This document shows positions 1-64,000 of a DNA stretch of 64,000 nucleotides, one piece after another. The stretch is taken from contig NZ_LIPD01000003.1 of NCBI RefSeq assembly GCF_001905545.1, forward strand, positions 841,147-905,146. The letters run 5' to 3'. The stretch is from Streptomyces sp. CB02056 (lineage in GTDB: Bacteria; Actinomycetota; Actinomycetes; Streptomycetales; Streptomycetaceae). The position numbers were made by a program, and so were the translations under genes. The stretch's first letter is position 1. Every line of letters starts with the position of its first letter. The notes under the pieces are model-generated. The model was not told where the DNA came from. It did no database searches and saw nothing but the letters and a program-made list of their open reading frames with translations.

Positions 1-70
1 TCAGGTTCCCGTCCGCGTCGTAGGCCCAAGGGTTCATCATCCGGTCGAACGCGGTCGCCCGATCAGACAT
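1..70 (-). CDS. partial CDS, unknown protein (N-terminus only)
   Basis: Only the first 23 codons lie in the window; the gene runs leftward off the edge. It starts at an ATG at 70, preceded by a strong GGAGGGGG ribosome binding site about nine bases upstream. The visible peptide begins MSDRATAFDRMMNPW and shows no family signature. It is divergent from the ABC exporter operon that starts at 285, so bases 71-284 are a shared promoter region. I do not recognise the product. Confidence 0.45.
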   Translation of the reverse strand, partial: MSDRATAFDRMMNPWAYDADGNL

Positions 71-183
71 GTCGATCGTCCCCCTCCGTGCCGGGGCGCT
101 GCTCCGGCACCCCCGTTGGCAAAGAGTCAGGCAAGTGTGTAAAGAGATTCGACAAAGGGTACAGGTGGATTCCGCTTTTTCTA

Positions 184-195
184 ACCCCTAGGGGT
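184..195. promoter_or_regulatory. 12-bp perfect palindrome upstream of the ABC operon
   Basis: ACCCCTAGGGGT is a perfect palindrome about 90 bases before the GTG of the first ABC gene, inside the divergent intergenic region. It could be an operator, but no cognate regulator lies beside it. A related CCCCCCTAGGGGGG palindrome occurs at 59770-59783. Confidence 0.3.
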
Positions 196-284
196 GAGGG
201 GCTCCGACGTCATACCGCAGCAGCAGACGGCCTCGTCATTCCAGCTCATGACCCGTACCGCACAAGGCCGTTACGTTTGGTCCC

Positions 285-1262
285 GTGTCCACAGCTGTCA
301 TCAAGACGGACGGCCTCACCAAGAGGTATCCCCGTGTCACCGCGCTCGACCAGCTCACCGTCGAGGTGCGGCCGGGTGTGGTCGGTCTGGTCGGGGCCAA
401 CGGCGCGGGCAAGTCCACTCTCATCAAGATCCTGCTCGGGCTCGCCCCGGCGACCTCCGGCCGCGGCGAGGTCCTCGGCCTGGACGTCGCCACCCAGGGC
501 TCCGAGATCCGCGCGCAGGTCGGCTACATGCCCGAGCACGACTGCCTGCCACCGGACGTCTCCGCGACGGAGTTCGTGGTGCACATGGCGCGGATGGCGG
601 GCCTGCCCGCCACCGCCGCCCGTGAGCGCACCGCGGACACCCTGCGGCACGTCGGCCTGTACGAGGAGCGGTACCGCCCGATGGGCGGCTACTCGACCGG
701 CATGAAGCAGCGGGTCAAACTCGCCCAGGCGCTGGTGCACGACCCGAAACTGGTGCTGCTGGACGAGCCGACCAACGGCCTCGACCCGGCCGGCCGGGAC
801 GAGATGCTGGCGCTGATCCGCCGGGTGCACACCGACTTCGGCATCTCGGTGCTGGTCACCACCCACCTGCTCGGCGAGCTGGAGCGGACCTGCGACCACC
901 TTGTCGTGATCGACGGCGGCAAGCTGCTGCGCTCCTCCTCCACCGCCTCCTTCACCGAGGCGACGGCCGTCCTCGCGGTCGAGGTCGGCGACTTCCCGGA
1001 GGACCACGGCCGCGAGCCGGGTCCGGCGGTCCGCGAGCGGCTCGCCGCGGCCGGACTGTCCGTCCAGCCCGAGGGCTCGCACCTGCTGCTGGTCCGGCTG
1101 GCCGACGAGTCGACGTACGACACCATCCGCGACGCCGTCGCCGGACTCGGCCTCGGCCTGGTCCGGCTGGAGCAGCGCCGGCACCGGGTCGCCGAGCTCT
1201 TCACCGACGCCCAGGACACCGAGCAGAGCAAGGGAGGGACGAACGATGCCGCTGCCTCCTGA
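285..1262 (+). CDS. ABC transporter ATP-binding protein (DrrA/CcmA type)
   Basis: A 325-residue nucleotide-binding subunit with a GTG start. Walker A GANGAGKST is at residues 37-45, the variant signature YSTGMKQ at 136-142, Walker B LVLLDE at about 157-161, and the H-loop TTH follows. The roughly 100-residue C-terminal extension is typical of drug or lipid exporter ATPases of the ABC-2 class. It overlaps the downstream permease by 17 bases, which indicates translational coupling. It is the first gene of a four-gene operon (ATPase, permease, ATPase, permease) ending at the hairpin at 3885-3922. The substrate cannot be read from the sequence. I believe the same arrangement exists at SCO3956-3959 of S. 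coelicolor (recollection). Confidence 0.93.
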   Translation: MSTAVIKTDGLTKRYPRVTALDQLTVEVRPGVVGLVGANGAGKSTLIKILLGLAPATSGRGEVLGLDVATQGSEIRAQVGYMPEHDCLPPDVSATEFVVHMARMAGLPATAARERTADTLRHVGLYEERYRPMGGYSTGMKQRVKLAQALVHDPKLVLLDEPTNGLDPAGRDEMLALIRRVHTDFGISVLVTTHLLGELERTCDHLVVIDGGKLLRSSSTASFTEATAVLAVEVGDFPEDHGREPGPAVRERLAAAGLSVQPEGSHLLLVRLADESTYDTIRDAVAGLGLGLVRLEQRRHRVAELFTDAQDTEQSKGGTNDAAAS

Positions 1263-2145
1263 GACCAGGTCCGCCGACACCGGCGTCATCCACGACATCG
1301 GCTACCGCGGCTACACCGGCCCCCGGCTCGGCCGCAGCTACGCCACCCGCGCGCTCTTCACCCAGAGCCTGCGCGCCGCGTACGGCCTCGGCCGCTCCGG
1401 CAAGTCCAAGGTGCTGCCGATGCTGGTGCTGGGCGTGATCACCGTGCCCGCGCTGATCTTCGTGGCGGTCTCGGTCGTGATGAAGCGCGACGAGCTGCCG
1501 GTCGAGTACGCGGGCTACCTCTCCATCTTCAGCCTGGTGATCTCGGTCTTCCTCGCCTCCCAGGCGCCGGTCCTGCTCTCCCGGGACCTGCGCTACCAGA
1601 CCGTCCCGCTGTACTTCTCCCGCCCGATCACCCGCACCGACTACGTCCGGGCCAAGTTCGGCGCCATGGTCTGCGCCCAACTGCTGCTGATGGCATCCCC
1701 GTTGCTGGTGCTGTACATCGGCGCGCTGCTCGCCGGGATGGACTTCGGGCACAACACCGCGCACTTCCTGTACGGCCTGGTCGCGGCCGTGCTGTACGCC
1801 CTGGTGCCGACCTCGGTGGCCGTGGTGATCGCGGCCGCCACCCCGCGCCGCGGCTTCGGCGTGGCCGCCATCATGGGCTACCTGGCGGTCAGCGCCGCGC
1901 TGGGAGCGGCCGCGGTCGGGATCAGCAACCGCAGCACGACCGGCTCCGACGCCCCACAGTGGATGTCGCTGATCTCGCCCACCGACCTGGTGGAGTCCCT
2001 GGTCAACGAGCTGTTCGGGCTCGGCGACGGCTTCGACCGCCGGCACGCCCCGGGCGGCCTCGGTCTGGCGGTGTTCGCGCTCGTCGCGGTGGCCATGGTG
2101 GTCGGCTCGTACCGGCTGCTGCTGCGCCGCTACCGGAACGTCTGA
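1246..2145 (+). CDS. ABC-2 type transporter permease
   Basis: A 299-residue membrane subunit with about six hydrophobic segments. The first spans roughly residues 58-78 after a basic N-terminal tail, and the last lies just before the C-terminal RRYRNV. It has the ABC-2 exporter layout of Gly/Ala-rich helices without a binding-protein partner. Its start lies inside the preceding ATPase gene (17-base overlap). Its stop is ten bases before the next ATPase, whose start is preceded by GAGGG. It presumably pairs with the ATPase at 285-1262 to form the export channel. Substrate unknown. Confidence 0.9.
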   Translation: MPLPPETRSADTGVIHDIGYRGYTGPRLGRSYATRALFTQSLRAAYGLGRSGKSKVLPMLVLGVITVPALIFVAVSVVMKRDELPVEYAGYLSIFSLVISVFLASQAPVLLSRDLRYQTVPLYFSRPITRTDYVRAKFGAMVCAQLLLMASPLLVLYIGALLAGMDFGHNTAHFLYGLVAAVLYALVPTSVAVVIAAATPRRGFGVAAIMGYLAVSAALGAAAVGISNRSTTGSDAPQWMSLISPTDLVESLVNELFGLGDGFDRRHAPGGLGLAVFALVAVAMVVGSYRLLLRRYRNV

Positions 2146-2154
2146 GAGGGCGGC

Positions 2155-3072
2155 ATGGCCACCATCAGCATCGACAAGGTCTCCCGCTGGTTCGGGAACG
2201 TGGTCGCGGTCAACGACATCACCATGACCATCGGCCCCGGCATCACCGGCCTGCTCGGTCCCAACGGGGCGGGCAAGTCCACCCTCATCCACATGATGAG
2301 CGGCTTCCTGGCCCCCTCCAGCGGCTCCGTCACCCTGGACGGCGCGCCGATCTGGCGCAACCAGCAGGTGTACAAGCAGATCGGCCTGGTGCCCGAGCGG
2401 GAGTCGATGTACGACTACCTGACCGGCTGGGAGTTCGTCCTCGCCAACGCCGAACTGCACGGCCTGCCCCAGCCGGGCGCCGCCGCCCGCCGGGCGCTGG
2501 ACCTGGTGGAGATGGACTACGCCAAGGACCGCCGCACCGGCACCTACTCCAAGGGCATGAAGCAGCGGGTCAAGATGGCCTCCGCGCTGGTCCACGACCC
2601 GTCCGTCCTGCTGCTCGACGAGCCCTTCAACGGCATGGACCCGCGCCAGCGGCTCCAGCTGATGGACCTGCTGCGCCGCTTCGGCGCCGACGGCCGGACG
2701 GTGCTGTTCTCCTCCCACATCCTGGAGGAGGTCGAGCAGCTGGCCCGGCACATCGAGGTGGTGGTCGCCGGACGGCACGCCGCCTCGGGCGACTTCCGCA
2801 AGATCCGCCGGCTGATGACCGACCGCCCGCACCGCTACCTGGTCCGCTCCAGCGACGACCGCCGGCTCGCCGCCGCGCTGATCGCCGACGGCTCGACCAG
2901 CGGCATCGAGGTGGACGAACGGGAGCGGGCGCTGCGGATCGAAGCGGTGAACTTCCAGGGCTTCACCACCCTGCTGCCCAGGGTCGCCCGGGAGGCCGGC
3001 ATCCGGCTGTACACCGTCTCCCCGGCGGACGAATCGCTGGAGAGCGTCTTCTCCTACCTGGTCTCCGCGTGA
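2155..3072 (+). CDS. ABC transporter ATP-binding protein, second in operon
   Basis: A 305-residue nucleotide-binding subunit. Walker A GPNGAGKST is at residues 35-43, the signature is YSKGMKQ, and Walker B is VLLLDEPF. It is a paralogue of the first ATPase of the operon and has the same kind of C-terminal extension. The ATG follows a GAGGGC ribosome binding site. Its TGA stop overlaps a GTG (GTGA, 3069-3072) that opens a short frame running to the start of the next permease. It probably energises the permease at 3149-3865, so the operon encodes two half-pairs or one heteromeric exporter. Confidence 0.93.
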   Translation: MATISIDKVSRWFGNVVAVNDITMTIGPGITGLLGPNGAGKSTLIHMMSGFLAPSSGSVTLDGAPIWRNQQVYKQIGLVPERESMYDYLTGWEFVLANAELHGLPQPGAAARRALDLVEMDYAKDRRTGTYSKGMKQRVKMASALVHDPSVLLLDEPFNGMDPRQRLQLMDLLRRFGADGRTVLFSSHILEEVEQLARHIEVVVAGRHAASGDFRKIRRLMTDRPHRYLVRSSDDRRLAAALIADGSTSGIEVDERERALRIEAVNFQGFTTLLPRVAREAGIRLYTVSPADESLESVFSYLVSA

Positions 3073-3152
3073 GCGCCGTCGGCAGGACCACTGTCGGCGG
3101 GACCGCTGCCGCCAGGACCGTTGTTGCCCAGGAAGGGGCCGACCGACCATGA
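3069..3152 (+). other. intercistronic mini-ORF bridging ATPase and permease
   Basis: A 27-codon frame opens with a GTG that overlaps the upstream stop (GTGA). It closes with a TGA that overlaps the downstream start (ATGA at 3149-3152), so ribosomes could pass through without a break. Seven of its 27 sense codons end in A or T, more than in neighbouring genes, and the DNA contains an imperfect repeat around GGACC. This suggests a coupling device or chance rather than a conserved peptide. Confidence 0.3.
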
Positions 3153-3865
3153 ACCCCACCGTCGCCAGGCTGACCCTGCGCGGGCTGCTGGGGCGCCGCC
3201 GCGGCCTGCTGCTGCTGGTGGCCCCCGCCCTGCTGCTGGTCGTCGCGGCCGTCGCGAGCGTGTCCAGCGCCGACCCGCACGACATGGCCAACAACATCCT
3301 CGGCGCCCTCGGCCTCGGCACCCTGATCCCGATCCTCGGACTGGTGGTCGGCACCGGGGTGATCGCCAACGAGATCGACGACGGCTCGATCGTCTACCTG
3401 CTCGCCAAGCCGCTGCCCCGGTGGCGGATCGTGACCACCAAGCTGGTCGTCGCGATCGGCGTCACCTGGCTGTTCTCGGTCGTCCCGACGCTGCTGGCCG
3501 GGCTGCTGCTGGTCGGCACCCAGGACGGCGTGGCGCTCGGCTACACCGTGGCCGTGCTGGTCGCCGGGGCCGCGTACAGCGCGCTGTTCCTGCTGCTCGG
3601 CGTGGTCACCCGGCACGCGGTCGTGGCCGGTCTGGCGTACGCCCTGATCTGGGAGTCGACGGTCGGCAACTTCGTCGAGGGCGCCCGGACGCTGAGCATC
3701 CAGCAGTGGGGCCGCTCGGTGGCCGAGGCGGTCGCGGGACAGAACGCGATCAGCTCGGACGTCTCGCTCGGAGCGGCCGTGCCGCTGCTGCTGGTGGTCA
3801 CCGTCGCGGCGACGGTGCTCGCCTCGGTGAAACTGGCCGGGATGACCCTCGCCGGCGAGGAGTGA
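3149..3865 (+). CDS. ABC-2 type transporter permease, fourth gene of operon
   Basis: A 238-residue membrane protein with about six helices. The first (LLLLVAPALLLVVAAVASV) begins near residue 19, and the chain ends in a short cytoplasmic tail. The motif LAKPLPRWRIVTTK between helices 2 and 3 is typical of ABC-2 permeases (compare YFSRPITRTDYVRAK in the other permease). The ATG has an upstream AGGAAGGGG and also overlaps the TGA of the mini-ORF. Transcription of the operon probably stops at the hairpin just downstream. Confidence 0.9.
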   Translation: MNPTVARLTLRGLLGRRRGLLLLVAPALLLVVAAVASVSSADPHDMANNILGALGLGTLIPILGLVVGTGVIANEIDDGSIVYLLAKPLPRWRIVTTKLVVAIGVTWLFSVVPTLLAGLLLVGTQDGVALGYTVAVLVAGAAYSALFLLLGVVTRHAVVAGLAYALIWESTVGNFVEGARTLSIQQWGRSVAEAVAGQNAISSDVSLGAAVPLLLVVTVAATVLASVKLAGMTLAGEE

Positions 3866-3884
3866 GCCCCGTACCGCACAAGCG

Positions 3885-3922
3885 GTGAGCCCCGGACACC
3901 TGTGAGGGTGTCCGGGGCTCAC
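3885..3922. terminator. bidirectional hairpin terminator
   Basis: A perfect 16-bp stem (left arm GTGAGCCCCGGACACC) with a six-base loop lies between the convergent ABC operon, which stops at 3865, and the MFS gene, which stops at 3955. There is no U-tract, as is common in Streptomyces. Confidence 0.85.
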
Positions 3923-3954
3923 CGCCGTCCGGAGCTGTAGTGCGCGCGGTCGGT

Positions 3955-5196
3955 TCAGAGGGTGCGGTTGCGGCCCGCGCCCCAGCCGGCCGCGCCGACC
4001 ACCAGGACCAGCACCAGCATCAGCACCAGGGGGGTCTCCCAGCCGCCGGTCAGCTGGCGCAGCGCACCCGCGCCGACCGGGCCGGCCGCCGCGACCAGGT
4101 AGCCGATCGCCTGCGACATCCCGCCCAGCTGGGCGGCACCGGCCGCGGTGTCGGTGCGCAGCACGATGAACGCCAGGCCCAGGCCCAGCGAACCGCCCTG
4201 GGCCACACCCAGGATCGTCGCCGACACCCACGCGGCGGAGACCGGCGCGACCAGCAGCATCGCGATGCCCAGCCCGTTCAGGGCGACCATGACCACCGCC
4301 AGCGCGCGCTGGCTGGTCATCCGGCCGGCCATCAGCGGCACCAGGAAGGCGCCCGCCACCTGCACCAGGTTGGAGAAGGCGAAGACCAGACCGGCCTGGC
4401 CGCGGTCCATGCCGTGCTCGGCCAGGATCGTCGGCATCCACGCGACCAGGGTGTAGACCAGCAGCGACGAGATGCCCATGAAGAGGCTGATCTGCCAGGC
4501 CAGCGCGGACTTCCAGATGCCCTCGATCGGCTTGGCCGGCGCGGCGGCCGCGGCCACCGCCCCCTGCCGCTCCTGGCGGGAGCGCAGCACCTGCGGCAGC
4601 CAGGCCACCGCCGCGACCAGCGCGAGCAGCGACCAGGCGCCGAGCGAGGCCCGCCAGCCGCCGCCGAGCGCGTGCTCCAGCGGGACGGAGGTGCCGGCCG
4701 CGAGCGTGGCGCCGACCAGCATGGTGGTCGAGTAGACGCCGGTCATGGTGGCCGCGCGGTCCGGGAACTCGCGCTTGACCAGGCCCGGCATCGACACGTT
4801 CAGCACCGCGATCGCCACGCCGATCACCACGCAGCCCGCGTACAGGGCCGCCACCGAGGGCAGCACCCGCAGCAGCACGCCCGCGCCCAGCACCAGCACC
4901 GCGCCGAGCACCACCCGCTCGGCGCCGAAACGGCGGGTCAGCCGGGGGGTGAGCGGGGCGCCGACGCCCTGGAACAGCACCGGGACGGTAGTGATCAGAC
5001 CGCTCGCGGTGGCGGAGAGGCCGAAGGTCCGCTGGATCTCGCCGACCATCGGGGAGACCGCGGCCAGACAGGCGCGCATGTTCAGCGCGACCAGCACGAT
5101 GCCGGTCAGCAGCAGCAGCGGATGGGCCAGCCGGGCGCGGCCGGGGAGCGGGGCAGGAGCGGTGACAACCGGCTGCTGGGCACGGGTGACGGCCAT
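3955..5196 (-). CDS. MFS transporter, CynX/NimT-like
   Basis: A 413-residue integral membrane protein with about 12 hydrophobic segments split into two halves by a charged loop (RSRQERQ, mid-protein). The N-terminal helix with LNMRACLAAVSPMVGEI and the overall pattern resemble the cyanate/nitroimidazole transporter subfamily of the major facilitator superfamily. I chose the ATG at 5196, preceded by GAAAGAAC; the frame extends upstream but that stretch is low-quality sequence. The FCD-type GntR regulator gene lies 64 bases upstream on the same strand and may control it. Substrate not identifiable. Confidence 0.88.
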   Translation of the reverse strand: MAVTRAQQPVVTAPAPLPGRARLAHPLLLLTGIVLVALNMRACLAAVSPMVGEIQRTFGLSATASGLITTVPVLFQGVGAPLTPRLTRRFGAERVVLGAVLVLGAGVLLRVLPSVAALYAGCVVIGVAIAVLNVSMPGLVKREFPDRAATMTGVYSTTMLVGATLAAGTSVPLEHALGGGWRASLGAWSLLALVAAVAWLPQVLRSRQERQGAVAAAAAPAKPIEGIWKSALAWQISLFMGISSLLVYTLVAWMPTILAEHGMDRGQAGLVFAFSNLVQVAGAFLVPLMAGRMTSQRALAVVMVALNGLGIAMLLVAPVSAAWVSATILGVAQGGSLGLGLAFIVLRTDTAAGAAQLGGMSQAIGYLVAAAGPVGAGALRQLTGGWETPLVLMLVLVLVVGAAGWGAGRNRTL

Positions 5197-5260
5197 GGGT
5201 GTGCTGTTCTTTCGTGAATGTGCGGGGGAAGCGGACGGCGGAAGGGAGGCTCGCGCCGTC

Positions 5261-5983
5261 CTACTTCCGGGCCGCGATGGCCGCGAGCAGCTGCTCGACG
5301 GCCGCGGTCGGGCCGGCGAGCAGCGCACGACACGCCGCCTCGGCCCGGTCCGGGTCACCGCTCTCGATCGCGTCGACCAGCGCCTCGTGGGTGGCCACGA
5401 CCGCCTCGGGCATGTCGTGGTCGCCGAAGGCGGAGGTCATCGCCTCGCGGACGGAGGCACCGAAGTAGCGGTACACCTCGGCCAGCGCGGGGTTGTGCGC
5501 GGCCTCGACGACGGCGGTGTGGAACTCCAGGTCGTGCTCGACGGTGGCCTCGCGGCTCGCCCGCTCGGGGTGCGCCGCGAACACCTCGGCCTCACGGGCC
5601 AGGGCGGCGCGCATCCGCCGGACGTCCTCGGGGGTGTGCCGCAGCGCGGCCAGCCGGGCGCCCTCGGTCTCCAGCGCCGCACGGACCTCCAGGACGTCCC
5701 GGATGCCGGAGCGCTGGACGCCGCGCAGCACGGACGCCGGGTCGCTGGTGGAGCGGACGAACGTCCCCTCGCCCTGCCGGGAGACCAGCATCCCGGCGTG
5801 CACCAGCACCCGGATCGCCTCCCGCACGGTGTTCCGCCCGACGCGCAGCTGCTCGGCCAGCTCGTGCTCGGTGGGAATCCGCGACCCCACCGGCCACGCC
5901 CCACCCGCCAGCTGCTCCCGCAACTGCTCGATCGCGGTGTCCACCAGGGAACGCCGCCCGGCCGCCTGCAGACCGCCGCTCAT
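5261..5983 (-). CDS. FadR-family GntR transcriptional regulator
   Basis: A 240-residue regulator with an N-terminal winged helix (RIPTEHELAEQLRVGRNTVREAIRVL, about residues 31-56) and a C-terminal helical FCD ligand domain (EHDLEFHTAVVEAAHNP), as in the FadR subfamily. The start is the ATG at 5983, which follows GGGAGG by eight bases; an upstream ATG at 6031 lacks such a site. Two 16-bp direct repeats lie 42-80 bases upstream and look like an autoregulatory operator. It is upstream of and codirectional with the MFS transporter, its probable target. Confidence 0.9.
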   Translation of the reverse strand: MSGGLQAAGRRSLVDTAIEQLREQLAGGAWPVGSRIPTEHELAEQLRVGRNTVREAIRVLVHAGMLVSRQGEGTFVRSTSDPASVLRGVQRSGIRDVLEVRAALETEGARLAALRHTPEDVRRMRAALAREAEVFAAHPERASREATVEHDLEFHTAVVEAAHNPALAEVYRYFGASVREAMTSAFGDHDMPEAVVATHEALVDAIESGDPDRAEAACRALLAGPTAAVEQLLAAIAARK

Positions 5984-6024
5984 GCCGGACCTCCCTTCCC
6001 ACCGCACACGCCGAAACCAGTCGT

Positions 6025-6063
6025 CGGTCATCCTACAACCGCTTGCCCGGTCATCCTACAACC
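6025..6063. promoter_or_regulatory. tandem 16-bp direct repeat, candidate GntR operator
   Basis: CGGTCATCCTACAACC occurs twice, at 6025-6040 and 6048-6063, with a 23-base period. It lies directly upstream of the GntR gene. The reverse strand reads GGTTGTAGGATGACC, whose TTGTA half resembles many GntR operators. The assignment is inferred from position and repetition. Confidence 0.55.
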
Positions 6064-6139
6064 CATCCCTGACCAGCCCCTGAACCCCCCGATCGGCCTC
6101 ACCCCACCCGCCGCCGGGGGTGCGTCTCCTCCGCAGACA

Positions 6140-6177
6140 GCAGTTCCCCGCGCCCCAGCAGGGGCGCGGGGAACTGC
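6140..6177. terminator. hairpin terminator downstream of the HAD gene
   Basis: A perfect 17-bp stem (left arm starts GCAGTTCCCCGCG) with loop AGCA. It lies 114 bases beyond the stop of the HAD phosphatase gene and before the GntR promoter repeats. The GTTCCCCGCGCCCC arm is a recurrent Streptomyces terminator sequence. Confidence 0.75.
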
Positions 6178-6290
6178 GCGGGGCGGAAGGCCGCAGCGGA
6201 TGGCCCGAGCGCCGGCGGTTCTCCGGCTTCGGGCGGGGTTACGGGGTGTGCGAGCCCGGGGCACGGCGCACAAGGGCCGCGCCGGAGGCG

Positions 6291-7136
6291 TCAGCGCTGC
6301 GGGTAGAGGTGCTCCAGGACCGCGGCGACGCCGTCCTCGTCGTTGCTGGTGGTGACGGTGTCGGCGACGGCGAGGAGTTCCTCGTGGGCGTTGGCCATGG
6401 CGACGCCGTGGGCGGCCCAGCCGAACATCGGGACGTCGTTGGGCATGTCGCCGAAGGCGATGGTGTCGGCGGCGCGGACGCCCAGGCGGCGGGCGGCGAC
6501 GGCCAGGCCGGTGGCCTTGGAGAGGCCGAGCGGGAGCAGCTCGACCACGCCGGCGCCGGCCATCACCACGCCGACCAGGTCGCCGGCGGCGCGGCGGGCG
6601 GCCTCGGCGAGGGCGTCGTCGGTGAGGGCGTGGTGCTGGATGTACAGCTTGCTGAGCGGGGAGTCGTACAGCCCGCCGCGGTCGACCCGGACGACCGGCA
6701 GGTCGGAGCCGATCAGCAGCTCGTAGCCGGGGCCGGCCAGCACCTGGCCGTCGAGGCCGTCCTGGTTGGCGGCGATGGCCAGCGGGCCGGTCTCGGCCTC
6801 GATCTTCTCGATCGCGAGCGCGGCGAGCCGCCGGTCCAGGGTGAGCGAGGTGAGCAGCTTGTGCGCGCCGGCGTCGTACACCTGGGCGCCCTGGCCGCAG
6901 ACCGCTATCCCGGTGTAGCCGATCTCGTCGAAGACCGGGCGGGCCCAGACCGCGGAGCGCCCGGTGACGATGATGTGCAGCGCGCCCGCGCCGGTGGCCG
7001 CGGCCAGGGCGGCGCGGGTGCGCTCGGAGACGGTCTCCCCGCTGGTGAGCAGGGTGCCGTCGAGGTCGGTGGCGACCAGCCGGTAGGGCAGGTCGCCACC
7101 GTCGGGGGAGACGGGGCTGGGGCTGGTGGTGCTCAT
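6291..7136 (-). CDS. HAD-superfamily hydrolase, Cof type
   Basis: A 281-residue phosphatase of the Cof/YidA group. Motif I is DLDGTLL near residue 20, with the nucleophile and acid Asp residues. The C-terminal motif FGDMPNDVPMF carries the Mg-binding acidic pair. The long insert between them is the C2 cap that sets specificity for small phosphorylated metabolites such as sugar phosphates or flavin precursors. The ATG at 7136 follows a GGGAG site. The gene lies 49 bases downstream of serS on the same strand and could be cotranscribed with it. Confidence 0.9.
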   Translation of the reverse strand: MSTTSPSPVSPDGGDLPYRLVATDLDGTLLTSGETVSERTRAALAAATGAGALHIIVTGRSAVWARPVFDEIGYTGIAVCGQGAQVYDAGAHKLLTSLTLDRRLAALAIEKIEAETGPLAIAANQDGLDGQVLAGPGYELLIGSDLPVVRVDRGGLYDSPLSKLYIQHHALTDDALAEAARRAAGDLVGVVMAGAGVVELLPLGLSKATGLAVAARRLGVRAADTIAFGDMPNDVPMFGWAAHGVAMANAHEELLAVADTVTTSNDEDGVAAVLEHLYPQR

Positions 7137-7185
7137 GGGCCGTACGTCTCCCGGGAGTGTCGCAGGTGGTGCTGGGCGGGCCGGC

Positions 7186-8460
7186 TTACTTGACCGGCTC
7201 GAGGACGGTCCGTCCGCCGAGGTACGGCCGCAGCGCCTCGGGCACGACGACCGAGCCGTCGGCCTGCTGGTGGTTCTCCAGGATCGCCACGATGGTGCGC
7301 GGGACGGCGACCAGGGTGCCGTTCAGGGTGGCGAGCGGGCGGGTCTTGCCCTCCTCGCGCATCCGGATCGACAGCCGGCGGGCCTGGTACTCGGTGGTGT
7401 TGGAGGTCGAGGTGACCTCGCGGTACTTGCCCTGGGTGGGGATCCACGCCTCGATGTCGAACTTGCGCGCGGCCGAGGCGCCGAGGTCGCCGGAGGCGAC
7501 GTCGATCACCCGGTACGGCAGCTCCAGCGCGTTGAGGAAGTCCTTCTCCCACTGGAGCAGGCGCCGGTGCTCGTTCTCCGCGTCCTCGGGAGTGGTGTAG
7601 ACGAACATCTCCACCTTCTCGAACTGGTGGACGCGGATGATGCCGCGGGTGTCCTTGCCGTAGGTGCCGGCCTCGCGGCGGAAGCAGGACGAGTAGCCGG
7701 CGTAGCGCAGCGGCAGCTTGTCGGCGTCGAGGATCTCGTCCATGTGGTACGCCGCGAGCGGGACCTCGCTGGTGCCGACCAGGTACCGGTCGTCCTCGGC
7801 GAGGTGGTACACGTTCTCGGCGGCCTGGCCGAGGAAGCCGGTGCCGTCCATGGCGGCCGGGCGGACCAGGGTCGGGGTGATCATCGGGATGAAGCCGGCC
7901 GCGGTGGCCTGGGCGATCGCCATGTTGACCAGGGCGAGCTCCAGCAGCGCGCCGACGCCGGTCAGGTAGTAGGAGCGGGCACCGGCGACCTTGGCGCCGC
8001 GCTCGGTGTCGATCGCGCCGAGGATCTGGCCGAGCTCGACGTGGTCGCGGGGCTCGAAGCCCTCGGCGGCGAAGTCGCGCGGGGTGCCGATCTCCTCGAG
8101 GGTGACGAAGTCCTCCTCGCCGCCGACCGGGGCGGCCGGGTCGATGAGGTTCGCCAGGGAGCGGAGCAGGCGGTCGGCCTCCTCCTTGGCCGCTCCCTGC
8201 TCGGCGTCGGCGGCCTTGACCTCGGCGGCCAGGTCCTTGGTGCGCTGGAGCAGGGCGGCCTTCTCGTCGCCCTTGGCCTGGGCGACCTGCTTGCCGAGCA
8301 CCCGCTGCTCGCTGCGCAGTTCGTCGAAGCGGCTGCCCGAGGACCGGCGCCGCTCATCGGCGGAGAGGAGGGCGTCGACCAGGTCGACGTCCTCGCCACG
8401 GACGCGCTGCGAGGCGCGCACTCGGTCAGGGTCCTCACGGAGCAGGCGAAGGTCAATCAC
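7186..8460 (-). CDS. serS: serine--tRNA ligase
   Basis: A 424-residue class II aminoacyl-tRNA synthetase, the usual bacterial length. The N-terminal helical coiled-coil arm, rich in [16 protein letters not shown]-like sequence, binds the tRNA-Ser variable arm. Motif 2 lies around [21 protein letters not shown] and motif 3 around the C-terminal [16 protein letters not shown]. The GTG at 8460 gives the standard N-terminus [12 protein letters not shown]; the frame extends upstream without support. The first 507 bases upstream form the DnaA-box region shared with pheA. No T-box-like leader was seen. Confidence 0.97.
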
Positions 8461-8510
8461 AGGCCCAAGCGTACCGGGAGACCGTTCCTCCACCGGTACG
8501 GCTTTTTCCC

Positions 8511-8891
8511 TGGGGATAACTCGCCCGCGCCTGTGGATAACTCCTGTGGGGAACTTCCCGTCGCCGGGTTATCCACAGGCCGGGCCCCGGGCCTGTGGAT
8601 CAAAGGGGAGGATTGCCTTCCGCGTGAACGAACCAGGGAATTGAGGTTTCAAACCTCAATCAACCTTCTCGGGTGAGGGAATTGAAGCACTCGGACGGGT
8701 GATTTGCTGGCAACCGGGTGACTCTGGTCCGATTGGTCATCTCTGCGACGCAAACCGATGGTCCGACCGGGTCTGGGCAATGGCTATACCGGTTTGTCGA
8801 CTCGTCCCCAGGCCTGTGGATAACTCCGGGCTGTGGACAGCGGGGAGCCCTGTGGACAGCGGTCTCCGGCCCCGACGGCCCCTGTGGACGA
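8511..8891. other. cluster of DnaA boxes (serS-pheA intergenic region)
   Basis: The 507-base gap between serS and pheA holds nine-base DnaA-box matches in two groups. Group 1: TGTGGATAA 8532-8540, TTATCCACA 8569-8577, TGTGGATCA 8594-8602. Group 2: TGTGGATAA 8815-8823, TGTGGACAG 8832-8840 and 8851-8859, TGTGGACGA 8883-8891. Weaker variants are at 8511-8519 and 8545-8553. The Streptomyces consensus is close to TTGTCCACA, so several boxes are near-perfect. From memory, S. coelicolor has a high-affinity non-origin DnaA cluster called D78 that moderates initiation, and its cosmid covers the serS region; this is probably its counterpart. There is no gene in this stretch. Confidence 0.85.
8640..8660. 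promoter_or_regulatory. 21-bp perfect palindrome between the two DnaA-box groups
   Basis: Two 10-base arms (ATTGAGGTTT and its complement) flank a single central C. The sequence is AT-richer than its surroundings. The decamer AGGGAATTGA starts at 8635 and recurs at 8676-8685. The site is an operator-like element whose regulator is unknown. It sits in the promoter region of serS or within the DnaA-box array. Confidence 0.5.
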
Positions 8892-8967
8892 CGGTGCGGT
8901 CACCCGCCCGGGCCGCCCGGGCCGGGCGAAAACAGTCGGAAAAGTCCGGAAGGACTCGAGGCGAAGC

Positions 8968-9903
8968 TCAGATGTCCCCGCGGCCGTCGAGCGCGCGGGA
9001 GAGCCAGTCCGCCGCCGAGGTGAAATCCCCGTCCGAGGTCCCCGGCCGGCGGTGGGTGGACTCCTGCCGGTCGGCGCGCGGATAGGAGCCGAGGTACCGC
9101 ACCTGCGGGCAGATCCGCTTGAGCCCCATCATCGCCTCGCCGACCCGGCGCTCGGACAGGTGGCCCTCGCAGTCGATCAGGAAGCAGTAGCTGCCCATGC
9201 CCTCGCCGGTCGGGCGGGACTCGATCCGCATCAGGTTGACCCCGCGCACCGCGAACTCCTGGAGCAGTTCCAGCAGCGCGCCCGGGTGGTCGTCCGGCAG
9301 CCAGACCACCATCGAGGTCTTGTCCGCGCCCGTCGGCGAGGAGACCCGCCCCGGGCGGCCGACCAGGACGAACCGGGTGGCCGCGCTCTTCGCGTCCGCG
9401 ATCTCCTTGACCAGCGGCTCCAGCCCGTAGATCGGCGCCGCGAACTCGCCCGCGAACGCGCCGTCGTAGCGGCCCTCGGCGACCAGCCGGGCGCCGTCCG
9501 CGTTGGAGGCCGCCGACTCCCAGTCCGCCTCCGGCAGATTGGCCGCCAGCCAGCGCCGCACCTGCGGCTGGGCCACCGGGTGGCTGGTCACCGTCTTGAT
9601 CCCGGACAGCTCGGTGCCCGGCCGCACCAGCAGCGCGAAGGTGATCGGCAGCAGCACCTCACGGTAGATCATCAGCGGTGTGCCGGAGGCGAGTTCGTCG
9701 TTGGTCGCGGTGACCGCGCCCTCCACCGAGTTCTCGATCGGGACGAACGCCCCGGCCGCCTCCCCGCCGCGCACCGCGTCCAGCGCCAGCGCCACCGAGG
9801 ACAGCGGCACCAGCTCCCGGGTCGCCGCCTCGGGCAGGGTGTGCAGGGCCGCCTCGGTGAACGTGCCGGCCGGTCCGAGGTAGGTGTAGCGGGTGGCCGA
9901 CAT
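8968..9903 (-). CDS. pheA: prephenate dehydratase
   Basis: A 311-residue enzyme converting prephenate to phenylpyruvate in phenylalanine synthesis. The N-terminal catalytic domain opens with YLGPAGTFTEAAL and holds the conserved ATRF motif (SAATRFVLVGR). The C-terminal ACT domain has DHPGALLELLQEFAVRGVN and ESRP, the phenylalanine-binding feedback elements. The length and monofunctional form are typical of Actinobacteria. The ATG is at 9903. It is codirectional with serS but separated from it by the DnaA-box region. Confidence 0.96.
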   Translation of the reverse strand: MSATRYTYLGPAGTFTEAALHTLPEAATRELVPLSSVALALDAVRGGEAAGAFVPIENSVEGAVTATNDELASGTPLMIYREVLLPITFALLVRPGTELSGIKTVTSHPVAQPQVRRWLAANLPEADWESAASNADGARLVAEGRYDGAFAGEFAAPIYGLEPLVKEIADAKSAATRFVLVGRPGRVSSPTGADKTSMVVWLPDDHPGALLELLQEFAVRGVNLMRIESRPTGEGMGSYCFLIDCEGHLSERRVGEAMMGLKRICPQVRYLGSYPRADRQESTHRRPGTSDGDFTSAADWLSRALDGRGDI

Positions 9904-10020
9904 GACGCCTCCGTGGGGTTCCGGGGTACTGCGCGGGCAGGGTGTGCCGAAGCAGTCACCCTAACGATTCAACGGCCCCGGCGGCCAAGCGTTCCAGTGG
10001 CCGGGACCGCGGCGGTGGAT

Positions 10021-10048
10021 CCCGGGGGTCCGTGGTCGGACCCCCGGG
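10021..10048. terminator. hairpin terminator of the copper/DtpA operon
   Basis: A 12-bp perfect stem (CCCGGGGGTCCG and complement) with a TGGT loop lies 16 bases beyond the dtpA stop on the minus strand and upstream of pheA. Confidence 0.7.
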
Positions 10049-10063
10049 GAACCGTCCGGGGAA

Positions 10064-11380
10064 CTACCCCTCCAGCAGCTGCCGGCCGAGGTAGCCGCCG
10101 GGCGGCGCGCCCGGCGGCAGCGCGTACAGGCCGCTCGCCTCGTGCCGCAGGAAGCGGGAGAGGCCGTCGCCCCGGGAGAGCTTGCGCTGCACCGGGGTGA
10201 AGCCCTTGCCCGGGTCGTTCTGGAAGGCGAGGAAGAGCAGCCCGGCGTCCGGTGAGCCGTCCGGCAGCAGCCCGTCGTGGTACGAGAACCCGCGCCGCAG
10301 CATCGCCGCCCCGCCGTTGGCCGCCGGGGCGGCGACCCGGATGTGCGCGTCGGCGGGGATCGCCAGGGTGCCGTCCGGGCCCTGCGCTGCGAGGTCGACC
10401 GGGGAGCGCTCGCCGGCCCCGGCGGGCGCGCCGAGCGGGGCGCCGTCCGACTTGCGCCGCCCGATCACCCGTTCCTGCCGGTCCACCGGCAGCGCCTCCC
10501 AGTTGTCCAGCAGCATCCGGATCCGCCGGAACACCAGGTACGAGCCGCCGGTCAGCCAGGCCGGCTGGTCGCCACCGGCGGCGCAGAACACCTTGGCGGC
10601 GAAGCCGTCCTCGTCCGGCCGGGGGTTGTTGGTGCCGTCGATCTGGCCCATCAGGTTGCGCCCGGTCACCGGCTGGGCGGCGGCGCCGGGGGTGCGGGCG
10701 AAGCCGGCCGACTGCCAGCGCAGCGCCGCCGTACCGGCCGCCAGCCGCTGGAGCACCCGCAGGGCGTGCACCGCGACCAGGGCGTCGTCCGCGCCGATCT
10801 GGACGAACAGGTCGCCGTCGCCGCGGGCCGGGTCGAGCGCGTCGCCGGGGAAGGCGGGCAGCGGTGCGAGCCCGGGCGGGCGGCGGTCGGCCAGCCCGGC
10901 CTTGTCGAACAGCGTGGCGCCGAAGCCGACCGTGACGGTGAGCGAGCAGGGCCCGGCGTCCAGCGCGACCTGGTTGTCGAACTCCTCGGACGGCTCCCCG
11001 GCGGTCAGCCGGTCGGCCGCCTTCGTCCAGCGCTGGAGCAGGGTGCGCAGCCCGTCCCGGCCGACGCCCTCGGCCAGGTCGAAGGCGGCCAGCTGGACCC
11101 TGGCCTGCGGCGGGTCGGTGATCCCGGCCTGGTGCTCGCCGCGGAACGGCACCCGGGCCGCGCCCAGCGCGCCGCCCGGGCCGGCCGCGGCCCGGCCGCT
11201 CCGGTCGGGACGGTCGTAGGCGACCGCCCCGGCGACGCCCGCGCCGGCCCCGACCAGCAGCCCGGCCCCGGCGGTGCCGAGCAGCGCCCGCCGGGTGAAG
11301 CCCGCGGGCCCCGCCGAAGCGCGGTCCGCCGGGCCGTGGCTTGTCGGTTTGCGGCCTGACGAAGCGTGGTCCGTCGACAT
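10064..11380 (-). CDS. dtpA: Tat-exported DyP-type heme peroxidase (DtpA-like)
   Basis: A dye-decolourising peroxidase of about 438 residues. The N-terminus carries a twin-arginine signal (FTRRALLGTAGAGLLVGAGAG). The DyP hallmark GQIDGTNN supplies the distal catalytic Asp, and LVFRRIRMLLDNWEALP lies in the heme-binding half. The ATG at 11380 has a GGGG site eight bases upstream; a GTG at 11398 overlapping the upstream stop (GTGA) is the alternative. It is the last gene of the copper operon. In Streptomyces lividans, DtpA is a Tat substrate needed for maturation of the copper oxidase GlxA (established knowledge), which fits this context. Confidence 0.92.
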   Translation of the reverse strand: MSTDHASSGRKPTSHGPADRASAGPAGFTRRALLGTAGAGLLVGAGAGVAGAVAYDRPDRSGRAAAGPGGALGAARVPFRGEHQAGITDPPQARVQLAAFDLAEGVGRDGLRTLLQRWTKAADRLTAGEPSEEFDNQVALDAGPCSLTVTVGFGATLFDKAGLADRRPPGLAPLPAFPGDALDPARGDGDLFVQIGADDALVAVHALRVLQRLAAGTAALRWQSAGFARTPGAAAQPVTGRNLMGQIDGTNNPRPDEDGFAAKVFCAAGGDQPAWLTGGSYLVFRRIRMLLDNWEALPVDRQERVIGRRKSDGAPLGAPAGAGERSPVDLAAQGPDGTLAIPADAHIRVAAPAANGGAAMLRRGFSYHDGLLPDGSPDAGLLFLAFQNDPGKGFTPVQRKLSRGDGLSRFLRHEASGLYALPPGAPPGGYLGRQLLEG

Positions 11381-11394
11381 GTCGGTCACCCCGC

Positions 11395-13431
11395 TCACCC
11401 GATCTTGAACTGCTGGGTCGGGGTGGTCTGGTCGATGTCGGAGGAGCGGATCTGCACCGACACCACCCAGGTGCCCGCCAGCGGCAGCTGCGCGGTGCCG
11501 CTCCAGCGGCCGGTGCCCTCCGGGGTGAGCGCGACCGGCAGCGGACCGAGGTCGCGGTCCGGCAGGGTGAAGGCGAGTTCCACCTCGGGGACGTCCACCG
11601 GCTGCCCGTCCGCGCCGTCCAGCGCGAGCTTCACCTCGTTCGGCCCGGTCCGGGCCGGGTTGAGGGTGACGGTCGCGGTGCCCTTGGCGTTCGGCGTCCG
11701 GCCCTTGGTGTCGTACGGGAGCTTGAGGTCGACGGTGCGGCCCGGCTCGGTCTGCGGCGCCGCGGCGGCCCCGCCGGCGGCCGGAGCGGCGGCCGCCCCG
11801 GCCTTGACCTCGCCCGCCACCCGCCCGGGCGGGGAGTTGGTGAGCATCGTGGTGACCACCAGCACCGCCACCGCGACCAGCGCCTCGACCAGCACCGAGC
11901 GGCGCAGCCCGGCCCGGGTCGGGGTCAGCCCGCGGTCGCGTCCGGCGCTCCGCAGCGCGGCCCGCTGGCGCTCCAGCTGCGCCTGCCGGGCCGGGTCCTC
12001 GCTGTGCGCCGCCACGGCGACCGGCTCCGGCAGCTCGGCCGGTGCGACCTCGACCGCCTCGGCCGGGGCCGAGCGCAGCCTGGCCAGCCAGGAGCGGGAG
12101 ATCCAGGCGACGCCCAGCATCGCGGCCACGCAGCCGCTCTTCACCAGCAGCAGCCGCCCGTACTCGGTGCCGGTCAGCGCGCCCCAGCTGCCCAGGCCCC
12201 GCCAGGACTGGTAGATCCCGGTCCCGGCCAGGACGGCCACCGAGCCGAAGGCGATCTTCGAGAAGCGGTCCACCACCTCGGCGCCGACGCCCTCGCGCAG
12301 CGCGACCAGCAGCGCGGCCAGCCCGCCCAGCCAGAGCGCCATCGCGATCAGGTGCAGGATGCCGAGCGGCAGCGCCAGCCAGACCTGGATGCCCACCGAG
12401 GCGTGGTCGGCGCCGACCCAGGTCGCCGAGAGGGCGACGGCCAGCACCAGCCCGGCCACGCCGAGGCCGAGCCGGGCCTCGCGCTGCGGCCGTTCGGCGG
12501 CCCGCCGCTCCAGCTCGCGCAGCTCGGCGGCCTCGGCGTCGTCCTCGGAGGCCGCGCCGCGCGCGAGGTCGTCGGTGCCGGCCTCCTCCTCGTCCCGCGG
12601 CTTCGGCACGACCGGCCGCGGCGGCTGCCCCAGCTGCCCGACCAGCAGCGACAGGAACACCCCGCCCGCCGCGAGCAGCAGCAGCCGGGCGGCCAGCGCG
12701 GTGCCGATCCGCTCGTCCAGCGTGGCGCGCACCAGCGACAGGTCGAAGGCCTGCCCGATCCCGGAGCCGCGCTCGTACGGGCCGCGCAGCATCAGCACCG
12801 CGACGGTGGAGACCAGCAGCGCCGTCCAGCCCGTCATCAGCAGCCGCTGCACCCGGCGCCGGGCGGTGCCGGCCGGCCAGCAGAGCAGCACGAAGGCGGC
12901 GACGCCGACCAGCAGCGCGAAGGCGGCGTACGCGACGGTGCGCCCGGTGCCGTACAGGGCGGCGACCAGGCCGTCGGCCTCGGCGCCCTGGAGCGCGGTG
13001 GCCGACACCGAGGTGTCCGAGGGCGCGCCGATGGAGAAGGTGAACGCCCCTCCGACCGGGTGGGAGTCGTCCGAGACGGCCCGCCAGGCCACCGTGTACG
13101 TGCCGTTGGCGAGTCCGTCGCGCAGCCCGACCCGGGCGGTGTTGCCCTTGCCGTCGGCGTGCGCCGGGTTGCCGGTGTCCACGGCCTTGCCGGCCGGGTC
13201 GAGCACCCGGACGGAGTCGTTGGAGAGCGAGACGGACTCGCTGAAGGTCAGCGTCACCGCCTGCGGGGCGGTGGCGACCACCGAGTTCTGCCGGGGGTCG
13301 GTGGAATCCAGGGTGGCGTGCGCGGAGGCCGGCCCGGCGCCCGCGAGCATCAGCGCGAGCAACGCGCCGAGCACTCCGAGCACCCCGGCGATCCGGCGGT
13401 GGGTGGCCTTCTCCAGGCCGGCCGACTGCAT
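11395..13431 (-). CDS. CopC-CopD fusion copper transport protein (YcnJ-like)
   Basis: A 678-residue membrane protein. The signal sequence ends AGPASA, so the mature protein starts with His (HATLDSTDPRQN), the N-terminal copper ligand of CopC domains. The CopC beta-sandwich (SVSLSNDSVRVLDPAGK) is followed by about eight membrane helices of the CopD domain. A Gly/Ala-rich linker and a C-terminal extracytoplasmic beta domain (FTLPDRDLGPLPVALTPEG) follow. It probably moves or binds Cu outside and across the membrane. It lies between ecuC (13 bases upstream) and dtpA (at its stop), so it is part of one operon. Confidence 0.92.
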   Translation of the reverse strand: MQSAGLEKATHRRIAGVLGVLGALLALMLAGAGPASAHATLDSTDPRQNSVVATAPQAVTLTFSESVSLSNDSVRVLDPAGKAVDTGNPAHADGKGNTARVGLRDGLANGTYTVAWRAVSDDSHPVGGAFTFSIGAPSDTSVSATALQGAEADGLVAALYGTGRTVAYAAFALLVGVAAFVLLCWPAGTARRRVQRLLMTGWTALLVSTVAVLMLRGPYERGSGIGQAFDLSLVRATLDERIGTALAARLLLLAAGGVFLSLLVGQLGQPPRPVVPKPRDEEEAGTDDLARGAASEDDAEAAELRELERRAAERPQREARLGLGVAGLVLAVALSATWVGADHASVGIQVWLALPLGILHLIAMALWLGGLAALLVALREGVGAEVVDRFSKIAFGSVAVLAGTGIYQSWRGLGSWGALTGTEYGRLLLVKSGCVAAMLGVAWISRSWLARLRSAPAEAVEVAPAELPEPVAVAAHSEDPARQAQLERQRAALRSAGRDRGLTPTRAGLRRSVLVEALVAVAVLVVTTMLTNSPPGRVAGEVKAGAAAAPAAGGAAAAPQTEPGRTVDLKLPYDTKGRTPNAKGTATVTLNPARTGPNEVKLALDGADGQPVDVPEVELAFTLPDRDLGPLPVALTPEGTGRWSGTAQLPLAGTWVVSVQIRSSDIDQTTPTQQFKIG

Positions 13432-13444
13432 GGTGGCGGTCCCC

Positions 13445-13960
13445 TTAACTCTGGCCGGGGCGGTAGGTGAGCTCCTTGACCGGCACCTTGACCGAGATGG
13501 TGCCGGACTTGGCGAAGGTGAGGTCCAGCTCCAGCTCGTCGCCGAGGACCGGGGCCTTCTGCCATCCCATGATCATGAGGTGGTTGCCGCCCCGGGCGAG
13601 CTGCAGCGCGCCGTGCGCGGGGACGTCCAGGCTGTCCACCTGCTCCATGGTCGACGCGCTCGAGCGGTGCATGGTGACCGACTCGGCGGCCGGGCTGCTC
13701 ACCTTGAGCAGCTGGTCCTGCCCGCCGTCGTTGCGGACGGTCAGGTAGCCGGCCGCCATGCCGCCGGCCGGGGGGAGCGGGATGTAGGAGTCGGCGACGC
13801 TGAGCCGGGCCGGCCCGGCGGCGGCACCGTCCTGGCCGCCCGCGCCGCCGCCCGTCCCGCAGGCGGCCAGGATGGCGCCGCCGCCCAGGGCCGTGGCGAC
13901 GACGGCGCCGAGCAGGGCGCTGCGGCGGAAGCGGCCGGTCCCGGTCTGTACCGGGGTCAC
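13445..13960 (-). CDS. ecuC: PCu(A)C copper chaperone lipoprotein (ECuC-like)
   Basis: A 171-residue lipoprotein with a lipobox at LAACG near residue 34. The PCuAC fold is marked by MHRSSASTMEQVDSL followed by the Cu-ligand segment GGNHLMIMGWQ, i.e. the Met/His pattern that binds Cu(I) extracytoplasmically. The GTG start at 13960 overlaps the stop of sco (GTGA), giving tight coupling. In S. lividans the equivalent chaperone ECuC passes copper to Sco for cytochrome oxidase assembly (established knowledge). Confidence 0.93.
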   Translation of the reverse strand: MTPVQTGTGRFRRSALLGAVVATALGGGAILAACGTGGGAGGQDGAAAGPARLSVADSYIPLPPAGGMAAGYLTVRNDGGQDQLLKVSSPAAESVTMHRSSASTMEQVDSLDVPAHGALQLARGGNHLMIMGWQKAPVLGDELELDLTFAKSGTISVKVPVKELTYRPGQS

Positions 13961-14616
13961 GCCGCGACCCCCTTGGCGAGCAGCGGCAGGTCGTGCTCGT
14001 AGGTCTTCTCCTCGGTGCCGCTCATGTAGAGCACGTGCGCCTTGTCGTCCGAGGGGAGGAAGGCCAGCACCTGCGCGCCGTGGGTGGAGGTGACCGTCCC
14101 GTCCGCGTTGACGACCGGGTCCTCGATCATGATGCCGAGCGACCTGGCGGCGGTCTTCACCTTGGCCAGGTCCCCGGTGAGGCCTATGAAGTCGCTGCCC
14201 ATCGAGTCCAGCCAGGTGCGCAGCACCTGGGGGGTGTCGCGCTGCGGGTCGGTGGAGACGAAGACGACGTTGACCTTCTGCCGCTCCTCCGCGGGGAGCG
14301 CCTTCATCGCGACGCCGATGTCGCCCATGGTGGTCGGGCAGACGTCCGGGCAGCTGGTGTACCCGAAGAACAGCAGGGTGGCCTTGCCGTTGGTCTGCTG
14401 GCGCAGGTCGAAGGGCTGGCCGGCGGTGTCGGTCAGCTGGAGGTCCGGCTTCTCGAAGTTCTTGGCGAGCTTGGTGCCCTGGTACGGGGTGTCCTCCTTC
14501 TGCCGGGTGACCTTGGCGGCGGTGGAGCCGCCGCCGGAGGAGCCGCAGGCGGAGAGGGTCAGGGCGGCGGCCAGCGCGAGGGCGGCCGCGCCGGCCAGGC
14601 GGGTGGTGCGGGGCAT
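13957..14616 (-). CDS. sco: SCO1/SenC copper chaperone lipoprotein
   Basis: A 219-residue thioredoxin-fold lipoprotein. The lipobox is LSACG near residue 24. The copper-binding CxxxC is in GYTSCPDVCPTTMGD, and the third ligand His is in STHGAQVLAF. Sco proteins deliver Cu to the CuA site of cytochrome c oxidase and, in Streptomyces, serve GlxA-dependent development. It is the first gene after the hairpin at 14645-14687, so the sco-ecuC-copCD-dtpA unit probably has its own promoter between 14617 and 14644. Confidence 0.95.
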   Translation of the reverse strand: MPRTTRLAGAAALALAAALTLSACGSSGGGSTAAKVTRQKEDTPYQGTKLAKNFEKPDLQLTDTAGQPFDLRQQTNGKATLLFFGYTSCPDVCPTTMGDIGVAMKALPAEERQKVNVVFVSTDPQRDTPQVLRTWLDSMGSDFIGLTGDLAKVKTAARSLGIMIEDPVVNADGTVTSTHGAQVLAFLPSDDKAHVLYMSGTEEKTYEHDLPLLAKGVAA

Positions 14617-14644
14617 GGGAGTTCCGATCGTGCGGGGTGGGCCA

Positions 14645-14687
14645 CCGGTGGGGCCCGTACCCGTGGTCCGGGTACGGGCCCCACCGG
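14645..14687. terminator. hairpin terminator between ycnI and sco
   Basis: An 18-bp perfect stem (inner arm GGTGGGGCCCGTACCC) with a seven-base loop begins eight bases beyond the YcnI gene stop. It separates the upstream copper genes from the sco operon on the same strand. Confidence 0.82.
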
Positions 14688-14694
14688 CGTGGGG

Positions 14695-15444
14695 TCAGGA
14701 GGCGGCGTTGCCGCTCTTGCGGCGCAGGCCGAGCACACCGACGGCGGTGCCGATCACACCGACGACGATGCCGACCACGCCCAGGGTGCGGGCGGTGGAG
14801 TCGCTGGACTTGGCGTCGCCGGAGGCGGCGGCCTGGTCGGAGCTGCCCCCGTGGGCGCCCGCGGCCGGGGAGGCGGTGACGCCGTGGCCGTCACCCTCGG
14901 CGGCCTTGGTGAGCTTCAGGACGGGCGCGGGCTTGGCCGGCTCGGGCTGGCCGTCCTTGGTCTCGTCGATCCAGCGGGCGATGTCGCCGTTGTCGTAGGT
15001 CTGGAGGGTCTTGAAGACCAGGTTGTCGGTGTCGGTCGGCAGCGGGCCGAGCGAGACCCGGAACTCCTGGAACTGGCCGGGGGCGATCTTGGTGCCGGCG
15101 TCGGCGGTCCAGGTGATCTTGGAGACGGCCTCGGTGACGTCGTTGCCGTGCACCTTGATCGGCTTGTCGAGCTTGGCCTTCTCGACCGCGGCGGTCCAGC
15201 CCGGCAGCGGCAGGGTCCGGACCGAGGCCAGCGGGTGGTCCAGCGGGAGGTTGACCTCCAGCTTCACCGTGCCCGCCGTGTCGCTCTCGTTCGGCACCCG
15301 GAAGTCGACGGCCGTGTAGCCGCCCTGGGCGGCCGCACCCGGGTTCACGGTGACGTGCGCGAAGGCGGGGCCGGCCAGCGCCACCACGGACGCGGCGGCG
15401 GTGAGGGCGACGGCGGCGAGACGGCGGGCGGGAAGGGAACGCAT
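14695..15444 (-). CDS. YcnI-family (DUF1775) copper-binding membrane-anchored protein
   Basis: A 249-residue exported protein. The signal peptide ends AGPAFA, leaving an N-terminal His (HVTVNPG), the Cu(II) ligand known in YcnI. The DUF1775 beta domain includes YTAVDFRVPNES and LPLPGWTAAVEK. A Gly/Ser/Ala linker leads to one C-terminal helix (TLGVVGIVVGVIGTAVGVLGL) and a basic stop-transfer tail. The start is set at the ATG at 15444, which gives the clean signal peptide. It precedes the sco operon and belongs functionally to copper handling. Confidence 0.92.
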   Translation of the reverse strand: MRSLPARRLAAVALTAAASVVALAGPAFAHVTVNPGAAAQGGYTAVDFRVPNESDTAGTVKLEVNLPLDHPLASVRTLPLPGWTAAVEKAKLDKPIKVHGNDVTEAVSKITWTADAGTKIAPGQFQEFRVSLGPLPTDTDNLVFKTLQTYDNGDIARWIDETKDGQPEPAKPAPVLKLTKAAEGDGHGVTASPAAGAHGGSSDQAAASGDAKSSDSTARTLGVVGIVVGVIGTAVGVLGLRRKSGNAAS

Positions 15445-15629
15445 GATGCGGGTCTCCGATCGGAGCTCGGCGGCAGCCGGAACCGGCGACGGACGGGAGC
15501 CGTGCCGCGGGGGCCGCGGGGGTGGGGACGCGGGGGTGGAGCCTCGGGCCGCCCCGGTGGTCGGGGGAACGGCCGGACGGTACGCACGCCGGGCACCCGG
15601 GACGGCCGAGGGCCGCCAGGAAACGCCGG

Positions 15630-16454
15630 TCAGTACGCGAGGGCCCCGCACGGCGGGCCGCGCCGCACCACGCTGTGCCGCAGCACGGCACCCGCCGGGA
15701 GCGGGCTCTCCCCGCCCCGGGCACCGAACCGGCGGGCCGGGCCGGCCGTCCCGAACAGACCGCGCAGCAACGCGGCCACCAGCGCGAACGCCGTACGCAG
15801 CGGCGCCGCCCAGTGCTCCCGGGCGGCCGTGGCGGCCACCCGCAGCAGCTGCCACAGGGCCGCCTCGCCGCGCCGCAGCCACCAGCCCGCGACCAGCGCG
15901 GCGCCGAGGTGCCCGGCCAGCATCGACGGCGTCATGCCGAAGACCCCGGCCTGCCACCAGGGCGCGGCGGCGAACGCGTGCGGGTCCAGGCCCGCGGAGG
16001 AGACCAGCTGCTCCGGGGACGGGCTGCCCGGCAGGCCGAGCAGCGTGCCGGGGCGGGCCTCGTTGCAGATCAGCCGGCCGGCCACCTGCGGCACGGTCAG
16101 CGGACCGGAGCCGCCGTGGTGCATGCCGGCCATGGAGCCGCCGAAACCGTTGAAACCGTGGAAGAGGCAGTGCAGTCCGAGCTGCCCGGCGCCGAGCGCC
16201 CCGGCGATGGCCGCCAGCGAACGCTCCCGCCCGCCGCAGACCACCGCGAACGCCAGCACCGCGGCGAAGCCCAGCGCCAGCGCGGTCGGCGGCACGTTCC
16301 CGCCACCCGCCAGGGCGTGCCCGGCGGCGGCTATCAGGGTGCACACCAGCGCGAACGGGACCGCCCGGGCAAGCCGCAGGTCCCAGGCGGCGGACCCCAC
16401 CGGCTGGGCCGGTCCGGGGGCGCCCGGGAGCGGGGCGGCGGCGAGGGCAGTCAT
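15630..16454 (-). CDS. integral membrane protein of the copper cluster, unknown function
   Basis: A 274-residue protein with about five or six hydrophobic segments. It includes a His/Met-rich loop (HCLFHGFNGFGGSMAGMHHGG) that could bind metal, followed by an extracytoplasmic stretch and the helix HLGAALVAGWWL. The C-terminus is basic and low-complexity. The ATG is at 16454. It lies upstream of and codirectional with ycnI (185-base gap). The His/Met content and neighbourhood suggest a role with copper, but no family-specific motif is seen. Confidence 0.72.
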   Translation of the reverse strand: MTALAAAPLPGAPGPAQPVGSAAWDLRLARAVPFALVCTLIAAAGHALAGGGNVPPTALALGFAAVLAFAVVCGGRERSLAAIAGALGAGQLGLHCLFHGFNGFGGSMAGMHHGGSGPLTVPQVAGRLICNEARPGTLLGLPGSPSPEQLVSSAGLDPHAFAAAPWWQAGVFGMTPSMLAGHLGAALVAGWWLRRGEAALWQLLRVAATAAREHWAAPLRTAFALVAALLRGLFGTAGPARRFGARGGESPLPAGAVLRHSVVRRGPPCGALAY

Positions 16455-16683
16455 GGCCGGGCCATCCTCTCATTGCGTACGCCGCCGACACGGGCAGGGT
16501 GGGAAATCCCTACGAATGCCCCTTTCGGCGGCGCGTGCGAGGGGGCGTACGCGTCGCCCGGCACAGACCCCGGCCCCCGGTCCATCCGCCGAACGGGCGG
16601 TAGCGGCCCCCGGGCACGGTTCGCCGGGGAATCGCCCGGAGATACCTAGTTGTATGTGGAGCCGCAGCCAGGAGGGACCTCCC

Positions 16684-17331
16684 GTGGACATCTGGTGGAC
16701 TCTGCACCTCAAGCGCGACCCGGCCAGCGTTCCGCTGGCCCGGCGCATCCTGCTCGGTGCGATGGCGACCGCGGGCGTCGACCCGCAGATCGCGGACGAC
16801 CTCGGCGTCGCCCTCACCGAGGCCTGCGCCAACGCCGTCGAGCACGGCGCCACCGGGCGGCCCGACGACGGCTTCCAGGTCACCGCCTCGATCTGCGGCG
16901 ACCGGCTGCGGATCGAGGTCACCGACTCGGGCCCCGGCCTGCCGGCCCCCGCCCCCGCCGGGGCCGCCGCCGTCCGCCGCACCCCCGCGCCGGACCAGGC
17001 CCGTCCGGCGGCGGCCGGCCGGGCGCCCCGCCGCACCCGCCGCGGCCGCGCCACCGTCCCGGCCCGCGTCCTCGCCGCGTACGGCCCCCGCCGTGACGGC
17101 CACCCGTACGACACCCACGTCCTGCCCTGTCGCCCCAGCGTCCCCACCCTGCGCCCGGTCGACCTGGACACCCTCCCCGACCTCACCGCCGAGTCCGGCC
17201 GCGGCCTCTTCCTCATCCACGCCCTCACCGACCACGTCCAGCTGCGCAACCACCCGCTGCGCGGGGCGATCGTCAGCTTCGACAAGATCCTCAAGTGGCA
17301 GGACGACGCGCTGCTGCGGGCGGCTTCGTAG
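16684..17331 (+). CDS. ATP-binding protein, RsbW-like anti-sigma/HATPase fold
   Basis: A 215-residue protein with a GHKL ATPase fold. The N-box is EACANAVEH at residues 46-54, the G1 box DSGPG at 81-85 and the G2 box GRGLFLIHAL at 172-181. About 86 residues rich in Ala, Pro and Arg separate G1 from G2, far more than in RsbW. The GTG at 16684 has an AGGAGGG site eight bases upstream. Streptomyces encodes many such serine-kinase-like proteins controlling sigma or anti-sigma factors. No partner gene is adjacent. Confidence 0.8.
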   Translation: MDIWWTLHLKRDPASVPLARRILLGAMATAGVDPQIADDLGVALTEACANAVEHGATGRPDDGFQVTASICGDRLRIEVTDSGPGLPAPAPAGAAAVRRTPAPDQARPAAAGRAPRRTRRGRATVPARVLAAYGPRRDGHPYDTHVLPCRPSVPTLRPVDLDTLPDLTAESGRGLFLIHALTDHVQLRNHPLRGAIVSFDKILKWQDDALLRAAS

Positions 17332-17374
17332 GGCGGGCTTCGTTGTAGGGGACGGCGGGGGAGCCGGGGTCGGG

Positions 17375-18619
17375 TCAGTGGCGCAGGGCTTCGGCCGGTT
17401 CGACGGCGGCGGCCCGGAGGGCCGGGTAGAGGCCGGCCAGCAGGCCCACCAGGCTGCCGGCCAGCGGTGCGGGCAGGACCGTCCAGGGCTGGAGCAGGGC
17501 GGTCCAGTCGCGGGCCAGCGCGACCAGCACCACGACGGCCACGCCGATCGCGGTGCCGATCAGCCCGCCGAGGGTGCCGAGCACGGTGGACTCGGTGAGG
17601 AACTGGGCCGCGATGTGCCGGGGCCGGGCGCCGAGGGCGCGCCGCAGGCCGATCTCGCCGGTGCGCTCCAGGACGGCGACCAGCGTGGTGTTGGCGATGC
17701 CGACCGCGCCGATCACCAGGCAGATGGCGGCCAGCAGCAGGAACAGCCCGGTGAGGTCGGTGGAGACGGAGTCCCGCAGGGTGTGCGGGTCGGGCGGGGC
17801 GAGGGCCTCGAAGTCCTTGGGGGCTTCCGGGCGCAGGGCGGTCGGGGCCTGGGAGGCGACCAGGGCGGCCGCGCCGGTCCGGGTGCGGACCACCATCCGG
17901 GCCCGGCCGTTCTCCCCGGGCGGCGGGTTGCCCCAGAGCGTCCGCGCGGTGGTGGTGGGCACCATGACGTCGAGCGCGGTCTCGGGCAGCCGGGCGCTGC
18001 CGTCGATGATGCCGATGACGGTGAAGCCGACGCCGTTGACGAACACCGCGGGGTGGGCGTCGAGGCGGCTGATGCCGAGCCGTCCGGCGGCGGCCGAGCC
18101 CAGGACCGCGACGCGCAGGCCGCGTTCGCTGTGGAAGGCGTTGTAGACGGTGCCGGCGGAGACCCGGGCCTCGATTGCGTCGAAGCCGCCGGGGGAGAGC
18201 GCCAGGACGTTGAGCCCGGCGCCGGAGCCGGTGCCGGGCACCGGGGAGGTGGAGATCTTCGGCTCGGTCAGCGGCGCGCTCCAGTAGACCCCGGCCGCGA
18301 CCGCGCCGTTGAGCCGGCCCACCCGGCGGTCGGCGTCCTCGGGGAAGTCCATGGCGGCGCGGTGCTGGCCGTTGCCGAGGACCACCTCCGCTCCGCGGCC
18401 GACCAGGGTGACCGTGGTGTTCTGCAGCGCCGAGAAGCGCTTGCCGATCTGGCCGGTGGCGCTGGAGGTGAGCCCGAGGACGGCGACGAAGGCGCCGACG
18501 CCGAGGACGGTGCCCAGCAGGGTGAGCACCGACCGGCCGGGCCGCTGCACCATGCCGGACAGCGCCTCGCTCAGCAGGTCGGTCAACCCGAGCCGGGAGA
18601 GCGGGACTTCGGTGGACAT
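17375..18619 (-). CDS. MacB/FtsX-type ABC transporter permease
   Basis: A 414-residue permease with one N-terminal helix, a large extracytoplasmic MacB-type domain of about 220 residues and three C-terminal helices (LFLLLAAICLVIGAVGIANTTLVAV and two more). The conserved ERTGEIGLRRALGA loop precedes the last helices. The ATG at 18619 has GGAGG six bases upstream; the GTG at 18634 that overlaps the ATPase stop is the alternative. It is the last gene of a five-gene leftward operon with ATPase, adaptor and two lipoproteins, as in MacAB-type efflux or lipoprotein-release systems. Confidence 0.92.
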   Translation of the reverse strand: MSTEVPLSRLGLTDLLSEALSGMVQRPGRSVLTLLGTVLGVGAFVAVLGLTSSATGQIGKRFSALQNTTVTLVGRGAEVVLGNGQHRAAMDFPEDADRRVGRLNGAVAAGVYWSAPLTEPKISTSPVPGTGSGAGLNVLALSPGGFDAIEARVSAGTVYNAFHSERGLRVAVLGSAAAGRLGISRLDAHPAVFVNGVGFTVIGIIDGSARLPETALDVMVPTTTARTLWGNPPPGENGRARMVVRTRTGAAALVASQAPTALRPEAPKDFEALAPPDPHTLRDSVSTDLTGLFLLLAAICLVIGAVGIANTTLVAVLERTGEIGLRRALGARPRHIAAQFLTESTVLGTLGGLIGTAIGVAVVVLVALARDWTALLQPWTVLPAPLAGSLVGLLAGLYPALRAAAVEPAEALRH

Positions 18620-18630
18620 GGCGCGCCTCC

Positions 18631-19359
18631 TCACCGTTCGACCGCCGCCCCGGTCGCGCTCAGCCGGCCGTCCCGGATGGTGATGGTCCGCCGGGCCCGT
18701 TCGGCGACCTCGCGGTCATGGGTGATGACCAGCAGGGTCAGGCCGCTCCCGTGCAGTTCCTCGAACAGCTCCATGACCCGCAGGGCCGTCGCCGAGTCGA
18801 GGTTTCCGGTCGGTTCGTCGCACAGCAGGAGCGACGGCCGGTTCACCAATGCCCTTGCCACCGCGACGCGTTGGCGTTCACCGCCGGACATCCTGGAGGG
18901 CAGGGCCTCGGCCCGGTGGCCGAGGCCGACCTGGTCCAGGACCCGTCGGGCGGCGTCGGCCCGGCCCGCCCTGGCCGATCCGTTGTAGACCTGGGCGAGC
19001 ATTACGTTCTCCAGTGCGGTCCGGTACGGCAGCAGGTGGAAGGACTGGAAGACGAAGCCGATCCGGCGCCCGCGGAGCGCGGTGCGGCGGGCCTCGGAGA
19101 GCGCGCCGGTGTCGATGCCGTCGAGTTCGTACGTGCCGCCGCTGGGCCGGTCGAGCAGGCCGAGCAGGTTGAGGAAGGTCGACTTGCCGGAGCCCGAGGG
19201 GCCGATCACGGCGGCGTACTCGCCGCGGGCGACCTCCAGGTCGAGGGGGTGCAGGGCGGTGACCGGCGGTGGGCCGGGGAAGGTGCGGAACGCCCCGCGC
19301 AGCCGGATCACCGGGGTGTCGCGGTCGGCTCCGGCGCGGTCTGTCCCGGCCCCGCTCAC
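18631..19359 (-). CDS. MacB/LolD-type ABC transporter ATP-binding protein
   Basis: A 242-residue ATPase. Walker A is GPSGSGKST, the Q-loop is in FVFQSFHLLP, the signature is MSGGERQRVAVARAL and Walker B is LLLCDEPTGNLD. The combination is typical of LolD/MacB ATPases. The GTG start at 19359 overlaps the adaptor gene stop (GTGA). It provides the energy for the permease that follows 11 bases later. Confidence 0.94.
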   Translation of the reverse strand: MSGAGTDRAGADRDTPVIRLRGAFRTFPGPPPVTALHPLDLEVARGEYAAVIGPSGSGKSTFLNLLGLLDRPSGGTYELDGIDTGALSEARRTALRGRRIGFVFQSFHLLPYRTALENVMLAQVYNGSARAGRADAARRVLDQVGLGHRAEALPSRMSGGERQRVAVARALVNRPSLLLCDEPTGNLDSATALRVMELFEELHGSGLTLLVITHDREVAERARRTITIRDGRLSATGAAVER

Positions 19360-20894
19360 CGGCCGACCACGACCTGCTCGCCGGGCTTGAGCTCGGCTCC
19401 GGCGGCGGGCTTGACCTCGACGAAGCCGTCCGCGGCGACGCCCGCCGTCACCTCCACGGTGCGCCGGGTGCCGTCGGTGCCCGCGACGGACACCGAGGTC
19501 CGGCCGTCGACGCCCGAGCTGATGGCGGAGGAGGGCACGGCGAGCACCTCGCCCTGGGTGGAGGCGGCGACCACGGTGATCCGGACGTCCTGGCCCTCCA
19601 GGGCCGGGTCCCAGGGGGCGTCGGGGGTGACGACGAGCGGGACGTAGGGGTCGGTGCCGGCGCCCGGGGCCGCCGGTGCCGCGCTGGCGGCGCCGCCCCC
19701 ACCCCCGCCGCCACCGGGGCTTCCCGGGGTGACGAGCGCGCCCACCGAGCCGACCTTGGCGGCGAGTTGGACGCCCGTGGTCTCGGACAGCACGGTGACG
19801 TCCATGCCGGGCTTGACCAGCGGGGCGTCGCCGGGGAGCAGGTGGCCGGTCAGGTTGAGGCCGCCGGCGGTGAGGGTGAGGACCGGGGCCGTCACCTTGT
19901 CGCCGACCCTGGCGCCGACGGCGCCCACCCGGGCCGGCAGCGCCGGCAGGAAGACCACCTCGGCGGCGGGCAGTTGGGGGCCGTCCTTGGCCTGGGCGCG
20001 GGCCAGGTCCTGCTGCTTGGCGGTGAGATCGGCGCGGGCCCGGGCGAGCGCGGCGGCACCTCCAGTGGTACCCCCGGCGGGTGCGCCGGTCCCGGTGGTT
20101 CCCGGGGCCGGTGCGCCGTTCTTGCCGGCCGCCGGGGCCGTGGTGGCCGGAGTGGCCGCCGCGGTCGGCTCGCCGCCGCCGTGGGCGGGCTGGCTCTCCA
20201 GGTCCCGGACGGCCTGTTTGGCCTGGTCCACGGCCTGCTGGGCGGTCCGGACGGCGGTGGCGGTCTGGTCGCCGGTGGTGGCCGCCGGGTAGCCGAGCTT
20301 CTGGTAGAGCCTGGCCACGGCGGCCTTGGTGGCGGCCCCGAAGTACCCCTTGTCGTCGCCGCCCGGGTAGTACCCCATGTCCCGGAGCACGTCCTGCAGT
20401 TGGCCGATGTCGCCGCCGGACTCGCCCGGTGCCATGTCGCGGTAGGCGGGTGTCGAGCCGGGCAGGGCGATCACCGGCCGTCCGGACACCTCGGCCAGCA
20501 CCTGTCCGGAGTCCACCGCGTCCCCGCTGTTGACCTTCAGCGCCGTCACGATCGGGGTGCCGCCGCCCGGGCCGCCGGCGCTGGCCGAGACCGCGCCCGG
20601 CTGCACCGGGAAGGACTGGCCGGCCGTGAACACCCCGCGCAGGACGGTGGTGTTGGAGAGCACCCGCTGCACCACCGGTGCCGTGAGCACCGAGGCGGGC
20701 GGCGCCTTGGCGTCGGCGGCGGCCTGCTCCGGCGAGCGGATCAGGGTGGCGGCCCACATCCCGCCCCCGGCGGTGACCGCCGCGACCAGGGCGATCACGA
20801 CGATCAGCCGCCGCCGTCGACGCGGGGTGGACCCGGCCGGGGTGGCGGGTTCCGCTGCGGTGGCCTCGGGCTCGGGTGTTTCCACGGCTTCCAT
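19356..20894 (-). CDS. HlyD-like adaptor with peptidoglycan-binding domain
   Basis: A 512-residue membrane-anchored adaptor. An acidic N-terminal tail and one helix (RRRRRLIVVIALVAAVTAGGGMWAA) precede an extracytoplasmic part. That part has split lipoyl/beta-barrel segments (VNSGDAVDSGQVLAEVSGRPV), an inserted peptidoglycan-binding-1 domain (GDIGQLQDVLRDMGYYPGG...KGYFGAATKAAVARLYQ), a coiled-coil with Lys/Gln/Ala-rich helices and a Gly-rich linker. It probably links the MacB-like transporter to the cell wall. The operon context supports an export or cell-envelope signalling role. Confidence 0.9.
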   Translation of the reverse strand: MEAVETPEPEATAAEPATPAGSTPRRRRRLIVVIALVAAVTAGGGMWAATLIRSPEQAAADAKAPPASVLTAPVVQRVLSNTTVLRGVFTAGQSFPVQPGAVSASAGGPGGGTPIVTALKVNSGDAVDSGQVLAEVSGRPVIALPGSTPAYRDMAPGESGGDIGQLQDVLRDMGYYPGGDDKGYFGAATKAAVARLYQKLGYPAATTGDQTATAVRTAQQAVDQAKQAVRDLESQPAHGGGEPTAAATPATTAPAAGKNGAPAPGTTGTGAPAGGTTGGAAALARARADLTAKQQDLARAQAKDGPQLPAAEVVFLPALPARVGAVGARVGDKVTAPVLTLTAGGLNLTGHLLPGDAPLVKPGMDVTVLSETTGVQLAAKVGSVGALVTPGSPGGGGGGGGAASAAPAAPGAGTDPYVPLVVTPDAPWDPALEGQDVRITVVAASTQGEVLAVPSSAISSGVDGRTSVSVAGTDGTRRTVEVTAGVAADGFVEVKPAAGAELKPGEQVVVGR

Positions 20895-20933
20895 TTCCGG
20901 TACGTCTTCCGGTGCTTCGCGCTCGGACGGGGG

Positions 20934-21509
20934 TCAGCTGCTGCGGGGCGGGGCGGCGGTGCCCCCGGGGCACGGCAGCGGGTTCTGGATGTCTGTGACC
21001 TTCCACACCCCGTCGATCAGACGCATCGTCATGATGCTGAGCTGCTCGGGTCGTCGGCCGACCTGGCTGATCTCGTGGCCGGTGCCCGCGTCCACGATCC
21101 GCCAGGCGTTCAGGTCGACGCAGTCGTACAGCCGGCGGGCCTCCCCGTCGGTCCGCACGCCGAGCAGCCGGTGCTTCACCTCGCCGCTCATGTGCTGCCC
21201 CTCCTGGCGCAGTTGGTCCACCGAGGCGCGCAGGATGGAGAGGTTGGGCTCGTCGGCGTGGGCGTCCAGCGGCGCAGCGGCGACGTCGCCGGCCCGGGCG
21301 ACCTTCGTCCACTCGTCCCAGTAGGCGAGGTACGGCTGCCGCAGGTCGTCCCCGACCGCGGTCAGCCGCTCGCCGTTCGGGCCGGTGGCGGTGGTGCGGT
21401 CCGGGGCGGCCGAGGAGGTGCCGGAGCAGCCCGCGGCGGCCAGGACGGCGGCGCAGGCCAGGGCGGCGGCGGCCGTCCGCGCCGGGCGGCCGGGCCGGGC
21501 GCGGCTCAC
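20934..21509 (-). CDS. lipoprotein, second gene of the exporter operon
   Basis: A 191-residue lipoprotein with signal AAAALACAAVLAAAGC. After the lipid-anchored Cys comes a mixed alpha/beta domain ending with WRIVDAGTGHEISQVGRRPEQLSIMTMRLIDGVWKVTDIQNPLPCPG, resembling the SnoaL/NTF2-like extracytoplasmic fold. The GTG start overlaps the stop of the preceding lipoprotein gene (GTGA). Two Cys residues in the mature part could form a disulfide. Function unknown; it is probably a substrate-capture or accessory factor for the exporter downstream. Confidence 0.75.
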   Translation of the reverse strand: MSRARPGRPARTAAAALACAAVLAAAGCSGTSSAAPDRTTATGPNGERLTAVGDDLRQPYLAYWDEWTKVARAGDVAAAPLDAHADEPNLSILRASVDQLRQEGQHMSGEVKHRLLGVRTDGEARRLYDCVDLNAWRIVDAGTGHEISQVGRRPEQLSIMTMRLIDGVWKVTDIQNPLPCPGGTAAPPRSS

Positions 21510-22429
21510 TGGCCGTGCTCCCGCAGCACCGTCGCCGCCTGGTCGAGCTGGGACTGGATGGCGGCGCGGTAGGCCTTCAGCTCGTTGTCGTGCTGCTCGA
21601 TCAGCTGCTTCTGGATGGCGCTCTGGACGCCGAAGGCGATGCCGGAGAGGTTGGTCTGCCGGGTGCAGGCGACGTCGGCCTTGGCGGTGTCGATCTCCCG
21701 CTGGGTCACCGTGGGGCCCCAGGACTCGGTGCTGAGGCTCTCGGGGTTGCCGTAGGCGTAGCCCCGCTGCTTCATGCAGGACGCCCATTCGGTGGTGGCG
21801 GCGACCACCCGGGCGTCCGCCTTGGTGCGGTTCATCGACTGGCCGGTGAGGTCCCCGTAGACGTCGGCGGCGGGCGGCTTGTCGCCCTTGAGCTTGCGGT
21901 CGGCCTCGCCGGTGCAGCCGCCGGGCGGGGTGCTGCCGCCGGCCGGTTCGCCGCCGGTGGGGGACTTCAGCCCGGACAGCGCGGTGAACTCGGCGGGGTT
22001 CATCGGACTGCCGCTGCCGACCTTGGCTCCTCCGGCGGTGCCGGGCTGGTGGAACCCGTACTGGGCGGCCTGCGCCTCGTTGAGGAACCCGTACGGCGTG
22101 GGCATGTCGTCCTTGCCGGCCTTGGTGAGGTCGGCGTTGTTCGGCTGCCAGGAGGCGAAGCCGAGCCGCTTCATGCAGTCCTGGGTGAGCAGGCCCTGCG
22201 CCTTCGCGATGCCGGTCAGTTCCTGGGGGCTCGCCGCGAAGGCCCGCAGCGGGAGCTGCTGGGTGTCGGCCACGGTCGTCGGGGTGGGCGTCGCGGTCAG
22301 GGCGGGCGCGGCGGCCTGGCCGCCGGTTCCGCCGGTGGTCGGGGCGGCGCTCCCGCCGGAGGAGCAGCCGGTGAGCAGGGCGAGCCCGGTGGCGGCGACG
22401 ACCAGGGCGGTGCGGCGGTGGGACCTCAC
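21506..22429 (-). CDS. lipoprotein, first gene of the exporter operon
   Basis: A 307-residue lipoprotein (lipobox LLTGC at about residues 18-22). The mature part has a Gly/Thr linker, then a helical region with two similar segments. Each ends in a conserved Cys-Met-Lys motif (LTQDCMKRLGF and ASCMKQRGYAYGNP), which suggests internal duplication. The GTG at 22429 follows GAGG. It heads the leftward five-gene operon. I do not know a characterised homologue; Streptomyces genomes encode lipoproteins of this look beside MacAB-like exporters. Confidence 0.78.
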   Translation of the reverse strand: MRSHRRTALVVAATGLALLTGCSSGGSAAPTTGGTGGQAAAPALTATPTPTTVADTQQLPLRAFAASPQELTGIAKAQGLLTQDCMKRLGFASWQPNNADLTKAGKDDMPTPYGFLNEAQAAQYGFHQPGTAGGAKVGSGSPMNPAEFTALSGLKSPTGGEPAGGSTPPGGCTGEADRKLKGDKPPAADVYGDLTGQSMNRTKADARVVAATTEWASCMKQRGYAYGNPESLSTESWGPTVTQREIDTAKADVACTRQTNLSGIAFGVQSAIQKQLIEQHDNELKAYRAAIQSQLDQAATVLREHGQ

Positions 22430-22472
22430 GAGTGGACCTCATCGGGTGGGCGGGCCGGTAGTCTCGGGCGGA

Positions 22473-22509
22473 GCCCTCTTCGCCCCATTAGCGGTGGGGC
22501 GAAGAGGGC
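22473..22509. terminator. hairpin terminator of the SH3-like gene
   Basis: A 14-bp perfect stem (GCCCTCTTCGCCCC and complement), extendable by one A-T pair, lies 20 bases beyond the small secreted protein's stop and 44 bases before the lipoprotein start on the same strand. It separates the two units. Confidence 0.78.
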
Positions 22510-22528
22510 CGTGGTGCGGTGGGGCGGA

Positions 22529-22855
22529 TCAGCAGCGAGTCGTCTGGCCCGTGCGGGCTCCGGAGATGTAGTCCTCGTGGGTGTAGCCCCAGACGCCGGT
22601 GTTCCGGTCGGTGTTGCTGTCCCAGTAGGACCAGCCGTTGACGGTCGAGCCGTTGGTGAAGCACCAGTCGTTGGTGCCGTGGCCCGGGTAGCCGATGCCG
22701 TTGATGGAGGAGTTGGTGTACGGGCCGCTGCGGATGTTGGCGGCGGTGGTGTAGTCGCTGACGTAGAGGGCGTTGGCGGCCCCGGTGCCGAGGGTCAGCG
22801 CGGCGACGGCGGCGGCCGCCACGGTGGCCACGCGGCCCATGCGGTTCTTGAGCAT
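22529..22855 (-). CDS. small secreted SH3-like protein
   Basis: A 108-residue exported protein. The Sec signal (RVATVAAAAVAALTLGTGAANA) is followed by a compact domain with DYTTAANIRSGPYTNSSINGIGYPG, the ANVRSGPSTSS-like signature of bacterial SH3 domains that bind peptidoglycan. Two Cys residues (DWCF and the C-terminal TTRC) may pair. I chose the ATG at 22855, preceded by GGGA six bases upstream; an in-frame ATG at 22867 has its purine run too close. It lies between the exporter operon and a LuxR-type regulator on the same strand, each with its own spacing. Confidence 0.8.
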   Translation of the reverse strand: MLKNRMGRVATVAAAAVAALTLGTGAANALYVSDYTTAANIRSGPYTNSSINGIGYPGHGTNDWCFTNGSTVNGWSYWDSNTDRNTGVWGYTHEDYISGARTGQTTRC

Positions 22856-22951
22856 GGTGAGTCCCATCTCTCTTGGTGCGGAGGGTAGTTGCCGATGCCC
22901 CGAGTGGGGCCAGGACATCTCAGCACCGGGCCGGACGGTCCACCAGTGTCC

Positions 22952-23218
22952 TCAGGTACAGTCCTCCAGCCGGAATAGCAGGGCCGCCTGGGCCAGTTGG
23001 ATGCGCGAGCACACGCCGAGCTGCTCGAACAGGGCGGCGGTGTGCGCCTTGACGGTCCGCTCCTCGATCCGCAGTTCGGCGGCGATCTCCTGGTTGGACA
23101 GGTCGGTTCCGATGAGTTCGAGGACTTGGGCGCGGCGCTGGGAGAGCCCCCTGACCCGGTCGGCCGCCGCGCGCATTCTCGAAAGATGATCGATCGTCAA
23201 AAGCTGTGCATCGCCCAT
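22952..23218 (-). CDS. single-domain LuxR-type HTH regulator
   Basis: An 88-residue protein that is essentially one LuxR/FixJ DNA-binding domain: LSQRRAQVLELIGTDLSNQEIAAELRIEERTVKAHTAALFEQLGVCSRIQLAQ. There is no receiver domain, as in several small Streptomyces developmental regulators. The ATG at 23218 follows a GGGGGGAAC site. It is upstream of the secreted SH3 protein gene, which is a plausible target. Confidence 0.85.
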   Translation of the reverse strand: MGDAQLLTIDHLSRMRAAADRVRGLSQRRAQVLELIGTDLSNQEIAAELRIEERTVKAHTAALFEQLGVCSRIQLAQAALLFRLEDCT

Positions 23219-23414
23219 CGGTTCCCCCCGTAGCCGAGTGTGGAGCGTACGCACGACAAGTCTCGGCCGGGCGGTAGGCCCAGTCAACGTGGATGTTACG
23301 GAGAGAGACGCTCCGGATGTCCGCGGTGAGCCGGCCGGGGGTGGGCCGTACGGGCCGCCGATCGGCGGTTCCGCTCCGGTTGCCGGGTGCGCGCGACGGT
23401 CGGACGATGGGGGC

Positions 23415-23645
23415 ATGATGCACCAGATGCGGGCCGAGTACGGCGCCGGCGGCGAGGCCGGCGGGGTGCGGCTGTGGCACATGGTCCGGGGCGAGGAGAG
23501 TGTGGCGATGTGCGGCCGCGAGCTCGACCCGGCCGCGCGGGTGCGGGAGGCGGTGGACTGGGGGAAGACCCCGGAGCTGTGCTGCCACACCTGCGGGGCG
23601 TACTTCCTGCGCGAGGCGCCGTACCTGGCGGCCGAGCACCCGTAA
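23415..23645 (+). CDS. small Cys-rich protein, putative zinc-binding
   Basis: A 76-residue protein. The C-terminal half carries MCGREL and LCCHTCGAYFLREAP, a CxxC-type knuckle with potential zinc ligands. The ATG at 23415 is preceded by GGGGG; further in-frame starts upstream lack support. It lies 20 bases before the amidase on the same strand and may be cotranscribed. It is divergent from the LuxR-type gene. No named family recognised. Confidence 0.62.
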   Translation: MMHQMRAEYGAGGEAGGVRLWHMVRGEESVAMCGRELDPAARVREAVDWGKTPELCCHTCGAYFLREAPYLAAEHP

Positions 23646-23665
23646 ACGGCGCTACCGTGCTCGGC

Positions 23666-25006
23666 ATGGAGGAATCCCTCGTCCGGCCGTCGCCGTTGAC
23701 CGATGAGGCCGCCGGGCTGCGCGCCGGTGTGCCGGAACTCCCCGAGTACGTGGACCGGTTGTGCGCGCTGGTCGAGCGGGTGGACCCGCTGATCCACGCG
23801 TTCGTGCCGGAGCCCGGGCGGTACGACCGGCTGCGGTCGCGGGCGCGCGAGCTGGCCGCGCGGTACCCGGAGCCCGACCGGCGGCCGCCGCTGTACGGGG
23901 TGGCGGTGGGCGTCAAGGACATCGTGCACGTGGACGGGCTGCCCACGCACGGCGGTTCGGCGCTGCCGCCCGGGGTGCTGGCCGGGCCGCAGGCCGTGGT
24001 GGTGGACCGGCTGCTGGCGGCGGGGGCGATGGTCGCGGGCAAGACGGTGACCGCCGAGTTCGCCGCGAGCGCCCCCGGTCCGACCCGCAATCCGCACCGT
24101 CCGGGGCACACCCCGGGCGGCTCCAGCAGCGGTTCGGCGGCGGCGGTCGCGGCCGGGCTGGTGCCGCTGGCGATCGGCACCCAGACGGTCGGCTCGGTGA
24201 TCCGCCCGGCCGCGTACTGCGGGGTGGTGGGCTTCCGGCCGACGTACGGGCGGATCCCGATCGCGGGGGTGATCCCGAACGCGCCGAGCCTCGACACCCT
24301 GGGGACCTTCACCGCCGACCTGGCGGGCGCGGCCCTGGCGGCCCCGCTGCTCTGCGACGACTGGCGGGGCGACGGCCGGCTTCCCTCCCCGGACCGGATC
24401 GGTGCCGGGGAGGTCCGGCCGCCCGTGCTCGGGGTGCCGGACGGGACGTACCTGGAGTGCGCCGAGCCGGCCGCGCTGCGCGCCTTCGAGGAGCAGCTGG
24501 CCCGGCTGGCGCGGGCCGGGCTCACGGTGCGCCGGGTCGAGCTGTTCCCGGACTTCGCCGAGGTCGTCCGGCAGCTGCAGACGGTCAACCGCTTCGAGCT
24601 GGCCCGCGGCCACGCCGACTGGTTCGCCCGCTTCGGCGGGCTCTACCGGCCGGAGACGGCGGCGGGCATCCGGGTCGGCCGGGGCGTCGCGGCCGAGGAC
24701 CGGGAGGCCGCCCTGCGGTTCCGGGAGCGGCTGCGCGAGCGGGTGGCCGCGGCGGGCGCGGCGGCCGGGGTGGACCTGTGGCTGGCGCCCTCGGCGACCG
24801 GCGGGGCGCCGGAGGGCCTGCACAGCACGGGGGACGCGGTGATGTCGCTGCCGTGGAGCTTCCTCGGGCGCCCGGCGCTGAGCCTGCCGGCCGGGCGGAC
24901 CGGGGACGGGCTGCCGCTGGGCCTCCAGGTGGTCGGCGCGCCCGGCGGGGACGAGCTTCTGCTGGCCCAAGCAGCCTTCATTGAAAGGGTGCTGACGGAG
25001 CGTTAG
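23666..25006 (+). CDS. amidase (amidase-signature family)
   Basis: A 446-residue enzyme with the Ser-cisSer-Lys triad. The Lys is in YGVAVGVKDIVHVDG and the two Ser are in the signature HTPGGSSSGSAAAVAAG with the following GTQTVGSVIRPAAYCG. It hydrolyses amides; the substrate is unspecified and could be an allophanate or glutamyl amide relative. The ATG is at 23666; a GTG nine bases upstream is possible. The final four bases overlap the convergent TetR gene, their stops being staggered in TTAG. Confidence 0.92.
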   Translation: MEESLVRPSPLTDEAAGLRAGVPELPEYVDRLCALVERVDPLIHAFVPEPGRYDRLRSRARELAARYPEPDRRPPLYGVAVGVKDIVHVDGLPTHGGSALPPGVLAGPQAVVVDRLLAAGAMVAGKTVTAEFAASAPGPTRNPHRPGHTPGGSSSGSAAAVAAGLVPLAIGTQTVGSVIRPAAYCGVVGFRPTYGRIPIAGVIPNAPSLDTLGTFTADLAGAALAAPLLCDDWRGDGRLPSPDRIGAGEVRPPVLGVPDGTYLECAEPAALRAFEEQLARLARAGLTVRRVELFPDFAEVVRQLQTVNRFELARGHADWFARFGGLYRPETAAGIRVGRGVAAEDREAALRFRERLRERVAAAGAAAGVDLWLAPSATGGAPEGLHSTGDAVMSLPWSFLGRPALSLPAGRTGDGLPLGLQVVGAPGGDELLLAQAAFIERVLTER

Positions 25007-25644
25007 GCGAGCGCCGGGTCGGCCGGGTCGGCGGCCTCGGCGCGCAGCAGGCGCAGCAGCAGGCGGCCGGCCCGCTCGTACGGGGTGTCCTCGTCGTGCA
25101 GCACGGCCTGGGAGTTGGCCGTCTCCAGGACGGCGATCAGGGCGAAGGCGAGGTCCCCGAGGTCGGTGTCGGGGCGCAGGGCGCCGGCCGCCCGGGCGGC
25201 GGCGAGGGTCTCGACGACGGTGTCGGACCACTCCCGGGCGCAGCCGGCCAGGGCGTCCCGGACGGCGCCGGGGCGGGCGTCGAACTCGGCGGTGACCTCG
25301 TAGAAGAAGCAGCCGCCGGGGAAGACTCGGGCGCGGGAGTAGGCCAGCCAGCTCTCGCAGAGGGCGCGGGCCCTGGCGAGGCCGGGCGGGGTGTCGGCGA
25401 CCGGGGCGACGACGGCGTCGGCGAAGATCCGGCGGGCGGCGCGGACGGTGGCCAGCTGCAGCTCCTCCTTGGAGCCGAAGCCGGCGAAGACGCCGCTCTT
25501 GCTGAGCCCGAGGTCGGTGGCGAGGCGGCCGATGGAGAGCGCGTCCAGGCCCTCGACGGAGGCGATCCCGACGGCGCGGCGCAGCACCGCGCGGCGGGTC
25601 TCCTCGCCGCGCAGGACCCGTCCGTCCGTGGTCGTTCCGGCCAT
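25003..25644 (-). CDS. TetR-family transcriptional regulator
   Basis: A 213-residue regulator. The N-terminal HTH (VEGLDALSIGRLATDLGLSKSGVFAGFGSKEELQLATV, residues 34-71) matches TetR proteins, and the C-terminal ligand domain resembles TetR_C with the AGCAREWSDTV region. It is divergent from an alpha/beta hydrolase, with an operator-like palindrome at 25740-25755. Its 3' end overlaps the amidase gene tail to tail. Confidence 0.92.
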   Translation of the reverse strand: MAGTTTDGRVLRGEETRRAVLRRAVGIASVEGLDALSIGRLATDLGLSKSGVFAGFGSKEELQLATVRAARRIFADAVVAPVADTPPGLARARALCESWLAYSRARVFPGGCFFYEVTAEFDARPGAVRDALAGCAREWSDTVVETLAAARAAGALRPDTDLGDLAFALIAVLETANSQAVLHDEDTPYERAGRLLLRLLRAEAADPADPALA

Positions 25645-25739
25645 CGTCCGCGCCCCTGTTCTGCTCGTCTGTTCTGCTCGCCCTGCGTGCCGCCCAGGGT
25701 AGTGGGTGCATCGGGGCGGCCCCGGAGAACCCTAAAACT

Positions 25740-25761
25740 GCACGAACGGTCGTGCTAATAT
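25740..25761. promoter_or_regulatory. TetR operator candidate overlapping a promoter
   Basis: GCACGA, four bases, TCGTGC (25740-25755) is a perfect inverted repeat of the type TetR proteins bind. It is followed at once by TAATAT (25756-25761), a -10-like hexamer for the divergent alpha/beta hydrolase. A repressor here would block RNA polymerase. This supports control of hydrolase and regulator by the adjacent TetR. Confidence 0.65.
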
Positions 25762-25809
25762 CTCGCCGCGAACGAGGCAGGACAAGGAGCGCGAGAGCAG
25801 GGAGACCCG

Positions 25810-26676
25810 ATGGACCCGACCCGCGGACTGATCCGTACGACCCTCAACCCCACCGCCCGGTTCGCCCCCGGCCTGGCCGGGCGGGCCGCCTTCGAGCTGT
25901 TCACGCACCCGGTCCGGCGCAGCAGGGTGCGCGCGTCGGAGCGGGAGGTGCACGGACGGGCGGCCACCGAGCGGCTCGCCGTGAACGGCAAGGCGGTGGT
26001 CGGCTACCGCTGGGGCAGCGGCGAGCGGCCGGTCCTGCTGCTGCACGGCTGGCGCTCCCGGGCCTCCCGGTTCGCCCCGTACGTGCCCCGGCTGCGGGCG
26101 CTCGGGCTGAGCGTCGTCGCCTTCGACGCGCCGGGCCACGGCGACTCCGGCGGCCGGACCACCGGCGTGCCGGAGTACCGCGAGCTCGCGCTGAGTCTCC
26201 AGGAGCGGTACGGGCCGTTCGAGGCCGTGCTGGCGCACTCGCTGGGTGTCTGCGCGGCCTTCGGGGCGCTGGCCGACGGCCTGCGGGCGGGCCGGCTGGC
26301 GGCCGTCTCCGGGGTGTCCCGGGTGGGCTTCTTCCCGGCCGCCTTCTGTGCCGGGCTCGGGTTGGACGCCGAGGTCGAGCGGGCGCTGCGGGAGCGGATC
26401 GAGCGGGAGCTGTTCGGCGGGGACGCCGGGGGCTGGGAGCGCTTCGACGCGGCCCGCCGGGTCGAGGCGGTCGACGGGCCGGTCCTGGTCGTGCACGACG
26501 AGGGCGACACCGTCGTCCCACCGAGCGAGGCGTACCGGCTGCGCGAGGCGTACGGGGAGCGGCTGGAGCTGACCATCACTCAGGGCCTGGGCCACAGCAG
26601 GATTATCGCGGAGCCGACCGTTGTTGATCAGGTGATCGGATTCATCTCTGCCGGCCGGGAGGTCGCTGTCGTATGA
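25810..26676 (+). CDS. alpha/beta hydrolase
   Basis: A 288-residue hydrolase. The oxyanion motif is LLLHGWRSRASRF, the nucleophile elbow AHSLGVCAAFG has a central Ser, the acid is in VLVVHDEGDTVVPPSEA, and the catalytic His is in TQGLGHSRII. The substrate is unknown. It is divergent from the TetR gene and overlaps the next gene by four bases (ATGA). It is probably induced when the TetR ligand is present. Confidence 0.9.
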   Translation: MDPTRGLIRTTLNPTARFAPGLAGRAAFELFTHPVRRSRVRASEREVHGRAATERLAVNGKAVVGYRWGSGERPVLLLHGWRSRASRFAPYVPRLRALGLSVVAFDAPGHGDSGGRTTGVPEYRELALSLQERYGPFEAVLAHSLGVCAAFGALADGLRAGRLAAVSGVSRVGFFPAAFCAGLGLDAEVERALRERIERELFGGDAGGWERFDAARRVEAVDGPVLVVHDEGDTVVPPSEAYRLREAYGERLELTITQGLGHSRIIAEPTVVDQVIGFISAGREVAVV

Positions 26677-27281
26677 GGATCGTCGAACTGCACGCACAGG
26701 CCATGGAGTTGGCCGTCCAGGTGGTGGACGGCCTACGGCCGGACCAGCTCGACCTGCCCACCCCCTGCGCGGGGTGGACACTGCGCAAGCTGCTGGAGCA
26801 CTGCGTCGGCCAGCACCAGGGCTTCGCCGCGGCCGCCCGCGGCGCCGGGCCGGACCTGGCGCTGTTCGCGGACGCCCCGCTCGGCGCCGACCCGGCGGGC
26901 GCCTTCCGGCGCACCGGGACCGACCTCACCGAGGCCTTCCGGGAGGCGGCCACCGCGGACCGGCCGATCTGGCTGGCCGAGATCCGCGACGGCGGCCCCT
27001 TCCCGCTCACCCAGGCGGTGGGCTTCCACCTGCTGGACACCCTGGTGCACGGCTGGGACGTCGCCGCCGCGCTCGGCACCCAGGACGCGCTGGTCGCCGC
27101 GGTGGACGGCGACGACGCGCTGGCCACCGCGCTGCTGACGGTGACCGAGGCCGTCCCGAACACCGAGGAACACCGGGCACCCGGCCGGGCCTTTGCCCCG
27201 GGGCTCGAACCCGGCGGCGGCACCGGCCGGTTCGACCGCGCCCTGGCACTGCTCGGCCGCGACCCGGCCTGGAAGCCGTAA
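26673..27281 (+). CDS. DinB-like TIGR03086 family metal-binding protein
   Basis: A 202-residue member of the maleylpyruvate-isomerase/DinB fold. The N-terminal VVDGLRPDQLDLPTPCAGWTLRKLLEHCVGQHQGF carries the first His of the metal site, and LLDTLVHGWDVAAALG carries the second His region. These proteins use mycothiol or other thiols in Actinobacteria; the specific reaction is unknown here. The start overlaps the hydrolase stop (ATGA), so the two are coupled and probably share TetR control. The unit ends at the hairpin at 27315-27359. Confidence 0.88.
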   Translation: MRIVELHAQAMELAVQVVDGLRPDQLDLPTPCAGWTLRKLLEHCVGQHQGFAAAARGAGPDLALFADAPLGADPAGAFRRTGTDLTEAFREAATADRPIWLAEIRDGGPFPLTQAVGFHLLDTLVHGWDVAAALGTQDALVAAVDGDDALATALLTVTEAVPNTEEHRAPGRAFAPGLEPGGGTGRFDRALALLGRDPAWKP

Positions 27282-27292
27282 CGGCCCTGTCC

Positions 27293-27337
27293 GCCCCGGG
27301 GCTTCCGGAACACAGCCCCGGGGTTTCCGGAACACAG
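27293..27337. repeat. tandem 22-bp direct repeat
   Basis: Two adjacent copies of a unit resembling CCCCGGGGYTTCCGGAACAC differ by one base. The second copy also forms the left arm of the terminator hairpin, so the repeat and the terminator overlap. It probably arose by slippage. Confidence 0.7.
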
Positions 27338-27359
27338 GGGATTCCGGAAACCCCGGGGC
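27315..27359. terminator. long hairpin terminator, 18-bp stem
   Basis: A perfect 18-bp stem with a nine-base loop (27333-27341) lies between the DinB-like gene stop (27281) and the convergent small membrane protein stop (27394). It can serve both directions. Confidence 0.85.
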
Positions 27360-27393
27360 CTGCCTTCGGCCCGCGTCCGCGGTCGGGCAGGCC

Positions 27394-27537
27394 CTACGGG
27401 CGGCGGGCGGCCCCGGCGCCCCGGCTCTCGGGGCCGCGCTGCTCGTCGGGGAAGCGCGGGCCGCCGATCAGGAAGAGCAGTGCGGCGGTCGGGAAGCCGA
27501 GCGAGGCGGCCAGCAACACGATGAACTCCCAGAACAT
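27394..27537 (-). CDS. small single-span membrane protein
   Basis: A 47-residue peptide with one hydrophobic helix (FIVLLAASLGFPTAALLFLIGG) and a basic, Arg-rich tail. The ATG at 27537 has AGGAG about eight bases upstream, which makes it more credible than the longer frame around it. It is divergent from the PP2C-like gene and convergent with the DinB-like gene. No function known. Confidence 0.6.
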   Translation of the reverse strand: MFWEFIVLLAASLGFPTAALLFLIGGPRFPDEQRGPESRGAGAARRP

Positions 27538-27671
27538 CTTCCGCTCCTCGTCAGTCGCGGGCCGCCCGGACACCCGAAGGTGATCCCAAACCCGACCCGC
27601 TCCGATTGGCCGAATCGTCCGGTCACTGTCCGACGGTATGGCCGAATCACCCCGGCTGCCACCGGGCGCCG

Positions 27672-27722
27672 GCCCCCGGCCCGCGCCACACCGGCGCACG
27701 GGTCTGGGCGCGGGCCGGGGGC
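27672..27722. other. inverted repeat just upstream of the PP2C-like start
   Basis: A perfect 16-bp inverted repeat (left arm GCCCCCGGCCCGCGCC) with a 19-base loop ends 18 bases before the ATG at 27741. No gene ends here, so it is not an obvious terminator. In mRNA it would be a stable 5' hairpin close to the start codon. Confidence 0.6.
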
Positions 27723-27740
27723 GGCGGCCACACTGTCGGG

Positions 27741-28562
27741 ATGCAGCTACAGCTCGCAGGGGAAGCACGGCGGCCCGACCGCGAGAGCGAGGACTTCGCG
27801 GTGGCCTCGCCGGAGGCGCTGGTCCTGCTGGACGGCGCGAGCTCGCCGGTCGGCCTGGAGTCCGGGTGCCGGCACGGGACGGCCTGGTACGTGCGCCGGC
27901 TGGGCGTGCACCTGCTCGCCCGGCTCACCGACCGGGCGGACCGCTCGATCGCCGACTGCCTGGCCGACGCCATCGTGGAGACGGCCGCGCTGCACGGCGG
28001 CCGCTGCGACCTGGCCCACCCGAACACCCCCGCCGCGATGGTCGTCGCGGCCCGGCGGCACGGCGAGGCGCTGGAGTACCTGGTGCTCGGCGACTCCCTG
28101 CTGGTGCTGGAGTTCAAGGACGGCCCGCCGAAGGTGATCGGGGACAACCAGCGCTTCCCCGGCGGCGAGGAGCTGCGCCGGCAGGTCTGGGAGACCGTCC
28201 CCGGCTCGGCCGAGCGGGCCGCGCTGCACCTGGAGTACGTGCTGGCCGTGCGCGCCGCCCGCAACCGGGGCAACGGACCGTGGATCGCCGCCGCCAGCCC
28301 TCGGGCGGCCGAGCACGCCGAGACCGGCTCCGTCCGGCTGGACCGGCTGCACGCGCTGGCCGCCCTCACCGACGGCGCCTCGCGCTACACCGAGCGCTTC
28401 GGGCTGGGCAGTTGGGGCGACGTGCTGCGGCTGCTCGCCGAGTCCGGGCCGGGCGAGCTGATCGCCCAGGTCCGGGCGGTGGAGCGGGCGGACGCCGGCT
28501 GCGAGCGCTGGCCGCGCGGCAAGACGCACGACGACGCCTCGGCCCTGTACGCGCTGCTGTAG
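27741..28562 (+). CDS. PP2C-like phosphatase domain protein
   Basis: A 273-residue protein with dispersed PP2C-like features. An early Glu-Asp (ESEDFAV) is followed by LLDGASSPVG, GDSLLVLEFKDG, LTDGASRYTERFG and the late Asp pair KTHDDASAL. This suggests a metal-dependent protein phosphatase fold, though the exact motif spacing differs from classical RsbU/PP2C. The ATG is at 27741. The gene stands alone, with a hairpin upstream and a terminator at 28573-28610. Confidence 0.78.
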   Translation: MQLQLAGEARRPDRESEDFAVASPEALVLLDGASSPVGLESGCRHGTAWYVRRLGVHLLARLTDRADRSIADCLADAIVETAALHGGRCDLAHPNTPAAMVVAARRHGEALEYLVLGDSLLVLEFKDGPPKVIGDNQRFPGGEELRRQVWETVPGSAERAALHLEYVLAVRAARNRGNGPWIAAASPRAAEHAETGSVRLDRLHALAALTDGASRYTERFGLGSWGDVLRLLAESGPGELIAQVRAVERADAGCERWPRGKTHDDASALYALL

Positions 28563-28572
28563 GCGGTGGACG

Positions 28573-28610
28573 CGCGAGGGCCCGGACCGGGTGCGGTCCG
28601 GGCCCTCGCG
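28573..28610. terminator. bidirectional hairpin terminator
   Basis: A perfect 16-bp stem (CGCGAGGGCCCGGACC and complement) with a six-base loop lies between the convergent PP2C-like gene and the pirin gene. Confidence 0.85.
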
Positions 28611-28621
28611 AGCGGGCGGGC

Positions 28622-29581
28622 TCAGTGGCCGTCGGCGGGGATGGTGCCGAGGCGGCCGGCCTGGAAGTCCTCCATGGCCTGCTGGAGCTCGCGGTGGCTG
28701 TTCATCACGAACGGGCCGTAGTGGGCGACGGGTTCGCGGATCGGGAGGCCGCCGAGGAGGACGACCTCGAAGTTGTTGTCGCGGGAGTCCTGCTTCTCGT
28801 CGGCGCGCAGGGTGATCGAGTCGCCGTCGCCGAAGACGACGGCCTGGCCCCGGTGGAAGGGGCGGTGCTCGGTGCCGGCCGAGCCGTTGCCGGCGAGGCC
28901 GTAGGCGAGGGCGTTGAAGTCGGCGCGCCAGGGCAGGGTGATCTGGGCGCCGGGGTTGATCGAGGCGTGGATCATGGTGATCGGGGTGAAGGTGGTGCCC
29001 GGGCCCTGGTGGCCGTCCAGCTCGCCGGCGATGACGCGCAGGAGCGCGCCGCCGTCCTCGGTGCTGAGCAGCTTGACGCTGCCGCCGCGGATGTCCTGGT
29101 ACTTCGGGGTGATCATCTTGTCCGAGGCGGGCAGGTTGACCCACAGCTGGAGGCCGTGGAAGAGGCCGCCGGACTGCACCAGGGACTCCGGCGGGGTCTC
29201 GATGTGCAGGAGGCCGGAGCCGGCCGTCATCCACTGGGTGTCGCCGTCGGTGATGGTGCCGCCACCGCCGTGCGAGTCCCGGTGGATGAACGTTCCGTCG
29301 ATGATGTACGTGACGGTCTCGAAGCCGCGGTGCGGGTGCCAGGGGGTGCCCTTGGGCTCGCCGGCCGCGTAGTCCACCTCGCCCATCTGGTCCATCATGA
29401 TGAACGGGTCGAGGTACTTCTGGTTGATCCTGGCGAAGGCGCGGCGGACGGGGAAGCCCTCGCCCTCGTAGCCCTCGGGGGCGGTCGCCACGGTGAGGAC
29501 CGGCCGTGCGCTCGTGACGGCGGGGTCCGGCGTGGTGACGCGCGGGAGGGTCAGCGGGTTGTCGACGGTCACGGCGGGCAT
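28622..29581 (-). CDS. pirin family protein
   Basis: A 319-residue bicupin. The N-terminal cupin holds the metal ligands in WHPHRGFETVTYIIDG and GSGLLHIETPP (His, His, His, Glu); the second cupin is degenerate, as usual in pirins. Bacterial pirins act as quercetinase-like enzymes or modulate central metabolism; the role here is not inferable. An AT-rich region with the inverted repeat TAGTTCAA...TTGAACTA (29624-29664) lies upstream and may be its operator. Confidence 0.93.
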   Translation of the reverse strand: MPAVTVDNPLTLPRVTTPDPAVTSARPVLTVATAPEGYEGEGFPVRRAFARINQKYLDPFIMMDQMGEVDYAAGEPKGTPWHPHRGFETVTYIIDGTFIHRDSHGGGGTITDGDTQWMTAGSGLLHIETPPESLVQSGGLFHGLQLWVNLPASDKMITPKYQDIRGGSVKLLSTEDGGALLRVIAGELDGHQGPGTTFTPITMIHASINPGAQITLPWRADFNALAYGLAGNGSAGTEHRPFHRGQAVVFGDGDSITLRADEKQDSRDNNFEVVLLGGLPIREPVAHYGPFVMNSHRELQQAMEDFQAGRLGTIPADGH

Positions 29582-29623
29582 GTCGGCCTCCTTCGGGGGG
29601 TGTCTGGCCTACATCCATGAGAT

Positions 29624-29664
29624 TAGTTCAATCCTCAACAACAAGCAAGTTGAAAGTTGAACTA
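29624..29664. promoter_or_regulatory. inverted repeat upstream of the pirin gene
   Basis: TAGTTCAA at 29624-29631 and TTGAACTA at 29657-29664 form perfect eight-base arms 25 bases apart, with another TTGAA at 29650-29654. The TTCAA/TTGAA halves resemble MarR-family operators. The region is markedly AT-rich for this genome. No regulator gene is adjacent. Confidence 0.5.
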
Positions 29665-29705
29665 TGTAGTGACGGAGGAGCGCAGGGCTCCTCGTCCAGC
29701 ATGGC

Positions 29706-30209
29706 TCAGCCGTACATCCGGCGCATCGTGAAGTCGACCATCTGCTCGACGGCCTTGGCGTCGAACACCATCCGGTGCTCGCCCTCCATGTCCAGCGCGA
29801 AGCCGTAGCCGGTCGGCAGTAGGTCCAGGACCTCGGCGCCGGTGACGGTGAAGTGCTTGGAGTCCTTGCCGGCGTAGCGGCGCAGCTCCTTCAGCGAGCT
29901 GAACATCGGGATCACCGGCGTCGGGGTGTTGTGCAGCGCCAGGAAGCCGGGGCGGTCGCCGCGGGGGCAGTGCACCTTCGAGGTGATGAAGATCGCCTGG
30001 AAGTCCTCGACCGCCATCGAGCCGGTGGTGAAGGCCCGGACGGCGTCCGCGAGTGAGGGCGGCGAGGGTTCGGGGTACAGGGACTGCTGGGGGGCCTGCG
30101 ACTGCCCGCCGTAGGCGTCGGGTCCGGGCATGCCGTTCATGCCCTGCTGCGGTCCCGCCTGCTGCTGGTAGGGGTCGCCCGGGTATGTGTTCTGGTCATA
30201 TCCGTACAC
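29706..30209 (-). CDS. SseB family protein
   Basis: A 167-residue protein. The first 50 residues are Gln/Pro/Gly/Tyr-rich and disordered (NTYPGDPYQQQAGPQQGMNG). The rest is an SseB-type domain (FITSKVHCPRGDRPGFLALHNTPTPVIPMFSSLKELRRYAG and LLPTGYGFALDMEGEHRMVFDAKAVEQMVD). SseB N-terminal domains are found in many Streptomyces proteins of unknown function. The ATG is at 30209. It is divergent from the acyl-CoA dehydrogenase gene. Confidence 0.85.
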   Translation of the reverse strand: MYGYDQNTYPGDPYQQQAGPQQGMNGMPGPDAYGGQSQAPQQSLYPEPSPPSLADAVRAFTTGSMAVEDFQAIFITSKVHCPRGDRPGFLALHNTPTPVIPMFSSLKELRRYAGKDSKHFTVTGAEVLDLLPTGYGFALDMEGEHRMVFDAKAVEQMVDFTMRRMYG

Positions 30210-30330
30210 ACGGACAGGCTAGCGGGAGCGCACCCCTCTCCGCTGGCACCGATCCTGACAAGGAGTGGCCGCGTCGGCTGTGGGACGTGACCACGTTCAT
30301 AGCGGATTCGCCGGCGGGGGCTTGCCCAAG

Positions 30331-30369
30331 TTACCGCTGGGTAGCATCATGATGCCTACTGGTGGGTAC
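30331..30369. promoter_or_regulatory. palindrome cluster upstream of acyl-CoA dehydrogenase
   Basis: Three nested elements lie 50-90 bases before the start: TACC-N4-GGTA at 30332-30343, the perfect 12-bp palindrome GCATCATGATGC at 30344-30355, and TAC-N6-GTA at 30357-30368. Such arrays are typical of TetR or GntR repressor binding in fatty-acid degradation promoters. The regulator is not in this window as far as I can tell. Confidence 0.5.
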
Positions 30370-30422
30370 GGGACGCCGGAACGCGGCGGTCTCCCGGAAG
30401 CGACGAACCGGAGATAACGGCC

Positions 30423-32252
30423 ATGGGTCACTACAAGTCCAACCTGCGGGACGTGGAGTTCAACCTCTTCGAGGTGTTCGGCCGCGAGCAGGTGTACGGC
30501 ACCGGACCGTTCGCGGACATGGACGTCGAGACCGCGAAGAACATCCTCAGCGAGATCGCGCGCCTCGCCGAGAACGACCTCGCGGCGTCCTACGCCGACA
30601 CCGACCGCAACCCGCCGGTCTTCGACCCGGAGACCAGCACCGCGCCGATCCCGGCCACCTTCAAGAAGAGCTACCAGACCTTCATGGACGCCGAGTGGTG
30701 GCGCCTGGGCATCCCGGAGTCGATCGGCGGCCAGGTCACCCCGAACTCGCTGATCTGGGCCTTCGCCGAGCAGATCCTGGGCTCCAACCCGGCCATCTGG
30801 ATGTACTCCTCCGGCCCGGCCTTCGCCGGCGTCATCGCCGAGGAGGGCACCGAGGAGCAGCTCGAGGTCGCCAAGCGGATGACCGACCGCCTGTGGGGCT
30901 CCACCATGGTCCTCACCGAGCCCGACGCGGGCTCCGACGTGGGCGCCGGCCGCACCAAGGCGATCCAGCAGGAGGACGGCTCCTGGCACATCGAGGGCGT
31001 CAAGCGCTTCATCACCTCGGGCGAGCACGACATGTCCGAGAACATCATCCACATGGTGCTGGCCCGCCCCGAGGGCGGCAAGCCGGGCACCAAGGGCCTG
31101 GGCCTGTTCATCGTCCCCAAGTTCGACTTCGACTGGGAGACCGGCGAGCTGGGCGAGCGCAACGGCGTCTACGCCACCAACGTCGAGCACAAGATGGGCC
31201 TCAAGGCCTCGAACACCTGCGAGATGACCTTCGGCGCCAAGCACCCGGCCAAGGGCTGGCTGCTGGGCGACAAGGTCGACGGCATCCGCCAGATGTTCAA
31301 GATCATCGAGTTCGCCCGGATGATGGTCGGCACGAAGGCCATCGCCACCCTCTCCACCGGCTACCTGAACGCCCTGGAGTACGCCAAGGAGCGCGTGCAG
31401 GGCGCCGACATCTCGCAGTTCCTGGACAAGACCGCCCCGCGCGTCACCATCACCCACCACCCGGACGTGCGCCGCTCGCTGCTGACCCAGAAGGCCTACG
31501 CCGAGGGCATGCGCGCGCTGGTGCTGTTCACCGCGTCCACCCAGGACGACATGATGGCCGCCAAGCTGCGCGGCGAGCACGACGAGGCCGCCGAGCGCCT
31601 CAACGACCTGCTGCTGCCGATCGTCAAGGGCTACGGCTCGGAGAAGTCCTACGAGCAGCTCGCCCAGTCGCTGCAGACCTTCGGCGGCTCCGGGTACCTC
31701 CAGGAGTACCCGATCGAGCAGTACATCCGGGACGCCAAGATCGACACCCTGTACGAGGGCACCACGGCGATCCAGGGCCAGGACTTCTTCTTCCGCAAGA
31801 TCGTCAAGGACGGCGGCCAGGCGCTGACCGCGCTGTCCGAGCAGATCCAGAAGTTCGTCGACTCGGCCGCCGGCGGCGACGCCCTGGCCGCCGAGCGCAA
31901 GCTGCTCGGCAAGGCCGCCGAGGACCTGGCGGCCATCGTCGGCAAGCTGATCGCCGACCTGACCTCGGTCGAGCAGGACGTCAAGAACATGTACAAGGTG
32001 GGCCTGAACACCACCCGCCTGCTGATGGTCTCCGGCGACGTCGTGGTCGGCTGGCTGCTGCTGCGCCAGGCCGTGGTGGCCCTGGCCAAGCTGGAGGCCG
32101 GCGCCTCCGAGAAGGACGTCCCGTTCTACCAGGGCAAGGTCGCGGCGGCCCGCTTCTTCGCCAAGAACGTCCTGCCGACCGTCACCCCGCAGCGCCTGAT
32201 CGCCGAGGGCATCGACAACGAGATCATGGACCTGGCGGAGGAGGCCTTCTAG
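30423..32252 (+). CDS. acyl-CoA dehydrogenase (FadE-like, long form)
   Basis: A 609-residue flavoprotein of the long acyl-CoA dehydrogenase type, with an extra C-terminal helical domain (Acyl-CoA_dh_C). FAD/substrate motifs include [12 protein letters not shown] and [38 protein letters not shown], with a Glu in YEGTTA near the usual base position. It catalyses the first step of beta-oxidation; chain length is not deducible. The ATG is at 30423. The gene is monocistronic, ending at the hairpin at 32317-32354. Confidence 0.95.
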
Positions 32253-32316
32253 GCCCGTCCGGGACCGCCGGGCCCGTCCGGGCCCGCGCACCCCTCGAAC
32301 CGCCTGACACACCCTC

Positions 32317-32354
32317 GCACCGAAGGGCCCGGCTGCCACCGGGCCCTTCGGTGC
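32317..32354. terminator. hairpin terminator of the acyl-CoA dehydrogenase gene
   Basis: A perfect 16-bp stem (GCACCGAAGGGCCCGG and complement) with a six-base loop lies 65 bases past the stop. The rest of the 326-base gap (32253-32578) shows no gene and holds the promoter of the M18 aminopeptidase. Confidence 0.85.
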
Positions 32355-32578
32355 GTCCGGGGCCGTGGTCGGGGCGGGCGTCCGGCGCCATGGTCCGGGT
32401 GTGCGTCCGGGCGTGCGGCCGGCGGCGGAAAGCTCCGACCGTGCGCGGCGGTTCACGGTCGTGTCCGGGTCGTGCACCGAACCAGGTGTTCCGAATGCCC
32501 TGTCCGTGTACGGGCATATGCTCAGGTGCGAAGCCGACTCCCCATCCGGCTTCGGCCCTCACTCGACCCAGGAGCAGC

Positions 32579-33886
32579 ATGTCGACCGCCGCCCGCCAGG
32601 CATTCTTCGACCGGACGCACAGCGACGACCTGATCGCGTTCCTCGGCACCTCACCCTCCCCGTACCACGCGGTGGCGAGCGCCGCGGAGCGGCTGGAGAA
32701 GGCGGGCTTCCGGCAGGTCGCCGAGACGGACGCGTGGGACGACGCGGCCGGCGGGCGCTACCTGATCCGCGGGGGCGCGCTGATCGCCTGGTACCTGCCG
32801 GAGGGAGCGGGCCCCGAGACGCCGTTCCGGATCGTCGGCACCCACACCGACTCGCCCAACCTGCGGGTCAAGCCCGTGCCGGACACCGGCTCGGAGGGCT
32901 GGCGGCAGGTCGCCGTGGAGATCTACGGCGGCGTCCCGCTGAACACCTGGCTGGACCGCGACCTCGGCCTCTCCGGCCGGCTCGCGCTCAAGGACGGCAC
33001 CGCCCGGCTGGTCCAGCTGGACGAGCCGCTGCTGCGCGTGCCGCAGCTCGCCATCCACCTGGACCGCCAGGTCAACGAGGGCATGAAGCTCGACAAGCAG
33101 CGCCACCTCACCCCGATCTGGGGCCTCGGCCCGGTCGACGAGGGCGCGCTGATCTCCTACGTCGCCCAGCGGGCCGGTCTGGACGCCGCCGACGTGGCCG
33201 GCTGGGACCTCATGACCCACGACGTCCAGCCCGCCTCCTACCTGGGCCGCGACCGCGAACTGCTGGCCGCCCCGCGCCTGGACAACCTGCTCTCGGTGCA
33301 CGCGGCCACCGCCGCGCTCGCCGCCGTCGCCACCGCCGAGGGCGCCGCCAGCCTGCCGTACATCCCGGTGCTGGCCGCCTTCGACCACGAGGAGACCGGC
33401 AGCGAGTCCGACACCGGCGCGCAGAGCCCGCTGCTCGGCACCGTGCTGGACCGGACGGTGCACGCGCGCGGCGGCACCACCGAGGACCGGGCCCGGGCCC
33501 TCGCCGGCACCGTCTGCCTCTCCTCGGACATGGGCCACGCCGTCCACCCGAACTACAGCGAGCGGCACGAGCCGGGCCACCACCCGATGCCGAACGGCGG
33601 GCCGATCCTCAAGGTCAACGTCAACAACCGCTACGCGACCGACGGCGTCGGGCGGGCGGTGTTCGCGGCCGCCTGCGAGAAGGCGGGCGTGCCGTGGCAG
33701 ACCTTCGTCTCCAACAACGCCATGCCCTGCGGTACGACGATCGGCCCGATCACGGCGGCGCGGCTGGGCATCAAGACGGTGGACTGCGGCATCGCGGCGC
33801 TCTCCATGCACTCGGCGCGCGAACTGTGCGGCGCGGAGGACCCGTACCTGCTGGCGAGCGCGCTCAAGGCCTTCCTGGAGGGCTGA
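32579..33886 (+). CDS. M18 family aminopeptidase
   Basis: A 435-residue di-zinc aminopeptidase, the usual M18 length. Metal and catalytic residues are in VGTHTDSPNLRVKP (His, Asp), FDHEETGSESDTGA (Glu pair), SSDMGHAVHPN (Asp) and SMHSARELCG (His). It removes N-terminal residues, often acidic ones, from peptides in the cytoplasm. The ATG at 32579 follows AGGAG at a five-base spacing. It ends at the hairpin at 33898-33931. Confidence 0.94.
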   Translation: MSTAARQAFFDRTHSDDLIAFLGTSPSPYHAVASAAERLEKAGFRQVAETDAWDDAAGGRYLIRGGALIAWYLPEGAGPETPFRIVGTHTDSPNLRVKPVPDTGSEGWRQVAVEIYGGVPLNTWLDRDLGLSGRLALKDGTARLVQLDEPLLRVPQLAIHLDRQVNEGMKLDKQRHLTPIWGLGPVDEGALISYVAQRAGLDAADVAGWDLMTHDVQPASYLGRDRELLAAPRLDNLLSVHAATAALAAVATAEGAASLPYIPVLAAFDHEETGSESDTGAQSPLLGTVLDRTVHARGGTTEDRARALAGTVCLSSDMGHAVHPNYSERHEPGHHPMPNGGPILKVNVNNRYATDGVGRAVFAAACEKAGVPWQTFVSNNAMPCGTTIGPITAARLGIKTVDCGIAALSMHSARELCGAEDPYLLASALKAFLEG

Positions 33887-33897
33887 CGGCGGACGCG

Positions 33898-33931
33898 GAA
33901 GGGGCCCGGCGGTCGTCCGCCGGGCCCCTTC
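33898..33931. terminator. bidirectional hairpin terminator
   Basis: A perfect 15-bp stem (GAAGGGGCCCGGCGG and complement) with loop TCGT lies between the convergent M18 gene and the thioredoxin/NHL gene. Confidence 0.85.
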
Positions 33932-33959
33932 GCGCTGTTCTGCCGAGCGTTGTTCCGGG

Positions 33960-35789
33960 TTACTCCATCCCGGCCAGGACCAGCGGGAGGCGGCGGGCGC
34001 CGTCGGCGACCAGCTTCACCGGCACGCCCCAGTCCTGCTGGTGCACGTGGCAGGCCGGGTACTCGATCTCCGGGTCGTCGTCGCAGGAGGCGGCCATCGC
34101 CGAGACGTGCAGCACGCCCTCGGCGACCTCGGCGGAGAGCACCAGCTCACGGGAGAGGTCGGTGTCCGCGCCCGCGCCGGAGACCAGCAGCTCGGGCGGG
34201 GTCGAGCTGACCAGCAGCCGGGTGGACGGGCCGTAGCGCTCGTCCAGCTTCTGGCCGTTCGGCGCCTCGAAGACCACGTCCAGCCGGAAGGCGCCCGGGG
34301 CGACCTCGGTGGCCGCGCGGCGGGTGCGGTGCGCCACCGACTCGACCCGTACCGCCTCCTCCGGCAGCCGCAGCCTGGTCAGCCGGTGCCGGGCCGACTC
34401 GACCACCACGATGTCGCCGTCCACCAGCACCGCCCCGGAGGGCTCGCGCAGGTCGGTGGCCAGCGTGCTGACCTCACCGCTCGCCGGGTCGTAGCGGCGC
34501 AGCGCGTGGTTGTAGGTGTCGGCGACGGCCACCGAGCCGTCCGGCAGCACGGTGACGCCCAGCGGGTGCTGGAACAGCGCCTGGTCGGCCGCGCCGTCGC
34601 GGTGGCCGAAGTCGAACAGGCCGGTGCCGACGGCGGTCCGGACCGCCCCTGTTTCACGTGAAACCCAGCGCAGCGCGGAGGTCTCGGAGTCGGCGACCCA
34701 GAGCCGCTCGCCGTCCGCGGAGACGGCGAGGCCGGACGGCTGGGCGAACCAGGCCTCGGCGGCGGGCCCGTCCACCAGGCCCTCGTTGGTGGTGCCGGCC
34801 GCGACCGCGACCGTGTCGGCGGCCGGGTCGAACGACCACAGCTGGTGCACGCCGGCCATCGCGATCCACACCCGGCCGTCGAACCAGGCGACGTCCCACG
34901 GCGAGGAGAGGTCCACCTCGCGGGCCGGGCCCTCGGTGGCCGAGCCCTGCCACCACTGGCGGCCGGTGCCGGCCAGGGTGGTCACCAGGCCGTCGGCGAG
35001 GCGGACGCCGCGCAGGGCGTGGTTGACGGTGTCCGCGACGACCACGTCGTACGCCGAGCCCTCCGGCAGCAGCGCGAGGCCCTGCGGCTCGCTGAACCGC
35101 GGGCCGGCGCCGTCCGAGCCGTCGCCGTCCACCAGTCCGCGCTGCCCGTCGCCGATCCGGCGCACCACCGTCTCGCCGTCCTCGGCCAGCTCGACCAGCG
35201 AGTGGTGGCCGGAGTCGGCGACCAGGAAGTGGCCGTTCGGCAGCCGGACCGCCTTGCCGGGGAACTTCAGGCTTCCCGCGGTCGGCTCCGGCGCCACGTA
35301 CGGGCCGTCGCCGCGGCGCAGCGTGCCCTTCGCGGCGTGCTCGGCCTCCAGCTCCTCGACCAGCCGGGCGAGCGCGTGGGCATGCCCCTCGCCGGCGTGC
35401 TGGGCGACCACGTAGCCCTCCGGGTCGATCACCACCAGCGTCGGCCAGGCCCGGACGGCGTACTGCTTCCAGGTGGCCAGCGCCGGGTCGTCCAGCACCG
35501 GGTGGTGCACCTCGTAGCGGGCGACGGCGTCGACCACGGCCTGGTGGTCGGCCTCGTGCACGAACTTCGGCGAGTGCACCCCGACGATCACCACGGTGTC
35601 GCGGTGCGCCTCCTCCAGCTCCCGCAGCTCGTCCAGGACGTGCAGGCAGTTGATGCAGCAGAAGGTCCAGAAGTCCAGGATGGTGATCTTGCCCCGGAAG
35701 TCGGCGAGCGTGAGCTCCTTGCCGCCGGTGTTCAGCCAACCGCCTGCCCCGACCAGTTCGGGGGCGCGTACACGTGCACGAGATGCCAT
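33960..35789 (-). CDS. thioredoxin-like protein with NHL repeats
   Basis: A 609-residue protein. An N-terminal TlpA-type thioredoxin domain of about 160 residues has the redox motif CINC (C45-C48, in WTFCCINCLH). It is followed by an NHL beta-propeller (LPNGHFLVADSGHHSLVEL, DVVVADTVNHALR, VAVADTYNHALRRYD) and a C-terminal domain. There is no signal peptide, so it is probably cytoplasmic, unlike extracytoplasmic TlpA. The family is widespread in Actinobacteria and related to NHLRC2. Codons near 376-380 contain a perfect parS site. Confidence 0.93.
   Translation of the reverse strand: MASRARVRAPELVGAGGWLNTGGKELTLADFRGKITILDFWTFCCINCLHVLDELRELEEAHRDTVVIVGVHSPKFVHEADHQAVVDAVARYEVHHPVLDDPALATWKQYAVRAWPTLVVIDPEGYVVAQHAGEGHAHALARLVEELEAEHAAKGTLRRGDGPYVAPEPTAGSLKFPGKAVRLPNGHFLVADSGHHSLVELAEDGETVVRRIGDGQRGLVDGDGSDGAGPRFSEPQGLALLPEGSAYDVVVADTVNHALRGVRLADGLVTTLAGTGRQWWQGSATEGPAREVDLSSPWDVAWFDGRVWIAMAGVHQLWSFDPAADTVAVAAGTTNEGLVDGPAAEAWFAQPSGLAVSADGERLWVADSETSALRWVSRETGAVRTAVGTGLFDFGHRDGAADQALFQHPLGVTVLPDGSVAVADTYNHALRRYDPASGEVSTLATDLREPSGAVLVDGDIVVVESARHRLTRLRLPEEAVRVESVAHRTRRAATEVAPGAFRLDVVFEAPNGQKLDERYGPSTRLLVSSTPPELLVSGAGADTDLSRELVLSAEVAEGVLHVSAMAASCDDDPEIEYPACHVHQQDWGVPVKLVADGARRLPLVLAGME
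34651..34664. other. parS centromere site (ParB binding), intragenic
   Basis: GTTTCACGTGAAAC is a perfect 14-bp palindrome and an exact match to the Streptomyces/Bacillus parS consensus core. It lies inside the thioredoxin/NHL gene and encodes VSRET without disturbing the frame. In Streptomyces, parS sites cluster around oriC (established knowledge), so this places the window near the origin. I saw no second perfect copy in the window. Confidence 0.93.
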
Positions 35790-35836
35790 GCGTCAATCAA
35801 ACCGCACGCCCGCTGCCCGCATTCCAGGGCGGGGCG

Positions 35837-36868
35837 TCATGCCGTGGAGCGGGGCCTGCGCTGGTGTTTGGCGGCCTTGTACGCCGCGACGGACTTGCGT
35901 GACGAGCGCCAGACTCCGTCAGGGCCCTGCACGGCGTTCAGGCGACCGCGCTGGGCTGCTTGCCGGAGCGCTGCGAGAGACAGCTCTTCATCGACGAGTG
36001 CGGCGAGCGGGACCATCCTCGCGGGGCCGGCCACGTTGGGGACGATGAAGCGGTTGAGATTGTCCTCCATCGCCCGGGCGATCAGCTCGCCGAGGGTGCC
36101 GTAGTCTCCCGCGTCCGCCCTGCGTAGTGCGGTCAGGTACGCGTCCCGCTGTCGCTTGAGGATGATGATCGGCGGATACCCGAGGCGGACGAGGACAAGG
36201 TTCATGACGAGTCGACCGGTTCGGCCGTTCCCGTCGAGGAACGGGTGGACTCGTTCGAACTGGTTGTGGATCCTGGCCAGTTCCTCGGGGAGGGGCCGGT
36301 CGAGATCCGTGCTGTCCTCGATCAGCCGGCCAAGAGCACAGACCTCGGTAACCCACTGCTCGACCTGTGCCGGCACCAGCGGCCAGCGTGGCGGCGTCAT
36401 GCCTTCGGTGAAGGGGGCGATGTCGTGCTCGCGGAAGTTGCCGGGGCCTTCGCGGTCGCTCGCGTCCGGGTGAGGTGCCACGTTCCAGACCGGGGTCATC
36501 GCCGCGTGGTGGATATGGCGGATCTCGCTGAGGGTAACGAGGCGGCCGTCATGCCAAGCGTCCGGTTCCAGTGCCTGGCCGTAGACCCAGCGGGCGGCGT
36601 CAGCGTAGCCCTGGACCTCGTTGTACTCGCTGAGCGGCTTCGCTCCGACGGCTCGACCCTGGTCCAGGAGTGCTTGCACCTCGCGAAGGACCAGGGTGTT
36701 GCCCTCAAGCGCGGTGGAGTGGTGTGCTTCCTGGTGCCAGATGTCGTCCCAGATCTCCTGGGCTTCTCGGGGACTGGGGAGTCCGCCGAAGCGCTCGTTC
36801 AGCTCGGTCAGCGCGCCGGCGAGTCGGTTGTAGACGGTACTGCGACTGGGCCTGCCTCGTCCTGCCAA
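35837..36868 (-). CDS. Fic domain AMP-transferase
   Basis: A 343-residue class II Fic protein. The inhibitory helix motif STALEGN is at residues 51-57 and the catalytic HPFLDGNGRTGR is at 208-219, complete with His, Asp, Asn and Arg. A C-terminal winged-helix-like part (LAALRQAAQRGRLNAVQGPDGVWRSSRKSVAAYK) is usual in this group. It begins with TTG at 36868 behind GGGGAGAG. Its base composition looks somewhat lower in GC than its neighbours, a possible sign of transfer. It probably AMPylates a cellular target and is self-inhibited. Confidence 0.93.
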   Translation of the reverse strand: MAGRGRPSRSTVYNRLAGALTELNERFGGLPSPREAQEIWDDIWHQEAHHSTALEGNTLVLREVQALLDQGRAVGAKPLSEYNEVQGYADAARWVYGQALEPDAWHDGRLVTLSEIRHIHHAAMTPVWNVAPHPDASDREGPGNFREHDIAPFTEGMTPPRWPLVPAQVEQWVTEVCALGRLIEDSTDLDRPLPEELARIHNQFERVHPFLDGNGRTGRLVMNLVLVRLGYPPIIILKRQRDAYLTALRRADAGDYGTLGELIARAMEDNLNRFIVPNVAGPARMVPLAALVDEELSLAALRQAAQRGRLNAVQGPDGVWRSSRKSVAAYKAAKHQRRPRSTA

Positions 36869-36880
36869 CGTCGCTCTCCC

Positions 36881-36927
36881 CAGAGTTGATACATGCCATC
36901 AGCGGCTAATTGAACTTATCAACTCTG
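36881..36927. promoter_or_regulatory. 11-bp inverted repeat upstream of fic
   Basis: CAGAGTTGATA at 36881-36891 and TATCAACTCTG at 36917-36927 form perfect arms separated by 25 bases, centred about 35 bases upstream of the TTG start. The spacing suits two dimers or a looped operator. Fic proteins with a C-terminal HTH-like domain may autoregulate. Confidence 0.55.
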
Positions 36928-36978
36928 AGGGCCGCAAGGATCTGACCAGTGCATGGTGACCGCGCGGGCCGCGAGGGG

Positions 36979-37491
36979 TTACGGGCGGGTGAGGTCGGCC
37001 TGCCAGCGGGTCTCGCCGTCCTGGGTGTGGGCGGTGCGGCGCAGGCCGAGGGCGGTGGCGATCCTGGCGGAGGCGTGGTGGTCGGGGTGGATGTGGGCGA
37101 CGGCGGTGGTGGCGCCGGCGGCGGTGAGGTGGGCGAGCAGGGTGCGGGCGGCCTCGGTGGCCAGGCCGCGGCGCTGCCAGGGGGTGCCGACCACCCAGGC
37201 GAGTTCGGCCCCGTCGGGGCGGACGGTGGTCTGCACGTAGCCGGTGAGGGCGCCGTCGGCGCGCAGCCGCAGCACCCAGTTGCCCCAGGCCTCGGCCGGG
37301 TCGGGGGAGCCGGCGGCGAGCCGGGCGCAGCGGGCGCGCAGCTCCTCGACGGTGGCCGGGCGGCCGCCCGTGAAGGCGTGCAGGGCCGGGTCGGCGAGCG
37401 CGGCCGCCAGCTCCTCGGCGTGCCCGGGGGCGATCGGCAGCAGGTCGAGGCGCTCGCTGCGCAGTTCGGCGGTGGTGAGGTCAGGGTGCAT
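36979..37491 (-). CDS. GNAT family N-acetyltransferase
   Basis: A 170-residue acetyltransferase of the RimJ/RimL-like group: ELRSERLDLLPIAPGHAEEL at the N-terminus and the acetyl-CoA loop WQRRGLATEAARTLLAHL. The HxHPDHHASARIATALGLRR element forms the last helix region. The target amine is unknown. It is codirectional with and 110 bases upstream of fic. The start is the ATG at 37491. Confidence 0.87.
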   Translation of the reverse strand: MHPDLTTAELRSERLDLLPIAPGHAEELAAALADPALHAFTGGRPATVEELRARCARLAAGSPDPAEAWGNWVLRLRADGALTGYVQTTVRPDGAELAWVVGTPWQRRGLATEAARTLLAHLTAAGATTAVAHIHPDHHASARIATALGLRRTAHTQDGETRWQADLTRP

Positions 37492-37619
37492 GGCCGTATT
37501 GAAGGGGATCGGAGGCCGTTGTGCGACGGGGTTTCCGGTCGGCCGTCCCGTGGCGGTGCTTTCCCGCGGCCGGGGGTCCGGGGTCGAATGGGGCGGACGT
37601 CAACACGAGGAGGTCGCAG

Positions 37620-38108
37620 GTGCGGTACCTGGTCAGGGAGAAGCTGTTCGCGGTCGGCGACGACTACTGGATCGAGGACGACCGGGGCCGCAAGGCGTAC
37701 CTGGTGGACGGCAAGGTGCTGCGGCTGCGGGACACCTTCGAGCTGAAGGACGCGCACGGGCGGGTGGTCGCGGTGGTGAAGGAGAAGATGCTCACCGTCC
37801 GCGACGCGATGAAGATCGAGGACGCCGACGGCGAGGTGGTCGCCACCGTCCGGGAGAAGCTGTTCACCCCGTTCCGGGACAAGTACCTGGTGGAGCTGGC
37901 CTCCGGCGGCGAGCTGAAGATCCACGGCAACCTGATCGACAAGGACTACCGGATCGAGAACCAGCACGGCGACGACCTGGCCCGGATCAGCCGCAAGTGG
38001 TTCCGGATCCGCGACACCTACGGGGTGGAGATCGCCGACGGCGCGGACACCGGCCTGCTGCTGGCCGTCGCGGCCTGCGTCGACCACCTGGTGCACGAGG
38101 ACGACTGA
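37620..38108 (+). CDS. LURP-one-related (DUF567) family protein
   Basis: A 162-residue protein with the Tubby-like LURP-one fold. Repeated strands are VREKLFAVGDDYWIEDDRGRKAYLVDGKVLRLRDTFELKD, VAVVKEKMLTVRDAMKIED and KWFRIRDTYGVEIADG. No catalytic motif; such proteins may bind membranes or lipids. The GTG at 37620 has AGGAGG about eight bases upstream. A DUF350 membrane protein follows 136 bases later on the same strand. Confidence 0.88.
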   Translation: MRYLVREKLFAVGDDYWIEDDRGRKAYLVDGKVLRLRDTFELKDAHGRVVAVVKEKMLTVRDAMKIEDADGEVVATVREKLFTPFRDKYLVELASGGELKIHGNLIDKDYRIENQHGDDLARISRKWFRIRDTYGVEIADGADTGLLLAVAACVDHLVHEDD

Positions 38109-38244
38109 CCCGTCCCCGGTTTCCGGATCCCGGTCCGCCCCTCACCCGGGTGGGGTATCTTTTGCCAACCCTTGACCAAGGCGGTCGGGGGCCCTGACCA
38201 GCCGGTCGGGGGCTGGCGTGAGCGGACCGGGGGCTGGAACCACG

Positions 38245-38667
38245 ATGAACGACATCCTGCACGGGCTCGGTGCGGCGGCGGCCTACGGCGCCCTCGGCGT
38301 GGTGCTGCTGCTCCTCGGCATCGGACTGGTCGACCTGCTGACGCCCGGCAGGCTCGGCCACCAGATCTGGGTCGAGCGCAACCGCAACGCCGCCGTCCTG
38401 CTCAGCTCCGCGCTGCTCGGCATCGGCGGCATCGTCTTCACCGCGATCATGTACACCTACGCCGACTTCGCCAAGGGCCTGCTGTCGACGGCCTGTTACG
38501 GCCTGCTCGGGCTGGTGCTGATGGCCGTCGCGTTCTGGCTGGTGGACCTGCTGACGCCGGGAAAGCTCGGCGCGATCCTGGTCGAGCCGGAGCCGCACCC
38601 GGCGGTGTGGGTGTCCGCCTCCTGCAACATCGCGGTGGCGGCGGTGGTGTCGGCCGCGATCGCGTAG
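38245..38667 (+). CDS. DUF350 membrane protein (YjfL type)
   Basis: A 140-residue protein with four membrane helices in two similar halves. Both halves contain LVDLLTPG(R/K)LG, showing internal duplication typical of DUF350. The last segment is SASCNIAVAAVVSAAIA. The ATG at 38245 is preferred to one at 38218 because it starts directly at the conserved domain. It is probably linked functionally with the LURP-one gene upstream. Confidence 0.87.
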   Translation: MNDILHGLGAAAAYGALGVVLLLLGIGLVDLLTPGRLGHQIWVERNRNAAVLLSSALLGIGGIVFTAIMYTYADFAKGLLSTACYGLLGLVLMAVAFWLVDLLTPGKLGAILVEPEPHPAVWVSASCNIAVAAVVSAAIA

Positions 38668-38718
38668 GGCCCTTCCCCGGGCCGCGCCACGTCGGGTACG
38701 GCGCACCGGGGGGCGGCG

Positions 38719-39066
38719 CTACGCCGGGTGCGGCGCCCCGCCCAGGAGGTGCTCCCGGCCCCAGGCGCCCAGCGGCCCCAGCGCCGTGTTGAGGCGGTGC
38801 CCCGCCTCGGTCAGCGCGTACTCGACCCGCGGCGGCACCTCCTCGTACGCCTCCCGGTGCACGATGCCGTGCGCCTCCATCTCGCGCAGGTGCGCGGCCA
38901 GGACCTTCTCGGTGATCCCCGGCAGCAGCCGGCGCAGCTCGCCGAAGCGGCAGCGCGGGCGCTCGCCCAGGGCCCAGAGGATCGACACCTTCCACTTGCC
39001 GCCGATCACGTCCATCGCGGCGTCCGTCCCGCAGATGTACGCCCCCGGCCTCGGCACGGTCGCCAT
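38719..39066 (-). CDS. HxlR family transcriptional regulator
   Basis: A 115-residue winged-helix regulator: CGTDAAMDVIGGKWKVSILWAL, then RRLLPGITEKVLAAHLREMEAHGIVHREAYEEVPPRVEYALTEAG. Cys12 is the position used for thiol sensing in some HxlR proteins. The ATG at 39066 follows GGAAGGGG. It is divergent from the imine-reductase-like gene (105-base gap), which it probably controls. Confidence 0.92.
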   Translation of the reverse strand: MATVPRPGAYICGTDAAMDVIGGKWKVSILWALGERPRCRFGELRRLLPGITEKVLAAHLREMEAHGIVHREAYEEVPPRVEYALTEAGHRLNTALGPLGAWGREHLLGGAPHPA

Positions 39067-39171
39067 GCCCACCCCTTCCGAACCTCCGACCTGGATACTG
39101 ACCCCAGGGTAACCACCCACTCCGAAGTGCGTACTTGATCGTTTCCGGGGGCAGCGCGGAGGCTGACTGCC

Positions 39172-40089
39172 ATGGCAACCAACCCCGTTGAGAACGCGTC
39201 CGAGACCACGCCCGCCCTGAACACCCCGTCCACCCCGCTCACCCTGCTCGGCCTCGGCGCGATGGGTACCGCGCTGGCCGGGGCCTGGCTCGCCGCCGGG
39301 CACCCGCTGACCGTCTGGAACCGCACCGCCGCCCGCGCCGAGGGGCTCGCCGCCCGCGGTGCCGCCGTCGCCGCCACCGCCGCGGAGGCGGTCGCCGCGA
39401 ACCGGCTGGTCGTCGTCTGCCTGCTCGACGACGCCTCCGTGCCGGCGGCGCTGGACGGCGTCGACCTGACCGGCAAGGACCTGGTCAACCTGGTCACCAG
39501 CACCCCCGCGCAGGCCCGCGCCCGCGCCGCCTGGGCCGAGGAGCGAGGCGCCCGCTACCTGGACGGCGGGATCATGGCCGTCCCGCCGATGATCGGTGTC
39601 CCGGCGGCCGGGGCGTACGTGTTCTACAGCGGCTCGTCCGAGCTGTTCGAGGAGCACGGGGTCACGCTCGCCGTCCCGGCCGGCATCCGGTACGTGGGCG
39701 CGGACGCCGGGTACGCGGCGCTGCACGACGTGGCGCTGCTCAGCGGGATGTACGGGATGTTCGCCGGGATCGCGCACGCCTTCGCGCTGGTCCGCGGCGA
39801 GGACGTGGCACCGGGCGAGCTGGCGCCGCTGCTGGGCGGCTGGCTCGCCGCGATGTCCGGCTCGGTGGCCAGGACCGCGGAGCAGCTGGAGAGCGGCGAC
39901 TACACCCAGGGCGTGGTGTCCAACCTGGCGATGCAGGTGGCCGGCCGGCAGACGCTGCTGGGCACCGCCGAGGAGCAGGGGGTGAGCGCCGAACTGCTGG
40001 AGCCGTACTTCCGGTTGATGGAGCGCAGGCTGGAGATCGGCGGTGGCGAGGAGGACCTGACCGGGGTCGTCGACCTGCTGCGACGGTGA
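39172..40089 (+). CDS. NAD(P)-dependent oxidoreductase, imine-reductase-like
   Basis: A 305-residue member of the beta-hydroxyacid dehydrogenase superfamily. The nucleotide motif is GLGAMG at about residues 26-31, followed by WNRTAARAEGL, whose NRT favours NADPH. The C-terminal helical domain contains YAALHDVALLSGMYGMFAGIAHAFAL, with an Asp where Asp-type imine reductases keep their catalytic residue. It may reduce a cyclic imine or related substrate; a hydroxyacid dehydrogenase is the alternative. Divergent HxlR suggests induced expression. Confidence 0.88.
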   Translation: MATNPVENASETTPALNTPSTPLTLLGLGAMGTALAGAWLAAGHPLTVWNRTAARAEGLAARGAAVAATAAEAVAANRLVVVCLLDDASVPAALDGVDLTGKDLVNLVTSTPAQARARAAWAEERGARYLDGGIMAVPPMIGVPAAGAYVFYSGSSELFEEHGVTLAVPAGIRYVGADAGYAALHDVALLSGMYGMFAGIAHAFALVRGEDVAPGELAPLLGGWLAAMSGSVARTAEQLESGDYTQGVVSNLAMQVAGRQTLLGTAEEQGVSAELLEPYFRLMERRLEIGGGEEDLTGVVDLLRR

Positions 40090-40112
40090 GGCCCGGCCGG
40101 TAACGTACCGGC

Positions 40113-40682
40113 ATGGCAGACCTCGAAGAACGCGCCACCGTCGTCGCGTCCCACTCACGGCAGGCCGGAGCGGGGGTGCTGGTCCGACCGCGCCGCGCCG
40201 ACGACCTCGCCGACTGCGTCCGGGTGCTCGGCGACGTCCACGCGGCCGACGGCTATCCCGCCGACTGGCCCGACCGCCCCGCCGCTTGGCTGACCCCGGA
40301 CGGCCAGCTCGCCGCCTGGATCGCCGAGTCGGACGGCCGGCTCGCCGGACACGTCGGCCTCGCCCGCAGCACCCCGGACGACCTCGCCCCCGCCCTGTGG
40401 GGCCACCGCACCGGCGGCCGCCCGGAGCTCACCAGCGTGATCGGCCGCCTCTACGTCGCCCCCACGGCGCGCGGCCACCTCATCGGCGCACGGTTGCTGG
40501 CCTGCGCCGTGGCGCACGCGCGGGCGCTCGGCCTGCACCCCGTGCTCGACGTCCTCGCCACCGACACCGCCGCCGTGGCCCTCTACCGCCGCCTCGGCTG
40601 GACCCACCTCGGCAGCGGCGACCAGCGGTGGGCCTCCGGCCGCACCGTCACCGTCCACTGCTTCGCCGCCCCGAGGGGATGA
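40113..40682 (+). CDS. GNAT family N-acetyltransferase
   Basis: A 189-residue acetyltransferase: VRPRRADDLADCVRVL at the start, the acetyl-CoA motif VAPTARGHLIGARLLACAVAHA and the C-terminal VALYRRLGWTHLG. The substrate is unknown. The ATG is at 40113, 24 bases after the oxidoreductase stop, so the two may be cotranscribed. The unit ends at the hairpin at 40690-40716. Confidence 0.9.
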   Translation: MADLEERATVVASHSRQAGAGVLVRPRRADDLADCVRVLGDVHAADGYPADWPDRPAAWLTPDGQLAAWIAESDGRLAGHVGLARSTPDDLAPALWGHRTGGRPELTSVIGRLYVAPTARGHLIGARLLACAVAHARALGLHPVLDVLATDTAAVALYRRLGWTHLGSGDQRWASGRTVTVHCFAAPRG

Positions 40683-40689
40683 GCCCCGG

Positions 40690-40716
40690 CCCGCCCGGCC
40701 ACCACGGCCGGGCGGG
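40690..40716. terminator. hairpin terminator
   Basis: An 11-bp stem (CCCGCCCGGCC and complement) with a five-base loop lies between the convergent GNAT gene and the PIN toxin gene. Confidence 0.7.
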
Positions 40717-40734
40717 GTGGCCCGGTCGGAGCGG

Positions 40735-41139
40735 CTATACCGCGATGACCTCGATCCCCTGCTCCAGGCCGATGAAGTCGTCCGCGTTCCGGGTGTAGAG
40801 CGGTAGGCCGTGGGCGGCGGCGGTGGCAGCGATCATCAGGTCCATGAGGCGAGGGCGGGGGTCGCGCTTGGCCTGGATCGTGAGTGCGATCAGTGTTCCG
40901 AATCGCCGGGCGGCCTCACGGTCAAACGGGAGGGCGGTGAACTCCGCCTCCACGTCGGCCAGCCGTTGGGCCCTGGCCAGCATCTGCACCGGGTCCTTGG
41001 CCATGGCGACACCCTGGGAGAGCTCGGCCAGCACCACCGAGGGCACGGCGACCTCGAACGGCAGGAGTTCCGGATCGATCTGCGGCAGATCGATCACCAC
41101 ACAGGTGTCGAGCAGGCCGCACTGGCGTCGTTCGCTCAC
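40735..41139 (-). CDS. PIN domain toxin (VapC-like RNase)
   Basis: A 134-residue PIN protein. Acidic residues of the metal site are D11 in GLLDTCVVID, the Glu in VVLAELSQG, the Asp in PRLMDLMIAATA and the Asp pair in RNADDFIGLE. VapC toxins are ribonucleases cleaving tRNA or rRNA when free of antitoxin. The GTG start at 41139 overlaps the antitoxin stop (GTGA), the usual antitoxin-first order. Confidence 0.9.
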   Translation of the reverse strand: MSERRQCGLLDTCVVIDLPQIDPELLPFEVAVPSVVLAELSQGVAMAKDPVQMLARAQRLADVEAEFTALPFDREAARRFGTLIALTIQAKRDPRPRLMDLMIAATAAAHGLPLYTRNADDFIGLEQGIEVIAV

Positions 41140-41267
41140 GCGCGCTCCCACGGGTCGCCGCCGCCCTCGACCCGGTCCTCGTCGCCGTAGAAGGTGTCGG
41201 CCTCGGCCCGCAGCTGTGCGGCGTCGACGGCGGGTGCGCTCCGCCACTTGCGCTGGAGCTCTTCCAC
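41136..41267 (-). CDS. small antitoxin partner of the PIN toxin
   Basis: A 43-residue acidic protein starting with GTG behind a strong GGAGGAG site, ending by overlap with the toxin start. Sequence such as AAQLRAEADTFYGDEDRVEGG resembles the toxin-binding tails of VapB-type antitoxins. No DNA-binding domain is visible, so its N-terminal part may be missing compared with usual 70-90 residue antitoxins. Position and coupling are the main evidence. Confidence 0.72.
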   Translation of the reverse strand: MEELQRKWRSAPAVDAAQLRAEADTFYGDEDRVEGGGDPWERA

Positions 41268-41321
41268 GGGGGCTCCTCCGGGCTCTGGCTCGCCCTGGAG
41301 CGTTGGGGACTGGACGGCACG

Positions 41322-41681
41322 ATGCTGCTGGCGCTGCTCGGGGTGTTCCTGCTCTGGGGGCTGGTCCGTCCGTGGGGGCAGGTCTTCCCGCGCTGGACCC
41401 TGCCGCTGCGCGGCCGCCGGGTGCCGCGCTGGCTGCCGCTCACCCCGGCCCTGCTGGGTGCGGCCACGCTGGCGCCGTACGGGGTGGTCGGGGTCGGCTA
41501 CCTGGGGCTGTGCACCGCCGGGGTGACGCGGATCAGGCTGGGCGAGTTCGCCGGTGAGCAGAGCGCGCTGGAGGTCGCCTGGGTGGGGATGTGCGGGTTC
41601 GCCGGGTACGGGGTCGCGCTGGCGGTGGCCGCCCGGTCGTACTGGCGGCGGACGGGGGCGCGGGCCGCCGAGGTGGGCTGA
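41322..41681 (+). pseudogene. 5'-truncated membrane protein remnant
   Basis: A 119-residue frame with three membrane helices, highly coding-like (FLLWGLVRPWGQVFPRW, LGAATLAPYGVVGVGYLGLC, GMCGFAGYGVALAVAARSYW). The frame continues upstream as protein-like sequence (SSGLWLALERWGLDGT) to about 41268 without a start codon. It then runs into the antisense antitoxin gene. It therefore looks like the C-terminal part of a larger protein whose 5' half was lost, possibly when the toxin-antitoxin pair arrived. Expression from the ATG at 41322 as a short protein is the alternative. Confidence 0.55.
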
Positions 41682-41716
41682 GGGCGGGGTCGGCTCGGGG
41701 CCGGGGTTTGCTGAGG

Positions 41717-41734
41717 CGGCAACATTGCTTGCCG
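41717..41734. promoter_or_regulatory. inverted repeat upstream of the flavin reductase
   Basis: CGGCAA-N6-TTGCCG at 41717-41734 has perfect six-base arms about 45 bases before the ATG at 41778. It is a possible operator or promoter element. No adjacent regulator gene. Confidence 0.4.
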
Positions 41735-41777
41735 ATCCGGTGGGGTGGGCCGCAGCCTGGCGGTGGAGGTGAGCGCC

Positions 41778-42815
41778 ATGGGCGAGACGACCGGGACGAC
41801 CAGGACAGCCGGGGTGACCGGGAGCAGGGAGAGCGAGCGCTACGACGTGGTGGTGGTCGGCGCCGGAGCGGCGGGGCTGAACGCCGCGCTGGTGCTGGGC
41901 CGGGCCCGGCGCCGGGTCGCGGTGGTGGACGCCGGCGAGCCGCGCAACGCGCCCGCCGCCCACATGCACGGCTACCTGAGCCGGGACGGCATGCCCCCGG
42001 CGGCGCTGCTCGCGGTCGGGCGGGAGGAGGTCGCCCGGTACGGGGCGGACCTGATCGACGCCCGGGTCGAGCACATCGAGCCCGCCGGTGCCGGTGCCGA
42101 TGCCGGTGCCGGTCCGGCCGGGTCCGCGGCGCCGGGCTTCGTGGTCCACCTGGCCGGCGGGCCGGTGCTGCACGCGCGCCGGGTGGTCGTCGCCACCGGG
42201 CTGCGGGACGGCCTGCCGGAGCTGCCCGGCCTGGTCGAGCGGTGGGGCCAGGATGTGCTGAACTGCCCGTACTGCCACGGCTGGGAGGTCCGCGACCGCC
42301 CGCTCGGCGTGCTCGGCACCGGCCCCGGGGCGGTCAACCAGGCGCTGCTGCTGCGGCAGTGGTCGGCGGACGTGGTGCTGCTCGCGCACACCCTCGCACT
42401 GACCGACGACGAGCGGGAACGGCTCGCCGCCCGGGACGTCCGGGTGGTCGAGGGCCGGATCGTCCGCCTGGTCTCCGACGACGGGCGGCTGCGCGGCGTC
42501 GAGCTCGCCAACGGGCAGGTGGTGCCGCGCGAGGCGGTGTTCGTCTTCCCGCAGCCGGTGCCCCGGGACGCGCTGCTCTTCGGCCTCGACTGCGCCCGGG
42601 ACGACAACGGCTGGGTCACCACCGACCGGACCGGCCGCACCAGCCTCCCCGGCGTCTGGGCGGTCGGCAACGTCGCCGACCCGCGCGCCCAGGTGGTCAC
42701 CGCCGCCGGGATGGGCGCGGCGGCCGCCTTCGCGCTCGACCACGACCTCGCGGCGGAGGAGGTCGAGCGGGCCGTCGTGCGGTACCGCGCGTCCGGTGCC
42801 GCCGTGCCCGCCTGA
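41778..42815 (+). CDS. FAD-dependent oxidoreductase, thioredoxin-reductase-like
   Basis: A 345-residue flavoprotein. The N-terminal FAD motif is VVVVGAGAAGLNAAL, the redox-active CPYC is in NCPYCHGWEVRD, the NAD(P) motif is GVLGTGPGAVNQ and the C-terminal FAD motif is GVWAVGNVADPRAQ. It belongs to the CPYC group of TrxR-like reductases, whose partners are often not classical thioredoxins. The ATG at 41778 follows GGAGGTGAG. A His-rich methyltransferase gene lies 40 bases downstream, probably in one operon. Confidence 0.92.
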   Translation: MGETTGTTRTAGVTGSRESERYDVVVVGAGAAGLNAALVLGRARRRVAVVDAGEPRNAPAAHMHGYLSRDGMPPAALLAVGREEVARYGADLIDARVEHIEPAGAGADAGAGPAGSAAPGFVVHLAGGPVLHARRVVVATGLRDGLPELPGLVERWGQDVLNCPYCHGWEVRDRPLGVLGTGPGAVNQALLLRQWSADVVLLAHTLALTDDERERLAARDVRVVEGRIVRLVSDDGRLRGVELANGQVVPREAVFVFPQPVPRDALLFGLDCARDDNGWVTTDRTGRTSLPGVWAVGNVADPRAQVVTAAGMGAAAAFALDHDLAAEEVERAVVRYRASGAAVPA

Positions 42816-42855
42816 GCGGGGAAGCTTTCGTCAACCCACGATCGGAGAAACCCTG

Positions 42856-43758
42856 ATGTCAGCGCACCAGCACGACCACTCCCACTCCCACGGCCCGTCC
42901 CACGGGCACTCCCACGGGCACGTCCCCGCCGCCGACTTCGACTGGGACGCGCTCGCCGCGCACCTGGAGCTGGAGGGCGACCTGCGGGCCGGCGCCGTCA
43001 CCGAGGCCGGGCGGTGGCTGCTCGGCCTGCACGGCGAGGGCGCGGTTCGGCGGGTCCTCGACGTCGGCAGCGGGCCCGGGGTGATCGCCGGACTGCTGGC
43101 GGAGGTCTTCCCCGCGGCCGAGGTGGTGGCCGTCGACCAGTCGGCCGCCCTGCTGGAGCGTGCCCGGGTCCGCTCCGGTGGTCGGCTCGGCACCCGACAG
43201 GCCGACCTGCCCGCCGAGTTCGACAAGCTCGGCGAGGCCGACCTGATCTGGTCCGGCAACGCCATCCACCACCTCGGCGACCAGCAGGCCGCGCTCACCT
43301 CGCTCGCCGGGGCGCTGCGGCCCGGCGGCCTGCTCGCCGTCGCCGAACGCGGCCTGCCCGCGCGCTACCTGCCGCGCGACTTCGGCCTCGGCCGGCCCGG
43401 CCTCCAGGCCCGGATGGACGCCGCCCACGAGGACGGCTTCACCACCATGCGGGCCGAACTGCCGGACAGCACCGAGGAGATCGAGGACTGGCCGGCCATG
43501 CTCGGGCGGGCCGGGCTGACCCCGACCGGCACCCGCACCTTCCTGGTCGACCACCCCGCCCCGCTCGCCGGCCCGGTCCGCGCTTACCTGCACGTCCAGC
43601 TGACCCGGCTGCGCGACCGGCTCGCCGAACAGCTCGACACCGAGGACCGGGCCACCCTGGACGCCCTGCTCGACGAGGACGCCCCCACCGGGATCCTGCA
43701 CCGCCCGGACGCCTTCTACCTCTCCGCGATGACCGTCCACACGGCCCGCCGGGACTGA
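42856..43758 (+). CDS. SAM-dependent methyltransferase with His-rich N-terminus
   Basis: A 300-residue class I methyltransferase. SAM motif I is VLDVGSGPGVIAGLL, followed by VVAVDQSAALLERAR and LIWSGNAIHHLGDQ. The first 22 residues form an unusual His/Ser/Gly tract (HSHSHGPSHGHSHGH) able to bind Ni, Zn or Cu. The substrate is unknown. The ATG at 42856 is preceded by CGGAGAAA. Its pairing with the TrxR-like reductase suggests thiol or metal/metalloid chemistry. Confidence 0.9.
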   Translation: MSAHQHDHSHSHGPSHGHSHGHVPAADFDWDALAAHLELEGDLRAGAVTEAGRWLLGLHGEGAVRRVLDVGSGPGVIAGLLAEVFPAAEVVAVDQSAALLERARVRSGGRLGTRQADLPAEFDKLGEADLIWSGNAIHHLGDQQAALTSLAGALRPGGLLAVAERGLPARYLPRDFGLGRPGLQARMDAAHEDGFTTMRAELPDSTEEIEDWPAMLGRAGLTPTGTRTFLVDHPAPLAGPVRAYLHVQLTRLRDRLAEQLDTEDRATLDALLDEDAPTGILHRPDAFYLSAMTVHTARRD

Positions 43759-43828
43759 CCCGGCGGCCCCTGCGGGGCCTCACGGGTTGGCGGATGCGGG
43801 TGTGGGACCGTCCGTGCGGCGCGTCGCT

Positions 43829-44668
43829 TCAGGGTGTGAGGAAAGCGGCCACCGTACGGCTGAAGGCGGCCGGGTCGTCGAGCCACGGGTAGTGGCCGGC
43901 GGCGGGCTGGACGGCGGTACGGGCGTGGCGGAACAGCGCGGCCGTGGCGCGGACCGCCCCGGGCCTCGGGTCGGGGTCGTACTCGCCGGCCAACAGGAGT
44001 GCTGGGGAGGCGAGTTCGGCCACGGCGGCGCGGACGTCGGCGGGTTGGAAGCCGCCGCCGTGGTAGGCCGCGGCGGCCTCCGGGTGGCTCTGGGCGGTGC
44101 GGTCGGCCTCGTGGGCGCGGGCGGCGGCGTCCCAGGTGCCGTGGAAGAGCGGTGCCACGGCGTCGGGGTCGGCGGCGCCGCCGGCGAAGGCGGTGCGGAC
44201 GGCGGCCCGGGCGGCCGGGTACCACTCCTCCTCGGCGAGGCCGCGGGCCTCGGCCGCCTCGCGGTAGTCGTCCTCGGAGGAGGTGCTGCCGAAGATCCGG
44301 AGGCTGGGCGTGACCAGCACCAGCCGACCGGTGCGTTCCGGGTGCCGCAGCGCGTGCAGGGTGGCGAGCGAGCAGCCGGCGGAGTGGGCGAGGAGGTCCA
44401 CCCGGTCGAGCCCGAGGTGGGTCCGGAAGGCCTCGACGTCCGCCACCTGCCGGTCGACCCGGTGGTCCGCCGGGTCGGCCGGGCGCTCCGAGCGGCCCGT
44501 GCCGCGCAGGTCGAGGACGTGCAGGGCGCGGTGCGCGGAGAGGCCGCCGAGGTCGCCGAGGTACGCGGCGTCGCGCATCGGGCCGCCGGCGAGGACGAGC
44601 AGCGGCTCGCCCCGGCCGAGCACGCGGTAGCCGAGCCGGGTGCCGTCGGGGCCGGTGAAGGTGGTCAT
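43829..44668 (-). CDS. alpha/beta hydrolase, prolyl-iminopeptidase-like
   Basis: A 279-residue hydrolase. The oxyanion region is LLVLAGGPMRDAAYL, the strand motif LDLRGTGRSERP is typical of S33 family members, the nucleophile elbow is LLAHSAGCSLAT, the acid is in LLLAGEYDPDP and the His is in PAAGHYPWLDDP. The start is the ATG at 44668; the longer frame upstream overlaps cutA. Substrate unknown. Divergent from cutA. Confidence 0.9.
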   Translation of the reverse strand: MTTFTGPDGTRLGYRVLGRGEPLLVLAGGPMRDAAYLGDLGGLSAHRALHVLDLRGTGRSERPADPADHRVDRQVADVEAFRTHLGLDRVDLLAHSAGCSLATLHALRHPERTGRLVLVTPSLRIFGSTSSEDDYREAAEARGLAEEEWYPAARAAVRTAFAGGAADPDAVAPLFHGTWDAAARAHEADRTAQSHPEAAAAYHGGGFQPADVRAAVAELASPALLLAGEYDPDPRPGAVRATAALFRHARTAVQPAAGHYPWLDDPAAFSRTVAAFLTP

Positions 44669-44743
44669 CGGCCGATCGTGGCAACCGCCGTCCGGCCGGG
44701 GCAACGGGAATTCGGCCGACCCGTCCCGGGGTACCGTCGGCGC

Positions 44744-45112
44744 ATGACAGCGAGTGAGCGGCGCTTCGTCGTGGTGACCACGACCCACGAGAGCGAGGAG
44801 CGGGCCCGGGCCCTGGCGTCCGCCGTGGTGCGGGAGCGGCTGGCGGCCTGCGCCCAGGTGTACCCCGTACGGTCGGTGTACTGGTGGGACGGCGAGGTGC
44901 AGGATGCCGAGGAGTGGCGGATCGACCTCAAGACCAGGGCCGAACTCGTGGACCGGCTGGGCGCGTTCGTGGCCGGGCGGCACTCCTACGAGACGCCCGA
45001 GCTGGTCGCCGTACCGGTGACGGGCGGCAGCCGGGGCTACCTCGACTGGGTGGCCGCGGAGACCACGCCCGAGGGAACCACGCCAGAGGAAACCCAGGGC
45101 GCCGAGGACTGA
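44744..45112 (+). CDS. cutA: CutA1 divalent-ion tolerance protein
   Basis: A 122-residue protein of the trimeric CutA1 family: VVTTTHESEERARALASAVVRERLAACAQVYPVRSVYWWDGEVQDAEEW, then LKTRAELVDRL and HSYETPELVAVPV. CutA1 binds copper and other divalent ions, though its physiological role is unsettled. The C-terminal TPEGTTPEETQ tail is an extension. It is convergent with the response regulator, with only seven bases between stops and no terminator. Confidence 0.95.
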   Translation: MTASERRFVVVTTTHESEERARALASAVVRERLAACAQVYPVRSVYWWDGEVQDAEEWRIDLKTRAELVDRLGAFVAGRHSYETPELVAVPVTGGSRGYLDWVAAETTPEGTTPEETQGAED

Positions 45113-45119
45113 GGACGGC

Positions 45120-45770
45120 TCAGGGCGCGACCTGGAGGAAGGCGAGCACGGCCAGCACCCGCCGGTGGTCCTCCTCCGAGGGCGGCAGGTCGAGCTTGAG
45201 GAAGATGTTGGCGGTGTGCTTCTTCACCGCCCGCTCGGTGATCACCATCCGTTCGGCGATCGCCGCGTTGGAGCGCCCCTCCGCCATCAGGCCCAGCACC
45301 TCGCGCTCACGCGGCGTCAGGCGGTCCAGCGGCTTGTTGCGTTCGTTGCTGCCGACCAGCATGGCGATCACCTGCGGGTCGAGCGCGGTGCCGCCGGCCG
45401 CCACCCGCCGGACCGTCTCCACGAACTCGTCGGGGTCGAAGACCCGGTCCTTCAGCAGGTAGCCGATCGCGCCGGTGCCGTCGGCGAGCAGCTCCTTGGC
45501 GTAGAGCTGCTCGACGTACTGGGAGAGCACCAGCACCGGCAGCCCGGGGATCCGCCGGCGCGCCTCCAGGGCGGCCTGGAGGCCCTCGTCGGTGAACGTC
45601 GGGGGCAGCCGCACGTCGACGACGGCCACGTCCGGGCGTTCGGTGAGCAGGGCCTCCAGGAGGGCCGGTCCGGTGTCCACCGCGGCCACGACCTCGAAGT
45701 CGTAGGCCTCCAGCATCCGGACCAGTCCGTCCCTCAGGAGGAAGAGGTCCTCGGCGAGGACAACTCGCAC
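45120..45770 (-). CDS. NarL/FixJ family response regulator
   Basis: A 216-residue regulator. The receiver has the acidic pair AED near the start, the phosphorylatable Asp in VAVVDVRLPP and the Lys in GYLLKDRV. The LuxR HTH is LTPREREVLGLMAEGRSNAAIAERMVITERAVKKHTANIFLKL. The GTG at 45770 follows GGAG and lies 37 bases inside the kinase gene, giving tight coupling. Divergent target candidate: the class C hydrolase gene at 47342. Confidence 0.94.
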   Translation of the reverse strand: MRVVLAEDLFLLRDGLVRMLEAYDFEVVAAVDTGPALLEALLTERPDVAVVDVRLPPTFTDEGLQAALEARRRIPGLPVLVLSQYVEQLYAKELLADGTGAIGYLLKDRVFDPDEFVETVRRVAAGGTALDPQVIAMLVGSNERNKPLDRLTPREREVLGLMAEGRSNAAIAERMVITERAVKKHTANIFLKLDLPPSEEDHRRVLAVLAFLQVAP

Positions 45771-47089
45771 GGCAGCTCCATCGTCAGGGTCGTGGGGCCG
45801 CCGAGCGGGCTGCGGACGGCCAGGACGCCGTCGAAGGTAGCAAGCCGCCGTTCCAGGCCGCGCAGCCCGGTGCCGCGCGAGGGGTCGGCGCCGCCGGTGC
45901 CGTCGTCGGTGACCTGGGCCTTCAGGGTGCCGTCCTGGTACCAGAGTTGGACGTCGACCCGGCTCGCGCCCGCGTGCTTGGCGGCGTTCGTCAGGGCCTC
46001 GGAGACGGCGAAGTAGACGGCGGACTCGACCGGTGCCTCGGCGCGGCCGGGCAGGTCGGCGGTGACCGTGACGTTCAGCGGGCTGTCCATGCCCAGGGCT
46101 CGTACGGCGTCGGCCAGTCCGCGGTCGGCGAGGACCGGCGGGTGGATGCCGCGGACCAGGTCGCGCAGCTCGTTGAGGGCGGTGGCGGAGGCCTGGCGGG
46201 TCTCGGCGAGCAGCTGCTTCGCGGCCTGCGGGTCCCGTTCGACCAGCCGCTCGGCGACGCCCAGGTTCATCCCCATGGCCACCAGCCGGGCCTGCGCGCC
46301 GTCGTGCAGGTCCCGTTCGATCCGGCGCAGTTCGGCGGCCTGGGCGGTGAGCGCGTCGCGCCGGGTCTCGGTCAGGTGGACGACCTTGCGCTGGGCGGCC
46401 AGCGCCTCGGCGCGGGCGGTCGGGCCGAGCAGGGCCCCGGCCAGCGCGGTGTGGCCGCGCAGCGCGCCGGGGGCGATCGCCGGACCGGCCAGGAGGGTCG
46501 GGACGGCGAGCAGGACGGCGATCCGGGCGCTGCCCGGGTCCGTCACGTGCACCCACCAGTACCAGGTGTTGCCGTCGGCCGAGGCGATCGGCTCCCAGAG
46601 CCAGGGCTGCAGCAGGCCGAAGAGGCCGAAGGCGACCAGGGCCGGCGGGAACAGCGCCACGGTGAAGCCGATCACCGGGTCGACCAGCAGCCAGAGCAGG
46701 TCCCGCCAGGTGGCCGGGTCGCCGAGCAGGGCCCGGCAGCGCTGCCAGGCGCCCTTGAGGCCCGGCTCGGCCGGCGGCAGCGGCCGGTACGGCTCGCGGA
46801 CCGCGACGCCGGACCAGCGGGCGGCCAGCGTGCGGCGGCGGCCGGCCAGGGCCCGGACGGCGAGGACGGTCGCCGGCACCAGCAGGACGCCGAGGCCCAC
46901 GCCCAGCAGGACGGCGGTGACCGTGGCGGCGACGAGCAGCAGCAGCTGCGGCACCGCGAACCCGGCCAGTGCCGTCGCGCGCAGCAGGTCCCGTACGGCC
47001 CGGCGCGCCCGGTCGAGCGGCGTGCCCGCGCTCACCCCGGCGGCCTCGGCGCCGTCCCCGACTTCCTTGCCCACGCTGCCCGTTGTCAC
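45734..47089 (-). CDS. NarL-type sensor histidine kinase
   Basis: A 451-residue kinase with four to five membrane helices in the N-terminal half (LLLVAATVTAVLLGVGLGVLLVP and others) forming the sensor. A HisKA_3 dimerisation domain follows, with the phospho-His in ERDLHDGAQARLVAMGMNLG. The HATPase domain contains EALTNAAKHAGAS, VTDDGTGG and GTGLRGLERRL. The start is GTG at 47089. It phosphorylates the overlapping response regulator. The signal is unknown. Confidence 0.93.
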   Translation of the reverse strand: MTTGSVGKEVGDGAEAAGVSAGTPLDRARRAVRDLLRATALAGFAVPQLLLLVAATVTAVLLGVGLGVLLVPATVLAVRALAGRRRTLAARWSGVAVREPYRPLPPAEPGLKGAWQRCRALLGDPATWRDLLWLLVDPVIGFTVALFPPALVAFGLFGLLQPWLWEPIASADGNTWYWWVHVTDPGSARIAVLLAVPTLLAGPAIAPGALRGHTALAGALLGPTARAEALAAQRKVVHLTETRRDALTAQAAELRRIERDLHDGAQARLVAMGMNLGVAERLVERDPQAAKQLLAETRQASATALNELRDLVRGIHPPVLADRGLADAVRALGMDSPLNVTVTADLPGRAEAPVESAVYFAVSEALTNAAKHAGASRVDVQLWYQDGTLKAQVTDDGTGGADPSRGTGLRGLERRLATFDGVLAVRSPLGGPTTLTMELPCELSSPRTSSS

Positions 47090-47341
47090 TGTCCGTCCCC
47101 CTCCGTACCGGCCTCGCGGCCGCCGTCCCGACCCTGCGGACCACCAGACTGCCCTACCCCGCCGCCCTGTTCACGGGGCCTCGGCCCCCTCTCGGCGGTA
47201 CCTGGGTACACCCTCCGATCGACGCCCAGGGGCCCTGCCCCGGCCCACCGCTCCCGGCCTAGCGTTCGAGGTGTCCGGAAGCGGCCCGTCAGCGGAGCGC
47301 CGGACCCCCGCCAACCACCGCAATGATCACGGGAGTTCGCC

Positions 47342-49393
47342 ATGTCCGAGCGATTCGCCGCCGGCCGTCCGCTGGTCCGTCTGGTCCTGGTGCTGGCCGC
47401 CCTCGGCCTCTTCCTCCACGGCCTCACCCCGGCCCACGCCGCCGGGCGCGCGTCCGGAACAGGTGCGCCGACGGCCGGAAGCGGCGCGCCGACGACGCGA
47501 ACAGGCGTGCCGACGGCCGCCACCGGTGCGCCGCCCTCCCCGGCCGACCCCGTCCAGGTGAGAGCCCTGTTCGACGAGCTGCTTCCCCGGCTGCTCGCCG
47601 AGCACCGCATCCCCGGCGCCGCCGTGACCGTGGTGGCCGGCGGGCGGGAGGTCTTCTCGGGCGGCTACGGCGTCGCCGACACCCGGACGAACCGGCCCGT
47701 CGACCCGGCGCGGACCGCCTTCTTCATGGGCTCCGACGCCAAGGTGTTCACCGCCGTCGCCGTCCTCCAGCAGGTCGCGGCGGGGAAGCTGGACCTGGGC
47801 ACCGACGTCAACCGCTACCTGACCGCCTTCAAGGTCAGGGACGGCTACCCGGGCCGCCCGGTCACCGTCGAGAACCTGCTCACCCACACCGCGGGCTTCG
47901 ACGACAGCTTCATGGGCCTCGCCCAGGCCGGGCCCGAGCGGGTCGAGGGCCTCGGCGCCTCGCTCGCCGCCCACCAGCCGGACCGGGTCCGCGCCCCCGG
48001 CACCGCCGCCGCGTACGACAACTACGGTGTGGCGCTGGCCGGTTACCTGGTCGAGACGGTCTCCGGGCAGCCCTTCGACCAGTACGTCTCCCAGCACGTC
48101 CTCCAGCCCCTCGGGATGGACCGCACCACCTTCAGCCAGCCCCACCCCGCCGCGATCGACGCCGACCTCGCCCGCGGCCACCGCCCCGAGGGCGACGGCC
48201 AGACCGGGACCGCGGGCCTCTACGGCCCCTGGACGCCCACCGGCGCCGCCGCCGTCACCACCGCCGACGACATGGCGAAGCTGCTGCTGGCCCTGCTCCC
48301 GCAGGGCGGCCCGGACGCCCGGCGGATCCTCGACCCGGCGACGGCCGAGCGGCTGCTCGCCCGCCACTACGGCCCCGACCCGCGTCTGCCCGGCCTGGCC
48401 TACCTGCTGGAGCAGCGCACCCACGGCAGTGAGCAGCTGCTGGTCAAGGACGGCGACGTGCCCGGCTTCCACAGCAACCTCGCCCTGCTGCCCCAGCGCG
48501 GCCTCGGCCTCTACGTGACCCTCAACGGCGACGGCACCGACGCCAGCGGCGGCTGGGCCACCCAGCAGGTGCTCACCGCCTTCCTGGACCGCTTCCTGCC
48601 CGCGCCCCCGGCCGCCGCGACCGCGCCGCTCACCGGCGACCTGGACGCCTACACCGGCGACTACCGCTCCACCCGCACCAGCCACGCCGACCTCACCCGG
48701 GCCGCCGCCCTGATGGCCTCCCTTCACGTCACCGCCGAGCACGGCCGGCTCACCGTCACCGGCCCCGTCACCCGGGACCCGGAGGCGGCCGAGACGCACT
48801 GGGAGCAGCTCGAACCCGGTCTGTTCCAGCAGGTCGGCGGCACCGCGCGGATCGCCTTCCAGCGGGCCGCCGACGGCACCCTCACGCTGCTCACCGACGC
48901 CGACCCGACCATCGCCTACCAGCGGCTCGCCTGGTACCAGGCACCCGGCCCGCACCAGGCGGTCGCCGTCGGCAGCCTCGCCGTCCTCGCCCTCACCCTG
49001 CTCGGCTGGCCGGTGGCGGCGGCGGTCCGCCTGGCCCGCCGCCGGGGCCGGGCCGACCGGCCGGCCGTACGGCTGCTCGGCTGGACCACCGGGGCGCTGC
49101 TGCTCGCCGCCACCGGCTGCTTCGCCCTGCTGACGGCGGACGCCAACGCGCTCAACCAGACGCTGTTCCTGGGCGATTCGCCGCTGCTGACGGTGGTCCC
49201 GGCCCTGGTCGTGACGGCCCTGGTGCTCTCCCCGGTGATGGCGCTCTGCACGGTGCTGGCCTGGCGCGGGCGCTGGTGGAACCTGTTCGGGCGGCTGCAC
49301 TACACGGGGCTGACGCTGGCGGTGCTGCTCTTCCTGGTCCTCGCGGGGGCGTACGACCTCACCGGGACGGGCGCGCTGGACCTGCTCGGCTGA
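47342..49393 (+). CDS. class C beta-lactamase-like serine hydrolase with membrane tail
   Basis: A 683-residue exported enzyme. The signal region is LVLVLAALGLFLHGLTPAHA; then comes a Pro/Thr/Ala linker and the hydrolase domain with SDAK (residues 131-134, SxxK nucleophile) and YDN in AAAYDNYGVALAGYL. The domain extends to about residue 430. About four C-terminal membrane helices anchor it, so the catalytic part faces outside. Candidate activities are D-alanyl-D-alanine peptidase or esterase. It is divergent from the two-component system, which may regulate it. Confidence 0.92.
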   Translation: MSERFAAGRPLVRLVLVLAALGLFLHGLTPAHAAGRASGTGAPTAGSGAPTTRTGVPTAATGAPPSPADPVQVRALFDELLPRLLAEHRIPGAAVTVVAGGREVFSGGYGVADTRTNRPVDPARTAFFMGSDAKVFTAVAVLQQVAAGKLDLGTDVNRYLTAFKVRDGYPGRPVTVENLLTHTAGFDDSFMGLAQAGPERVEGLGASLAAHQPDRVRAPGTAAAYDNYGVALAGYLVETVSGQPFDQYVSQHVLQPLGMDRTTFSQPHPAAIDADLARGHRPEGDGQTGTAGLYGPWTPTGAAAVTTADDMAKLLLALLPQGGPDARRILDPATAERLLARHYGPDPRLPGLAYLLEQRTHGSEQLLVKDGDVPGFHSNLALLPQRGLGLYVTLNGDGTDASGGWATQQVLTAFLDRFLPAPPAAATAPLTGDLDAYTGDYRSTRTSHADLTRAAALMASLHVTAEHGRLTVTGPVTRDPEAAETHWEQLEPGLFQQVGGTARIAFQRAADGTLTLLTDADPTIAYQRLAWYQAPGPHQAVAVGSLAVLALTLLGWPVAAAVRLARRRGRADRPAVRLLGWTTGALLLAATGCFALLTADANALNQTLFLGDSPLLTVVPALVVTALVLSPVMALCTVLAWRGRWWNLFGRLHYTGLTLAVLLFLVLAGAYDLTGTGALDLLG

Positions 49394-49430
49394 GGGCGGC
49401 GCGTCGGCAGGACGGTACGGCGGTACGAGA

Positions 49431-49472
49431 ACGGCGGCGGGGCCCGGGAATCACCCCGGGCCCCGCCGCCGT
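49431..49472. terminator. bidirectional hairpin terminator, 18-bp stem
   Basis: A perfect 18-bp stem (outer arm begins ACGGCGGCGGGGCCC) with loop AATCAC lies between the convergent serine hydrolase and metG genes. Confidence 0.87.
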
Positions 49473-49491
49473 CACGCAGCCGTCCAGCCGC

Positions 49492-51225
49492 TCAGCCCGC
49501 CGAGCCGCCGAAGCGCTCCGTCCAGGCCGCCAGGTCCTCGTCCGTGATCTTGGCGAACAGCACCGGCGGCACCGTGAACGCCGTCCCGGCCGGCACCAGG
49601 TCCAGCGCCCGCGCCTCCTCCGGGCCGATCCAGTCGCGGGTGGCGGCCGGCGAGTCCGCGGGCAGCGCGAAGGCGCCGCGCATGGCCGCCGCCGTGGTCG
49701 GGATGAACGGCTCGGAGACCACCGCGTACAGGTGGATCAGGTTCATCGCGGTGCGCAGGGTCAGCGCCGCCGCCTCCGGGTCGGTCTTCACCTGGAGCCA
49801 GGGCGCCTTCTCGTCCAGGTACGCGTTGCCCGCGCTCCACAGCGCGCGCAGGGCCTGCGCCGCCTTGCGGAAGTTGAGCGCGTCCAGCTGGGCCTCGTAC
49901 TCGGCGAGCAGCCCGGCGACCTGCTCGCCGAGGCGCTGTTCGGCCTCGCCCGGGGCGTGGCCGCCCGGGACGTCGTCGCCGAAGCGCTTGCGGCTGAAGG
50001 TGAGCACCCGGTTGACGAAGTTGCCGAGGGTGTCGGCGAGGTCCTTGTTGACGACCGAGGCGAACAGGTCCCAGGTGAAGCTGGAGTCGTCCGACTCGGG
50101 TGCGTGCGCCATCATGAAGTAGCGCCAGTAGTCGGCGGGCAGCAGGTCCAGCGCGTCGTTGCCGAAGACGCCGCGCCGCTGGCTGGTGGAGAACTTCCCG
50201 CCGTAGTACGTCAGCCAGTTGAAGGCCTTGACGTAGTCGACCTTCTTCCAGGGGCGGCGCGAGCCGAGCAGCGTGGCCGGGAACATCACGGTGTGGAACG
50301 GGACGTTGTCCTTGCCCATGAACTCGGTGTACCGGACGCTCTCGTCGGCCTCGTACCACCAGGACTTCCAGTCCCGCAGGTGCCCGGCCGGGGCCGCGTC
50401 CGCCCACTCCTTGGCGGCGCCGATGTACTCGATCGGGGCGTCGAACCAGACGTAGAACACCTTGCCCTCGGCGGCCAGTTCGGGCCACACGTCGGCCGGC
50501 ACCGGGACGCCCCACTCCAGGTCGCGGGTGATCGAGCGGTCCTGGAGGCCCTCGGTCAGCCACTTGCGGGCGATCGAGGAGGCCAGCACCGGCCAGTCGT
50601 CGGCGTGGGCGTCGATCCAGTCCTCGACCTCCTCGGTGAGCTTGGACTGGAGCAGGAACAGGTGGCGGGTCTCCCGGACCTCCAGGTCGGCGCTGCCGCT
50701 GATCGCCGAGCGCGGCTCCAGCAGGTCGGTCGGGTCCAGCACCCGGGTGCAGTTCTCGCACTGGTCGCCGCGGGCCTTGTCGTAGCCGCAGTGCGGGCAG
50801 GTGCCGACGATGTAGCGGTCCGGCAGGAAGCGGCCGTCGGCGTTGGAGTACACCTGGCGGATCGCGCGCTCCTCGATGAAGCCGTTGCGCTGGAGCTCGC
50901 GGGCGATCTCCTGGGTGATCTCCCGGTTCTGCGGCGAGGAGCTGCGGCCGAAGTGGTCGAAGGAGAGCCCGAAGCCGTCGTACACCGCCCGCTGCGCGTC
51001 GTGCGCCCGGGCGCAGAACTCCGCGACCGGCAACCCGGCTTCCTGGGCGGCGAGTTCGGCGGGCGTGCCGTGCTCGTCGGTGGCGCAGATGAACAGCACC
51101 TCGTGCCCGCGTCGGCGCAGGTAGCGGGCGTAGACGTCCGCCGGGAGCATGGACCCGACCATGTTGCCCAGGTGCTTGATCCCGTTGATGTACGGAAGGG
51201 CGCTGGTGATCAGGTGCCGAGCCAT
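49492..51225 (-). CDS. metG: methionine--tRNA ligase
   Basis: A 577-residue class I synthetase. The HIGH-like motif is in [10 protein letters not shown], the zinc knuckles are CPHC and CENC, and the KMSKS position reads KFSTSQ, which I recall as normal for Streptomyces MetRS. The anticodon-binding helical domain covers the C-terminal third. The ATG at 51225 gives the conserved start [12 protein letters not shown]. It is monocistronic, with a terminator at 49431-49472. Confidence 0.97.
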
Positions 51226-51439
51226 CCTCGGATGCTCCGATTTCTCCCGCACGCGCACCCCACCCGGAGTGCCGTGTCGGGCGCAGGGTCCACTGTGGGC
51301 TGCCAGCCTAGGGCAAGGAGCGGGGGCCGGGGCGCAAGGAGCGGGGCCGGTCGGCGGCGCCGCCGCACGCGCCGGGCGGGGCCGGGAATCACGGCCGGGA
51401 TCACGGCCGGACGTCAGGGTCGGACGTCAGGGTTGGGCA

Positions 51440-51640
51440 TCAGGGCCGGGTGAAGTCCCCGTACCGGTCGAACTCCCCGGACTTCACCCCGCGGACGAAG
51501 GCGGCCCACTTGCGCGGGGTGGTCCGCACGACGACCTCGGGCCGGTCCGACTCGCGGATCTCCACCAGTTCGCCCGCGGCTCTGACCTCGACGCAGTCGG
51601 TGCTCTCACCGCTGGCCGAGGCCTTGCGCCAGGTATTCAT
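51440..51640 (-). CDS. DUF397 small protein, partner of XRE regulator
   Basis: A 66-residue protein: WRKASASGESTDCVEVRA, then VEIRESDRPEVVV and KWAAFVRGVKSGEFD, the standard DUF397 pattern. In Streptomyces such proteins are encoded next to XRE/DUF5753 regulators and act as small effector or antitoxin-like partners (BldB/WhiJ-like systems). The ATG at 51640 overlaps the regulator stop by four bases. Confidence 0.94.
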   Translation of the reverse strand: MNTWRKASASGESTDCVEVRAAGELVEIRESDRPEVVVRTTPRKWAAFVRGVKSGEFDRYGDFTRP

Positions 51641-52485
51641 GCGAAGTCTTTCAGCAAGCACCGGATGAACTCCCGGGACTCGTCCGGTCCGAGCGCGATC
51701 GCCGCGGTCTCCTCCTTGATCCGGCGGTAGGAGGCCAGTTCGACCTGGGTGTGCACGAATGTCGGCCCGTGGGAGAGATCGATCTGGACGGTGTCGAGCT
51801 CCGGGACGGGCCCGCGGGCGAGGTACAGGCTCTCCCCGGAGCCGGTGTAGGTGGGCACGCTGAACGGGATCACCCGGATCTCCACCCCGGGCCGTTCGGA
51901 GTTCTCCAGCAGGCCCCGCAGCTGGTCGCGCAGCACGTCCGGGCCGCCGAACTGCATGCGCAGCGCGGATTCGTGGAGGAATGCGCTGTACGGCTTCGGG
52001 TGGTCGACGAAGATCTGCTGGCGCCGGATCCGGAACGCCTTCCGGATGTCCGCCTCCTGCCGGTACTGGGGGGGAAGCCGCTCGAACACCGCGGCGGCGT
52101 AGTCCGGGGTCTGCAGCAGGCCGGGGATGAAGGTGCTGTTCAGGATGGACAGGGAGGAGGCGTGGTGCTCCATCTCCGCGATGTCGATGATCGCGTTCGG
52201 CAGCCGGCCGCGGTAGCCGTCCCACCAGTACTTGCGCCGGTCCTGCGTCATCGCCAACAGGGCGTCCAGGTAAGGGCCGTCCTCGCAGCCGCAGGTGTGC
52301 GCCCAGATCCGGAGCCGCTCGGCGCTGATGCCCGACTTCCCGTTCTCCATCTGGGAGATCTTGGGCAGGTCGGTGCCGATGGTGGCGGCCAGGCTCTTGG
52401 GCGTGACGCCCACGAGCTCGCGCATCCTGCGCAACTCGATCCCGAGGCGCTGCTGGCGCACGGTCGGCGACAAGCGGGGTGGCAT
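51637..52485 (-). CDS. XRE family regulator with DUF5753 domain (WhiJ-like)
   Basis: A 282-residue regulator. The N-terminal HTH is LGIELRRMRELVGVTPKSLAATIGTDLPKISQMENGKSGIS, and the DUF5753 domain follows (YRGRLPNAIIDIAEMEHHASSLSILNSTFIPGLLQTPDYA through DLSHGPTFVHTQ). It forms a two-gene module with the DUF397 gene, like WhiJ and its partners in developmental control. Upstream lies a region with tandem repeats and a palindrome that may be its operator. Confidence 0.94.
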   Translation of the reverse strand: MPPRLSPTVRQQRLGIELRRMRELVGVTPKSLAATIGTDLPKISQMENGKSGISAERLRIWAHTCGCEDGPYLDALLAMTQDRRKYWWDGYRGRLPNAIIDIAEMEHHASSLSILNSTFIPGLLQTPDYAAAVFERLPPQYRQEADIRKAFRIRRQQIFVDHPKPYSAFLHESALRMQFGGPDVLRDQLRGLLENSERPGVEIRVIPFSVPTYTGSGESLYLARGPVPELDTVQIDLSHGPTFVHTQVELASYRRIKEETAAIALGPDESREFIRCLLKDFA

Positions 52486-52666
52486 GACTCTCTTCTCCGG
52501 GTCGCGGCTCGCGTCGATGCTTCCGGTGAAGTGTGCCGCGCGTACCGGGCCCTAGCTACCAAAATGGGGGATACCCCACGATGGAGTGAACGTCTTCCCG
52601 CTCGGTAGCAACTCTGGCACCTTGACCCTATGGTCATCCGTGTCACTCACTGACTTGTTGCCGCCT

Positions 52667-52709
52667 AAACAGTCGTCAAACAGTCGTCTAACGGCCGACA
52701 TTCGGCCGT
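52667..52709. promoter_or_regulatory. tandem 11-bp repeats plus palindrome upstream of the XRE gene
   Basis: AAACAGTCGTC occurs twice in exact tandem (52667-52677, 52678-52688), one helical turn apart. It is followed at once by ACGGCCGA-CAT-TCGGCCGT (52691-52709), a perfect 8-bp inverted repeat. A smaller palindrome, TGGGG-N4-CCCCA, lies at 52565-52578. The region separates the XRE gene from the small-protein unit at 52765, so it probably controls one or both. Confidence 0.55.
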
Positions 52710-52764
52710 AATGACACATCAGATGCATGGTCGCGGCGCCCGAAATCACCGACCGGAGACAGCC

Positions 52765-52836
52765 ATGCCACTCCCCACGCCCCTCGGCCCTCCCCACCGG
52801 CCCCATCCACCCCGGCGCATTTCCGCATCCCGGTGA
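52765..52836 (+). CDS. putative 23-residue leader peptide
   Basis: A short frame with an ATG behind GGAG at a six-base spacing. It encodes a Pro/Arg/His-rich peptide (MPLPTPLGPPHRPHPPRR...). Its TGA overlaps the GTG start of the next small gene (GTGA, 52833-52836). The second gene has no ribosome binding site of its own, which suggests that this frame is translated to couple it. The high proline content could make ribosomes pause. It may not be a functional peptide. Confidence 0.4.
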   Translation: MPLPTPLGPPHRPHPPRRISASR

Positions 52837-52988
52837 ATGCGCTTCTCGTCGCCGGATTGTCGGCGCTCCTGCTCGCCGTCCTGTTCGTCGGCTGGCTGGT
52901 CTGGCTGGTGAACATCCAGGCCTGTGAACCCCGCGCGGCCAAGCGCGAGTTCGCGGCCGGCCATTCCGCCCGAGGCGAGCGGAAATAG
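52833..52988 (+). CDS. 51-residue single-span membrane protein
   Basis: A GTG-started frame encoding one strong transmembrane helix (LLVAGLSALLLAVLFVGWLV) followed by a basic cytoplasmic tail (EPRAAKREFAAGHSARGERK). It has no Shine-Dalgarno of its own but overlaps the leader frame stop. It lies divergent from the XRE/DUF397 pair, whose targets are often small adjacent genes. No family recognised. Confidence 0.55.
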   Translation: MNALLVAGLSALLLAVLFVGWLVWLVNIQACEPRAAKREFAAGHSARGERK

Positions 52989-53028
52989 CCTCCGCGCCCC
53001 CTTCGCCGCACTCCGCCGGTCCGGCGGC

Positions 53029-53631
53029 TCAGCCCCGTGAAAGCCGCTCGGTCAGACGGGACTTGGCCGCCGGCCACTCCTCGGCGAGCATCGAGAAGTA
53101 GGCGCTGTCCCGCCAGGTGCCGTCGGGGCGCCGGCGGTGGCGGCGGAGGGTGCCCTCGTACTGGGCGCCGAGGCGCTGGATCGCGGTGCGGGAGCGCTCG
53201 TTGCGGGCATCGGTCTTCCAGAAGACGCGGCCCATGCCGAGGTCCTCGAACGCGTGGGAGAGGAGCAGCAGTTTGGCCTCGGTGTTGACCGCCGTGCGCC
53301 AGACCGAGCGGGCGTACCAGGTGCCGCCGATCTCGACGGACTCGTCCTGCGCGCTGAGGTCGTGGTAGCCGGTGACGCCGACGGCCCGGCCGCTCGCGAG
53401 GTCGACGGCGGCGAAGTTCACCGAGTCGCCGGCCGCCGCCTCGGCGACGCGGATGTCGAGGACCGCGCCGAACTCCTGCTCCGAGACGGGCGGCAGGTGC
53501 ATGGTCCAGCGCCAGACCTCGGGGTCGGAGCCGACGGCCGTCCAGAGGTCGGCGAGGTGGCGGCGCTCCAGCGGCTCCAGGCGGATGTGGCGGCCGGTGA
53601 GGACGACGGGTGAGGGCAGCTTCGCGGTCAT
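53029..53631 (-). CDS. GNAT family N-acetyltransferase (RimJ/RimL-like)
   Basis: A 200-residue acetyltransferase: LTGRHIRLEPLERRHLADLWTAV at the N-terminus, VEIGGTWYARSVWRTAVNTEAKLLLLSHAFEDLGMGRVFWKTDARNERSRTAIQRLGAQYEGTLRRH in the core, typical of ribosomal-protein or aminoglycoside acetyltransferase relatives. The ATG is at 53631. An inverted repeat lies just upstream (53653-53686), so it is likely regulated. Substrate unknown. Confidence 0.92.
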   Translation of the reverse strand: MTAKLPSPVVLTGRHIRLEPLERRHLADLWTAVGSDPEVWRWTMHLPPVSEQEFGAVLDIRVAEAAAGDSVNFAAVDLASGRAVGVTGYHDLSAQDESVEIGGTWYARSVWRTAVNTEAKLLLLSHAFEDLGMGRVFWKTDARNERSRTAIQRLGAQYEGTLRRHRRRPDGTWRDSAYFSMLAEEWPAAKSRLTERLSRG

Positions 53632-53652
53632 GATCCGAACGTAGCGCCGCTC

Positions 53653-53688
53653 TGCACTAGAAGCAAGAGATGTTTGTACTAGTGCAAA
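53653..53688. promoter_or_regulatory. inverted repeat upstream of the GNAT gene
   Basis: TGCACTAG (53653-53660) and CTAGTGCA (53679-53686) are perfect eight-base arms. The right half also forms the near-palindrome TTTGTACTAGTGCAAA (53673-53688). Position 20-60 bases before the start and low GC fit a repressor operator over the promoter. Confidence 0.55.
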
Positions 53689-53706
53689 TCTGCCGCGCGA
53701 GGCAAA

Positions 53707-53742
53707 CGAGGGCCCCGCGGGACGGATCCCGCGGGGCCCTCG
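53707..53742. terminator. hairpin terminator downstream of purA
   Basis: A perfect 16-bp stem (CGAGGGCCCCGCGGGA and complement) with loop CGGA begins 23 bases past the purA stop on the minus strand. Confidence 0.85.
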
Positions 53743-53764
53743 AAGTGTCAGCCGAGGATCAGGC

Positions 53765-55153
<1,389 letters not shown>

Positions 55154-55174
55154 TTACCTGAGGAAGGACCGGTC

Positions 55175-56020
55175 GTGTCGTCCCTGTCCACGCCTGCTAC
55201 CGGCGGCCCGGAGCCGCTCCTGCTGCTCCTCGACCCGGTGGCCCGGCAGACCGACGGCGAGTCGGTGCGGATCGCGAAGGACGTGCTCTGCGGGGGAGCG
55301 GACGTCAAGGTGGTCTTTCCGGAGAGCCCTTCCGAGCTCGACCGGGTGCTTTCGCACCGGGGTCGGAGGCGACCGGTGGTGATCGGTTCCGACCTCGCTC
55401 TGCAGCGGGTGCTCCAGGCCCTGCACCGCCAGCGTGAGCTGGGCGACGAACCGGTGGGGATGGTTCCGGTCGGCCGCTCGGAGGAGCTGGTCGCGGCCCG
55501 CGCGCTCGGCGTGCCGGGGGAGCCGGTCCGGGCCGCGCGGGCGGTGCTCTCGGGCGCGCCGCGCCGGCTGGACCTGCTGGTCGACGACGGCGGCGGGGTG
55601 GCGCTGGGCGGGGTGCGGATCACCGGCGGGGCCGCGCGCCGTCCGGTGGGCCGTCCGGGGGGCTGGCGTTCGCTATGGGCGAAACTGGCTGCGGCCGAGC
55701 AGGCGAACGCACTCACCCCGGACGGCACCGACCACGGCTCCCGGGTCCGGGTCGAGGCCGACGGCCGACTGCTCGCGGACGTCCACCGGCCGGTCCGGCT
55801 GGTCCAGGTCTCGCTCCCGGCCGGCGCCTCGCACGGAACGGGCGAGATGGAGGTGGTGGTCGCCGCCTCCGGCGCCCTGGTGCGGGCCCGGGCGGCGAGC
55901 GTCTCGGTGGTCGGGCGCGGCTTCGGCTACGAGGCGGACGGCCATCCGGTCGGCCCGGTCCGGGCCCGGACCTGGACGGTGCACCCGGGGGCCTGGGGCC
56001 TGCTGCTGCCCGCGGCCTGA
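55175..56020 (+). CDS. diacylglycerol-kinase-like domain protein
   Basis: A 281-residue protein with a DAGK-catalytic-like fold: LLLLLDPVARQTDGESVRIAKDVL at the start, VVIGSDLALQRVLQAL and the MVPVGRSEELVAARALGVP segment where kinases have the GTGND-type loop. The canonical GGDGT and GTGND motifs are not present, so kinase activity is doubtful. The GTG at 55175 follows AGGAAGGA. It is divergent from purA; purF follows on the same strand after a 331-base gap. Confidence 0.78.
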   Translation: MSSLSTPATGGPEPLLLLLDPVARQTDGESVRIAKDVLCGGADVKVVFPESPSELDRVLSHRGRRRPVVIGSDLALQRVLQALHRQRELGDEPVGMVPVGRSEELVAARALGVPGEPVRAARAVLSGAPRRLDLLVDDGGGVALGGVRITGGAARRPVGRPGGWRSLWAKLAAAEQANALTPDGTDHGSRVRVEADGRLLADVHRPVRLVQVSLPAGASHGTGEMEVVVAASGALVRARAASVSVVGRGFGYEADGHPVGPVRARTWTVHPGAWGLLLPAA

Positions 56021-56351
56021 CGGGAGAACCACCGGCGGGCTGACGAGGGAGCCACCGGCGGGCAGCCGGGGAACCACGGGCGGACGACCGCCGGACGACC
56101 GCCGGGCGACCGGTGGGGGAACCCCGGGTGAGCAGGCTCACGTTCGTCCGCCCCCCGACCCCCGCCGTCGCGCACACCGAACTCCCCAACAGGCGCGAAC
56201 CGCAAGGCCAACCGCCACGCGCCGGAATTCCCCCCACCCGAAATGCCGGACCGGTAAGGGGTTTTGTCTACGCGCGTTAACTCGCGATCGCGGGACAAAG
56301 CCGCAGTCCCGGGGTCCGGAAGCCCGGGTCAACTGCCCTAGACTCGAAGGC
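56021..56351. other. gene-free region upstream of purF
   Basis: This 331-base stretch holds a run of short GGCGGAC/ACCGCCGG-type repeats (56025-56120). A moderately AT-richer segment around 56240-56280 (TTTTGTCTACGCGCGTTAA) probably includes the purF promoter. No gene, riboswitch or strong hairpin was recognised. Confidence 0.4.
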
Positions 56352-57935
56352 GTGCCACGTGGTGACGGAAGACTCAACCACGATCTTCTTCCCGGTGAGA
56401 AAGGCCCCCAGGACGCTTGTGGCGTCTTCGGTGTCTGGGCTCCCGGCGAGGAGGTCGCCAAGCTCACGTTCTTCGGCCTTTACGCCCTGCAGCACCGCGG
56501 TCAGGAATCCGCGGGCATCGCAGTGAGCAACGGCTCCCAGATTCTCGTCTTCAAGGACATGGGGCTCGTCTCCCAGGTCTTCGACGAGGCATCGCTGGGG
56601 TCCTTGCACGGGCATATCGCCGTCGGACACGCCCGCTACTCGACCACCGGTTCCTCGGTCTGGGAGAACGCCCAGCCGACCTTCCGCGCGACCGTTCACG
56701 GTTCGCTGGCCCTCGGGCACAACGGAAACCTGGTGAACACCGCCGAACTGGCGGCCATGGTCGCCGAACTGCCCGGCGAGGAGCACGTCTCGCGCTCCGG
56801 CCGGAACGCCGCGACCAACGACACCGACCTGGTGACGGCCCTGCTCGCCGGCCACCCGGACCTCTCCATCGAGGAGACGGCCAAGGTCGTGCTGCCCAAG
56901 GTCAAGGGCGCGTTCTCGCTCGTCTTCATGGACGAGCACACCCTCTACGCCGCCCGTGACCCGCAGGGCATCCGCCCGCTGGTGCTCGGCCGGCTGGAGC
57001 GCGGCTGGGTGGTCGCCTCCGAGACGGCGGCGCTGGACATCTGCGGCGCCTCCTTCATCCGCGAGGTCGAGCCGGGCGAGCTCATCGCCATCGACGAGAA
57101 CGGCATGCGCAGCTCGCGGTTCGCCGAGGCCAAGCCCAAGGGCTGCGTCTTCGAGTACGTCTACCTGGCCCGCCCCGACACCTCCATCGCCGGCCGCAAC
57201 GTGCACCTCTCCCGCGTGGAGATGGGCCGCCGGCTGGCCAAGGAGGCGCCCGTCGAGGCCGACCTGGTGATAGCGACGCCCGAGTCCGGCACCCCCGCCG
57301 CGATCGGCTACGCCGAGGCCAGCGGCATCCCGTACGGCTCCGGCCTGGTGAAGAACGCCTACGTGGGCCGCACCTTCATCCAGCCCAGCCAGACCATCCG
57401 CCAGCTCGGCATCCGGCTCAAGCTCAACCCGCTGCGCGAGGTCATCGCCGGCAAGCGCCTGGTGGTCGTGGACGACTCGATCGTGCGCGGCAACACCCAG
57501 CGCGCGCTGGTGAAGATGCTGCGCGAGGCCGGCGCCGCCGAGGTGCACATCCGGATCTCCTCGCCGCCGGTGAAGTGGCCCTGCTTCTTCGGCATCGACT
57601 TCGCCACCCGCGCGGAGCTGATCGCCAACGGCATGACCATCGAGGAGATCGGCCGCACGCTCGGCGCGGACTCGCTCTCCTACATCTCGATCGACGGCAT
57701 GATCGAGGCCACCAAGCAGCCCAAGGACCGGCTCTGCCGGGCCTGCTTCGACGGCGAGTACCCGATGGAGCTGCCCGACCCGGCGCTGCTCGGCAAGCTC
57801 CTGCTGGAGGCCGAGATCAAGGGCGGCCAGCAGCCGCCCGCCGTCCGCGGCAAGCCGACCAGCGGCAGCGACCTGGACGGCGTCCAGTCGCTGCTCGGCG
57901 GGGCGGGCGCGGCCGACGCGCTGCGCCGCCCGTAA
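56352..57935 (+). CDS. purF: amidophosphoribosyltransferase
   Basis: A 527-residue enzyme for the first step of purine synthesis (PRPP plus glutamine to phosphoribosylamine). The catalytic Cys is residue 23 in DACGVFGVW, after a 22-residue propeptide as in the B. subtilis type. The PRPP loop is VVVDDSIVRGNT. Cys residues for a [4Fe-4S] cluster are in WPCFFGIDF and LCRACFDGEYP. The GTG at 56352 gives the conserved start. purM follows after 82 bases. Confidence 0.97.
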   Translation: MPRGDGRLNHDLLPGEKGPQDACGVFGVWAPGEEVAKLTFFGLYALQHRGQESAGIAVSNGSQILVFKDMGLVSQVFDEASLGSLHGHIAVGHARYSTTGSSVWENAQPTFRATVHGSLALGHNGNLVNTAELAAMVAELPGEEHVSRSGRNAATNDTDLVTALLAGHPDLSIEETAKVVLPKVKGAFSLVFMDEHTLYAARDPQGIRPLVLGRLERGWVVASETAALDICGASFIREVEPGELIAIDENGMRSSRFAEAKPKGCVFEYVYLARPDTSIAGRNVHLSRVEMGRRLAKEAPVEADLVIATPESGTPAAIGYAEASGIPYGSGLVKNAYVGRTFIQPSQTIRQLGIRLKLNPLREVIAGKRLVVVDDSIVRGNTQRALVKMLREAGAAEVHIRISSPPVKWPCFFGIDFATRAELIANGMTIEEIGRTLGADSLSYISIDGMIEATKQPKDRLCRACFDGEYPMELPDPALLGKLLLEAEIKGGQQPPAVRGKPTSGSDLDGVQSLLGGAGAADALRRP

Positions 57936-57942
57936 GAACGCA

Positions 57943-57973
57943 CGGTGGGGTCCCGCGAACCGGGGCCCCACCG
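57943..57973. terminator. hairpin between purF and purM
   Basis: A 13-bp stem (CGGTGGGGTCCCG, one G-T pair) with a five-base loop lies eight bases past the purF stop and 45 bases before purM. It may be a partial terminator or attenuator setting the PurF:PurM ratio. Confidence 0.6.
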
Positions 57974-58017
57974 CTGTTTCCGAACCACCCCCACCTGACC
58001 CGAAAGGGCCGCACGCA

Positions 58018-59103
58018 GTGACCAGCAACCAGAACGGCGCCACCTACGCCGCCGCCGGTGTCGACATCGAGGCGGGCGACCGCGCCGTCGAGCTCATGAA
58101 GCAGTGGGTGAAGAAGGCCAACCGCCCCGAGGTGGTCGGCGGTCTCGGCGGCTTCGCCGGCCTCTTCGACGCGTCCGCCTTCAAGAACTACGAGCGGCCG
58201 CTGCTGGCCTCGGCCACCGACGGCGTGGGGACCAAGGTGGCCATCGCGGCCGCCATGGACAAGCACGACACCATCGGCCACGACCTGGTCGGCATGGTCG
58301 TCGACGACCTGGTGGTCTGCGGCGCCGAGCCGCTGTTCATGACCGACTACATCTGCGTCGGCAAGGTCGTCCCGGAGCGGGTCGCCTCGATCGTCAAGGG
58401 CATCGCCGAGGGCTGCGCGCTGGCCGGCTGCGCCCTGGTCGGCGGCGAGACCGCCGAGCACCCGGGCCTGCTGGGTCCGGACGAGTACGACGTCGCGGGT
58501 GCCGGCACCGGTGTGGTGGAGGCCGACGGGCTGCTCGGCGCGGACCGGGTCCGGGCCGGCGACGTGGTGATCGCGATGGCCGCCTCCGGCCTGCACTCCA
58601 ACGGCTACTCGCTGGTCCGCCACGTGCTGCTGAACGAGGCCGGCTGGAAGCTGGACCGCAAGGTCGAGGAGTTCGGCCGGACCCTCGGCGAGGAGCTGCT
58701 GGAGCCGACCCGGATCTACTCGCTGGACTGCCTGGCGCTCACCCGCGCCACCGAGGTGCACGCCTTCTCGCACGTCACCGGCGGCGGCCTGGCGGCCAAC
58801 CTGGCCCGGGTCGTCCCGGACGGCCTGCACGCCCGCCTGGACCGCGGCACCTGGACCCCGCTGCCGGTCTTCCGGACCGTCGCCGAGGTCGGCAAGGTGG
58901 CCACCCTGGAGATCGAGAAGACGCTGAACATGGGCGTCGGCATGGTCGCGGTCGTCCCGCCGCACTCGGTGGACGCCGTGCTGTCGATCCTGGAGGACCG
59001 CGGCGTGGAGGCCTGGCTGCTCGGCGACATCGTCGAGCGCGGCGAGGAGCACGAGGGCGGCGCGGCCCTCTACAACGCCTACGAGGGCTTCCGGGCGAAC
59101 TGA
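58018..59103 (+). CDS. purM: phosphoribosylformylglycinamidine cyclo-ligase
   Basis: A 361-residue AIR synthetase, closing FGAM to aminoimidazole ribotide with ATP. The N-terminal DGVGTKVAIAAAMDKHDTIGHDLVGMVVDDLV holds the ATP/Mg-binding conserved core, and LVGGETAEHPG is a signature loop. It starts with GTG at 58018 after a GAAAGGGCC region. It is the last gene of the purF-purM unit, closed by the 52-bp palindrome at 59111. Confidence 0.97.
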   Translation: MTSNQNGATYAAAGVDIEAGDRAVELMKQWVKKANRPEVVGGLGGFAGLFDASAFKNYERPLLASATDGVGTKVAIAAAMDKHDTIGHDLVGMVVDDLVVCGAEPLFMTDYICVGKVVPERVASIVKGIAEGCALAGCALVGGETAEHPGLLGPDEYDVAGAGTGVVEADGLLGADRVRAGDVVIAMAASGLHSNGYSLVRHVLLNEAGWKLDRKVEEFGRTLGEELLEPTRIYSLDCLALTRATEVHAFSHVTGGGLAANLARVVPDGLHARLDRGTWTPLPVFRTVAEVGKVATLEIEKTLNMGVGMVAVVPPHSVDAVLSILEDRGVEAWLLGDIVERGEEHEGGAALYNAYEGFRAN

Positions 59104-59110
59104 CCCGGCG

Positions 59111-59162
59111 CTGACGACGGAAGGGCCCCTCCGGAGCTCCGGAGGGGCCCTTCCGTCGTCAG
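59111..59162. terminator. 52-bp perfect palindrome terminator after purM
   Basis: Every base from 59111 to 59162 pairs with its mirror (26-base arms; the centre is GGAGCTCC), starting eight bases after the purM stop. It can terminate transcription from both strands: purM from the left and DUF3073 from the right. Confidence 0.88.
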
Positions 59163-59252
59163 GACCGGCCCGCGCGGCGACCGCCGTACGCGGGAACGCC
59201 GAAGACCGGCCCGGCGCCCAGGGCGCCCGGACCGGTCCGGCGGGACTGCTTG

Positions 59253-59510
59253 TTACGAGCGGCGGGAGGCCTGCGACGGCCCGGTGCCCGGCTCGGTGTC
59301 GCCGTCGTCGTCGAGGTCGGCGTAGCGGGCGGCGTACTCCGCGTACGGGTCGTCGTCCTCCTCCTCCTCGATCGGCTCCGGCTCGATCGAAGCGGTGGAC
59401 GGCGATACGCCCAGCTCGTTGGACAGACGGTTAGCGTCGAACCCGCCGCTGTTGTACTTCAGCTCGCGGGCGACCTTCGTCTGCTTGGCCTTGGCCCGGC
59501 CGCGCCCCAT
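59253..59510 (-). CDS. DUF3073 family protein
   Basis: An 85-residue protein: basic N-terminus MGRGRAKAKQTKVARELKYNSGGFD, a middle DANRLSNELGVSP, then a strongly acidic tail (EPIEEEEDDDPYAEYAARYADLDDDGD). It is conserved next to purM in Streptomyces (SCO4088 in my recollection). Function unknown; the basic/acidic split suggests nucleic-acid or protein binding. The gap from its start to vdh's stop (59511-59892) holds the vdh terminator and the palindrome at 59770. Confidence 0.93.
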   Translation of the reverse strand: MGRGRAKAKQTKVARELKYNSGGFDANRLSNELGVSPSTASIEPEPIEEEEDDDPYAEYAARYADLDDDGDTEPGTGPSQASRRS

Positions 59511-59769
59511 GGGTCGACCCCCTCAACGATGGGGCTCACGGCCCCGAGTCTGACACGTGTTCATGATCAGGACCGGCCTGCCCGAATGGGAGGACCGTCC
59601 CTTGGAGCATTAACGGTACCTGTTTCCGCCGCTGGACGGTACGTCGTCAGTGTGACGTGGCGCGCACCGACCGCACCCGCGACCAGGTCTTCCCAGGTCA
59701 AGGGAGGTTTTGCGGCGTTTTGCGCGCTGTCCAGAGGTGTCTTGGGTCCGTCGTTCCAGGACTGATTAT

Positions 59770-59783
59770 CCCCCCTAGGGGGG
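59770..59783. promoter_or_regulatory. 14-bp palindrome CCCCCCTAGGGGGG
   Basis: A perfect palindrome in the 382-base gap between DUF3073 and vdh, upstream of DUF3073. It shares the core CCCCTAGGGG with the element at 184-195 at the other end of the window. Function unknown. Confidence 0.3.
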
Positions 59784-59836
59784 CTTCGGATCACCCGTTC
59801 GGCCGGAGAAGTGAGAATCCGGTTCCACATCGTGAT

Positions 59837-59868
59837 GCGCGGGGGGCCACTGGGACGGCCCCCCGCGC
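59837..59868. terminator. hairpin terminator of vdh
   Basis: A 12-bp perfect stem (GCGCGGGGGGCC and complement) with an eight-base loop lies 24 bases beyond the vdh stop on the minus strand. Confidence 0.75.
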
Positions 59869-59892
59869 GCCACGGGGTCGGCTGGTGACCCG

Positions 59893-61050
59893 TCAGCCGC
59901 GGCGGGCGCCGGGCAGCAGCACCGTGCGCAGGGCGCTGATCTCGCGCATCCGCTTCTCGGCCAGGCGGTCGGCCGCGACCGCCGGCGGGACGCCGTCGGC
60001 CGTCGCCCGGGTGAAGATCTCCAGGGTGGTGTCGAAGATCTTCGTGGCCTTGTTCTTGGCCCGCTCGAAGTTGAAGCCGTCGATCTCGTCGGCGACCTGG
60101 ATGACGCCGCCGGAGTTCACCAGGTAGTCCGGGGCGTAGAGGATGCCGCGGTCGGCGAGGTCCTTCTCGACGCCCGGGTGGGACAGCTGGTTGTTGGCCG
60201 CGCCGCAGACGATCGAGGTGCCGAAGCCGCCCAGCGCCGCGACGACGTCGTCGGTCAGCGCGCCGCCGAGGGCGCAGGGGGCGTAGACGTCCAGCTTCGC
60301 CTGGAGCAGGGCGGCGGTGTCGGCGACCACCTCGACCTCGGGGTGGGCCGCGCGCACGCGGTTGACGGCGGCCTCGAAGGGGTCGGTGACGACGACCGTG
60401 GCGCCGTCCGCGACCAGGTGGCCGACCAGGTAGTGGCCGACCTTGCCGACGCCCGCGACGCCGACCCGCTTGCCGCGCAGGGTCGGCTGGCCCCAGCGGG
60501 CCTGGGCGGTGGCGCGCATGCCCTGGAAGACGCCGAACGCGGTCAGGATGGACGAGTCGCCGGCGCCGCCGTGCTCGGGCGAGCGGCCGGTCACGAACTC
60601 GGTCTCGCGGGCGATGACGTCCATGTCCTGGACGTAGGTGCCCACGTCGCAGGCGGTGATGTAGCGGCCGCGCAGGGACTCGACGAAGCGGCCGTAGGCC
60701 CGGAGCATCGCCTCGTTCTTGTCCTTGTTCGGGTCGCCGATGATGACGGCCTTGCCGCCGCCGAGGTCCAGCCCGGCCAGCGCGTTCTTGTAGGACATCC
60801 CGCGGGACAGGTTCAGCGCGTCCTCCAGCGCCGCCTCCTCGGAGGCGTACGGGAAGAAGCGGGTGCCGCCGAGGGCCGGGCCCAGGGCGGTCGAGTGGAT
60901 GGCGATGATCGCCTTCAGACCCGAGCTGCGGTCGTGGCAGAGGACGACCTGCTCGTGACCGTCGCCGGGGGCGCCGTCCTGCTCGGTACGGAAGATCCTG
61001 CTGAGCACGCCGGGTGCGGGGTGCGTGGCGGGGGTCTGTACGTCGGTCAC
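59893..61050 (-). CDS. vdh: valine (branched-chain amino acid) dehydrogenase
   Basis: A 385-residue NAD-dependent Glu/Leu/Phe/Val dehydrogenase. The catalytic Lys is in [20 protein letters not shown], the NAD motif GVAGVGKVG in the Rossmann domain, and NNQL and [12 protein letters not shown] are conserved. In S. coelicolor vdh is the valine dehydrogenase needed for valine catabolism, feeding acyl-CoA precursors for polyketides. The ATG is at 61050. It is divergent from the unknown gene at 61249, matching the Streptomyces order. Confidence 0.94.
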
Positions 61051-61248
61051 TGTGGTGACTCCAGTATTGAAGGCCCGCTGCTGTGGTGCGGGCGCCTAGG
61101 GCGAAGCGTAGTCGGGGGCGCGCCGCCGGTCCGGCGTCTTGCCCGAGCCGGGGCCGGACGTCCGAGGGGTGAGACGGACGGCGGTGCGGAGTGCGGGCGC
61201 GAACGGTGCGGGGGCGCGCTCTCCCGGGGCCGCGCGGCGCGTGCGACC

Positions 61249-62187
61249 ATGCAGGACGTGACCGTCGTACGTACCTCCGTACAGCCGCCCTACGCGGCCC
61301 ACCTGCGGGTCTACGAGCCGCTGGCCGCCCACCCGGAGCCCGACCGGGCCCGCTGGCAGGCCTGGGCGGCGGAGCACGGGCCGGACGCCGCGGAGCCGGC
61401 CCAGCCGGTGGCGGCGGCGGTGCTGGAGGAGCAGCGGGAGGCGCTCGCCGGGCTGGCCGCCCGCACGCCCCGGGCACTGCCCGAGCGGGAGAGCGGGCGG
61501 GCGTACCTGCGGCTGGTGGACGGCGTCCTGTACGTCTGCCCGTGGGCGACCAGGCTGCGCAGCTGGCAGGCGCTGGAGGAGCTGCGGGCCGGGGCGCCGG
61601 TGGCGCTGCTGGACACCGCGCTGCCGCCGGTGGCCCGGGCGGCCGCCGAGGCGGACCGGGAGCGCTGGCGGGCCGAGCACCCGGACGCCCGGCCGTGGAT
61701 CCTGACCAGCCGGTGGGAGGTGCCGGTGCACTGGTTCCTGCCGTTCGGGGACGAGGACCGCTGCTTCGTGCCGGGCGGGGACGGGCCGGGCGGGGAGGGG
61801 TCGGTGGACGGCCCGGGCGGGGGAGGGGAGCGGGGCGGCCGGCCGGCGGCGCTGTTCTACCTGGTGCCGATGGCGCAGGCGCGCCGACGGGTGGCGCGGG
61901 CCTTCCGGGCGCTGCGCGAGGCGGCGCCGGACGGGGACCTGGTGCGGGGCGCGGAGCGGGTCGGGCGCTGGCTGGAGGAGTTCCACCCGCGCTCGCTGGT
62001 GGAGCTGGACTACGGGGGCCTGGTGCATCTGCTGGGCCCGGAGCGGCTCCTGGCGGACCGTTCGGCGGGGGAGCTGGAGGAGGGGCTGCGGGCGCTGCGG
62101 GCCGGCGACACCGCGGAGGCGCTGCGGGTCCACGGGGAGCTGACGGTGCGGTGGCGCCGGGTGCTGGCGCTGCGGCACGCGAACTGA
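61249..62187 (+). CDS. conserved hypothetical protein next to vdh
   Basis: A 312-residue cytoplasmic protein without recognised motif, rich in Arg, Trp, Glu and Ala: RVYEPLAAHPEPDRARWQAWAAEHG, AYLRLVDGVLYVCPWATRLRSWQALEELRAG, RPWILTSRWEVPVHWFLPFGDEDR. A Gly/Asp-rich low-complexity insert is at about residues 176-203. The second half is helical with ARRRVARAFRALREAA. It is conserved between vdh and bldC in Streptomyces (my recollection). The ATG is at 61249; GTG at 61258 is possible. Confidence 0.83.
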   Translation: MQDVTVVRTSVQPPYAAHLRVYEPLAAHPEPDRARWQAWAAEHGPDAAEPAQPVAAAVLEEQREALAGLAARTPRALPERESGRAYLRLVDGVLYVCPWATRLRSWQALEELRAGAPVALLDTALPPVARAAAEADRERWRAEHPDARPWILTSRWEVPVHWFLPFGDEDRCFVPGGDGPGGEGSVDGPGGGGERGGRPAALFYLVPMAQARRRVARAFRALREAAPDGDLVRGAERVGRWLEEFHPRSLVELDYGGLVHLLGPERLLADRSAGELEEGLRALRAGDTAEALRVHGELTVRWRRVLALRHAN

Positions 62188-62674
62188 CGTCCGACCGCGC
62201 GTGTATGACTGTAAGAGTCCTAAGGGCTGCACATCGGATGACCAAGGTCCCGGTTCGGGTCAATAGCTGCCGAACGTGACACTACTCACCGTTGACGCGA
62301 ACTTACCCCTATGTGCAAAAATGGGACAACCAGCCCAACTTCACGTGAGCGTGCCCACTTTTGGGTGGTTCTGGAGTCGATGCGTGCTTTGCGGGGAAAC
62401 GGAGGGTCTGGTCCCCCCGTAACCGGATGTCATCACTATGTGACTGTCCGCTATGGGGTGGTCCATCGCCATCCGTCGGCCTTGAACCCGTGAGGGGTCA
62501 ATTTTGGCGGTTTGGTCGATAGGGCTGGACGGATGGTGTAGTTGTAGACACCAGGACAAGCCGTTCGTCCTATAACCGACTCGGCCCGTCTATGCCATTT
62601 CGGGCATCGCGGGCCAAGGTGCAGAATTTGAAGGATAGAACCGCCCTGGTTCGGTTCTCCCGAGGAGGCCGCTC
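62188..62674. promoter_or_regulatory. long leader/promoter region of bldC
   Basis: The 487 bases before bldC hold no convincing gene. They are less GC-rich than coding DNA around them and contain short A/T tracts (GCAAAAATGGG, GGTCAATTTTGGC). Such long leaders are common for developmental genes. I could not assign a definite -35/-10 pair. An imperfect parS-like TTCACGTGAG occurs at 62340-62349. Confidence 0.5.
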
Positions 62675-62881
62675 ATGACCGCTCGTACCCCTGATGCTGA
62701 GCCGCTGCTGACGCCGGCAGAGGTTGCCACCATGTTCCGCGTGGACCCGAAGACGGTCACCCGCTGGGCCAAGGCAGGCAAGCTGACGTCGATTCGCACG
62801 CTCGGTGGTCACCGCCGTTACCGTGAGGCGGAGGTGCGCGCTCTGCTGGCTGGGATTCCCGCCCAGCGTACTGAGGCCTGA
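62675..62881 (+). CDS. bldC: developmental regulator BldC (MerR-like HTH)
   Basis: A 68-residue DNA-binding protein: LLTPAEVATMFRVDPKTVTRWAKAGKLTSIRTLGGHRRYREAEVRALLAG is the MerR-type winged helix, and there is no dimerisation coiled-coil or ligand domain. In Streptomyces, BldC binds AT-rich direct repeats as cooperative oligomers and restrains entry into development (established). The ATG follows GAGGAGG at a seven-base spacing. The strong terminator at 62900-62947 makes it monocistronic. Confidence 0.97.
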   Translation: MTARTPDAEPLLTPAEVATMFRVDPKTVTRWAKAGKLTSIRTLGGHRRYREAEVRALLAGIPAQRTEA

Positions 62882-62899
62882 TAGGCCGAAGGCTCTTTT

Positions 62900-62947
62900 A
62901 AAGGGGCCGCTTACCGGACTCCGCCGGGTCCGGTAAGCGGCCCCTTT
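62900..62947. terminator. hairpin terminator of bldC, 20-bp stem
   Basis: A perfect 20-bp stem (left arm starts AAAGGGGCCGCTTACC) with an eight-base loop, preceded by CTTTTA and followed by TGTC. It begins 19 bases after the bldC stop. Confidence 0.92.
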
Positions 62948-63038
62948 GTCGTGCCCGCCCGAGGGTGTTCGGGCGTCGGCCGAGTGGTCGGAATGTTGAA
63001 CTCCGGATAACGATTTGATGCGCGTGGGGTGGGGGGGA

Positions 63039-63080
63039 TTTACAGTGAATAGCTGTACAATTTTACATATTAAATTAACG
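63039..63080. other. AT-rich island between bldC and tRNA-Asp
   Basis: From about 63039 the sequence reads ATTTACAGTGAATAGC and then ACAATTTTACATATTAAATT, strikingly AT-rich for this genome. There is no gene in 62948-63195. An inverted repeat TCCGGAG/CTCCGGA (63085-63091, 63110-63116) follows. It could be a promoter, a small-RNA locus, or a direct-repeat target of an AT-preferring protein such as BldC or Lsr2. Confidence 0.5.
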
Positions 63081-63195
63081 GGGTTCCGGAGAGGGCTCCA
63101 CGAGGCCGGCTCCGGAGGGGACCGGGTGACGACCGTCACACGGTCTGTCACTTGTGGTCTAGACCTACTCGGGGTAAAGGGCCGAACGGCCAAAA

Positions 63196-63233
63196 GCGAG
63201 AGGCCCGGAACCTGACGGTTCCGGGCCTCTCGC
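63196..63233 (-). terminator. intrinsic terminator of tRNA-Asp
   Basis: A perfect 17-bp stem (GCGAGAGGCCCGGAACC and complement) with loop TGAC. On the minus strand it is followed by TTTT (63192-63195) and starts eight bases after the tRNA 3' end, a textbook intrinsic terminator. Confidence 0.92.
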
Positions 63234-63240
63234 GTTGCGG

Positions 63241-63314
63241 CGATCCCGACGGGACTTGAACCCGCGACCTCCACCTTGACAGGGTGGCGAGCTAACCAAC
63301 TGCTCCACGGGACC
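63241..63314 (-). tRNA. tRNA-Asp (anticodon GUC)
   Basis: A 74-base cloverleaf on the minus strand. The acceptor GGTCCCG pairs with CGGGATC (one G-T), the D-arm contains GTTGGTTAGC, the anticodon stem-loop is CCACC-CTGTCAA-GGTGG with anticodon GTC, the T-arm is GCGGG-TTCAAGT-CCCGT and the discriminator is G. No CCA is encoded. It is followed by an intrinsic terminator. Confidence 0.97.
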
Positions 63315-63440
63315 AGGGTTTCCTGATCTCGTTCACTCGCTTGCCGCGCTGCGAACAAGACAGACTGTAGCCCATGGTGGGCCCCCAGGTCGAACTGGCT
63401 CCTGAACGCCCACCCGCACCCGTCCGCAGCTCACAGCACC

Positions 63441-63466
63441 GGCGGGGGCGGTCACCCGCCCCCGCC
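63441..63466. terminator. hairpin terminator downstream of hrpA
   Basis: An 11-bp stem (GGCGGGGGCGG and complement) with loop TCAC lies five bases past the helicase stop on the minus strand. Confidence 0.72.
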
Positions 63467-63470
63467 CGGG

Positions 63471-64000
63471 TCAGAGCGTCGCCCGCGCCGCGTCCATCGC
63501 CTTCATGATCCGCTTCTCCGAGACCGGGCTCGGCGTGCCCAGCGACTGGGCGAAGAAACTGACCCGCAGCTCCTCGATCATCCAGCGGATCGCCCGCACC
63601 TCCGCGGACGGCTGGTGCCCGGCCGGCACCGCCGCCAGCAGCTCCCCGTACGCCTGCTGGACCTGCTGCACCTTCAGCAGCTGCTGGGCGTCCCGCTGCG
63701 GGTGGTTGGGCAGCGCCTCCAGGCGGCGGTCCACCGCCAGCAGGTAGCGCTTGAGGTCCGGCAGCCGCTGCCAGCCGGTGGCCGTCACGAAGCCCGGGTG
63801 CACCAGCGAGGCCAGGTGCAGCCGGACGTCGTTCACCGCGTTCAGCAGCACCGGGCTGCTCACCGACTTCAGCCGGGTCGAGGCCTTGTGGAAGGCGATC
63901 AGCGCGGTGGCCGTCTTCAGGGTGGTGTCCGCGGACAGGTCGTACAGGTCCGCGCGCACCTTGTCGTGCAGCTTCCCGAAGGCCGCCTCGTCCCAGGCCG
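63471..64000 (-). CDS. hrpA: ATP-dependent RNA helicase HrpA, C-terminal part (partial)
   Basis: The last 176 residues of a leftward gene that enters from the right edge. The frame is open to 64000 (reading AWDEAAFGKLHDKVRADLYDL). The sequence LYDLSADTTLKTATALIAFHKA, LLAVDRRLEALPNHPQRDAQ and EVRAIRWMIEELRVSFFAQSLGTPSPVSEKRIMKAMD matches the C-terminal DUF3418 region of HrpA DEAH-box helicases. The helicase core is outside the window. hrpA next to bldC is the Streptomyces order (SCO4092 in my recollection). Confidence 0.9.
   Translation of the reverse strand, partial: AWDEAAFGKLHDKVRADLYDLSADTTLKTATALIAFHKASTRLKSVSSPVLLNAVNDVRLHLASLVHPGFVTATGWQRLPDLKRYLLAVDRRLEALPNHPQRDAQQLLKVQQVQQAYGELLAAVPAGHQPSAEVRAIRWMIEELRVSFFAQSLGTPSPVSEKRIMKAMDAARATL

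Follow-up and report, generated by a model that had tools for sequence, protein, structure and literature searches.

A conserved DnaA-box cluster with a constrained central spacer between serS and pheA of Kitasatospora, a probable counterpart of the D78 cluster of Streptomyces coelicolor

The 64,000-nucleotide stretch of DNA that was analyzed here (the window) carries, in the gap between serS and pheA, a dense cluster of DnaA boxes that lies near the replication origin, is conserved in the Streptomycetaceae and has a fixed inner geometry. The host is a Kitasatospora, its closest named relatives being of Kitasatospora type (Streptomyces sp. LS1784 and K. xanthocidica). We consider it very probable that the cluster, as the Kitasatospora counterpart of D78 of Streptomyces coelicolor, is an origin-proximal sink for DnaA; its central spacer may take regulatory input in addition.

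The whole element is held in a 507-bp intergenic gap (8461-8967, no strand) between two genes on the minus strand, that for seryl-tRNA synthetase (serS, 7186-8460, GTG start, TIGR00414) and that for prephenate dehydratase (pheA, 8968-9903, NF008865). A motif scan that allowed at most one mismatch to TTRTCCACA found eight boxes in this gap, three exact copies of TTATCCACA and five sequences with one mismatch. They fall into two groups, at 8511-8602 and 8815-8891, and seven of the eight have the same direction. The group on the serS side consists of TTATCCCCA (8511-8519, minus strand, one mismatch), an exact TTATCCACA (8532-8540, minus strand) and an inverted pair (8569-8602) in which an exact TTATCCACA (8569-8577, plus strand) faces TGATCCACA (8594-8602, minus strand, one mismatch), the pair having the form TCCACAG-N13-CCTGTGGA. 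A weaker copy of the box is found at 8543-8555. In the group on the pheA side all boxes are on the minus strand; the inner one is an exact TTATCCACA (8815-8823), followed by CTGTCCACA twice (8832-8840 and 8851-8859) and by TCGTCCACA (8883-8891), each with one mismatch. The extent given for the cluster in the initial annotation, 8511-8891, is correct and its division into two groups stands, but the two exact boxes counted there become three. Dinucleotide-preserving shuffles of the gap (n = 20,000) contained on average 0.11 boxes of at most one mismatch, and none of them gave eight boxes, or three exact ones. Exact boxes number 39 in the 9.54 Mb of the genome.

The gap was recovered from more than 130 Streptomycetaceae genomes and thinned to 102 for counts. 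A cluster was found in the serS-pheA gap of every genus examined with the exception of the sister clade g2+g5, so that the boxes are conserved in the comparison among related gaps that had been proposed at the outset; in g3, g4 and g15 the cluster sits beyond 700 bp upstream of serS. The other Actinomycetes examined have no such cluster in the gap, and the regions upstream of serS examined outside the family are free of exact boxes, even where pheA is close by. All 102 thinned gaps contain TTATCCACA, and 61 contain TTGTCCACA. The inverted pair with its 13-base interval is present in 90 of the 102, other spacings within the range 10-16 being unused, and was not seen in shuffles. Both this pair and GTTATCCACAGG/CTGGGGAYRAGTCGACA are common to Kitasatospora and Streptomyces gaps. 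Between the two the inner core is fixed, and it is the outer boxes that vary in how many there are and which way they point; what had been singled out in the number and orientation of the boxes as meriting comparison is therefore real, but amounts to ordinary variation among the outer boxes. Within Kitasatospora the distances to pheA and serS also vary (SD 67 and 97 bp, versus 0.7 bp for the core), and the gaps L029-L034 have about 1 kb of extra DNA between the cluster and serS. Since the flanking distances vary in this way around a fixed core, the cluster is not simply a control site of serS or pheA.

In g2 and g5 the gap lacks an exact box; instead, two or three boxes are found about 1 kb upstream of pheA (L246-L252), which in g2 are located between a deferrochelatase gene and a gene for a FetB-like permease. 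Because g2+g5 is the sister clade of all other genera (pheA tree, support 98), the cluster in the serS-pheA gap either arose after this split or moved, and the boxes upstream of pheA may represent a cluster that moved or one of independent origin. The exact site is therefore dispensable.

The true oriC lies between dnaA and dnaN on the same contig, about 176 kb from the cluster, in agreement with the original view that the cluster, with neither gene nearby, is not oriC. In 24 genomes, the serS locus was 64-171 kb from dnaA, the value for the source genome being about 176 kb. Streptomyces-type genomes (g10) carry the locus on the rpmH side, whereas Kitasatospora and several other genera have it on the dnaN side, and its strand flips with the chromosome arm (24 genomes). 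This switching of arms fits inversions about oriC in which the distance is preserved, as a titration site would need, and inherited synteny explains part of the kept distance. D78 thus appears as a family-wide element that may lie on either arm but stays near oriC, which is what one expects of a titration sink, and not as a peculiarity of S. coelicolor.

Within 180 kb of oriC the source genome (G000) has 11 exact boxes outside oriC, versus 1.2 expected if boxes were uniformly distributed; the related complete genome G073 has 13. Besides oriC itself and the serS-pheA gap, the only multi-box clusters near oriC are at crgA and dnaB. S. coelicolor reportedly has three DnaA-box clusters, named after the cosmids H69, H24 and D78, and we take the crgA, dnaB and serS-pheA clusters to fit these cosmids in that order; the crgA cluster is the probable counterpart of H69 and the dnaB cluster that of H24. 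D78 itself was described by Smulczyk-Krawczyszyn et al. (2006, J Bacteriol 188:6184), in a study that reportedly found an eight-fold affinity. The D78 cluster reportedly has a higher affinity for DnaA than oriC, and its loss reportedly increases initiation and accelerates aerial growth. The first of the two companion clusters (G000 C23; L003 5490-5700) separates a rhomboid protease gene from crgA and contains four exact boxes along with several of one mismatch; its distance to oriC is 48 kb in G000 and 16 kb in G073. The second (G000 C23; L002 4779-4867), between dnaB and the gene for a MATE transporter, lies 38 kb from oriC and comprises two exact boxes and three with one mismatch. Isolated pairs of exact boxes also occur in G000 away from oriC (C1:131433, C12:356247, C12:725964, C12:44617, C1:21693 and C23:340601), 12-47 bp apart start to start and mostly 17-18 bp; G073 and G025 have some of these pairs too, at similar spacing.

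The identification with D78 made in the initial annotation is supported by several features of the cluster: dense boxes in a conserved serS-pheA gap, a position close to oriC without being oriC, membership in a set of three clusters around oriC as published (cosmid names apart), and an inner core in common with Streptomyces gaps. The genes concerned are SCO3961 (serS) and SCO3962 (pheA) in S. coelicolor (PMC4595836, PMC6585502), where the DnaA-box clusters near oriC repress untimely initiation according to reviews (PMC5742627, PMC4585315).

The central spacer (8603-8814) is non-coding and, in Kitasatospora, conserved in both sequence and length. It is part of the element and not empty DNA between two box groups, a point overlooked in the initial annotation. 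The spacer has a GC content of 57% (8603-8812) versus 73% for the window. Among Kitasatospora genomes, the inner distance varies by a few bases only, and in pairwise comparison the spacers have an average identity of 0.69, versus 0.39 for the serS-side flank. A search for a small ORF in the spacer revealed no conserved frame and no 3-base period, and the consensus RNA fold is weak; thus, the spacer looks like protein-binding DNA. With this weak fold and no match in an Rfam search, no serS leader RNA or riboswitch was recognized.

Three sequences in the spacer stand out. The first is a perfect palindrome of 21 bp, ATTGAGGTTTCAAACCTCAAT (8640-8660, no strand). In 48 of the 49 listed genomes, all 48 of Kitasatospora type, its GGTTT and the box pair are exactly 56 bp apart; the exception, L034, belongs to another genus. 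Both arms of the palindrome are altered in L022, where it is still palindromic. The 15-bp core has its only exact match in the genome at this site, and a search for exact copies of the palindrome elsewhere in the genome, undertaken to find its regulator, gave none. The second is a block, AATCGGACCAGAGTCACC (8717-8734, minus strand), that is near-invariant in Kitasatospora and likewise occurs exactly in the genome only here. The third is the 17-base motif CTGGGGACGAGTCGACA (8795-8811, minus strand), unique in the genome, in which a weak box of the TTRTCCCCA type is joined to GTCGACA. This motif is one-directional: GTCGACA beside the inner pheA-side box is in forward orientation in 95 of 102 gaps and reversed in 5, shuffles giving about 5 each. 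The offset of GTCGACA from an exact box is 21-23, 32-34 or 44-45 bp in 123 of 138 gaps, with single cases at 42 and 55 bp, and in Streptomyces a second copy of GTCGACA is usually found 22 bp after the first. These steps are of about 11 bp, roughly one helical turn, with few independent shifts behind them. Helical phasing of the inner-box distance was also considered, but once the gaps had been thinned it did not reach significance (p about 0.11). Neither oriC nor the crgA and dnaB clusters of the source genome contain GTCGACA, and in L029-L034 the copy next to the inner box has been lost. The motif may serve as a very weak DnaA site (TTGTCGACT, two mismatches) or as a site for another protein. 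Neither the AdpA consensus TGGCSNGWWY nor an MtrA-like repeat was in excess over shuffles in the gaps. The available literature, with the original 2006 study of D78 outside our reach, yielded no description of the conserved spacer.

By analogy with the work on S. coelicolor, the cluster would bind DnaA and restrain initiation. The two box groups with TTATCCACA would hold DnaA on the chromosome and, because the site is 64-176 kb from oriC, the replication fork would double it soon after initiation; free DnaA would then fall and re-initiation would be delayed. E. coli offers a parallel (PMC12371093). The constraint on the spacer suggests a regulatory input in addition. One or more further proteins may bind the spacer and tune the loading of DnaA, which would make the element more than a passive sponge. 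The fixed inner geometry and the conserved spacer offer targets for asking whether developmental signals reach replication via the sink; such a link has been proposed on phenotype, and no mechanism for it was found in the literature searched.

One lead to a spacer-bound protein comes from S. coelicolor, in which serS (sco3961) is an EMSA-confirmed target of ScbR2, an antibiotic-sensing pseudo gamma-butyrolactone receptor, with a possible site AGGCCACCCTTCGTCCACCTGTTTCTTG; expression of serS was unchanged (0.947) in the mutant (PMC4595836, Table 2). This site matches positions 157-184 of L078 (G060) at 27 of 28 bases, inside the D78 spacer, about 100 bp past the inner box and 137 bp short of the box pair. 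It is a lead only, as the ScbR2 motif is degenerate and the site was predicted within the EMSA probe. In the window the best match to the site was 16 of 28 bases, which we judge to be chance. We regard as tentative, and on balance doubtful, a composite D78 in which the DnaA load is set by a second regulator bound to the spacer, possibly ScbR2 in S. coelicolor and another protein on the palindrome in Kitasatospora. If this were true, antibiotic or quorum signals would be tied to replication initiation and aerial growth.

A DnaA sink would act by binding. It seems rather unlikely that the cluster does more than this and alters the nucleotide state of DnaA (ADP/ATP), in the manner of DARS or datA. 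The fixed inverted pair and the constrained spacer resemble those elements in overall layout; datA and DARS need a protein bound in the spacer, which in E. coli is IHF, and an analogy between the S. coelicolor clusters and datA is drawn in reviews (PMC5742627). However, no evidence of datA-type hydrolysis or of DnaA rejuvenation was found for actinobacteria.

Alternatively, the cluster might be the serS promoter, at which DnaA, acting as a transcription factor, would couple expression of serS to replication. The gap is the sole non-coding DNA upstream of serS, the spacer is conserved, and in Kitasatospora the right box group starts 59-142 bp before the GTG of serS, so that a serS promoter may account for part of the spacer conservation. 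On the other hand, across the family serS lies anywhere between about 34 bp and more than 1 kb away with the core fixed, which makes transcriptional control of serS by DnaA less likely; no sigma-70-like promoter was found, and the two similar clusters adjoin unrelated genes. We therefore hold this explanation to be unlikely, while allowing that a serS promoter may be present within the spacer.

It is highly improbable that the cluster is a cryptic or relic second origin. As in Streptomyces oriC (PMC3411110), two box groups surround a spacer, and the lowest GC content over 50 bp is 44% versus 46% in oriC. However, the eight boxes fall short of a full array, 19 having been reported for oriC (PMC3411110); dnaA, dnaN and parAB are missing; the cluster is always near the true oriC; and the same gene pair has no boxes outside the family. 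Finally, a chance or compositional origin of the cluster is ruled out by the result of the shuffles (0 of 20,000) and by conservation in more than 100 thinned gaps.

The serS-pheA cluster, read as a DnaA sink of the D78 type, can be compared with four known systems. With D78 of S. coelicolor it shares the gene pair SCO3961 serS / SCO3962 pheA, a location near oriC but outside it, dense boxes and the inner core. It differs from Streptomyces D78 in being on the dnaN side in the source genome and not on the rpmH side (g10 genomes tested), in the number and direction of its outer boxes, and in having a spacer of about 245 bp with a palindrome versus about 260-280 bp for D78. The datA locus of Escherichia coli is likewise an origin-proximal DnaA-box cluster outside oriC, and reviews group it functionally with the S. 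coelicolor clusters (PMC5742627, PMC4585315), but there is no relation in sequence or synteny. The DnaA-box clusters of Bacillus subtilis (Okumura et al. 2012, as cited in PMC5742627), so far as they are described there, are also chromosomal, Gram-positive and restrain initiation, at loci that are not homologous. Streptomycete oriC has the same box family and the same plan of two groups and a spacer, but with far more boxes, a position between dnaA and dnaN and no GTCGACA motif. Set beside these systems, the serS-pheA cluster is ordinary in kind and well founded, and the conserved spacer, which appears to be unreported, is what it has in addition.
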